This document shows, one piece after another, positions 1-32,269 of a stretch of DNA of 32,269 nt. Location of the stretch: NCBI GenBank assembly GCA_002716765.1, contig PBBY01000016.1, forward strand, positions 111,322 through 143,590, written 5' to 3'. Both the position numbers and the translations under genes were made by a program. Positions within the stretch are counted from its first letter, which is position 1; the number at the start of each line of letters is the position of its first letter. Under the pieces are notes generated by a model. The model was not told the origin of the DNA. It was given only the letters and a program-made list of their open reading frames with translations, and searched no databases. Origin of the DNA: Candidatus Magasanikiibacteriota bacterium. GTDB taxonomy: Bacteria > Patescibacteriota > Patescibacteriia > Magasanikbacterales > UBA922.

Positions 1-2
1 TT

Positions 3-176
3 CACAAGGATAAACTTTTAGAAACAAAAACTGTACAACAAATACAAACCGCTCTTTTGGATATTTTTTCCAGCCCACTAACACTCAATATAGTAGTCAA
101 TGAAAAAGATTCCTCAAACTCCTCTTCTAGTGAAATCGATGAGCTTGCAGAAACATTTGGTGGCGAAGTGGTGTAA
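3..176 (+). CDS. C-terminal end of a gene, probably DNA polymerase III gamma/tau subunit (partial)
   Basis: An open frame runs in from the left edge and stops at the TAA at 174-176. About 57 residues are visible. They begin HKDKLLETKTVQQ, continue with ALLDIFSSPLTLNIVV, then a serine-rich linker, and end ELAETFGGEVV. A C-terminal domain with an LxV strand, an acidic or serine linker and a final FGGEVV tail is the pattern I associate with the end of bacterial DnaX. If so, the product loads the sliding clamp at the replication fork. The catalytic AAA+ part lies outside the window, so the call rests on the tail alone. In many bacteria dnaX sits beside ybaB-recR; here that pair is about 20 kb away, so context does not help. 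Moderate to low certainty. Confidence 0.45.
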   Translation, partial: HKDKLLETKTVQQIQTALLDIFSSPLTLNIVVNEKDSSNSSSSEIDELAETFGGEVV

Positions 177-237
177 CACGAACACTCTTCTTGATTTTTT
201 CCTAATCTCTGGTAAAATACTCCTAGAGATTATCTAT

Positions 238-308
238 TCGGAGATCGTCTAATGGTAGGACTCCAGGTTCTGGTCCTGGCTATCGGGGTTCGAATCCCTG
301 TCTCCGAG
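238..308 (+). tRNA. tRNA-Gln (anticodon CTG)
   Basis: The acceptor stem TCGGAGA (238-244) pairs with TCTCCGA (301-307), and G308 is the discriminator base, as is usual for glutamine tRNAs. The anticodon arm is CCAGG-TTCTGGT-CCTGG, giving anticodon CTG in the correct loop position. The T arm is CGGGG-TTCGAAT-CCCTG. The gene is 71 bases long and followed by CA, so the final CCA is not fully encoded. It lies between the dnaX-like tail and the DUF2784-like gene, at the edge of the accessory segment. Confidence 0.95.
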
Positions 309-333
309 CAAACACAAACAAAAGGAGAATTTG

Positions 334-687
334 GTGACAGAAAACACGTATCGCAGATTAGCAAACGCAACGGCCGCACTACACCTTGTTTGGGTGGTTA
401 TGCTCCCAGGAGGGATTTTACTCCAATATATTATGCCATGGTATGAGCCAATTCATTGGACTATGGTGTGGAGCACGATCATTTCACAGATCATTTTTCT
501 TGGCTGCCCCTTGGTGGTCCTAGAGAATACACTTCGAGGTAAACATAATCCTAAACAGGTATATTCAGGCTCATTTGTATCCTATTACCTATATAAGTGG
601 CTAAACTTAAGAATACCGCCAGTATGCATTATTTGTCTTATGTCGGTGGTTGCTGCAATAACGATTCTAACACGAGTCTGCCTATAA
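334..687 (+). CDS. DUF2784-like small membrane protein
   Basis: This 117-residue protein has no established biochemical role that I know of. An N-terminal hydrophobic segment (LHLVWVVMLPGGILL) and further hydrophobic stretches suggest about three to four membrane passes. The segment GCPLVVLENTLRG followed by YSGSFVSYYLYKWL matches the hallmark of DUF2784 proteins, where CPLTPLE and YSGSFI-type motifs are conserved. I prefer the GTG at 334 to the TTG at 331 because AAAGGAG at 321-327 then sits six bases upstream. The gene starts 25 bases after tRNA-Gln and could be co-transcribed with it. Confidence 0.7.
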   Translation: MTENTYRRLANATAALHLVWVVMLPGGILLQYIMPWYEPIHWTMVWSTIISQIIFLGCPLVVLENTLRGKHNPKQVYSGSFVSYYLYKWLNLRIPPVCIICLMSVVAAITILTRVCL

Positions 688-993
688 ACCGCCACGAACC
701 ACACACAGCCCCACATGGTATGATATTTGGGGTCTTATTATTTTAAGAAAGCCGAAACCACTTAATAACGTTTCTATGACCTAAGGTAAATGAGGAAAAA
801 TACCAACTCATAATTAACAACCACTAGATCCTGTATCTAATTTATAGCTTGTATCGTTTAATAATATAAGAGAAAAAATAACTAGAGATAAGTTTTTCCA
901 GCAGGCTTGAAAGTTTCGTTAACATATTTTTTGTATAATAAGTATCACATGATATACTTATATAAAACATTTTTCTTAATTAATATATAATCT
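688..993 (+). other. Intergenic region upstream of the ABC importer operon
   Basis: No coding frame is convincing here. An extended -10-like TGGTATGAT lies at about 717-724 with no good -35 and no gene soon after it. A TATAAT at 934-939 is followed at once by an 8-base inverted repeat at 938-961. The rest is AT-rich with no RNA fold that I recognise. Confidence 0.5.
934..961 (+). promoter_or_regulatory. -10 box with overlapping palindromic operator candidate
   Basis: TATAAT lies at 934-939. ATAAGTAT (938-945) and ATACTTAT (954-961) form a perfect inverted repeat with an 8-base spacer, overlapping the end of the -10 and the likely start point. No good -35 is visible. The half-site ATAAGTA/TACTTAT also occurs as a tight palindrome right after the -10 of the 4692 gene. 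A repressor site is an inference. Confidence 0.45.
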
Positions 994-1821
994 ATGAACA
1001 AATATTTTGGTATAATTATAGGAATAATAGCAGTAGTTGCTTTAACGATAAGCTATTCTACAATGAACCAGAGTAAATCACAGTCTGTAGCAAAAAAAGT
1101 AGTAAACAGTGGAGAAATTCGAATTGGATATATAGTATATCCTCCACTATTATTTAAAGATCAAACAACAGGTCATCTTTCTGGTATTTCTTATGATCTT
1201 GTAGAAGAGGCTGCGAAAAGATTAAACATAAAAACTAACTGGGTAGAGGAAGTTGGTTGGGGTTCGGCTATTGAGGGGTTAAAAACAAAGAGATATGACT
1301 TACTTGGAACTCAGATGTGGCCAAACGCATCTCGTGCTCGTGAGGCAGTATTTTCTGTTGCACCTATGAATAGTGTTATTTATACTTATACTAAAGCAGG
1401 AGACACGAGATTTTCTACTAATCTTTCAAATTTAAATTCTGCTCAATATACGATAAGCGCTATTGATGGTGAAATGGCAGCTTTTATAGCTAAAGATGAT
1501 TATCCTAAGGCAAAAGTCAATACATTACCCCAACTATCTTCCTATGCAGAAGTCTTTCTCAACATAGTAAATGGTAAGGCAGACATAACTTTTGTAGAAC
1601 CTTCTGCTGCAAACGACTTCCTTAAATCAAATCCTGGACAAATTCAAAGAATAGGAAATAGCGCTGTCCGAACATTTGGAAATAGTTTTGCATTTGCTCG
1701 TGGCGAAGAATCTATGATTTCCATGTGGAATGTTGCCATGGGTGAATTAATGAATGATGGAACTATTTTTAGAATTTTAGAAAAATACAACGTTTCCCAG
1801 GACTATTCAATAAACAGGTAA
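994..1821 (+). CDS. Family 3 extracellular solute-binding protein (ABC importer)
   Basis: This 275-residue protein is the substrate-binding component of an ABC importer and acts outside the cytoplasmic membrane. Residues 5-20 form one hydrophobic segment with no lipobox cysteine, so it is either an uncleaved membrane anchor or a signal peptide. From about residue 40 the order EIRIGYIVYPPLLF, GISYDLVEEAAKRL, WGSAIEGLKTKRYDLL and a late GKADITFVEPSAA is typical of SBP family 3, which usually binds amino acids or similar polar molecules. It is the first gene of a set with a permease (starting nine bases after its stop) and an ATPase. Substrate cannot be told from sequence. The ATG at 994 is the only good start. 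Confidence 0.85.
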   Translation: MNKYFGIIIGIIAVVALTISYSTMNQSKSQSVAKKVVNSGEIRIGYIVYPPLLFKDQTTGHLSGISYDLVEEAAKRLNIKTNWVEEVGWGSAIEGLKTKRYDLLGTQMWPNASRAREAVFSVAPMNSVIYTYTKAGDTRFSTNLSNLNSAQYTISAIDGEMAAFIAKDDYPKAKVNTLPQLSSYAEVFLNIVNGKADITFVEPSAANDFLKSNPGQIQRIGNSAVRTFGNSFAFARGEESMISMWNVAMGELMNDGTIFRILEKYNVSQDYSINR

Positions 1822-1830
1822 ACCCATCTT

Positions 1831-2484
1831 ATGATTCAAGTTTTGATCGAATATCATAACTTGTTATTGGAAGGATTTTCAGTAACCTTAAAGCTTTTAG
1901 GCTCAATTATACTTATTGGTGTCCCGCTTGGGACACTCTTAGGTGTTATTGGAAATAGATACGTTTCAGAAGTAGGAAATATTATAAAGATTGGCCGTTT
2001 TTTTACAAAAGTCATTCCAGTATTAGTATTATTGTTTTGGCTTCATTACCCACTACAGGGTTTATTAGGTATAGTAATTAACCCTTTTTGGACAACAGTA
2101 ATAGCTCTTGGATTTATTAACACTATTGCTACAGCACATTTAGTAACCGCTGAACTGGAATTACTACCAAAGTCATACAGAGAAGCCGGCATAACACTTG
2201 GAATGTCAAAAAACCAAATTATAAGAAAAATTGAGTTACCTATATTATCAAGACGAATTTTACCTCAATTATTATTAAATCAGGCCGCAATGTTGGAATA
2301 TACTCTGTTTGCAAGCCTTATCTCTGTTCAAGAATTATTCCGAACAGCTCAGACCATAAACGCTATGGTTTATAAACCTGTAGAAATATATTCAATTCTT
2401 GTATTCTTCTTCTTCCTTATCCTTACCCCATTCCATTTATTTGTTTCAAAGCTTCAGAAAAAATATTTTACAGAATATGCTTAA
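1831..2484 (+). CDS. ABC importer permease, amino-acid type
   Basis: This 217-residue integral membrane protein is the transmembrane channel of the importer. It shows about five hydrophobic helices. The cytoplasmic EAA loop lies at about residues 118-138 (EAGITLGMSKNQIIRKIELP), the coupling helix that docks on the ATPase. N-terminal LLEGFSVTLKLLGSIILIGVP resembles HisM/GlnP-type permeases. It follows the binding protein by nine bases. Its last codons overlap the ATPase start by eight bases (2477-2484), which suggests translational coupling. Only one permease gene is present, so a homodimer is likely. Confidence 0.88.
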   Translation: MIQVLIEYHNLLLEGFSVTLKLLGSIILIGVPLGTLLGVIGNRYVSEVGNIIKIGRFFTKVIPVLVLLFWLHYPLQGLLGIVINPFWTTVIALGFINTIATAHLVTAELELLPKSYREAGITLGMSKNQIIRKIELPILSRRILPQLLLNQAAMLEYTLFASLISVQELFRTAQTINAMVYKPVEIYSILVFFFFLILTPFHLFVSKLQKKYFTEYA

Positions 2485-3598
2485 ACTAATAAACGCTACA
2501 AAAAAATACATTGATATTGAGGATGTTCGTGGAATTAGTAAAGTTTCTTTTTCTGCTTCTCGTGGAGAAGTTGTTTGTGTTTTAGGTAAAAGTGGGTCTG
2601 GAAAAAGTACTTTACTTCGTGTGCTTGCAGGGCTTGAAACTTTAGACAAAGGTAGTGTTTCTATAAATAAAAATTGTCTCGCAACTTATGTATCACAAAA
2701 TTACACACTTTGGCCACACTTAACAGTCATAGAAAACCTTACCTTAGCACCAAAGTTGAAATCAAAAAACTCTCATAAGACCATTCTCAAAGAAGCTAGC
2801 ACTTTACTTTATCGTTTTGGATTAGAAAATTACGCTAATAACTATCCTTCTGAATTGTCTGGTGGACAAAAACAACGGGTTGCAATTTTGCGCGCAGTAA
2901 TGGCAAAACCGAAAATATTATTATTTGATGAAATTACTTCTGCGCTTGATCCAGAGCTTACAAAAAGCTTGCTTGATCTTATACGAGCACTTGCAAAAGA
3001 TGGTTATACAATGATTATTGTAACCCACCACATGTCATTTGCCATGTTTGTAGCGGATAGAATTTTATTCCTTAAAGATGGTACTGTTCTGCAAGACGAA
3101 AAAGCGATTAAATTTTTTACAGCACAAAAAAATCCTGAAATTAAATCATTTATCCTTGATATTACAAAACGCGATGAATCAATTGAGGTATTTAAAGGGC
3201 GAGAGCAATTTCAAGCATATCATATAGGGCTTATAAAAAGACTACCGAAGGATTCTACTATTTATGTTGCGGGTGCCGTTGGTGACTCCTGGATTCAGCC
3301 AATGGGAGAATTTTACAAATATTATGAGGAAATGAGAATTAAAAAGCGAATTACTTGGAAAATGGTAACATATAGTCAGGGTAAGACGGATCGTAGACTG
3401 GTTAAAGAATTTCCTCAATTAAATCAGTTCCGACGTCTGCCCAGAACAATTCAAAATCCAGCAAATTATTGTGTTACTGAAGATACTGTAATTACTCAGA
3501 TTTTTGAAGATGAACCTACAATTATTCAGATTAAAAATCAACATATTGCGGATGCGTATATGAGATTTTTTGAAGAATTGTGGAATTCTGGAAAATAA
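2477..3598 (+). CDS. ABC importer ATPase fused to a TrmB-like sensor domain
   Basis: This 373-residue protein should power the importer at the inner face of the membrane. Residues 1-225 are a complete ABC ATPase: Walker A GKSGSGKST (37-45), Q-loop Gln74, signature LSGGQKQR (127-134), Walker B ILLFDE (147-152) and H-loop His184. Residues about 240-373 are an added domain with IYVAGAVGDSWIQPMGEFY, ITWKMVTY, FRRLP, NPANYCV, a TVITQIFEDEPTII strand and IADAYMRFFEELW. That order is typical of the ligand-sensing domain behind the helix-turn-helix of TrmB-like regulators; no DNA-binding domain is present here. The ATG at 2477 is chosen over an upstream in-frame ATG because it overlaps the permease stop and begins the usual first beta strand. 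Polar amino-acid ATPases normally end near residue 245. Confidence 0.85.
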   Translation: MLKLINATKKYIDIEDVRGISKVSFSASRGEVVCVLGKSGSGKSTLLRVLAGLETLDKGSVSINKNCLATYVSQNYTLWPHLTVIENLTLAPKLKSKNSHKTILKEASTLLYRFGLENYANNYPSELSGGQKQRVAILRAVMAKPKILLFDEITSALDPELTKSLLDLIRALAKDGYTMIIVTHHMSFAMFVADRILFLKDGTVLQDEKAIKFFTAQKNPEIKSFILDITKRDESIEVFKGREQFQAYHIGLIKRLPKDSTIYVAGAVGDSWIQPMGEFYKYYEEMRIKKRITWKMVTYSQGKTDRRLVKEFPQLNQFRRLPRTIQNPANYCVTEDTVITQIFEDEPTIIQIKNQHIADAYMRFFEELWNSGK

Positions 3599-3605
3599 AA
3601 AATAT

Positions 3606-4385
3606 ATGGTGATTAAAAAATTTGATGGAAAAATTGGTGAGGAATATGAACTGTTCAAATTATCATGTCCTCATTTTGACAAACTAGAAAATACTGTAGG
3701 TAAGATAATAAAAAAGGAATATAAAAATAAAAAAAACAAAACAATTAATGTTCTGGAAATTGGGACTGGACCCGGCTATACCACTTTAATAATTTTAGAT
3801 TCGGATAATAGAACAAATGTGGTTTCTGTTGATAATGAATCACTGATGACCAAGCAAGCGGAAAAGATTTTAAGTACGTTCATAATCAATAATCGAGTAA
3901 AGTTAGTTACAGAGGATGGTTTGAAATTTCTTAAAAAACAAAGTAATGAATCATTTGACATTTTTGCATCTGGCTTTACGTTGCATAATTTTAATAAGTC
4001 ATATAGAGAAAAAGTGATAAAAGAAATTTATAGAATTTTAAAACCAAAAGGAATATTTATAAATGCAGACAAATATGCTCTAGATAATAAATCTGAACAC
4101 ATAAAGTCATTAAACTACCAGTTGCAACAGTTTAAGGATCAGTATTCAAAAATTAACAGGCCTGATTTAACTAAAGAATGGACAAAACACTATTTAGAGG
4201 ATAATGAGCCAGAGGTTATAATGAAGGAAAATGACTCTATTCAGTTTATGAAAAAGGTTGGTTTTAAGGATATTAAAATTGTTTTAAGAATCCAGATGGA
4301 AGCGGTATTTTTTGCAAAAAAAATAGAGTATAAAACACTGACAGTAGAACTAAAAAACACAACTAAACACCCAATTACCCAATAA
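3606..4385 (+). CDS. Class I SAM-dependent methyltransferase
   Basis: This 259-residue protein is probably a cytoplasmic S-adenosylmethionine-dependent methyltransferase. Motif I is VLEIGTGPGYT at about residues 49-59, followed by an acidic motif II (VVSVDNE), ASGFTLHNF and IYRILKPKGIFINAD, the usual Rossmann methyltransferase order. The target is unknown. The ATG at 3606 lies seven bases after the ATPase stop; an in-frame TTG at 3570 would overlap that gene and adds residues unlike the family. It probably belongs to the ABC operon, which is unusual company. Its codons are very rich in AAA, ATA and AAT, like the preceding three genes. Confidence 0.8.
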   Translation: MVIKKFDGKIGEEYELFKLSCPHFDKLENTVGKIIKKEYKNKKNKTINVLEIGTGPGYTTLIILDSDNRTNVVSVDNESLMTKQAEKILSTFIINNRVKLVTEDGLKFLKKQSNESFDIFASGFTLHNFNKSYREKVIKEIYRILKPKGIFINADKYALDNKSEHIKSLNYQLQQFKDQYSKINRPDLTKEWTKHYLEDNEPEVIMKENDSIQFMKKVGFKDIKIVLRIQMEAVFFAKKIEYKTLTVELKNTTKHPITQ

Positions 4386-4691
4386 AATAGAGCAAATAAT
4401 AAATAAGCACTTTTAGGCAAGAAATCAGACCTTTTTATCTTTACATAATATATGTATACAGATTATACAGTTTTTTTATTTACAAAAAGACATACCATAT
4501 AAAATAATACACATATTACCAGACAAAATGGCGTAAAAAAATCATGCTACCATCCCTTAACTCTAAATATCTTTTCTATATTATATACTTTTCCAATTTT
4601 TTATGGTATACTATAAGTACTTATGTTATTATATGTATACACATAAAGGTCGGGTATACAGAAGTGCTATATTAACCTTATTTTACATTTT
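4386..4691 (+). other. AT-rich intergenic region upstream of the DUF378 gene
   Basis: No gene is supported. The 8-base palindrome TGTATACA occurs twice (about 4453 and 4635) and GTATACAG occurs again near 4655. An extended -10 with an adjoining 12-base palindrome lies at 4604-4624. I see no clear terminator for the methyltransferase gene. Confidence 0.5.
4604..4624 (+). promoter_or_regulatory. Extended -10 promoter with ATAAGTACTTAT palindrome
   Basis: TGGTATACT (4604-4612) is an extended -10. The perfect 12-base palindrome ATAAGTACTTAT follows at once (4613-4624), over the expected transcription start. Leader length to the ATG at 4692 is about 70 bases and contains the weak pair AAGGT/ACCTT. 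The half-sites match those after the -10 of the ABC operon. Confidence 0.5.
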
Positions 4692-4901
4692 ATGAAATCA
4701 AAATCAATGACTACTGTTGCAAACATCCTCCTTATGGTTGGTGGTTTAAACTGGGGACTTGTTGGTCTTTTCGAAATTAATCTAGTTGCCAATATTCTAG
4801 GAGAAATGTCCACCCTTACTCGTGTTGTATATACCCTTGTTGGACTTTCTGGTCTTTATTCTCTTGCACACATGTGTAATATGTGTAAGCCTTGTAAATA
4901 A
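4692..4901 (+). CDS. DUF378 family small membrane protein
   Basis: This 69-residue protein has two hydrophobic helices separated by a short loop. The segment LLMVGGLNWGLVGLF at residues 13-27 and VVYTLVGLSGLYSL later are the hallmark of DUF378 proteins (YuzA-like), whose function is unknown. The C-terminus is unusual in being cysteine-rich (CNMCKPC), which could bind metal or form disulfides; that is inference. It is monocistronic, with its own promoter candidate and a strong terminator directly behind. Confidence 0.85.
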   Translation: MKSKSMTTVANILLMVGGLNWGLVGLFEINLVANILGEMSTLTRVVYTLVGLSGLYSLAHMCNMCKPCK

Positions 4902-4920
4902 ATATATTTACGAATACACT

Positions 4921-4950
4921 AAAAAAGTGAGTAGACGTACTCACTTTTTT
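4921..4950. terminator. Bidirectional rho-independent terminator
   Basis: AAAAAAGTGAGTA (4921-4933) and TACTCACTTTTTT (4938-4950) form a perfect 13-bp stem with a four-base loop and T-runs on both strands. It lies between convergent genes ending at 4901 and 4957 and can serve both. Confidence 0.93.
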
Positions 4951-4956
4951 CTTTTT

Positions 4957-5271
4957 TTATTTTAGTTGCTTACGAATGTTCTTCCATTGTGAATTAAGTA
5001 GTGTCACCACCATTTTCTTTGCTTCAGCAGCCAATCCAGAATCCACAGCGTATTTATCTACATATTTTTTTACTAGTTTTGTGTATCGTGCTTTTGTTAG
5101 CTTATTGTACGTTTCTGTTTTTTTAAGTTCTTTTTCTAGTTTTCCGTACATTTCTGTTGCGCTATCGAGTATCTGTCCTCGTACATGCTTTCCTTTTGTG
5201 GTTGTCATAAGCCACATAGACGCAGCACCAAATAAGCCTCCCAAAAAAATACCTTTTTTAAATTTTCCCAT
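4957..5271 (-). CDS. YtxH-like small membrane-anchored protein
   Basis: This 104-residue protein has one N-terminal hydrophobic segment (GIFLGGLFGAASMWLMT, about residues 7-23), followed by TTKGKHVRGQI and a long charged helix rich in lysine and glutamate. A glycine-rich membrane helix, then a GK/R turn and a coiled amphipathic helix, is the pattern of YtxH/general-stress-type proteins. The biochemical role is unknown. It sits alone between a shared terminator and the end of the glycan operon, so it may have its own promoter, which I cannot place with confidence. Confidence 0.6.
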   Translation of the reverse strand: MGKFKKGIFLGGLFGAASMWLMTTTKGKHVRGQILDSATEMYGKLEKELKKTETYNKLTKARYTKLVKKYVDKYAVDSGLAAEAKKMVVTLLNSQWKNIRKQLK

Positions 5272-5310
5272 ACTATATAAATTAATGATTATGTTACAAG
5301 TATATCATTT

Positions 5311-6468
5311 TTATATGTCACCAACAAGATTGTGGTATTCTTTTTCTACTGTTTTTGTAATAGCATCCCAAGAGTATACCTCTTGTGCAACACGCCGTGC
5401 TTCTTCTTTTTTTTCTACCAATAATTTTGGATTCAAAAACAATTCTTGGATGCATTGCGCAAGTGCAACATAATTTTTTGGTGGAAAAACTACACCAGCG
5501 TCTTTTGGTACGGTTCTGACCCCAGGTAAATCACTTGCAATAACCGGCACACCGCTTGCCATTGCTTCTAATAATACCATCCCAAATGCCTCTGCTTGAT
5601 TAATTGCTGGAAGTACAAAAACATCGGCCAATCTATAATACTCTGGCAACACATTATCCTCCACTCTTCCTACAAAATGTACATGTTTTGCCAATCCCAT
5701 ACCACGCGACTCCTGCACAAACCCATTTTGTAGCTCACCCTCGCCAACAAATACTGCCTGAAATGGTAGCTTTTGTTTTTTTAATATACATAATGCTTTA
5801 AGTAATGTTGGAACACCTTTAAAATAATGGGCATTATCCATACCTCCAACAAAAAGTATGGTGGGAATATCTGACCCAAGCCCAATACTTTCTTGGAGTG
5901 ATGTTGATTTTTTACCTGGAGAGAATCTATTACAGTCTACCCCAAAAGGAATATATTGCCACTTTTCTGGAAATTTTTTCTGCAACACACTTGCACCACT
6001 TGCATCTATATAGTCTTTGGAGCTTCCAATAAGTAAATCTGCTGCACCAAGTATTTTTGGCATCCAAAAAAGATTGTAGTACATAAAGTATAACCCTTTC
6101 CAGCCAACCGCACGATTATCCATATGATACGTAATAACTAGCGGAATATGCGGATTTGCCATCTTCCATTTTCGAATAAGATTTGCGGTACCGTAAAATG
6201 GGTAATGCAAATGTACAATATCAAATGTGTGTAATATATTTCGTAGTTGCGGTATATACGCCCCGTTCCCAAATTGCAATCTTGGTGAATATTTTGTTAC
6301 GTAAGCTTTTTGTGGCTCTATTACTTCTGGACGCTCTTGATTGTATCCAACCGTAAAGACTTGTGCATCATGCCCCAAACCAATAAGCGCATTTACGGTC
6401 TGAAATACCACATTTCCCATACCACCAAAATATGGTGGAAATGTGCACACAATATGGGCAATTTTCAT
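5311..6468 (-). CDS. Family 4 glycosyltransferase
   Basis: This 385-residue enzyme should transfer a sugar from a nucleotide-sugar donor to a lipid-linked or surface glycan acceptor at the cytoplasmic membrane face. The N-terminal Rossmann domain starts MKIAHIVCTFPPYFGGMG, the usual GT-B acceptor loop. The C-terminal domain contains ILFVGGMDNAHYFKG, VHFVGRV and EAFGMVLLEAMASGVPVIA, with the E-x7-E donor motif. Length is normal for the family. It is the last gene of a tight four-gene operon: its start overlaps the DUF2304 stop by four bases. Donor and acceptor are not predictable. Confidence 0.9.
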   Translation of the reverse strand: MKIAHIVCTFPPYFGGMGNVVFQTVNALIGLGHDAQVFTVGYNQERPEVIEPQKAYVTKYSPRLQFGNGAYIPQLRNILHTFDIVHLHYPFYGTANLIRKWKMANPHIPLVITYHMDNRAVGWKGLYFMYYNLFWMPKILGAADLLIGSSKDYIDASGASVLQKKFPEKWQYIPFGVDCNRFSPGKKSTSLQESIGLGSDIPTILFVGGMDNAHYFKGVPTLLKALCILKKQKLPFQAVFVGEGELQNGFVQESRGMGLAKHVHFVGRVEDNVLPEYYRLADVFVLPAINQAEAFGMVLLEAMASGVPVIASDLPGVRTVPKDAGVVFPPKNYVALAQCIQELFLNPKLLVEKKEEARRVAQEVYSWDAITKTVEKEYHNLVGDI

Positions 6469-6812
6469 ACTTTTTTTTGTGATTCTTTTTGTAGCGCAGT
6501 ATCGCGTGTCACTTTTGTTATAGTTCTATTAAGTGCCTCAATTTTTATATGCATACGAAATAACATAAAGAAAATAATAGCAACAGAAGAATATAAAATA
6601 AGATCAGCCCCACGCCCTAAACCAAACTTCTCTGCTACAATCGATGTGCTTTCTGGCCAAATAACAAACAGTGCCGAGCACAACCAAAAGCAGGTCCAAA
6701 AAAATGCACCTTTTGTGCCAAGCGATTGATCTTTTTTTCTTTTATGCACACTTACAATAGCAAAAAGTGCAAATAGAATAAAAAAGAGTTGAAAAAGGAT
6801 AATAGTTTTCAT
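6465..6812 (-). CDS. DUF2304 family membrane protein
   Basis: This 115-residue protein has three hydrophobic segments and a C-terminal amphipathic, probably coiled, tail (IKIEALNRTITKVTRDTAL). The FGLGRGADLILYSSVAIIFFMLFRMHIKIE stretch (in parts GRGADL and LFRMHIKIE) is diagnostic of DUF2304. These proteins are commonly found beside DPM1-like GT2 enzymes, as here, and may anchor or assist them; that role is inference. Two bases separate it from the GT2 gene upstream and it overlaps the GT4 gene downstream by four bases. Confidence 0.85.
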   Translation of the reverse strand: MKTIILFQLFFILFALFAIVSVHKRKKDQSLGTKGAFFWTCFWLCSALFVIWPESTSIVAEKFGLGRGADLILYSSVAIIFFMLFRMHIKIEALNRTITKVTRDTALQKESQKKV

Positions 6813-6814
6813 AG

Positions 6815-7477
6815 TTATCGTATAAATCTACCAACAAATAAGTCTTTAATTATTTTAAATCCAGCCAAACTACTTTGACCATATTCATAATATACCACTT
6901 TTACCGGAAATTCCACATATGACAATCCACATGTTTTGGTAAGATAAGGGATTTCGGATGCATGAGCCATACCATCTTGCGTTATATGTATACAAGAAAG
7001 TGCGTGTTTTGTAAGAATTCTAAACCCATTATGAGAGTCAGATAATGACAATCCGGTAAATGGTCGGTCTACAATATATTTAGCGATTGGCCGGACTACA
7101 CACCGCTTAAACCAAGGGATTTTTGATCGATTATCTAAATAGCGAGACCCAAATAGTATATCTGCTTTTTGTTTTTTAAGATGTGCTAATGCTGGTGCAA
7201 TGTCGCACACATCAAATTGTCCATCACCATCAAAATGTAGAACATAATCGGCATCATGTTGTCTGGCAAATGCGTGTCCAGTTTCAAGAGCGGCACCTTG
7301 CCCTCTATTTACTACATGTGACAAGACTGTTGCCCCAGCCTCTTTTGCCACTATTGCGGTATTGTCTTTTGACCCATCATTAACCACCACGACTTTATCC
7401 ACATGATTAAAAAGGCTCCGAACAACGGAACCAATCCTTTTTTCTTCATTATGCGCAGGAACAACGGCAAAAAACAT
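6815..7477 (-). CDS. Family 2 glycosyltransferase, dolichol/polyprenyl-phosphate mannosyltransferase-like
   Basis: This 220-residue GT-A enzyme probably transfers a sugar from a nucleotide donor to polyprenyl phosphate. It has the early VPAHNEEKRIGSVV, the VVVNDGSKDNT nucleotide-binding loop, NRGQGAALETG and the metal-binding HFDGDGQFD (DxD) motif near residues 80-88, followed by GSRYL. These are the landmarks of DPM1-like GT2 proteins. There are no C-terminal membrane helices; the next gene, DUF2304, could provide the membrane part. It lies two bases after the epimerase gene. Confidence 0.9.
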   Translation of the reverse strand: MFFAVVPAHNEEKRIGSVVRSLFNHVDKVVVVNDGSKDNTAIVAKEAGATVLSHVVNRGQGAALETGHAFARQHDADYVLHFDGDGQFDVCDIAPALAHLKKQKADILFGSRYLDNRSKIPWFKRCVVRPIAKYIVDRPFTGLSLSDSHNGFRILTKHALSCIHITQDGMAHASEIPYLTKTCGLSYVEFPVKVVYYEYGQSSLAGFKIIKDLFVGRFIR

Positions 7478-7479
7478 AG

Positions 7480-8496
7480 CTATTCTAATTGAAATAATTC
7501 TTTATTGGATACGGCATAATCTACTACACGTTTTAATCCATCCGAAAGTAATACAAGCGGGAGCCAAGAAAGAGTACTTTTAGCCCTCCGTAAATCAGGA
7601 ATTCCTTTATTAGTTAAAAATGGTAAGGGCTCAAGAAAGGTGATTTCTGAATCAGACTTTGTTAACGAAATAATTTGCTGTGCGACATCTATTATGTTTA
7701 CCATTTGATCTGACCCAAGATTTACCACTGATATTTCTGGTCCAGACTTCATAAGACGAACCAAACCATCTACCATATCTGAAATATAACACAATGATTG
7801 CACCATATTTTTATCACCGTGTATTTCTATAGGTTTTCCATCAAGTGCTTGAAGTATAAAATCTGGAATCATAAGACCATCACGCAGCTTCATTCTTGGG
7901 CCATATGTGGTAAATACTCGAGCAATTTTTGCATCTATGTTATATACTTGTTTATATGTATCTACACATGTTTCAGCAAACCGCTTTCCTTCGTCATAAC
8001 AAGCTCGTGGAGAGATGTGATGAACAACCCCTTCATAATCCTCACTGAACAAAAAATCTGTTGTTTCAGGCTCTCCGTAAACCACCGAACTTGAAGTAAA
8101 GACGTATTTTGCTTTGTATTTTACCGCCAGATCAAGAGTATTTACCATTGAGGCTGAATTTGCCCACAGCGAATGCAGTTTTAATGACGTAAAGTTTTTT
8201 GGACTTGTGGGACATGCAAGATGATAAATTTCTTGAATTCCTTGAAACTTTACACGAAACTTATCGAGTTCTTCAAAATTATTTGGATCAAATGGTCTGT
8301 TACTGTCAAAACGTATAAACTCAAAATCTGGATACTGCAATAAGTGTTCTATATTTCGTACAGATCCATGAGACAAGTCATCTATACAAATAACCTTTGC
8401 TTCTTGGATAAGCCTTTCGCATAAGTGTGAACCAATAAACCCGGCTCCACCAGTAACAATAACATTCTTTTTTTCAAAAATGGGTGTGTCTACCAT
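7480..8496 (-). CDS. NAD-dependent epimerase/dehydratase, UDP-glucuronate decarboxylase-like
   Basis: This 338-residue extended short-chain dehydrogenase acts on a nucleotide sugar in the cytoplasm. Its NAD-binding loop is TGGAGFIGSH at about residues 15-24. The catalytic YxxxK is in ACYDEGKRFAE, with the preceding TSSSVVYG. ACPTSPKNF resembles the ACPASP motif of UDP-xylose synthases and GATRVFTTYGPRM-like text (here ARVFTTYGPRM) is also typical. It is the first gene of the glycan operon and probably supplies the sugar donor. UDP-glucose 4-epimerase or a dTDP-sugar enzyme are alternatives. Confidence 0.85.
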   Translation of the reverse strand: MVDTPIFEKKNVIVTGGAGFIGSHLCERLIQEAKVICIDDLSHGSVRNIEHLLQYPDFEFIRFDSNRPFDPNNFEELDKFRVKFQGIQEIYHLACPTSPKNFTSLKLHSLWANSASMVNTLDLAVKYKAKYVFTSSSVVYGEPETTDFLFSEDYEGVVHHISPRACYDEGKRFAETCVDTYKQVYNIDAKIARVFTTYGPRMKLRDGLMIPDFILQALDGKPIEIHGDKNMVQSLCYISDMVDGLVRLMKSGPEISVVNLGSDQMVNIIDVAQQIISLTKSDSEITFLEPLPFLTNKGIPDLRRAKSTLSWLPLVLLSDGLKRVVDYAVSNKELFQLE

Positions 8497-8523
8497 AGTA
8501 CGTATGATAGGTTAATATGTTTT

Positions 8524-8553
8524 ATTATACCACAGTTAGTGCACAGAGATCAA
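8524..8553 (-). promoter_or_regulatory. Promoter for the four-gene glycan operon
   Basis: On the minus strand TATAAT (complement of 8524-8529) is preceded by TTGATC with an 18-base spacer. The -35 box falls within the end of the subtilisin gene. The leader to the ATG at 8496 is about 20 bases. There is no terminator between the subtilisin gene and this operon, so read-through is also possible. Confidence 0.6.
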
Positions 8554-10566
8554 TTGCACCTGCTCGCCATCTTCTAATATTTCTGACGCTATTTTTCTTG
8601 CTTTTCCACTCCACGCCGTCATAGGTTTTGTGTCAGATACTGGTGCAATAATGCAATCATCTTTTCCATCATGGTCATAGTCCCCTACCACAAAACTTGT
8701 TAGCTCATTATATCCTATTGAATATGTAGAAAATTTCCTTTTCAAATTACCTCCTTTTTCTATATAAAACATCCACAAACCGCTTGTTGTATTATCAGTA
8801 AATATATACTCATCTTGTGTGTCACCATCTAAATCCCCAACGCCAAAATGAGACATATTGGTAAGTGAAGAAACAGAGAAAGAATCTACTATCGCAAGCG
8901 CATTATTGAATCTATTCACAAAAACAGTGTTATTGTTTTGTGTATATGCAACCACTATTTCTTTTTGTACTGTTTTTCTATTATATCCAATACTCAATAG
9001 TGCCCCGTCGTGCGGCATTGGCATGGTGTGTTCTTTCAGCAATTCTCCATTTTCTGTATATACCCAAAACAATGTTTTACTTGGATATTTTGGTGAAATA
9101 ATCACTTCTGTTCCTGGATTGTTATATACATCAGCGATGATTGCATCTACCGGTCCTTGCGCTGGAATTGACCACTCTTCCATTGTATTCCACTTATTAT
9201 TATATATCTTTATTGCTGCGCTCTGTTCGCTACTATTATATTTTGCGGCAATAAAAGATAAAGAATCAGCTACTTTTGTACCAGAAATAACATCAGCGCT
9301 TTTCAAAAATGGCACTAAAATACGACGGTTCCCCACTTCTCCTATGGTGTTTTTATACACAATACCTCTTTTTTGTGAAAAATAATATACATGAGAAAGA
9401 AGTTTTGTGCTGGTAATACGATCTGCAGCATAGGCAACCGCCTTATTAATCTGCAATAACCCTTTTCCGTATAAGTTGCGATATAGCTCATCATCTTTTG
9501 GTGGTGTTTTATGTGTACTAAGTAATATTGCATCATATAACTCATGTACACGCCAAATTGGCTGTAGTGATTTTACTAATGCTAAAGCACCGCTTACAAA
9601 CGGTGTGGCAAAAGATGTACCATTCCATGGTCCGGTATATTCTTTATCTAATCCCACAGAAGGAGCATGGCGAACTGTACTAGTGATTCCCACACCTGGC
9701 GCAGTAAGATCGACACAATTGGAACCAAAATTAGAAAACAAGGCAGAAAGATGGTCTTCAGAAATAGCACTTACTCCCAAGACTTTTTGTACATCAACAG
9801 TATTATCCGAACATATTGGATAAAAAGGGTTTGTATTAAGAAACACATTGCTATTTCCTGCGGCAGCAACTACGGCAACATTATTATTGTATGCGTAGTC
9901 AATTGCATCAGCCACTGCCTGATCGTATGCTTGGCTGACAATACTTAAATTAATAATATCGGCACCATTATCAACAGCATAATAAATAGCACTTGGTAAC
10001 AATTCTATACCACCAAAACCACTATTATCTATAATTCGAAGATTCATTAATTGTACTTGCCAGTTAATCCCCGCACCTAATCTATTATTATTTCCGGTTG
10101 CCCCTATAATTCCTGCAATAAGTGTCCCATGATGAATAACTCCATCTTTACGCTGTTTATCTGTTAACGTGTTTACCGGTGGGACTGGATTATTATTTCC
10201 CTTTTTTTCTTCTTCATCAATAACACCATCATTGTTTGTGTCCTCGGGAATAAAATTCCACCCCCAAACATCGTCTATATATCCATTATTATCGTCATCT
10301 TTTTTATTATGTGGGATTTCTGCTCTATTTCTCCAAACATTATCTCGCAATTCTGTATGATGTTGGTCAAATCCATTATCTATAATAGCTACAACCACAT
10401 GTTTAGAACCGGTAGTTTTTTTCCATGCATCAAATACACCAGTATCGGTATATGACCATTGCTGTATTAACGGATCATTTGCTGTTTGTGCAAAACTATT
10501 TTGTGTAAAGAAAAAACACGCACAAATGAGTACGCTTATAATAATACATGTGGTGTTTTTTTTCAT
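8536..10566 (-). CDS. Secreted S8 (subtilisin) peptidase with C-terminal FG-GAP-like repeats
   Basis: This 676-residue protein is a secreted serine protease. A signal peptide covers about residues 1-27. The triad is Asp63 (VAIIDNGFD), His146 (HHGTLIAG) and Ser318 (NGTSFATP), with oxyanion Asn238 (AAAGNSN). Between Asp and His lies an insert with two EF-hand-like loops, DDDNNGYIDD (90-99) and DTNNDGVIDEE (109-119), and WGWNF, typical of a subset of S8 enzymes and likely to bind calcium. After the catalytic domain, from about residue 390, come beta-rich repeats including GVGDLDGDTQDEY and VVGDYDHDGKDD, which resemble FG-GAP/VCBS calcium-binding repeats. The gene starts eight bases after the TSP3 protein gene, so the two are co-transcribed. 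Likely roles are surface or exported protein processing. Confidence 0.9.
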   Translation of the reverse strand: MKKNTTCIIISVLICACFFFTQNSFAQTANDPLIQQWSYTDTGVFDAWKKTTGSKHVVVAIIDNGFDQHHTELRDNVWRNRAEIPHNKKDDDNNGYIDDVWGWNFIPEDTNNDGVIDEEEKKGNNNPVPPVNTLTDKQRKDGVIHHGTLIAGIIGATGNNNRLGAGINWQVQLMNLRIIDNSGFGGIELLPSAIYYAVDNGADIINLSIVSQAYDQAVADAIDYAYNNNVAVVAAAGNSNVFLNTNPFYPICSDNTVDVQKVLGVSAISEDHLSALFSNFGSNCVDLTAPGVGITSTVRHAPSVGLDKEYTGPWNGTSFATPFVSGALALVKSLQPIWRVHELYDAILLSTHKTPPKDDELYRNLYGKGLLQINKAVAYAADRITSTKLLSHVYYFSQKRGIVYKNTIGEVGNRRILVPFLKSADVISGTKVADSLSFIAAKYNSSEQSAAIKIYNNKWNTMEEWSIPAQGPVDAIIADVYNNPGTEVIISPKYPSKTLFWVYTENGELLKEHTMPMPHDGALLSIGYNRKTVQKEIVVAYTQNNNTVFVNRFNNALAIVDSFSVSSLTNMSHFGVGDLDGDTQDEYIFTDNTTSGLWMFYIEKGGNLKRKFSTYSIGYNELTSFVVGDYDHDGKDDCIIAPVSDTKPMTAWSGKARKIASEILEDGEQVQLISVH

Positions 10567-10574
10567 ATATGAGG

Positions 10575-12086
10575 CTAGAGCGGATAATATCGCGTGTGAA
10601 TTTTTTGCAATGGTCCACGAATATATTCATTATCCGAAAGAGTAATCCACCCTTCTACAACCGGTAAATCGAGAGTAAATGGTGGTTCTATGATAAATGT
10701 TTTATTAAAGAAATTGCTAGTAAATACACGACTGGACGTGTTTTTGGCCAAATAATACGCTTTATTATTTTGGTGAAAGTAGTACAACCTATTGTTTCGA
10801 GAAACTACAGAACCTTTTGGATAAGTATATCCATTACCTCGTATCTGTGTAATAGGTCCTGCACCAACCGGTGATCTTCCTAATATAATTTCGGTGCCAT
10901 CAGCCATACCATCTTGGTCTGTATCTGAAACAGTTGGGTCGCTAAACCAAATAAAAATCTCTTCATAATCACTTACTCTGTCGTTATCTGTATCGACCAA
11001 ACTATCGCTCGTCCCATATTCTAACTCCACACTTTTGATCACCCCATCTCTATCCGCGTCATCCTCTACCCGTTCTTTTGACACAGGTTCTATGCTGTAA
11101 AATGCACGATATGATGGATGTAGTTCTACAACCCTTCTTTGCCAGCGATCTCCGTAAATAACATAGGCTTCTGCCTCGGAACGTAATGGTCGTAAATAAC
11201 ATCCATGCTCTACCGCATATACTTGTGCCATATGCGCAAATTTTACTAACCAGGTTCCTGGCCGAACACAAAGTGACTTACCTATATTATATCTATCCAA
11301 TCTATTTTGACTTACAAACACCACTTTTGACAATGGTCGATTATGTGATAAAAATGCACTTGAGTCTAAAAATGGGTGTAATGCTTCGTCAAAACCTAAG
11401 TAGTATACTCTGTTATTTGGGCCTTTTACCACAGTTCCTTCTGGGATATAGTCAGGTTTTGGTGAAAAAGTAATCTTTCTTTGTATTTTCTGTGTTTTAC
11501 CATTACCATCACGAAATAATGCATAAACCGTTTTTTCTCCTACTCCTGGTGCAAGTACCCACGGAACTCGAGATTTTACCGGTTTATACAATGCATTGTC
11601 AAAATTACTCGTATTACTAAATGCAACCGCCTCTACACCAGAAGAAAACGTAAGTGAGAGCTCTACTTTTCTAGTGTCAGTTTCTTTTGCTGCTTTATTA
11701 ATATGCATATTTACAGCCATGGTTTTTGGCACAATGAGCCTGATTCTATCAAAATACACATCTGACACTTGGTTTTCTTTATTTCTAAATTGAACGTATA
11801 GCGATTTAACACCAGAACCAAATTCTAAATATTGATGAAATTGCCGCCTTATTGGTTGCCACGGAATATTACGCAGGTTTTCGTGTGTATGAATACGCAT
11901 TTGCGTCATTCCTTCTGGTGGAGAAATACCTACCTGCACGTATCGATTTTTTATTGTTGACTTTCCTCCAGATATAATAATAACCTCTTTTTTTGCCGCA
12001 TAAACACTATCTCCCAAAAGGACTACCATCGATACAAAAAAGAGTATACTGATGAAAAAGATTCTTTGGTATTGTTTTTTTCTCAT
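10575..12086 (-). CDS. Secreted protein with Ig-like and TSP3-like calcium-binding repeats
   Basis: This 503-residue protein has a signal peptide (about 1-30, ending VYAA). Two beta-sandwich-like repeats centre on SGVKSLYVQFRNKENQV (about 91-107) and GVGEKTVYALFRDGNGK (about 181-198). Residues about 214-335 resemble a surface domain that I associate with Patescibacteria: GTVVKGPNNRVYYL, RPGTWLVKF, VYAVEHGCYLRPL, SEAEAYVIYGDRW. Residues about 343-400 carry three aspartate-rich loops, DADRDGVIKSVE, DTDNDRVSDYEE and DTDQDGMADGTE, as in thrombospondin type 3 repeats, expected to bind calcium. No catalytic motif is seen. It shares an operon with the secreted S8 protease and could be its substrate, partner or a surface adhesin; this is inference. 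Confidence 0.75.
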   Translation of the reverse strand: MRKKQYQRIFFISILFFVSMVVLLGDSVYAAKKEVIIISGGKSTIKNRYVQVGISPPEGMTQMRIHTHENLRNIPWQPIRRQFHQYLEFGSGVKSLYVQFRNKENQVSDVYFDRIRLIVPKTMAVNMHINKAAKETDTRKVELSLTFSSGVEAVAFSNTSNFDNALYKPVKSRVPWVLAPGVGEKTVYALFRDGNGKTQKIQRKITFSPKPDYIPEGTVVKGPNNRVYYLGFDEALHPFLDSSAFLSHNRPLSKVVFVSQNRLDRYNIGKSLCVRPGTWLVKFAHMAQVYAVEHGCYLRPLRSEAEAYVIYGDRWQRRVVELHPSYRAFYSIEPVSKERVEDDADRDGVIKSVELEYGTSDSLVDTDNDRVSDYEEIFIWFSDPTVSDTDQDGMADGTEIILGRSPVGAGPITQIRGNGYTYPKGSVVSRNNRLYYFHQNNKAYYLAKNTSSRVFTSNFFNKTFIIEPPFTLDLPVVEGWITLSDNEYIRGPLQKIHTRYYPL

Positions 12087-12120
12087 AATTATGCTACATT
12101 ATTACTATAATTATATGGAA

Positions 12121-12149
12121 AGTATACTAAATTTATAGCAAAATATCAA
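12121..12149 (-). promoter_or_regulatory. Promoter for the TSP3 protein and subtilisin operon
   Basis: On the minus strand TTGATA (complement of 12144-12149) and TATACT (complement of 12121-12126) are separated by 17 bases. The leader to the ATG at 12086 is about 27 bases. The -10 overlaps AGTATACT, which also reads TATACT on the plus strand and could serve the divergent sugar transferase gene at 12153. Confidence 0.6.
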
Positions 12150-12152
12150 ATT

Positions 12153-13544
12153 ATGAGAATAGAATCACGCCTAAGGCAAATTGTACTTGTTTTAGGAGAT
12201 TTATCAAGTTATGTTATAGGGTTTTGGCTTGCACTCGCCATACGGCATTTTACCATCCCAAATCTAGATACGATCATACGACATGTACCACTTTTTGGAT
12301 TTATGATGGGTACTTGGCTGGTGGTAAATTATATTAACGGCTTATACGATTTAACAAAAATTACTGATAAAAAAATATTATATAGAAGAATTCTTGAAAC
12401 AAGCATCATCGCACTGTTGGTTGGTGTAGTATTTTTTTATATTATTCCAAACCAAGCAATAACGCCAAAAAGGATTTTGGTACTTACTGCGGTTTTTGGG
12501 TATAGTGTTAGCACCATACTTCGTGTTATTATTTTTAAATACATCGGCATTACAAAACTGACTGTAAATTGTATGTTTGTTGGCGTATGTAAAGAAACGG
12601 TTGAATTAGTTAAGAAAATAGAGACACAAAAAGAAAAAGGGTATATTGTAAAAGCGATTATAGATCCAGAAAAAGTATTGGATAAAGCAGAATATCCAGG
12701 TATTGCTATTTACCACTCTGTTTCTGCTGTTCGACCTGCAATTACCAACCACCAAATTAATGTGGTAATCGTTAATACAGAAATACAAAAAAATGAAGAC
12801 ATTATGCGGGAATTATATGAATTATTATTTTGGCCTGTTCACATAACACAATTACCCGTTTTTTATGAATCAATAACTGGACGTATTTCTCCTTCAACCT
12901 TTTCTGAATCGTGGTTTTTGCAACATTTAAGCGATATCCACAAACCAGTTTATGAAAAATTACGCGTAATAGTAGACTATGTTGCTGCCATTATTATTGG
13001 TGCTATTTTTTTAGCACTTTTACTACCTGTTTCGCTTGCAATTAAACTCACATCAAAAGGTCCTATCTTTTTTATTCAGGAACGAGTTGGTAAATTTGGT
13101 AGAAAATTCAAATTATACAAATTTAGATCCATGTATGTTTTGGGACCAGACGGAAGTGCCGAAGAAAACGGGTATCAATTTGCCAAAAAGAATGATGTAA
13201 GAATTACATCAATTGGAAGGTTATTGCGCAAAACCAGAATAGATGAATTACCACAAGTTATTAATTTATGGAAACACGATGTAACGCTTATTGGACCCCG
13301 ACCAGAGCGTCCACAAATTGTCGAAGAGCTTACAAGACGAATGTCGTATTATCCATTACGCCACGTGGTACGCCCAGGCCTAACTGGGTGGGCTGTCCTT
13401 CACCAACATTATGCAGACTCTCATGAAAAGTCACTCAAAAAACTCCAATTTGATTTATTCTATATAAAAAATAAGTCTTTTCTTTTAGATATTTCCATTA
13501 TACTTAAAACCGTAAATATTATTTTTCGTGGTCTTGGTCAGTAA
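12153..13544 (+). CDS. Polyprenyl-phosphate sugar-1-phosphate transferase (WcaJ/WbaP-type)
   Basis: This 463-residue membrane enzyme should transfer a sugar phosphate from a UDP-sugar to undecaprenyl phosphate, the first step of surface glycan assembly. The N-terminal half has about four membrane helices, then a Rossmann-like region near residues 120-250. The C-terminal 200 residues form the bacterial sugar transferase domain: a re-entrant helix (VDYVAAIIIGAIFLALLLP), GPIFFIQERVGKFGR, KLYKFRSM, the catalytic RIDELPQVINLW, GPRPERP and RPGLTGWAVLHQHYADS. Length and order match exopolysaccharide-type PNPTs. It is divergent from the secreted-protein operon and has its own terminator. Confidence 0.92.
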   Translation: MRIESRLRQIVLVLGDLSSYVIGFWLALAIRHFTIPNLDTIIRHVPLFGFMMGTWLVVNYINGLYDLTKITDKKILYRRILETSIIALLVGVVFFYIIPNQAITPKRILVLTAVFGYSVSTILRVIIFKYIGITKLTVNCMFVGVCKETVELVKKIETQKEKGYIVKAIIDPEKVLDKAEYPGIAIYHSVSAVRPAITNHQINVVIVNTEIQKNEDIMRELYELLFWPVHITQLPVFYESITGRISPSTFSESWFLQHLSDIHKPVYEKLRVIVDYVAAIIIGAIFLALLLPVSLAIKLTSKGPIFFIQERVGKFGRKFKLYKFRSMYVLGPDGSAEENGYQFAKKNDVRITSIGRLLRKTRIDELPQVINLWKHDVTLIGPRPERPQIVEELTRRMSYYPLRHVVRPGLTGWAVLHQHYADSHEKSLKKLQFDLFYIKNKSFLLDISIILKTVNIIFRGLGQ

Positions 13545-13565
13545 AACTATTCTCTTTTTTCTAAT

Positions 13566-13591
13566 AAAAAAGCCACATGTTGTGGTTTTTT
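13566..13591. terminator. Bidirectional terminator hairpin
   Basis: AAAAAAGCCACA and TGTGGTTTTTT form a hairpin (CCACA/TGTGG plus A6/T6 with one bulged G) with a three-base loop. It lies between convergent genes ending at 13544 and 13601. Confidence 0.8.
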
Positions 13592-13600
13592 ATATACGTA

Positions 13601-13954
13601 TTATGTAATTTTTTTAAACATTACCTTAAATACTGGCTCATATTCATTTTCGTATTTGTCAGAGATTCCAACTGATTCGCCCTTCATCATGCTAGAAAGT
13701 GCCACATCCGTAAGCAGTTCGATATCGCTTGCTATATCTATTTTAAGGTCCTCTTTTTTTGTTAACTCTTGCACAAATCCTGACTCTATATCTTTTTTAA
13801 TTTGTCGCTTTTTTTCATTGAGCACTTTTGCCTGTTCTGCCACTTCTTGATAGGATTGGCTTGCTGCCAACGCGTCTTTTAACACCTCGTTAATGTCTTT
13901 TAATTTTTTCTTATTTTCTTCTATTCTCTGAAAGATCTCTTGGACTTGTTGCAT
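13601..13954 (-). CDS. Hypothetical coiled-coil protein
   Basis: I do not recognise the family. The protein has 117 residues from the ATG at 13954; a GTG two codons earlier is possible. Residues about 1-60 are charged heptad-like helix (VQEIFQRIEENKKKLKDI, YQEVAEQAKVLNEKKRQIKK), predicted to form a coiled coil. A second helical part with LLTDVALSSMMKGE and a C-terminal YEPVFKVMFKK beta strand follow. There is no signal peptide or membrane segment. It is a single gene between two glycan-related genes on the opposite strand. Confidence 0.7.
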   Translation of the reverse strand: MQQVQEIFQRIEENKKKLKDINEVLKDALAASQSYQEVAEQAKVLNEKKRQIKKDIESGFVQELTKKEDLKIDIASDIELLTDVALSSMMKGESVGISDKYENEYEPVFKVMFKKIT

Positions 13955-14027
13955 ACACACTATAGATTAATGAATATAAACGTGATACACTCAATTATAC
14001 AAGATTATACGAAGATTGACAATTATT

Positions 14028-16172
14028 ATGAAAATATTCACATCACTACAGAATAAAACACACCTTTTTGCTCTCTACCTTTTTGGCTGCCTGTGTTTTG
14101 CTATACAACTCTTTACCTCCCATTCGCTAATTATTGGTATTTTGGGTATGCTCTGTTATTTTTCTGGTCTTTCAATTTGGGTTGCACAGCTTCATACTTT
14201 TGGCTCTTCTTTTGTTACCCGAATATTTTGGAGTAAGGTTCTATTACTTTTTTTTCTTATACCACTGTGTACCATTACCTATTATATTTACGGCATAACT
14301 CCTATTTCTGCATTAGGTATTTGTCTTTTTTCATCAGTCCTGTTTCTTAAAAAAAGCACCGAGACGGCACTCCCTGAGTTGGTATATAAAAAAGAAAGTA
14401 ACTCTGTCTCTTTTTTGCTTCTTATTACCATTGTGATTGCCGGTGTTTTACTAACAACATTAATACAAAATAAAACAACCGGTATACTTATTTCACCGTG
14501 GCAAACACTTGAGCCGTGGTTTTTTCTGCTATATGGTTTTGGGTTGGCCTGTCTTTTTATTGCCAGCTTTTATACAAAAAACCACAGCACCCGTCTATTT
14601 CTTCATTCCGTGTTTTTGTTTATTGCTTTTGGTGTTGCGGCCATTTTATATACTTATGGATTTGGTTTTGATGGGTTTATTCACAGAGCAACAGAAGAAT
14701 GGATTAAAAATCAAGGTTTTATACTCCCAAAAAATCCCTTTTATATTGGGCAATACAGTATACTCGTTTGGCTTTCTTTACTTACCTCTATTCCTGTGTT
14801 TTATCTGGATATATTTTTTGTTCCAGTTCTTGCAGCGACATTATTACCACACACTGTGTCATATACGCTAAAAAAAGTGTGTCATATACCAAAAAATATT
14901 GGTATTACTCTTACGTGGTGTATTCCTTTTCTTTATTTTATTACCCTCAATCTTACTACACCGCATAATGTGGTATTATTATATGTTATACTCGCGATTT
15001 TTAGCTCACTCTTATACATAAGAAATCATATATCATTTCTTGTACCACTACTTATTGCTATTGGCGCAATAGTGACACACCCATTACTTGGCGCTCCCGT
15101 CTTTTTATTTGTATGCACACTTTTTGTGTTAAAAAAACAAAAACGATATAATCTGCAAATACTGTTTCTTTATTTTGTGTTATTAAGCATTTTACCAAGC
15201 GTTCTTTTTATTTTCCAAAACATGCGACATGGTTTTGGTTTTCCGCACATTACTAACCCCTTCCTTCACGTTCAAGAGTTTTTTGCATTATTTGCCAGAC
15301 CATATTGGTATATTGCTCGCTCACATATACAATTAGAAATTCTGTATACGTGGCAACAATGTATTGCGCCAATTATTATATTATTTGTCCTGTTTGGGTA
15401 TTGGAAACAAAAAAATAAATCCCCTCTTACCCATCTTTTTGTATTAAGTTTTTTTGGGTGCATTTGTGCCGCATGGTTTTTGCGTAGCTGGCTTTTTTTT
15501 CCGGGTGTCGCAGCCCCAGAACAAACAAATTATCCGCTGCGCTTTTTATGGGCTAGCCCACTATTTCTGTTACCGTGGTCAATGCACGCAACAGTTCTTT
15601 TCTATAAAAAAATTGCACTCTTTGTGCATAAAAAAAGTATTGGCATAAAATATATTGCCCAAACAAGTATTCTTTTAAGTATTGGTACGATACTTATGGT
15701 ATCATTGTACTTTTCCTATCCACAAAGAAATGACAAGGCACGATTTCCTGGATACAATGTTACCGCGGCTGATTTTGCTGCTGTAGAGTGGATTCACAAT
15801 GATAATACAGAATATAATTATATTGTCCTTGCCAACCCACTTACGAGCGTTGCAGCGCTTACCAAATATAGTTTTGCAAAACATTTTATTACCGCAAATC
15901 AAGAAGAGGTATTTTACTATGCCATTCCGTCTGGTGGACCATTATACAAAGAATACGGCAATATGTTGTACAAAGAACAAAAAAGAGAGCATATACAAAA
16001 TGCACTTTTACTGACTGGCGCAAAAAAAGCCTATTTTGTGATTAATAGTTATTGGGGAAATTTTGATGCAATTGTTGCGGGCGCAAAAAAAACAGCAGAC
16101 TCATGGCATGCTATTAATAATGGTGAGATATATATCTTTTCTTATTTGGCAGATTCAGCACTAGATTTGTAA
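14028..16172 (+). CDS. Large polytopic membrane protein, possible GT-C-type glycosyltransferase
   Basis: This 714-residue protein has many hydrophobic segments through about residue 570, then a soluble C-terminal part (about 575-714) with TAADFAAVEWIHNDN and IFSYLADSALDL. The layout of roughly a dozen or more membrane helices and a late exported domain is that of GT-C enzymes and oligosaccharyltransferase-like proteins. I see no diagnostic early DD or DE motif that settles it. The phrase FGFDGFIHRATEEWI after a membrane helix could be the exposed acidic loop. The ATG at 14028 is preferred to a TTG at 14016. Its end overlaps the end of the convergent GT4 gene by 31 bases. A flippase or polymerase for the same glycan is the alternative. 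Confidence 0.75.
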   Translation: MKIFTSLQNKTHLFALYLFGCLCFAIQLFTSHSLIIGILGMLCYFSGLSIWVAQLHTFGSSFVTRIFWSKVLLLFFLIPLCTITYYIYGITPISALGICLFSSVLFLKKSTETALPELVYKKESNSVSFLLLITIVIAGVLLTTLIQNKTTGILISPWQTLEPWFFLLYGFGLACLFIASFYTKNHSTRLFLHSVFLFIAFGVAAILYTYGFGFDGFIHRATEEWIKNQGFILPKNPFYIGQYSILVWLSLLTSIPVFYLDIFFVPVLAATLLPHTVSYTLKKVCHIPKNIGITLTWCIPFLYFITLNLTTPHNVVLLYVILAIFSSLLYIRNHISFLVPLLIAIGAIVTHPLLGAPVFLFVCTLFVLKKQKRYNLQILFLYFVLLSILPSVLFIFQNMRHGFGFPHITNPFLHVQEFFALFARPYWYIARSHIQLEILYTWQQCIAPIIILFVLFGYWKQKNKSPLTHLFVLSFFGCICAAWFLRSWLFFPGVAAPEQTNYPLRFLWASPLFLLPWSMHATVLFYKKIALFVHKKSIGIKYIAQTSILLSIGTILMVSLYFSYPQRNDKARFPGYNVTAADFAAVEWIHNDNTEYNYIVLANPLTSVAALTKYSFAKHFITANQEEVFYYAIPSGGPLYKEYGNMLYKEQKREHIQNALLLTGAKKAYFVINSYWGNFDAIVAGAKKTADSWHAINNGEIYIFSYLADSALDL

Positions 16173-17350
16173 TACGATAACAATGTTTTGCCATATTCTT
16201 CTACAGATAAACTAGTAACGGCAGTATGTGTTTGCTTTCCCATTTCTTGTACTTCTGCAACATGTGTCAAACACCATGCCATATGTTTTGCCAAAGCTTC
16301 TGCATTTCCTGTTTCAAAAACTAATCCATTTTTTCCTTCATTAATTAACTCAACCACACCTTCTGTATTACTAGCAATTACTGGCAAACCAAAAGCAAAA
16401 CTCTCAAAAATTACCGTTGGTGAATTTTCATAACACAGTGATGGCACCACACACACATCCATTTCTTTATATAATGTTGACAAGGCATTTCTATCTACTC
16501 TTCCGTGAAAAATAATACCTGTTTTTTCGTTCTCTTCCTTAAGTCGATTAAGTACTGAACCAGATCCAACAATATGCAGCTCGCATGGAATATTGCACAG
16601 CTGTTTTACCAATTGAAACGCCTGTGTAAGCAACAACACTCCTTTATGCTCTTCTATTTGTCCAACATATAAGAAGCGAAAAACATGTGGCACACTTTCT
16701 CCTTTTTCTGTTTTTTGCAAAGAAAATGTTGCAGGATTACGCAATACCACCATTTTGGACTTCTGAAAAAAACCTCTTGACGAATAGAATGTTCGTAAAA
16801 AACGAGAAGGAGAAATAACAACCGCCGGAGAACCCATGAGCCATGTTATAATTGTGGTATATATTTTTGTTGGAAACCCATTATACCTCCAACTATTTTC
16901 TTGTGTTTTTAAAATCATGGCGCTTGGTTCAACCAACTGCACATCGTGCACGGTATGAATATGTCGAATGCCCATTTTTCGTAAAAGCATTGGCACAAGA
17001 AAGCTTACTCCCATTATATTATGTGTGTGCACCACATCTGGTTTTTCTTTCTGTATAATTTTCCATACCCAAAAAACCATACCAACATTAAACATGTCTA
17101 CACAATGCCAAAAAAATCGAAGAAAAAAGGAATGATTGTGGGCTTGTGTGTAAAAAAATATATTTACTGGTTTTTTTCTATATATTTGCACACCTTCTAT
17201 ATTTTCTGTGTACTCCCCTTTTGGGCATGTTGTGATAACACAAACTTCATGACCTGCAGCATGTAATCCTTCTACTGTTTTTACCACAACCTGTTCGGCA
17301 CCGCCCCTGTCAAACGGCGGATAAATATTATTAATAATACACACCCTCAT
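16142..17350 (-). CDS. Family 4 glycosyltransferase
   Basis: This 402-residue GT-B enzyme probably adds a sugar to a surface glycan from the cytoplasmic side. The start MRVCIINNIYPPFDRGGAEQ is the classic GT4 N-terminal loop. Later landmarks are FLYVGQIEEHKGV, IIFHGRVDRNALSTLY, and SPTVIFESFAFGLPVIAS with the E-x7-E motif. Length is normal. It lies six bases after the methyltransferase gene and is probably co-transcribed with it. Confidence 0.9.
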   Translation of the reverse strand: MRVCIINNIYPPFDRGGAEQVVVKTVEGLHAAGHEVCVITTCPKGEYTENIEGVQIYRKKPVNIFFYTQAHNHSFFLRFFWHCVDMFNVGMVFWVWKIIQKEKPDVVHTHNIMGVSFLVPMLLRKMGIRHIHTVHDVQLVEPSAMILKTQENSWRYNGFPTKIYTTIITWLMGSPAVVISPSRFLRTFYSSRGFFQKSKMVVLRNPATFSLQKTEKGESVPHVFRFLYVGQIEEHKGVLLLTQAFQLVKQLCNIPCELHIVGSGSVLNRLKEENEKTGIIFHGRVDRNALSTLYKEMDVCVVPSLCYENSPTVIFESFAFGLPVIASNTEGVVELINEGKNGLVFETGNAEALAKHMAWCLTHVAEVQEMGKQTHTAVTSLSVEEYGKTLLSYYKSSAESAK

Positions 17351-17356
17351 AAAAAG

Positions 17357-18292
17357 TTATTGTTTTTTTGCAGTGATAATCCAATGCCAACACAAGTGTT
17401 TTGCTCCAGGAATCTTAAAGAATGCTTCGTCTATATGTACGATTGCTGTTTCTATTATTTTTGGCAAACGAATACGTTCTTTGCGCTTAAGTCCTCTAAA
17501 AAGAAACTCTAACATATAATGTAGAAATCCTGCAAAAAACCACATAGGTCGAATATCTACATTTTTCCAGACCTCTTTTGAAAAAAAATGTGCTATTTCT
17601 TTTTGTGAAAATCCTTCCATTTCTGCGTCAGCATGCGACCCGTCTTCGTGTTTCATATGGGTCAGCTTGCATAATATATTCCTAAACCGTTTAATCTGTT
17701 TAAAATAAAATCGATTTGGTTCAATTGCGGCAACAAATAACCCACCTGAGCGCAATAAACGAGCATACTCTTTTATTGCCTGCCTAGGTTGTTCTAAGTG
17801 ATGAAGTGTGGCAAACATATAAACACAGGAAAATGATTCGTCTGCAAATGGCATTGTTGACCCCTCTGCAGCAACATACATCGCCACTTTTTCTCCTAAC
17901 ACCTTTTTTAATCGATATAATGTTTTTGGTGAAATATCTGAAAGGGTCAATGTGTAATCTTGCGCAAACTGTTTTGCGTCAAAACCACTTCCACATCCTA
18001 TTTCTAAAAAATCTACACCTTTTTCTTGCTTTTTCATGTATTGCCAAACTAAATTATGGTAAAAATAATTTCTTGGCCTACGAAGTTGATGTGTTTCTTC
18101 CGCATTTTCATCAAAAGTATCATGATAAGCAATCTCGTCTTTTTCCATTTGAGACAAGTTATTTGGCCACGCAATATACACACCATCTTCATTTTTGGTA
18201 TATTCTTTTCGACACTCTTTACATCGCCAAGATTGATCATGCTTTTCCATGTGGCTGGAACATTCCACACATTGTATTGTTTGATTTTTCAT
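17357..18292 (-). CDS. Zinc-ribbon class I SAM-dependent methyltransferase
   Basis: This 311-residue protein begins with a zinc ribbon: Cys8-Val-Glu-Cys11 and Cys24-Lys-Glu-Cys27, as in Trm112-like or glycan-locus methyltransferases. Motif I is DFLEIGCGSGFDAKQF, followed by LTLSDISPKTL, FSCVYMFATLHHLEQP and LLRSGGLFVAAIEPN. It should methylate a small molecule, sugar or lipid; next to GT4, a glycan-related acceptor is likely but unproven. The ATG at 18292 is chosen over the earlier in-frame start because a consensus promoter overlaps the longer reading frame and its -10 ends nine bases before this ATG, implying a leaderless message. Confidence 0.85.
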   Translation of the reverse strand: MKNQTIQCVECSSHMEKHDQSWRCKECRKEYTKNEDGVYIAWPNNLSQMEKDEIAYHDTFDENAEETHQLRRPRNYFYHNLVWQYMKKQEKGVDFLEIGCGSGFDAKQFAQDYTLTLSDISPKTLYRLKKVLGEKVAMYVAAEGSTMPFADESFSCVYMFATLHHLEQPRQAIKEYARLLRSGGLFVAAIEPNRFYFKQIKRFRNILCKLTHMKHEDGSHADAEMEGFSQKEIAHFFSKEVWKNVDIRPMWFFAGFLHYMLEFLFRGLKRKERIRLPKIIETAIVHIDEAFFKIPGAKHLCWHWIITAKKQ

Positions 18293-18301
18293 AGTAGAAA
18301 A

Positions 18302-18330
18302 AGTATACCAATTTATGCTTTTTTTTTCAA
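18302..18330 (-). promoter_or_regulatory. Promoter for the methyltransferase and GT4 pair, likely leaderless
   Basis: On the minus strand TTGAAA (complement of 18325-18330), a 17-base spacer and TATACT (complement of 18302-18307) form a near-consensus sigma-70 promoter. Nine bases separate the -10 from the ATG at 18292, so the transcript should begin within about three bases of the start codon. Confidence 0.8.
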
Positions 18331-18368
18331 GCATTCACAGCTTACCCACAAATAAACCACAAGTATCA

Positions 18369-18397
18369 TTGCACAACAGCTCTAAATTAGATAGGAT
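18369..18397 (+). promoter_or_regulatory. Possible dnaB promoter
   Basis: TTGCAC (18369-18374), a 17-base spacer and TAGGAT (18392-18397) form a weak promoter candidate. The leader to the ATG at 18425 would be about 20 bases. The same -35 hexamer occurs before ybaB. No clear Shine-Dalgarno sequence precedes dnaB. Confidence 0.35.
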
Positions 18398-18424
18398 ACA
18401 TATATTACTCTTTATTCACTACGC

Positions 18425-19885
18425 ATGACAAAAGCACCTGATATTGGGCGAATACCGCCACAAAATCTAGAAGCAGAAATGTCTTTATTGGGCTCTATTT
18501 TGCTTGATAAAGAGTCAATCTCAAAAGTCACTGACCAAATTTTAATTGGTGATTTTTACAGTAATGCTCACAACGATATCTTTGCGATCATGCTTGAGAT
18601 TTATAATAAAAATGAATCGATAGATATTTTAACCGTAAGCAATAGACTAACAGAAAAGCAGTTGTTACAAAAAATCGGTGGCCATAGTTATTTGGTTAAA
18701 CTATCTAATGCAGTACCAACAGCATCTCATATTACTGAATATGCAAAAATAGTCAAACGAAAAGCAGTCCACAGAAAACTTATTGCTGCTGCAGACAAAA
18801 TATCTGAACTTGGATACAATGAAGAAACACAAAACACCGATGAGATTTTAGATGAGGCGCAACAAGAATTATTTCGTATTTCCCAAAAACACATTGGAGC
18901 TAATTTTACTTCTATTCAAAATGTGCTTAGTGATGCCTTTGAAAGAATAGATGACTTACACAAAGACAAAGGAAAATTACGTGGTGTCTCAACTGGGTTT
19001 CGTGATCTAGACGACAAACTTGGTGGATTACAAAATTCAGATCTTATTATTTTGGCCGCCAGACCATCTGTTGGAAAAACGTCATTTTGTTTAGATATCG
19101 CCAGGAACGCAGCCGTTCGATCTGGTATGCCTGTTGGTGTTTTTTCTTTGGAGATGAGTAAGGAGCAATTGGTAGACAGAATGCTTTGTGCAGAAGCTGG
19201 TGTTGACCTGTGGAAAATGAGAACTGGAAATTTATCCGACAGACCAGATAGTGATGATTTTCCACGAATTGGGCGTGCGATGGGTGTACTTTCTAATGCA
19301 CCAATTTTTATTGATGACGCACCAGGAAACAATGTGATGCACATTCGTTCAAAGGCCCGAAGACTAAAAGCAGAACATGGGCTTGGTCTTATTATTATAG
19401 ACTATTTGCAATTAATGACATCGCACAATCAAAGAAACTCTGAAAATCGAGTGCAAGAAGTGGCCGAAATGAGTAGAAACCTAAAAGGAATTGCACGTGA
19501 GCTCAATGTGCCCGTTTTGGCGCTTTCTCAGCTTTCTCGTGCGGTGGAACAAACCAAACCATCTATTCCAAAACTATCTCATTTACGTGATTCTGGAAGT
19601 ATTGAACAAGATGCCGATGTTGTATTGTTTATTTACCGAAAGTCAGCCGATAGAAATTATAGATTAGAAGATATTCCCCCAGACGAAAGAAATCTTGGAG
19701 AAATTCATATTGCAAAACACAGAAATGGTCCAACTGGCGTGGTACAACTCTTTTTTGACGCAACACGCGCCTCCTTTAAAGACTTGGATCAACATTTTAC
19801 TCAACCAAACAGTGTCATTGACCACACACCTCCCCCATCAATCACTCCTACACCAAACACAGCACCAAAAGTACCAACATTTTAA
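18425..19885 (+). CDS. dnaB: Replicative DNA helicase DnaB
   Basis: This 486-residue hexameric helicase unwinds DNA at the replication fork. The N-terminal domain starts with PPQNLEAEMSLLGSIL and NDIFAIMLEIY. The RecA-like domain carries STGFRDLDDKLGGL, Walker A ARPSVGKTS (about 212-220), VGVFSLEMSKEQLVDRM, the Walker B stretch LGLIIIDYLQLM, LALSQLSRAVE and SIEQDADVVLFIYR. Length is close to the family norm of about 450-470 residues, with a short proline-rich tail. No intein is present. Confidence 0.97.
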   Translation: MTKAPDIGRIPPQNLEAEMSLLGSILLDKESISKVTDQILIGDFYSNAHNDIFAIMLEIYNKNESIDILTVSNRLTEKQLLQKIGGHSYLVKLSNAVPTASHITEYAKIVKRKAVHRKLIAAADKISELGYNEETQNTDEILDEAQQELFRISQKHIGANFTSIQNVLSDAFERIDDLHKDKGKLRGVSTGFRDLDDKLGGLQNSDLIILAARPSVGKTSFCLDIARNAAVRSGMPVGVFSLEMSKEQLVDRMLCAEAGVDLWKMRTGNLSDRPDSDDFPRIGRAMGVLSNAPIFIDDAPGNNVMHIRSKARRLKAEHGLGLIIIDYLQLMTSHNQRNSENRVQEVAEMSRNLKGIARELNVPVLALSQLSRAVEQTKPSIPKLSHLRDSGSIEQDADVVLFIYRKSADRNYRLEDIPPDERNLGEIHIAKHRNGPTGVVQLFFDATRASFKDLDQHFTQPNSVIDHTPPPSITPTPNTAPKVPTF

Positions 19886-19889
19886 TATA

Positions 19890-19918
19890 TTGCACACACG
19901 ACAAAAACATGGTATGAT
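19890..19918 (+). promoter_or_regulatory. Promoter for ybaB
   Basis: TTGCAC (19890-19895), a 17-base spacer and TATGAT (19913-19918) form a promoter, with TGG just before the -10 making it an extended type. The leader to the ATG at 19946 is about 20 bases. Confidence 0.65.
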
Positions 19919-19945
19919 GCTAACACTAATTAATAACACAACACT

Positions 19946-20248
19946 ATGCTAACAAAACTCAAACAATTCAAAGATTTGCGCTCTCAAGCAAAAGCACTCC
20001 AAGATAAGCTTGCAGAAGAAACAATTAGTGTAAAAGCAGCTGGTGATAAAATACTTATGACTCTTGATGGCAACTTAAAAATGGTAGGTCTAGCAATAGA
20101 CGATGATTTAATGCAACCAAGCAAAAAAGAAACTCTACAAGATGGCATTAAAAAAGCTCACGAAGAAGCCACAAAAAAAATGCAAAGAATAATGGCAATG
20201 AAAATGAAAGAAATGGGTGGTTTACCAAATATTCCAGGACTAAGTTAA
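19946..20248 (+). CDS. YbaB/EbfC nucleoid-associated DNA-binding protein
   Basis: This 100-residue protein belongs to the YbaB/EbfC family, which binds DNA as a dimer. The helical N-terminus (LKQFKDLRSQAKALQDKLAEE) is followed by the strands ISVKAAGDKILMTLDGNLKMVGLAIDD (in parts VKAAGDKI and LKMVGLAID) and a C-terminal helix with AHEEATKKMQ. The methionine-rich tail MAMKMKEMGGLPNIPG is typical. It lies upstream of recR as in many bacteria but is separated from it by a terminator-like hairpin. Confidence 0.9.
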   Translation: MLTKLKQFKDLRSQAKALQDKLAEETISVKAAGDKILMTLDGNLKMVGLAIDDDLMQPSKKETLQDGIKKAHEEATKKMQRIMAMKMKEMGGLPNIPGLS

Positions 20249-20286
20249 AAAAGTATACTGTGCCAAAAACACAGTGTCTTTTTTAT
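20247..20286 (+). terminator. Terminator-like hairpin between ybaB and recR
   Basis: ACTGTG (about 20256-20261) and CACAGT (about 20269-20274) form a stem, extended through an internal loop by AAAAAG and CTTTTT, with a T-run ending near 20284. It may end the ybaB message or act as an attenuator before recR. A weak TATACC at 20284-20289 could start recR transcription. Confidence 0.65.
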
Positions 20287-20300
20287 ACCGCACACTTATT

Positions 20301-20894
20301 ATGTACGATGAGCCAATTTACAACCTGATTCGCGCATTTAAAAAACTCCCAACAGTTGGTGCCAGAACAGCAGAGCGTTTTGTATTTCATTTATTACGAT
20401 CCGGGAAAAAAGATGTGGCAGAAATGACTTTGGCGCTAAAACAGGTAATAGAACATATTAAAAGTTGTGAAACATGTTGTAATTTTTCTTCCACAAGTCC
20501 ATGCAACATTTGCACTAACCCAAAAAGAGATCGAACTAAAATTTGTGTTGTTGCACAACCCCAAGATGTGGTTGTTATAGAAAAAGTTGGCATTCACAAT
20601 GGTGTCTATCATATATTGCGCGGTACCATTTCTCAGGATTTTGAAGATAAAAGAAATAGCATTAAAATAGATGATTTATGTAAACGGATTACAGAAGAAG
20701 AAGTTACTGAAATCATATTAGCATTAAGCCCAGATTTGCCAGGAGAAACAACTATGATGTTTTTAGAAAAAGCCTGCAAAAAAATTCGTCCAGATATAGC
20801 CGTAACAAAACTTGCCAGAGGCTTGCCAATGGGAAGTGATTTACAATACACCGATGACATGACACTCGAAAGTGCTTTTACTAACAGAAGATAA
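20301..20894 (+). CDS. recR: Recombination mediator protein RecR
   Basis: This 197-residue protein acts with RecO and RecF in loading RecA at gaps and breaks. The N-terminal helix-hairpin-helix is LIRAFKKLPTVGARTAERFVFHLL. The zinc finger is Cys56-x2-Cys59-x8-Cys68-x2-Cys71. The Toprim domain starts ICVVAQPQDVVVIEK, and the C-terminal Walker-like end is KLARGLPMGSDLQYTDDMTL. Length matches the family. The ATG at 20301 fits the family N-terminus; an upstream in-frame start at 20274 lies inside the preceding hairpin. Confidence 0.97.
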   Translation: MYDEPIYNLIRAFKKLPTVGARTAERFVFHLLRSGKKDVAEMTLALKQVIEHIKSCETCCNFSSTSPCNICTNPKRDRTKICVVAQPQDVVVIEKVGIHNGVYHILRGTISQDFEDKRNSIKIDDLCKRITEEEVTEIILALSPDLPGETTMMFLEKACKKIRPDIAVTKLARGLPMGSDLQYTDDMTLESAFTNRR

Positions 20895-20897
20895 ACA

Positions 20898-20923
20898 AAA
20901 AAACACAGATTCCTGTGTTTTTT
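20898..20923. terminator. Bidirectional terminator between recR and rplU
   Basis: AAAAAACACAG (20898-20908), loop ATTC, and CTGTGTTTTTT (20913-20923) form a perfect 11-bp stem with T-runs on both strands, between convergent genes. Confidence 0.92.
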
Positions 20924-20938
20924 GATGTAAGTGATTTG

Positions 20939-21253
20939 TTATGCTACTTCTTTTACTTCTACTGTAGTCTTGTGCTGTCTGTGACCAAACACTCTTTTAT
21001 ATCGTGTTTTTCGTTTAAATTTGACTACACGAAGCTTTTTGTCTCGTTTTTGCTCTTCTACTGTAGCAGCAATACTTACTCCTTCTAAATATGGTGTACC
21101 AATTTGTACATTTTTACCTTCGTCATCAGCCAGAAGTAATACTTTGTCAAAAACCACTTCTCCACCAACTTCTGCTGGAAGTTTTTCGATAGAGAGCTTT
21201 TGGCCAGTTTGTACAAGATATTGTTTTGAACCAGTTTCTATAACCGCAAACAT
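20939..21253 (-). CDS. rplU: 50S ribosomal protein bL21
   Basis: This 104-residue protein is a structural component of the large ribosomal subunit that binds 23S rRNA. The start MFAVIETGSKQYLVQTGQKL and the end KLRVVKFKRKTRYKRVFGHRQHKTTVEV are diagnostic. The ATG at 21253 fits the family; an earlier in-frame start would add 18 unrelated residues. bL27 (rpmA), which usually follows, is absent: recR converges on it instead. Confidence 0.97.
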   Translation of the reverse strand: MFAVIETGSKQYLVQTGQKLSIEKLPAEVGGEVVFDKVLLLADDEGKNVQIGTPYLEGVSIAATVEEQKRDKKLRVVKFKRKTRYKRVFGHRQHKTTVEVKEVA

Positions 21254-21322
21254 AAGATTTCTATTAAATAAAGATAAATTTACTGTGTTTTGGGAAACAT
21301 GCCGCATTCTTTAGGCTTCAAT

Positions 21323-21351
21323 AGTATACAAATAAAGCCTCTCTTTGTCAA
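21323..21351 (-). promoter_or_regulatory. Consensus promoter for rplU
   Basis: On the minus strand TTGACA (complement of 21346-21351), a 17-base spacer and TATACT (complement of 21323-21328) form a near-perfect sigma-70 promoter. The leader to the ATG at 21253 is about 63 bases. Confidence 0.88.
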
Positions 21352-21364
21352 GTCATTACCTCTA

Positions 21365-21859
21365 TTATCTTACTGTTGCAACTGTATCACCAATAACAAC
21401 ATTATGACCATCTATCCAACCTGCCGGCACTTCTAAGACTGTATTTGCTTCTATTCTTGGTCTATAGCGTCTTAATTTACTTTCTGGTACACCTGGCTCT
21501 ATTTGCGCATGTTTTACCATATCCACCACTTTTCCATTATGAATCCACATAATATCTATTGGAAATTGCATATCTCGCATAACTATAGCATGCCTTGCTG
21601 TTTCTGGAAACAGTAACACCATACCATCATGCGTGTCCAAATCTGCTCTTTTTCCCAATCCTTTGTGCAACATTGCTGGAGTATTTGCAATATATACCAT
21701 AATAGTATGGTCTTTTATTTTTAATATCCCGCTTGATGGATGAAATTGCCCAATCGTAAGCCAAGCCAAAGAGAGGATAAACACCACCACCAAAATCTTA
21801 TTTATTTTTGATGGTTTTTTTTCTGATAATTCTACGCTATTTTTTCGTCTAAAAAACAT
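21365..21859 (-). CDS. DUF192 family protein, membrane-anchored
   Basis: This 164-residue protein has an N-terminal cytoplasmic stretch, one membrane segment at about residues 22-40 and an external DUF192 domain. Landmarks are LHKGLGKRADLDTHDGMVLLF, MRDMQFPIDIMWIHNGKVVDM, and VLEVPAGWIDGHNVVIGD (given in parts in the family as GMLF, PLDxxF and LELxAG). The function of DUF192 is unknown. It begins one base after the WecA-like gene ends and is co-transcribed with it. Confidence 0.88.
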   Translation of the reverse strand: MFFRRKNSVELSEKKPSKINKILVVVFILSLAWLTIGQFHPSSGILKIKDHTIMVYIANTPAMLHKGLGKRADLDTHDGMVLLFPETARHAIVMRDMQFPIDIMWIHNGKVVDMVKHAQIEPGVPESKLRRYRPRIEANTVLEVPAGWIDGHNVVIGDTVATVR

Positions 21860-21860
21860 A

Positions 21861-22916
21861 TTATGAACGATCTGAATCTTTATTAAAGAAAAACATGCTT
21901 GCTAAAAGCATTAATAGACAAAGTAAGATGAGTGCTAATAATTTTTGCTTACTTTGTAAAAATAATGTACTTAACCCAAAAAGAAATGCTATGGAATATA
22001 ATACGAAAACTGCTTTTCTATGGCTTAACCCACTTGCCAAAAGCCGAAAATGTATATGTTCTGCGTCTCCAACAAAAATAGGTTTCTTTTTTTGTATTCT
22101 TATAACAATAACCCGGAATGCATCTAAAATTGGCACCGCCATGACCAGTAATGTTGTGGCAATTTTACTGCCAGAAATTATTGCTAAAATACCTAAAGTA
22201 AACCCAGCAAATACACTCCCCCCTTCTCCTAAAAATATTTTTGCCGGATGAAAGTTCCATAATAAAAACCCAAAACAGGACCCAGCAAAAATGAGAGCTA
22301 GTAACCCAACCTCTGGCTGAAACCATTGTGGTTGCATACTGACAAAATACATCATAATCGCACCAATTCCTACCACACCAACCACAAGCCCGTCTAGTCC
22401 ATCTAAAAATTTTGTGGTATACATCATACCAAGTAACCAAAAAAATACGACAAAATCTGCAAGTATAGCCCATTGTGTTAACCCATGAATGGTAATATTG
22501 TAATCACTAATCTGTATGACACCTCCGGGAGCAGAAACACTTTCTATTCCTATACCAAAAGACATGGCAGTAATACTAGCAATAATAGGAAATATAATTT
22601 GAAATCGTGGTCGTAAATTTCGTGCATCGTCTAATAAACCCCCAACAAGCAGTACTGCACCACCAAAAAATAATCCAAGAAGTGTATTAACAGCAATATC
22701 ATTTCCAATTTGACTCGAGACAAGAACAGCATAACCTGTCACAACAAAAAAACTCACAAATAGTGCCAAACCACCACCAAGTGGTATAGCTTTTTTATGA
22801 ATTTTTCTTTTTTGTTTTTTTGGAGCATCTATAACACCATAATGCACCATAACTTTGCGCACAAAATAGGTAGACAGGGCGCTTATACCAAGAGCTGCAA
22901 TAAAATATTGTATCAT
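21861..22916 (-). CDS. WecA/TagO-like undecaprenyl-phosphate sugar-1-phosphate transferase (MraY family)
   Basis: This 351-residue protein with about ten membrane helices should transfer a GlcNAc-1-phosphate-type sugar to undecaprenyl phosphate. Landmarks are the early KKAIPLGGGLALF loop, GGLLDDARNLRPRFQ with the paired aspartates, KFLDGLDGLVVG and the histidine motif AEHIHFRLLASGLSHRKAV. HIHxRL-type loops separate WecA/TagO enzymes from MraY. It is the second initiating transferase in the window, along with the WcaJ-type gene. The ATG at 22916 fits the promoter geometry. Confidence 0.92.
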   Translation of the reverse strand: MIQYFIAALGISALSTYFVRKVMVHYGVIDAPKKQKRKIHKKAIPLGGGLALFVSFFVVTGYAVLVSSQIGNDIAVNTLLGLFFGGAVLLVGGLLDDARNLRPRFQIIFPIIASITAMSFGIGIESVSAPGGVIQISDYNITIHGLTQWAILADFVVFFWLLGMMYTTKFLDGLDGLVVGVVGIGAIMMYFVSMQPQWFQPEVGLLALIFAGSCFGFLLWNFHPAKIFLGEGGSVFAGFTLGILAIISGSKIATTLLVMAVPILDAFRVIVIRIQKKKPIFVGDAEHIHFRLLASGLSHRKAVFVLYSIAFLFGLSTLFLQSKQKLLALILLCLLMLLASMFFFNKDSDRS

Positions 22917-22925
22917 ATGGTGCTT

Positions 22926-22954
22926 ATCGTATCAGATGCGTTCAGTAATTTCAA
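22926..22954 (-). promoter_or_regulatory. Promoter for the WecA-like and DUF192 genes, likely leaderless
   Basis: On the minus strand TTGAAA (complement of 22949-22954), a 17-base spacer and TACGAT (complement of 22926-22931) preceded by TGA form an extended -10 promoter. Nine bases lie between the -10 and the ATG at 22916, so little or no leader is expected. Confidence 0.65.
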
Positions 22955-22973
22955 GACTCGCAATTTACTAGGA

Positions 22974-25664
22974 TTATTCTGTGGATGGTTCTATTACCAT
23001 ACCATGTTCTCCGTCATATATTACCGTATCTCCCCTTCCTGCTTGTTTTTTTAGTAATATCTCGGCCAATTGATTTTCTACATAATCTTGTATTGCTCTT
23101 CGCATTGGTCGTGCACCATATTCTGGATCATATCCATGTTTTGCTAGTGTATCAAGACCCGCTTCGGTAACACTAAATTTAACCCCTTTTGCATCCATGT
23201 TTTTTTCTAATCGTTTTAACATTAGTCCTGCAATTTTCTTTGTGTCTTCTAAGCTTAAAGGTTTAAACACCACCACACCATCGAATCTGTTAATAAATTC
23301 TGGTCTAAAATACTTTTTTAGTTCAGATCGAAATAGCTGCTCTCTGATATCCTCCATCTTCATGTTTTTGCGAATCCCTTCTTGTACATATGCGGTTCCA
23401 GCATTTGACGTAGCAATAATAATACAATTGGTAAAATCAATAACTCGTCCAACACTATCTGTTAATCTTCCATCATCAAATACTTGTAAAAAGAGGTCTA
23501 AGATTCGTGGATCTGCTTTTTCCATTTCGTCGAGCAAGACTAAGGAAAATGGTTTTTGTCGTACGGCTTCGGTAAGTAAACCAGTTCCTTGTTTTCCTGG
23601 TTGTCCAATTAATCTATAAATACCGCTTGCATCTTGATATTCACTCATATCAACACGAATCATGGTATCTTCTCCACCAAAATAGACATTGGCAATAGTT
23701 TTTGCTAATTCTGTTTTTCCAACACCTGTTGACCCAAGAAATAAAAAGTTTGCGATTGGTCTATTGGTAGAACTAATCGCTGCCCTAGACCGGCGCAAAG
23801 CATTCGCCACACTTACGACCGCTTCGTGCTGTCCAATAACATTTTTATGCATTTCTTCTTCTAAACGCAGCAACTTATCTCCTTCATCTTCTGTAATAGA
23901 TGTGGTTTGTACACCGGTTTTATTTCCGATAATGGTAGCCACGTCATCTTTTGTAACCAAAGAATCTTTTCCTTTTGTGTTTCGCACATAGCTTGCCGTT
24001 TCACTTACTAAAGAAAGGGCGCTTTCTGGTAAATTTTGATCCCGTAAAAATCTATGAGCTAGCTCTACCGCTATTTCTATTGCGTCATAAGAAAAAAATA
24101 CTGTATGTTTATATTCTACATATCCTATTTTTGCCTCAATAACTTGTATTGCCTGATTGAGTTCCATTTCGGCAACGTCTATGCGCGACATAACCGTACT
24201 AATACGTGAATTTGCAATATAGGTATTGTATCCTTGCATGGTGGTTGTGGCAAAAACAAGCATTTGTCCCGAAGAAATAAATTCCGCCAATGTTTCTGAT
24301 ACGTCTAACCCTTCTGAACCACTAGAGCTTCCCATTAAATCATCTATATTATTGTTAAAGAGGATGATGTTTTTTGCTCGCGCAATTTCACCCACCATAT
24401 TTAATAATCGTTCTTGTGCGCCACTAACTGTGGTTCCGGCCATCAGCGCAGAAACCGAAAGTTGCACCAATCGCTTATCTTTAATTCTTTCTGGCACATC
24501 ATCTTCAATCATTCGTTCTACGATACCTTCTATAATACTCATTTTTCCCACTCCATGATCGCCTACTAGCAAAAGGCTTTGTCTTCCACCTTCAATAATA
24601 CGAAAAAATTCTTCTATTTCTTTATCTCTAGCAACACATGGCTCTAGTCTACCATGCACCGCAGCCATTGTAAGGTCTTGGCTAAAATTATCTAAAAATG
24701 GAGTAGCAACAGCAGTCATGGCTCTATCTAATCCAGATTTATTGCGTAATTTTGCGGCTCGTGCAAACCTGGTCCGTCTTGTGCGTAGCCGCTCTCGAAT
24801 ACGAACCCATTCTATAACATTTTTTAATTTGTCACTATCTACATTTATTTTATACATTATATCCTGCACTGTTCGTGACTGTTGAATACAAGCGAGTAAT
24901 AATTCTGTTACCTGTACACTATCTTGCTTCCCTTTACACGCATGCTCGTATGCCGCAAAAATACTTGCTAACACTTCTGGTGAAACAGTAGGAATAGCTC
25001 GTTTTTTTTCTTTTACTAATGTTTCACCCACTCTTGCCCGTAAGGCATCTTTTGGAATAAGTAAACGAACAAAAATTGCGGTACACGCCTTTGATTGCAA
25101 GATTGTGTAAAATAGATGAACCAGCGTTACTTCTTTGTGATGTAAAGAAAGTGCTTTTTTATACGCTAACTCAATAACATGTTTTGCCTCTTTGGTAAAA
25201 AATGGCGCAATATTTATACGACTACTTCTAGGGATGTTTTTATTATCGGCCATAGTTGTAAGAGAAAGTGCTTCTTTTTTTGTTGCGATATTTTTTGTGA
25301 TACCGCACCATTCTTTCCCTAAAATAACCGAATGCTTTTTGCTATTTTTTCTATAGATAAAAAAAAGGAGTGATAAGAGCGAAAACCAAAAATACTGCTG
25401 CGGCCCTGATATCTGGTTCGACCAAAATGGAAAAGACGTCAGTGCAGCGAGGTTATTTGCTATAGCAAGTGAGTAGAAAAAAAACACAAGAAACCCAACA
25501 CCAAACGCTACTCCTCCAAGTAATTCAAAACGAGTCAACCATATTCTTGCGTGGCGAAGTGCTATGGCATATCGTGAAATAGTATCGCCATAATAAAAAA
25601 AGTATTCACCGCGAACATACCCTTTATTTTTCGTTTTAGTCTGTATTGTTTTTTTCTTTGGCAT
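22974..25664 (-). CDS. Membrane-anchored Clp-type AAA+ ATPase with degenerate first AAA+ module
   Basis: This 896-residue protein is related to ClpC/ClpB unfoldases. Two hydrophobic segments (about 50-70 and 90-104) lie ahead of a Clp N domain (about 150-290). The first AAA+ module (about 345-560) has Walker A GDHGVGKM (368-375, Met in place of Ser/Thr) and IILFNN (433-438) where Walker B should read hydrophobic-DE. The second module has intact Walker A GSTGVGKT (644-651) and Walker B LVLLDE (708-713), and the ATSNAGT and RPEFINRFD motifs. The linker lacks the coiled middle domain, and between ATSNAGT and RPEFINRFD there is no [ILV]GF loop for ClpP binding. It probably remodels proteins at the membrane, with ATP hydrolysis in the second ring. 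It follows a small membrane protein gene by 18 bases. Confidence 0.88.
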   Translation of the reverse strand: MPKKKTIQTKTKNKGYVRGEYFFYYGDTISRYAIALRHARIWLTRFELLGGVAFGVGFLVFFFYSLAIANNLAALTSFPFWSNQISGPQQYFWFSLLSLLFFIYRKNSKKHSVILGKEWCGITKNIATKKEALSLTTMADNKNIPRSSRINIAPFFTKEAKHVIELAYKKALSLHHKEVTLVHLFYTILQSKACTAIFVRLLIPKDALRARVGETLVKEKKRAIPTVSPEVLASIFAAYEHACKGKQDSVQVTELLLACIQQSRTVQDIMYKINVDSDKLKNVIEWVRIRERLRTRRTRFARAAKLRNKSGLDRAMTAVATPFLDNFSQDLTMAAVHGRLEPCVARDKEIEEFFRIIEGGRQSLLLVGDHGVGKMSIIEGIVERMIEDDVPERIKDKRLVQLSVSALMAGTTVSGAQERLLNMVGEIARAKNIILFNNNIDDLMGSSSGSEGLDVSETLAEFISSGQMLVFATTTMQGYNTYIANSRISTVMSRIDVAEMELNQAIQVIEAKIGYVEYKHTVFFSYDAIEIAVELAHRFLRDQNLPESALSLVSETASYVRNTKGKDSLVTKDDVATIIGNKTGVQTTSITEDEGDKLLRLEEEMHKNVIGQHEAVVSVANALRRSRAAISSTNRPIANFLFLGSTGVGKTELAKTIANVYFGGEDTMIRVDMSEYQDASGIYRLIGQPGKQGTGLLTEAVRQKPFSLVLLDEMEKADPRILDLFLQVFDDGRLTDSVGRVIDFTNCIIIATSNAGTAYVQEGIRKNMKMEDIREQLFRSELKKYFRPEFINRFDGVVVFKPLSLEDTKKIAGLMLKRLEKNMDAKGVKFSVTEAGLDTLAKHGYDPEYGARPMRRAIQDYVENQLAEILLKKQAGRGDTVIYDGEHGMVIEPSTE

Positions 25665-25682
25665 AAAACAGTATAATAGTTT

Positions 25683-26039
25683 TTACAAGAGTAAGCTCGC
25701 ACTTCCCATCCAAACCACAAATAGTGGGAATACTAACCAAATAACAAAAAATAAAAGAATAAAAAAAATGGAGAACAACAACGCAATACTTCTAAAAACA
25801 GTGTTCACAAATCGCATCAAAATACTTAGCAACCTTCCTTGAAAATCAGTTTGTCCGTACATTGGCACAAACATGTTTTTCAACCACAAACCGGGGGCCA
25901 AAGATGTATTTACTTGTTGTATTTTATGAAAACAAGAAAATAATGTTTGTTTTGCCCCAACCGTAAACCACCAAACCGGAAAATACACGATGTGGAGTAG
26001 AAAATCAAGAAAAATACGTTGTAGAACCAACAACCACAT
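25683..26039 (-). CDS. Small membrane protein upstream of the Clp-type ATPase
   Basis: I do not recognise a named family. The 118-residue protein has a hydrophobic N-terminal segment (IFLDFLLHIVYFPVWWF), a polar middle with KNMFVPMYGQTDFQGRLLS, and two long C-terminal hydrophobic stretches (SIALLFSIFFILLFFVIWLVFPLFVVW in parts). About three to four membrane passes are likely. It precedes the membrane-anchored Clp ATPase by 18 bases in the same direction, so a functional link, such as docking or substrate delivery, is plausible but inferred. Confidence 0.7.
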   Translation of the reverse strand: MWLLVLQRIFLDFLLHIVYFPVWWFTVGAKQTLFSCFHKIQQVNTSLAPGLWLKNMFVPMYGQTDFQGRLLSILMRFVNTVFRSIALLFSIFFILLFFVIWLVFPLFVVWMGSASLLL

Positions 26040-26082
26040 ATGCTATAAAAAATATACGATAATACTATGTATATAATACCAT

Positions 26083-26108
26083 AAAAACAAAAAAACTCCC
26101 AAAGGAGT
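26083..26108 (-). terminator. Terminator of the mraZ-rsmH-ftsL operon
   Basis: On the minus strand ACTCC, a four-base loop and GGAGT (complement of 26095-26108) are followed by a T-rich run. It lies 20 bases after the ftsL-like stop. Confidence 0.75.
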
Positions 26109-26128
26109 GGTAACAAATCAAAAAAAAA

Positions 26129-26482
26129 CTAGCGCTGTGCAACAGTATTTTCCTGTGGTGTAAAATATATTGCCTTTTCGACATACTTCATGCGTAATGT
26201 ATCAATTTTTTCCTGAATCTTGTGCATAGATTTATGTTGCGCAATTTTAAAATCCAAACCACTATTTTCTTGCTCTAATACTTTTACTTCCTTTTGAAAC
26301 TGGTGAATCTCATATCCTTTTGTAGAAACTGTGCTTGTCTGTGCCACGTCTAATACAATAAGGCAAATAATAATACCAAGAAGACTAATACGAAAATTTC
26401 GCGTAATGCCTATTTTTTTAACAGCACGCTTCTTTTCGAGAATGGATTGTTTCCTGTGTCTAATATATTTTCTGCGTCTCAT
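26129..26482 (-). CDS. FtsL-like cell division protein
   Basis: This 117-residue bitopic protein has a basic N-terminal tail (RRRKYIRHRKQSILEKKRAVKK), one membrane helix (ISLLGIIICLIVLDVAQ, about 32-48) and an external coiled-coil (about 55-95). That layout, together with its position directly after rsmH and a four-base overlap with it, makes FtsL the likely identity; FtsL recruits septal synthases with FtsB and FtsQ. Sequence conservation in FtsL is low, so the call depends on topology and synteny. No ftsI gene follows. Confidence 0.65.
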   Translation of the reverse strand: MRRRKYIRHRKQSILEKKRAVKKIGITRNFRISLLGIIICLIVLDVAQTSTVSTKGYEIHQFQKEVKVLEQENSGLDFKIAQHKSMHKIQEKIDTLRMKYVEKAIYFTPQENTVAQR

Positions 26483-27408
26483 ATTTTTTCTATAACACGT
26501 AATTTTGCTGACCTTGCTCGAGGATTTCTATCATACTCCTCTTTTGAGCACATTATTGGTTTTTTTGTAATAATGTGAATATTTTTTTTAGTTTGTGATT
26601 TAAAATAATGTTTCACTATTCGATCTTCTAGTGAATGAAATGTTATTACTGCCAACCTCCCTTTTGGTGCCAGCACATCAATAGCATCTGGTAATGTTTT
26701 TTCTAATACATGTAATTCATTATTTACAGTAATTCGTAATGCTTGAAATACTTTTGTTGCCGGATGCAAACCACCAATCCATGGGACATCCTTGTCTGTT
26801 TTTAAAATTCTTCTATATACTTGTAAGATTATTTCTACTAAATCTTCAACAGTTGCAATGGCTTTTTTTTCTCGACACAATACAATATCTTGTGCAATTT
26901 CCTTACTCCACTTTTCTTCTCCGTAATCTGCAAAAATCTGTGCTAGTTGATCTGCTGAGTGTGTATGTAAAATATCTGCCGCTGTTTTGCTTGGCACATC
27001 TGAACTACTGTTTGCTACGTCAGAACCAAATCGCATGTCCAACGGCTCATCTGACTGAAGAAAGCTAAAACCCCTCCCCCTTTCTTCAAACTGTGGTGTG
27101 GACCAACCAAGATCCAAAAGGATGCCGTTCACTGGGGAAAAGCCCGTACCTTTTACTATTTTTTTAATATGAACAAAATTATCTCGTGCAAACAGTGTTT
27201 GTGTGCGATATGTATGAAGAAAATGTTTTGCTCGAACAATTGCTTCTGGGTCTACATCTATCCCTAAATATTTTCCTGTTTCACCAATACTTTCGAGTAT
27301 TTTTTCTGCATGACCCGCGTCTCCAAGTGTGCAATCTATAATATGCATCCCTTCTTCAAGGCGTAGCATTTCAATAACCTCATCAACCAATACTGCTGCA
27401 TGTCTCAT
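26479..27408 (-). CDS. rsmH: 16S rRNA (cytosine(1402)-N(4))-methyltransferase RsmH
   Basis: This 309-residue enzyme methylates N4 of C1402 in the ribosomal decoding centre. Motif I is IIDCTLGDAGHAEKIL; the family loop ILLDLGWSTPQFEERGRGFSF (shown in parts), PLDMRF, AVITFHSLEDRIVKHYF and the C-terminal RNPRARSAKLRVIEK are all typical. It starts 11 bases after mraZ and overlaps the ftsL-like gene by four bases. Confidence 0.97.
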   Translation of the reverse strand: MRHAAVLVDEVIEMLRLEEGMHIIDCTLGDAGHAEKILESIGETGKYLGIDVDPEAIVRAKHFLHTYRTQTLFARDNFVHIKKIVKGTGFSPVNGILLDLGWSTPQFEERGRGFSFLQSDEPLDMRFGSDVANSSSDVPSKTAADILHTHSADQLAQIFADYGEEKWSKEIAQDIVLCREKKAIATVEDLVEIILQVYRRILKTDKDVPWIGGLHPATKVFQALRITVNNELHVLEKTLPDAIDVLAPKGRLAVITFHSLEDRIVKHYFKSQTKKNIHIITKKPIMCSKEEYDRNPRARSAKLRVIEKI

Positions 27409-27419
27409 AGCTATTGTTA

Positions 27420-27851
27420 TTATATACCTAATTCACCCAACTCCTCTGCTATATCGTTTTTTGTGGACTCTGTCTGCTTTGTGTATTGTTTCCATGCACC
27501 AACATGCCACAATTCTAATCTATTGTATAAACCTGCTACAATAATCTCTTTTTTGAATCCAGCATAATTGCGTAAATATTCTGGAACAACGAATCGTCCT
27601 TGTTTATCTAAAGCACACTCCATTGCTCCAGCAAGCATAAGACGTGCAAATGCTCGTACATTTGCCTGTGAAAACGGGAGGTTCGCGAGTTTTTTTGCTA
27701 ATATTTCCCACTCTTTATTTGTATACAAAAAGAGACAATCATCTAATCCTCTGGTAATAACTGCTCCTTTTGCTAACTCTTTTCTAAATTTTTTCGGAAT
27801 AGCCAGGCGACCTTTTTCATCTAAATTGTGGGAGTATTCGCCTATAAACAT
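27420..27851 (-). CDS. mraZ: Transcriptional regulator MraZ
   Basis: This 143-residue protein has two SpoVT/AbrB-type half domains with the signature DEKGRLAIPKKFR (about 11-23) and DKQGRFVVPEYLR (about 81-93). MraZ binds TGGG-type repeats and represses the division and wall cluster it heads. The start at 27851 gives the family N-terminus MFIGEYSHNLDEKGR. A matching set of repeats lies upstream at 27896-27920, so autorepression is probable. Confidence 0.96.
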   Translation of the reverse strand: MFIGEYSHNLDEKGRLAIPKKFRKELAKGAVITRGLDDCLFLYTNKEWEILAKKLANLPFSQANVRAFARLMLAGAMECALDKQGRFVVPEYLRNYAGFKKEIIVAGLYNRLELWHVGAWKQYTKQTESTKNDIAEELGELGI

Positions 27852-27880
27852 GTGTTTAGGTTATATATGAGTAGACAAGC

Positions 27881-27920
27881 ATTGTACTCAAAATTCCCCA
27901 CTTCTCCCCACTTACTTCCA
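27881..27920 (-). promoter_or_regulatory. MraZ operator boxes and mraZ promoter
   Basis: On the minus strand three units repeat every ten bases: TGGAAGTAAG, TGGGGAGAAG and TGGGGAATTT (complement of 27896-27920, with five-base gaps between TGGGG units). This matches the known MraZ-binding pattern of TGGGN with five-base spacers. A TACAAT-like -10 (complement of 27881-27886) follows, so the boxes cover the -35 position. Confidence 0.85.
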
Positions 27921-27983
27921 TTTTACCTTATTTTTTTCCTAAATTCAAATCTTTTCTACTTTTTTTATCCACAGTCTACCAAT

Positions 27984-28019
27984 AAAAAAAGACCAGCAAG
28001 GTTGTCGGTCTCTTTTCTT
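27984..28019 (-). terminator. Terminator behind the MBL-fold hydrolase gene
   Basis: On the minus strand AGAGACC and GGTCTTT enclose an interrupted inner pairing CAA/TTG and are followed by seven Ts (complement of 27984-27990). It lies just after the stop at 28022. Confidence 0.7.
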
Positions 28020-28021
28020 TT

Positions 28022-28684
28022 TTACTCTAATCTATACGTTTCATTTATTGCTAAAAATTTGCATGTTGCACCAACAGCATCAAATTCTTTTTTTACCTCA
28101 TCTTTGTCTACGGGATGTTTTGGATGATCATAATGCATAGGAATAGTTACTGTTGCTCCAACATCTTGTGCAAACCTTGCTGCCTCCCAAGGTCCCATTA
28201 CAATACCGTGATTACTTACTGGGGCAAGTAAAATATCGCACGTATATTCATGATCAAAACATACACTATCGCTGGTATGATAGACTCGTGTTTTTCCATC
28301 ATCAACAATAAAACCAATATTTTCATGGATTTCTTTTGCGCCTTTAAATTCTGGGATATACCCATGCACCGCTTTTACCACCTCTATGCGTAATTTACCA
28401 AGTGTAACAATATCTCCTTCTTTTACTATTTTAGGAGAAATCTCAGGATACTCATTTGCCACTTCTTTACTTGCATAACACATAGCACCTTGTGCAAAAA
28501 GTTGCTGTATGGCTGGGACATGACAATGATCTGCGTGTTTATGTGTAACAAAAATTGCATCTACATTCTTCCATTCATTAGTAAGTAAAGAATCGGTAAA
28601 TTGTAAATAACCTGGATCAATAAGAATCCGCTTTTCTTTTGCTTCTACAAGAAAACAAGATTGTGCAAAACGAGTAATGTTCAT
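28022..28684 (-). CDS. Metal-dependent hydrolase, MBL fold (UPF0173-like)
   Basis: This 220-residue protein of the metallo-beta-lactamase fold has the metal site THKHADHCH (HxHxDH), DSVCFDHEY, and a late MHYDHP histidine. The N-terminus MNITRFAQSCFLVEA and KRILIDPGYL match UPF0173/YtkL-type hydrolases, whose substrates are mostly unknown. The ATG at 28684 is chosen because it gives the family start and a TATAAT lies nine bases upstream; a longer frame would add residues with no match. Confidence 0.85.
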   Translation of the reverse strand: MNITRFAQSCFLVEAKEKRILIDPGYLQFTDSLLTNEWKNVDAIFVTHKHADHCHVPAIQQLFAQGAMCYASKEVANEYPEISPKIVKEGDIVTLGKLRIEVVKAVHGYIPEFKGAKEIHENIGFIVDDGKTRVYHTSDSVCFDHEYTCDILLAPVSNHGIVMGPWEAARFAQDVGATVTIPMHYDHPKHPVDKDEVKKEFDAVGATCKFLAINETYRLE

Positions 28685-28693
28685 AATAAAGTA

Positions 28694-28699
28694 ATTATA
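28694..28699 (-). promoter_or_regulatory. -10 box for the MBL hydrolase, likely leaderless
   Basis: On the minus strand TATAAT (complement of 28694-28699) ends nine bases before the ATG at 28684. No convincing -35 is visible. The spacing is identical to that at 18292 and 22916. Confidence 0.5.
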
Positions 28700-28718
28700 T
28701 ATAATACACACACCAAAC

Positions 28719-28750
28719 AAAAAACAGAACTGCACACATTCTGTTTTTTT
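28719..28750 (-). terminator. Terminator behind the RRM protein gene
   Basis: AACAGAA and TTCTGTT form a stem with flanking A and T runs on both sides of a nine-base loop. It lies seven bases after the RRM gene stop at 28757 and precedes the hydrolase start. Confidence 0.82.
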
Positions 28751-28756
28751 GTTTTT

Positions 28757-29026
28757 TTAGTAATCTGTATTTCGTGGTCTTGGTGGTCGTGCTTCGTTAA
28801 CTTTAAGCTCTCTTCCATCCAACTCTTTTCCTTCCATTTCTGCAATTGCTTTATCTGCATCTTCTTCGTTGGTATATGTTACAAAACCAAACCCTTTTGA
28901 ACGACCAGAAAACTTATCTTTGATAATAACTGCTTCTTCTACTGCACCAAATGAAGCAAAAGCTTCTTGAAGTTGCTCGTCTGAAACTCCCCAAGAGATA
29001 TTTCCGACAAATAATTTTTTTGACAT
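28757..29026 (-). CDS. Single RRM-domain RNA-binding protein
   Basis: This 89-residue protein is almost entirely one RNA recognition motif. RNP2 is LFVGNI (5-10) and RNP1 is KGFGFVTY (44-51), with GRELKVNEARPP as the final strand and a short tail. Bacterial single-RRM proteins of this type bind single-stranded RNA and are often linked to cold or stress responses; the role here is not proven. It has its own consensus promoter, a long leader and a terminator. Confidence 0.93.
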   Translation of the reverse strand: MSKKLFVGNISWGVSDEQLQEAFASFGAVEEAVIIKDKFSGRSKGFGFVTYTNEEDADKAIAEMEGKELDGRELKVNEARPPRPRNTDY

Positions 29027-29032
29027 AATTTA

Positions 29033-29081
29033 TCTATACTATGATTAATATTCAAACCTTTTGCTAATCATGTAGTATAGA
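29033..29081 (-). promoter_or_regulatory. Long hairpin in the RRM gene leader
   Basis: TCTATACTATGATTA (29033-29047) and TAATCATGTAGTATAGA (29065-29081) form a 15-bp stem with a two-base bulge and a 17-base loop. The stem ends seven bases before the ATG. The loop, on the transcript, contains AAAAGG, a possible ribosome-binding sequence. It is a candidate translational control element. Confidence 0.7.
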
Positions 29082-29139
29082 TGAAGCTGTGCACATTCAC
29101 ACTATTACACACATGAGATAAACAAAAAATTATACGACT

Positions 29140-29168
29140 ATTATACACCATTTTTTGACTTTTGTCAA
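29140..29168 (-). promoter_or_regulatory. Consensus promoter for the RRM gene
   Basis: On the minus strand TTGACA (complement of 29163-29168), a 17-base spacer and TATAAT (complement of 29140-29145) match the sigma-70 consensus in full. The leader to the ATG at 29026 is about 107 bases. Confidence 0.92.
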
Positions 29169-29241
29169 TAGTCAGGACTGAAAAGTGGATAAATCCTTGC
29201 TTTTATATGTAACCTCCTTAAAATGCGTAATAAGCATCCAT

Positions 29242-29634
29242 TTATCGGGTAATACTATACACAATACACGCAGCAACTCCTGCAACCACAGCACCCCAAA
29301 TACTATCTATAATAGTAACCAGAACCGGCCAGTCTTTTAATGTTGCCTGATTTGTGAAATTATACGTTGTATATGCCAAAAACCCTAAAAACATACCAAG
29401 AAGTACCACATGGAATAAGGAATGTTGCTGATCAAAACCTGGTTTTAGCACAAAAATATACATGCCAAAAGAAAACACAAGATAAAAAAGTACTGCTGGA
29501 AACATTGTAACTTTTTCGGCTAACAAGTGTGCCATTTCTTTTTTATATAGCAATGGATAAGAAACACTAAACCACAACAAATCTAACACCACCATACATA
29601 AAACCGTAAGCACATATGGGGAGAAAAATGCCAT
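29242..29634 (-). CDS. DUF2177 family membrane protein
   Basis: This 130-residue protein has about four membrane helices. LDLLWFSVSYPLLYKKEM near the start, YTTYNFTNQATLKDWP and IDSIWGAVVAGVAACI are the hallmark of DUF2177; function unknown. The ATG at 29634 gives the usual family length; a longer frame from 29670 would overlap the CNNM gene. It is likely co-transcribed with the CNNM gene. Confidence 0.82.
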   Translation of the reverse strand: MAFFSPYVLTVLCMVVLDLLWFSVSYPLLYKKEMAHLLAEKVTMFPAVLFYLVFSFGMYIFVLKPGFDQQHSLFHVVLLGMFLGFLAYTTYNFTNQATLKDWPVLVTIIDSIWGAVVAGVAACIVYSITR

Positions 29635-29659
29635 AAGAACATTATTAAATGAATAAAAA

Positions 29660-30631
29660 TTATGTAACATGGTGCAGGTCTGTTTCGTCTACTATTTCTT
29701 GGTTAAGAATTTCTTCAATAATATCCTCCAAAGAGATCACTCCTTCTAATCTATTGCGAATATCTTTTACCACTGCTAAATGGATTTGTGTTTTAATAAA
29801 TTGTGCCAACAAGACATCAAGCTTCATTTCTTTACTTACCTGCAGCATACGCTCCTTTTTAAAAAGCTCTTTTATTGGTGTGCGGAGTGGAATATTAAGT
29901 AAATCTTTTACATAAAGCACACCAAGTGTTTGATCAATGGAATCGGCATATACAGGAATACGAGTGAATCCTTTTGTTTTAATTTCTTCAATTAACTCTT
30001 CCGTTAGTAGTGTTGTACTATCTAACGCGTAGACCTTTTCTCTTTCGGTCATAACCTCGCCCACAATTTTTTCTGAATATGTTAACGCACCGGTCACAAT
30101 ACGCTCTTCGTCGGCATCAACGCCACTTTCGTGCGCATCCTCATGTTCTTCAATAATTTTAATAAGCTCTTTTTTTGAATAAATTTGTGGCATTTCTCTA
30201 CCTAAGACCTTATCAAGAACCCATGCAATTGGCCAACACACTGGAAAAAGTATAATAATAAAAAACCGTACCAAACCAGCAGTTTTAGCCCCAACCTGCA
30301 GCGCGTATCGAGAAAATGCAGCTTGTGGAATAATTTCACCAAAAATCACAATAAGTCCAGTTGCTATAATTCCAGCCATAGCCCCACTTGCCATAGATCC
30401 CAAAAAAATAGCCAGTGTTGAGTTTACCCAAACATTTCCCAGCAATAATGTACATAATAACAAGTTACCCCTCTTTCGGATATGATATACTTTTTCTGCG
30501 TCTTTATTTCCCAAAGACATTTTTCTTTTTAATTCTGCTGCATCTAATCCGAGCAAACCCAAAGTAAGCCCAGAAAATAGTCCCGACAGAAGAATAAGTG
30601 AAATTATACTAATATATACAAGCATAAACAT
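29660..30631 (-). CDS. CNNM/DUF21 transmembrane protein with CBS pair
   Basis: This 323-residue protein has an N-terminal CNNM (DUF21) domain with three to four membrane helices and the motifs SGLFSGLTLGLLGLD, LLGNVWVNSTLA and FGEIIPQA. A CBS pair follows, with GEVMTEREKVYAL, FTRIPVYADSIDQTLGVLYVKDLL and LEGVISLEDIIEEIL. The family includes magnesium transporters and hemolysin C-like proteins. The CorC_HlyC domain usual at the C-terminus of the larger members is absent; the protein ends soon after the second CBS motif. The downstream gene is DUF2177. Confidence 0.88.
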   Translation of the reverse strand: MFMLVYISIISLILLSGLFSGLTLGLLGLDAAELKRKMSLGNKDAEKVYHIRKRGNLLLCTLLLGNVWVNSTLAIFLGSMASGAMAGIIATGLIVIFGEIIPQAAFSRYALQVGAKTAGLVRFFIIILFPVCWPIAWVLDKVLGREMPQIYSKKELIKIIEEHEDAHESGVDADEERIVTGALTYSEKIVGEVMTEREKVYALDSTTLLTEELIEEIKTKGFTRIPVYADSIDQTLGVLYVKDLLNIPLRTPIKELFKKERMLQVSKEMKLDVLLAQFIKTQIHLAVVKDIRNRLEGVISLEDIIEEILNQEIVDETDLHHVT

Positions 30632-30671
30632 GTTAAGTGTAAGTAGTAAGCGTACGATCTGTTTGTATTAT

Positions 30672-30699
30672 AGTATACAAAATTTTTTGAAATTGACAA
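30672..30699 (-). promoter_or_regulatory. Promoter for the CNNM gene, overlapping a divergent promoter
   Basis: On the minus strand TTGTCA (complement of 30694-30699), a 16-base spacer and TATACT (complement of 30672-30677) form a promoter. Its -35 overlaps the plus-strand TTGACA at 30693-30698. Confidence 0.65.
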
Positions 30700-30719
30700 A
30701 CTTTTTGTGATAGTATACT
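30693..30719 (+). promoter_or_regulatory. Promoter for the PgsA-like gene
   Basis: TTGACA (30693-30698) and TATACT (30714-30719) are separated by 15 bases, short but workable. The leader holds GAATGGA and TCCATTC (about 30739-30764), a 7-bp hairpin, then the Shine-Dalgarno at 30776-30782. Confidence 0.55.
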
Positions 30720-30788
30720 GTACTATTGCCCAAATAAATGAATGGAAGTTTTTTTCTCCATTCTACAACACAAAAAAGGAGGCTTATT

Positions 30789-31361
30789 TTGTTTACTGTT
30801 ATTTGGAAAGATGCGCTAAAAGGCTGGCTCCCCAATCTTATTACCATCTCTGGAATGCTCTGTATTCCGTTTATTATCCACTTTCAAGAGAAGGAATTGT
30901 ATCTCTATTCTAGCATACTTTTTGGCATTTCTTGGATTATGGACTTTTTGGACGGCAAAGCCGCAAGGGTGTTTGGACAAAGTTCACATACCGGAGAATT
31001 TCTTGATCCGCTTGCTGACAAAGTGTTTACAATCAGTTTTTTACTCTATTTTTGGTCCGAAGTCTATGCGGTGATTAGTGTACCGATTATATCTATCGGT
31101 CTGGCACTCACCATGCTTCGCGTATACAAAATAATGTACGGAAAAAAGGTGGGCAAAGCACCAAATATTATGGCATCTCTTGCCGGAAAACTAAAAACTA
31201 ATATCGAAAAAATTGGTATTAGTGTTTTAATGCTCATTCCTGTATCACAAAACTCTTGTGGCATAAGCCTAGAGTTTAGCACGATAACAGCAAACAGTAT
31301 TTTGGGTATAAGTCTGCTATTCGCAATTTTTAGCCTTTCTCATCAAGTGCGGCAAGTATGA
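30789..31361 (+). CDS. CDP-alcohol phosphatidyltransferase (PgsA-like)
   Basis: This 190-residue membrane enzyme should join a CDP-diacylglycerol to an alcohol, most likely glycerol 3-phosphate, in phospholipid synthesis. The catalytic signature is DFLDGKAARVFGQSSHTGEF followed by LDPLADK, giving D-x2-DG-x2-AR-x8-G-x3-D-x3-D. About five to six membrane helices are expected. I choose the TTG at 30789 because AAGGAGG (30776-30782) lies six bases upstream; the upstream ATG at 30738 is in the hairpin and adds a polar run unlike the family. Confidence 0.85.
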   Translation: MFTVIWKDALKGWLPNLITISGMLCIPFIIHFQEKELYLYSSILFGISWIMDFLDGKAARVFGQSSHTGEFLDPLADKVFTISFLLYFWSEVYAVISVPIISIGLALTMLRVYKIMYGKKVGKAPNIMASLAGKLKTNIEKIGISVLMLIPVSQNSCGISLEFSTITANSILGISLLFAIFSLSHQVRQV

Positions 31362-31382
31362 GTTCACGCTCTTTTTCCACAC

Positions 31383-31417
31383 AACACCTACCCAAAGCGC
31401 TGGCAGGTGTTTTTTTA
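31383..31417 (+). terminator. Terminator behind the PgsA-like gene
   Basis: AACACCT (31383-31389) and AGGTGTT (31405-31411) form a stem extended by an inner CCC/TGG pairing and followed by a T-run to 31417. Confidence 0.85.
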
Positions 31418-31658
31418 TTACCGCATATTATTGATTCAAACACACTTCAACTCTCTTTACCTCAGACCAATCCACACCTTTGTACCACAGGCTTTTGCTT
31501 TTTACACCTTTTTAAAACAAAAAACCAATGAAACAATTGAATCAGCAAACCATTCAAATAGACAGGAATAAAGCAAAAAAGCACTAAATTTTGTATATAA
31601 TAATTTAGCTTATTTTAGCAAAATATAGTGTATATTTGTAAAATAACAAGGTAAATAC
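31418..31658 (+). other. Intergenic region before the small GC-richer cassette
   Basis: AT-rich, with no gene supported. CTAAATT and AATTTAG around 31585-31610 form an imperfect 7-bp inverted repeat with TATATAAT in the loop. Nothing else is recognised. Confidence 0.5.
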
Positions 31659-31687
31659 TTGACAAAGTGTGAAATATATGATATAAT
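31659..31687 (+). promoter_or_regulatory. Consensus promoter of the small membrane-protein gene
   Basis: TTGACA (31659-31664), a 17-base spacer and TATAAT (31682-31687) match the sigma-70 consensus in full. The predicted start is near 31694, leaving a leader of about 68 bases. Confidence 0.92.
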
Positions 31688-31705
31688 GGTTTCAGAACAC
31701 TAATC

Positions 31706-31754
31706 AACCTCTTTTAGCGCTTTGCGCAAAAGAGGTTCAAGAAGCATGGAGGTT
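31706..31754 (+). promoter_or_regulatory. Leader hairpin and Shine-Dalgarno with shared GAGGTT
   Basis: AACCTCTTTT (31706-31715) and AAAAGAGGTT (31728-31737) form a 10-bp stem, topped after one bulged A by GCGC/GCGC with a TTT loop. The Shine-Dalgarno GGAGGTT lies at 31748-31754, nine bases before the ATG. The 5' arm AACCTC is complementary both to GAGGTT in the 3' arm and to GAGGTT in the Shine-Dalgarno, so two pairings compete. Confidence 0.75.
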
Positions 31755-31761
31755 AATAATC

Positions 31762-31986
31762 ATGCTAGGAACTTTTTTCTTTCTACTTTCTCTCTTTAGC
31801 GGGGTTGCTGTTGCAGCAAACCCCACTCGGGTGGGGTTTGCGATGCTCGGCGTCGCAACGATCTCACTGTGGATCACGGGGGGGGATCTCCCTGTTTTGA
31901 TCCTTGCAACCCTCTGGGGTGCTTTTGCACTCCTAGTGGGCATAATTCTGCTCATTGACGGGTGGGTGACAAAAAAGGGGTATTAA
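31762..31986 (+). CDS. Small hydrophobic membrane protein (74 residues), unknown family
   Basis: I do not recognise the family. The N-terminus MLGTFFFLLSLFSGVAVAA could be a signal peptide or first membrane helix, followed by NPTRVGFAMLGVATISLWIT and a long hydrophobic LPVLILATLWGAFALLVGIILLIDGW, then a basic end VTKKGY. Two to three membrane helices are likely. The DNA is visibly richer in G and C than its neighbours and carries an eight-G run (31878-31885). A consensus promoter, a leader hairpin, a strong Shine-Dalgarno and a dedicated terminator mark it as a well-expressed single-gene unit. Confidence 0.78.
   Translation: MLGTFFFLLSLFSGVAVAANPTRVGFAMLGVATISLWITGGDLPVLILATLWGAFALLVGIILLIDGWVTKKGY
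31801..31841 (+). other. Mutually exclusive hairpins inside the small gene
   Basis: GGGGTTGCTG (31801-31810) pairs with CAGCAA-A-CCCC (31814-31824, one bulged A, three-base loop). GCAAACCCCAC (31816-31826) pairs perfectly with GTGGGGTTTGC (31831-31841) around a TCGG loop. The two share 31816-31824, so only one can form at a time. Confidence 0.7.
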
Positions 31987-32034
31987 ACACTAAATACCTC
32001 TCACACCCCCCGCCCCGCTCGCTCTTTCAACCCC

Positions 32035-32066
32035 AACCCGCTCGCGTCTTTGCGCGGCGGGTTTTT
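32035..32066 (+). terminator. Strong terminator behind the small cassette
   Basis: AACCCGC (32035-32041) and GCGGGTT pair, with an inner CGCG/CGCG after one bulged T, followed by a T-run. The hairpin has the same stem-bulge-stem layout as the leader hairpin. Confidence 0.88.
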
Positions 32067-32109
32067 GCTTTTTAAAACAAAAAATCTTCTATAAAGAAGA
32101 TTTTTTTTG

Positions 32110-32192
32110 TGGGCCGGGAGGGATTCGAACCCCCGAAGGCGAATGCCAGCAGATTTACAGTCTGCCCCGTTTGACCGCTCCGGTACCGACCC
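32110..32192 (-). tRNA. tRNA-Tyr (anticodon GTA)
   Basis: On the minus strand the acceptor stem GGGTCGG pairs with CCGGCCC, with discriminator A. The anticodon arm GCAGA-CTGTAAA-TCTGC gives GTA. A long variable arm (class II) is present and the T arm is GGGGG-TTCGAAT-CCCTC. Length is 83 bases; the 3' CCA is not encoded. Confidence 0.95.
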
Positions 32193-32224
32193 ATTTCTGT
32201 GACAACAGTATGTTTTCACAGTTG

Positions 32225-32269
32225 AGCCATCTGCGAGACTCGAACTCGCGACCGACGGTTTACAAAACC
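32225..32269 (-). tRNA. tRNA-Thr (anticodon TGT), partial at the window edge
   Basis: The 3' part is visible: acceptor AGATGGC with discriminator T, T arm GCGAG-TTCGAGT-CTCGC, and the anticodon loop TTTGTAA with TGT in the correct place and 3' stem ACCGT. The 5' half lies beyond the window. Confidence 0.88.

Follow-up and report, generated by a model that had tools for sequence, protein, structure and literature searches.

The ABC ATPase encoded at positions 2477–3598 of the window, i.e., the whole stretch of 32,269 nucleotides analysed from a Candidatus Magasanikiibacteriota bacterium, is a fusion protein. Its importer ATPase is followed by a domain that structure prediction and profile comparison place with the PLD-fold effector domains of the transcription regulators TrmB and TrmBL2. 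The ATPase fusion is a rare arrangement, yet a conserved one. We found eight copies in Patescibacteria, all of them beside family 3 binding proteins, and in 8/8 the gene for the binding protein comes first, then that for the permease and last the fused ATPase gene. A preliminary description of this DNA had proposed a survey of homologues for the ATPase–sensor order next to family 3 binding proteins, and ours found it in these eight copies.

Table 1. Features of the importer gene cluster and of the fused gene (positions in the window)
Feature	Position	Strand	Remarks
SBP_bac_3 gene	994..1821	+	membrane-anchored family 3 solute-binding protein; Pfam E 1.2e-19
Permease subunit, polar-amino-acid type	1831..2484	+	BPD_transp_1 E 3.1e-14
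Fused gene: ABC ATPase and predicted TrmB-type PLD-fold effector domain	2477..3598	+	373 aa
ATPase (NBD) part, residues 1–232	2477..3172	+	ABC_tran E 4.8e-29
Walker A GKSGSGKST, residue 37	2585–2611	+	ATPase part
Q-loop, Q74	2696–2698	+	ATPase part
Signature LSGGQ, residue 127	2855–2869	+	ATPase part
Walker B ILLFDE, residue 147	2915–2932	+	ATPase part
SALD, residue 155			ATPase part
H-loop, H184	3026–3028	+	ATPase part
Predicted TrmB/TrmBL2-type effector domain, residues 233–373	3173..3595	+	AF2, Foldseek, VIA, hhalign
Signature GAVGDSWIQPMG, residues 266–277	3272..3307	+	common to fused and first regulator effector domains
NPANYCVTED, residues 327–336	3455..3484	+	strand where PLD enzymes would hold HxK
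SAM methyltransferase gene	3606..4385	+	directly downstream of the fusion; Methyltransf_25 E 8e-13

The fused frame is free of internal stops in translation, and its ATG overlaps the final permease codons. The preliminary description had claimed a complete set of ABC motifs, and we located Walker A, Q-loop, LSGGQ, Walker B, SALD and H-loop at the positions given in Table 1; these motifs are intact in 7/8 fusion copies. The nearest solved relatives of the binding protein were amino-acid binding proteins (AncCDT-1, E 5e-17), and the permease matched the NCBIfam family HEQRo_perm_3TM at E 3.6e-9, under the family cut-off. The single permease gene presumably serves as a homodimer. With a family 3 binding protein, a HEQRo-type permease and an ATPase carrying all motifs, the cluster has the components of a polar-amino-acid ABC importer, and by its sequence the ATPase is of the polar-amino-acid (ArtP/GlnQ) type. 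No NCBIfam equivalog cut-off was reached, the best being GlnQ with 189 bits against 379, and we hence assign no substrate. The full-length model matched the amino-acid NBDs of ArtP and the Art(QN)2 ATPase (2olj, 4yms) with 38–40% identity over about 240 residues. Those chains stop there and have no effector domain, in contrast to the 373 residues of the fused ATPase. As controls we used two unfused family 3 systems (L093 and L094, in genomes G581 and G667), where the ATPases have 239–243 residues.

The SAM methyltransferase gene downstream of the fusion is possibly part of the same operon. It directly follows the fused ATPase in 2/8 clusters, i.e., in the window and at locus L068 (4402–5139) only, and its product could be functionally linked to the fused ATPase. 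An Rfam scan of the operon region gave no match. Elsewhere in the window, a subtilisin-like protease is encoded at 8536–10566 on the minus strand, within a region of polysaccharide and glycosyltransferase genes; close to its C-terminus it has an FG-GAP-like repeat. Two further frames of 503 and 718 aa (10575–12086, minus strand, and 14016–16172, plus strand) had no Pfam match at E 1e-5.

We then turn to the residues behind the ATPase. According to the preliminary description, they resemble a TrmB-like effector domain and differ from the regulatory domains already catalogued at the C-termini of ABC ATPases. Its landmarks lie at residues 262–278, 327–333 (NPANYCV), 342–350 (IFEDEPTII) and 357–369. 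Residues 235–373 gave no significant match in Pfam or NCBIfam (best, EF-hand_3 at E 0.12), and the catalogued candidates NIL, TOBE/OB and CBS were rejected on this ground. An AlphaFold2 model of the domain, built on 21 related domains, reached a pLDDT of 93.5 and a pTM of 0.87 with the secondary-structure order b-a-b-a-a-b-a-b-b-b-b-a. In a Foldseek search of the PDB, the top six matches of this model were all chains of TrmBL2 (best, 5bqt at E 4.7e-7). Members of the PLD superfamily, Nuc and Zucchini among them, came next, as did TrmB (2f5t) at E 3.8e-5. Comparison with VIA gave Z 12.0 against 5bqt (rmsd 3.2, 131 residues aligned) and Z 11.3–11.9 against the TrmB structures 2f5t and 3qph, the latter with Z 11.9. 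PLD proteins reached a best Z of 13.2 against 11–12 for TrmBL2 and TrmB, and by fold the two groups are effectively tied. Because PLD enzymes share it, the fold alone cannot decide for TrmB, and our assignment builds on the fold together with homologues that bear a helix-turn-helix.

The structural comparison and such homologues were needed since direct sequence matches were weak. PDB sequence searches with the domain or its profile remained below usable levels, and an hhalign comparison of domain set A3 with just the effector sequence of TrmBL2 was likewise too weak (probability 2.4, E 0.02). By contrast, a profile of three fusions aligned over residues 232–372 with the C-terminal effector halves of ten helix-turn-helix regulators of the TrmB-like type (probability 98.8, E 4.9e-17); one of the ten carries a close relative of the domain. 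A profile of TrmB-like regulators in turn matched TrmBL2 in the PDB near full length, helix-turn-helix included, at E 2.8e-7. The genome of the window itself encodes five TrmB-type proteins; among them, a 527-aa regulator on contig 17 begins with a TrmB winged helix (PF01978, E 2.8e-6) and has the domain behind it in three tandem copies, and its homology to the fused domain was evident from sequence (29% identity, E 1.2e-21). These results support a separate domain at residues ~233–373 that is of the PLD-fold effector type of TrmB and TrmBL2.

The likeness to TrmB that had been suggested from the sequence therefore stands for the PLD-fold part common to TrmB and TrmBL2, but not for the additional sugar-binding lobe of TrmB. 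The domain aligns to TrmB residues ~106–239, at which point the fused chain ends, and the C-terminal lobe is absent. Sugar contacts in TrmB are mostly made at residues 305–326 (PMC4158304), and since the lobe is missing, a sugar ligand cannot be inferred for the fused domain. Neither the domain nor its relatives matched PF11495 (Regulator_TrmB), a narrower family that includes the sugar lobe and that was above cut-off in 0/57 genomes of the class; the fused protein is hence not filed under PF11495. TrmBL2 of Pyrococcus furiosus (5bqt, 5bpd, 5box, 5bpi) is a DNA-binding protein in which the same effector-domain fold follows a winged helix, whereas the fused protein carries this fold behind an ABC ATPase and has no DNA-binding part. 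With TrmB of the same organism the PLD-fold part of the effector region is alike, and the winged helix is lacking along with the lobe. We rejected a whole-protein TrmB regulator, the N-terminal part being an ABC ATPase with no winged helix-turn-helix. PLD enzymes have the catalytic motif HxK...D. In the seven fused copies scanned, HxK was absent from residue 226 to the end; an active PLD phosphodiesterase was thus rejected, and judged from its sequence the fused domain would be non-catalytic.

In the class, the domain is common as part of regulators. It was present in 170/286 genomes at E ≤ 1e-6, and relatives were found in frames of about 250, 380, 510, 680 and 790 aa, in which a helix-turn-helix precedes between one and five copies. 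Among the best 30 loci, the partner was an ABC ATPase in five and a helix-turn-helix in the rest, apart from one frame with neither. An alignment showed G266, G269, W272 and M276 kept in 8/8 fused and 3/3 regulator domains. Both groups also keep D270, G277, K290, I292, Y299, P328 and N330, and furthermore D336, Q341, F343, I350, I352 and N354. From this pattern, residues 266–277 (GAVGDSWIQPMG) are a candidate pocket region. In a domain tree, the fused domains grouped with the first, helix-turn-helix-proximal effector domains of multi-domain TrmB regulators (support 83/98) and apart from the second to fourth regulator copies; they were not resolved as one clade. At loci L112 (355–2715), L123, L074 and L014, TrmB-like regulators of up to 787 aa carry four or five tandem PLD-fold effector domains, and these copies form distinct, position-specific subfamilies, as if each were sensing something different.

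Profile searches found the fusion in 5/381 genomes of the class sample (that of the window, G245, G248, G227 and G211) and in 2/380 of the phylum sample (that of the window and G691, whose class gave 1/49); in the 86 genomes of the window genome's order there was no other. The score gap was wide: no fusion scored worse than E 7e-88, and no other ATPase better than E 1e-54. A scan of GTDB contigs, run with one short pattern that more distant fusions outside Patescibacteria could escape, added two fusions (L068 and L069) with a domain identity of 69%. The nearest named relatives of the fusion that were found are Patescibacteria MAGs (Ca. Paceibacterota, Ca. Uhrbacteria). Overall identity to the window fusion was 59–71% in four other genomes and 46–47% in another two; the operon was the same in all six. 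In an ATPase tree the fusion ATPases clustered (support 87/64), which is compatible with a single origin. One copy, at L088 of G211 (ATPase region ~1444–2612, minus strand), has an in-frame TAG at the Q-loop (VVF*QLFIWPHL) and a signature altered to ASIGQ; it may be a decaying copy, a sequencing error or a case of recoding.

The fusions fall into two subgroups, between which identity was ~46% for the ATPase, ~44% for the effector domain, ~31% for the permease and ~26% for the binding protein. This divergence would tie the effector domain to the ATPase and not to the binding protein, and it fits sensing of one common signal, or an unchanging structural role, better than recognition of each importer's substrate; both are indications only, because binding proteins evolve fast anyway.

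TrmB-like regulator genes flank 3/8 clusters, namely L069 and L086 (divergent; 940–1911 and 3905–4684, respectively, both minus strand) and L092, on both sides (2062–2925 and 6519–7289, both minus strand). At 16 flanks, four regulator neighbours were observed against ~0.09 expected (Poisson 2e-6), a rough figure whose expectation assumes about five regulator genes per ~900 genes, with the gene count estimated. The flanking regulators form a recognisable subfamily with the motif W[WY]G[FY]QD and, later, W[FY]W. Their effector belongs to a different subfamily from the fused domain, and the same ligand should therefore not be assumed.

We propose that the effector domain is an allosteric regulator of transport, through which a small cytoplasmic ligand would control the ATPase, probably via a pair of domains; we give this reading an even chance. 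It derives from the position of the domain and from its homology to sensor-type domains, the demonstrated part being the fold, the homology to TrmB-type regulators and the conservation of fusion and operon. At its C-terminus the ATPase would have gained a PLD-fold effector domain derived from a TrmB-like transcription regulator. This domain would occupy the place that NIL/ACT, OB/TOBE or CBS domains have elsewhere among importer ATPases. As there is only one permease gene, each transporter would hold two ATPases and thereby two effector domains side by side, which may pair over the ATPase dimer. A helix of residues 220–232 closes the ATPase part and continues into the effector domain; in the full-length model, which is only moderately confident (pLDDT 78, pTM 0.57), it meets the first domain strand (residues 235–240) and would make a plausible lever. 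TrmB proteins have a dimerisation helix in the matching position. A small cytoplasmic molecule binding at or near the pair would favour or block closure of the ATPase, and uptake would thereby be set by the internal state of the cell. The direction of control we can only infer, inhibition by an accumulated product being the commoner precedent.

The regulator-type tail on an importer ATPase suggests that some of these tiny, uncultured bacteria can adjust uptake directly, through a domain that otherwise adjusts gene expression. As sensor and ATPase stay alike between subgroups while the binding proteins are ~26% identical, the signal would more likely be a common metabolite than the importer's own substrate. 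Tentatively, homologous PLD-fold domains might read a single class of cytoplasmic signal that sets both transcription, through TrmB-like regulators with the same first effector domain, and uptake, through the fused ATPase, with a common metabolite and not the substrate as ligand; we regard this extension as possible more than probable. As a counterpoint, the domain may bind no small molecule, given that the sugar lobe of TrmB is absent here and likewise from TrmBL2, which has been described as lacking it.

The domain could instead have a purely structural role, which we consider unlikely: as a dimerisation module of PLD fold it would hold the two ATPases to each other without binding a ligand. 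Such a role would suit the non-catalytic fold, the closest solved relative TrmBL2 without the sugar-binding part, and the co-evolution of the domain with the ATPase and not with the binding protein. However, the closest solved ATPases (4yms, ArtP) have about 240 residues and no such domain, and the GDxW...MG residues kept in fused and regulator domains point to a pocket in common more readily than to a common surface. Still less likely, in our view, is that the domain docks by pairing with TrmB-like regulators and so reports transport activity or ATP state to transcription. MalK–MalT is a precedent for a transporter ATPase reporting to a regulator; the five TrmB-type proteins of the genome, one with a closely related domain, the regulator genes adjoining 3/8 clusters and the two to five tandem copies within regulators, which make self-pairing plausible, all point the same way. 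But 5/8 clusters have no neighbouring regulator, and the neighbouring ones belong to the other effector subfamily.

Strict trans-inhibition, in which the domain binds the imported substrate and shuts the importer upon its accumulation, is the mechanism with the best known precedents at the C-termini of importer ATPases (MetN, ModC; PMC10710835). We find it no likelier than docking, as binding proteins at ~26% identity between subgroups contrast with sensors at ~44% that share the same signature, although this is not decisive. The window belongs to a reduced genome whose assembly is a draft of 22 contigs (886 kb, completeness 90%), in which chimeric assembly or read-through could have joined an ATPase gene to a regulator fragment. 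We deem such an artefact negligible, the same fusion and operon occurring independently in other genomes, and exclude assembly error or chance because the domain architecture and the gene order recur in seven more copies.

The allosteric reading has counterparts in domains of other folds. Importer ATPases are switched by C-terminal domains in MetN (C2 domain), ModC and CBS-bearing importers such as OpuA, i.e., in the same position as here and plausibly in the same allosteric role (PMC10710835). Those domains belong to other families, none of which residues 235–373 match in Pfam. The C-terminal domain of NrtC, from cyanobacterial nitrate importers, is an NrtA-like binding protein. NrtC is likewise an ATPase fused to a ligand-binding-type domain, which is needed for regulated uptake (PMC6603209) but, unlike the fused domain, is not a PLD-fold effector. 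Patescibacteria have an NrtC-like architecture at locus L039 (372–2078, minus strand; genome G002, same family), where an ABC ATPase of 569 aa, carrying a binding-protein-like domain at its C-terminus, adjoins a permease and another binding protein.

In the literature searched, which left most subscription journals outside its coverage, we found no TrmB effector domain on an ABC ATPase, in agreement with the earlier claim of an undescribed fusion, and no family model covers it. What is new is the domain used: importer ATPases with regulatory domains were known before, and so were effector domains of the TrmB type. Patescibacteria combine very small genomes with a dependence on nutrient uptake; to our knowledge, the control of this uptake is scarcely known. 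The fused ATPase would extend the short list of switch domains of ABC importers by another fold, and the domain is evidently portable, being found after DNA-binding domains as well as after an ATPase. As a soluble domain of 140 residues, it may also offer a handle for seeking the ligands of the abundant TrmB-like regulators of Patescibacteria.
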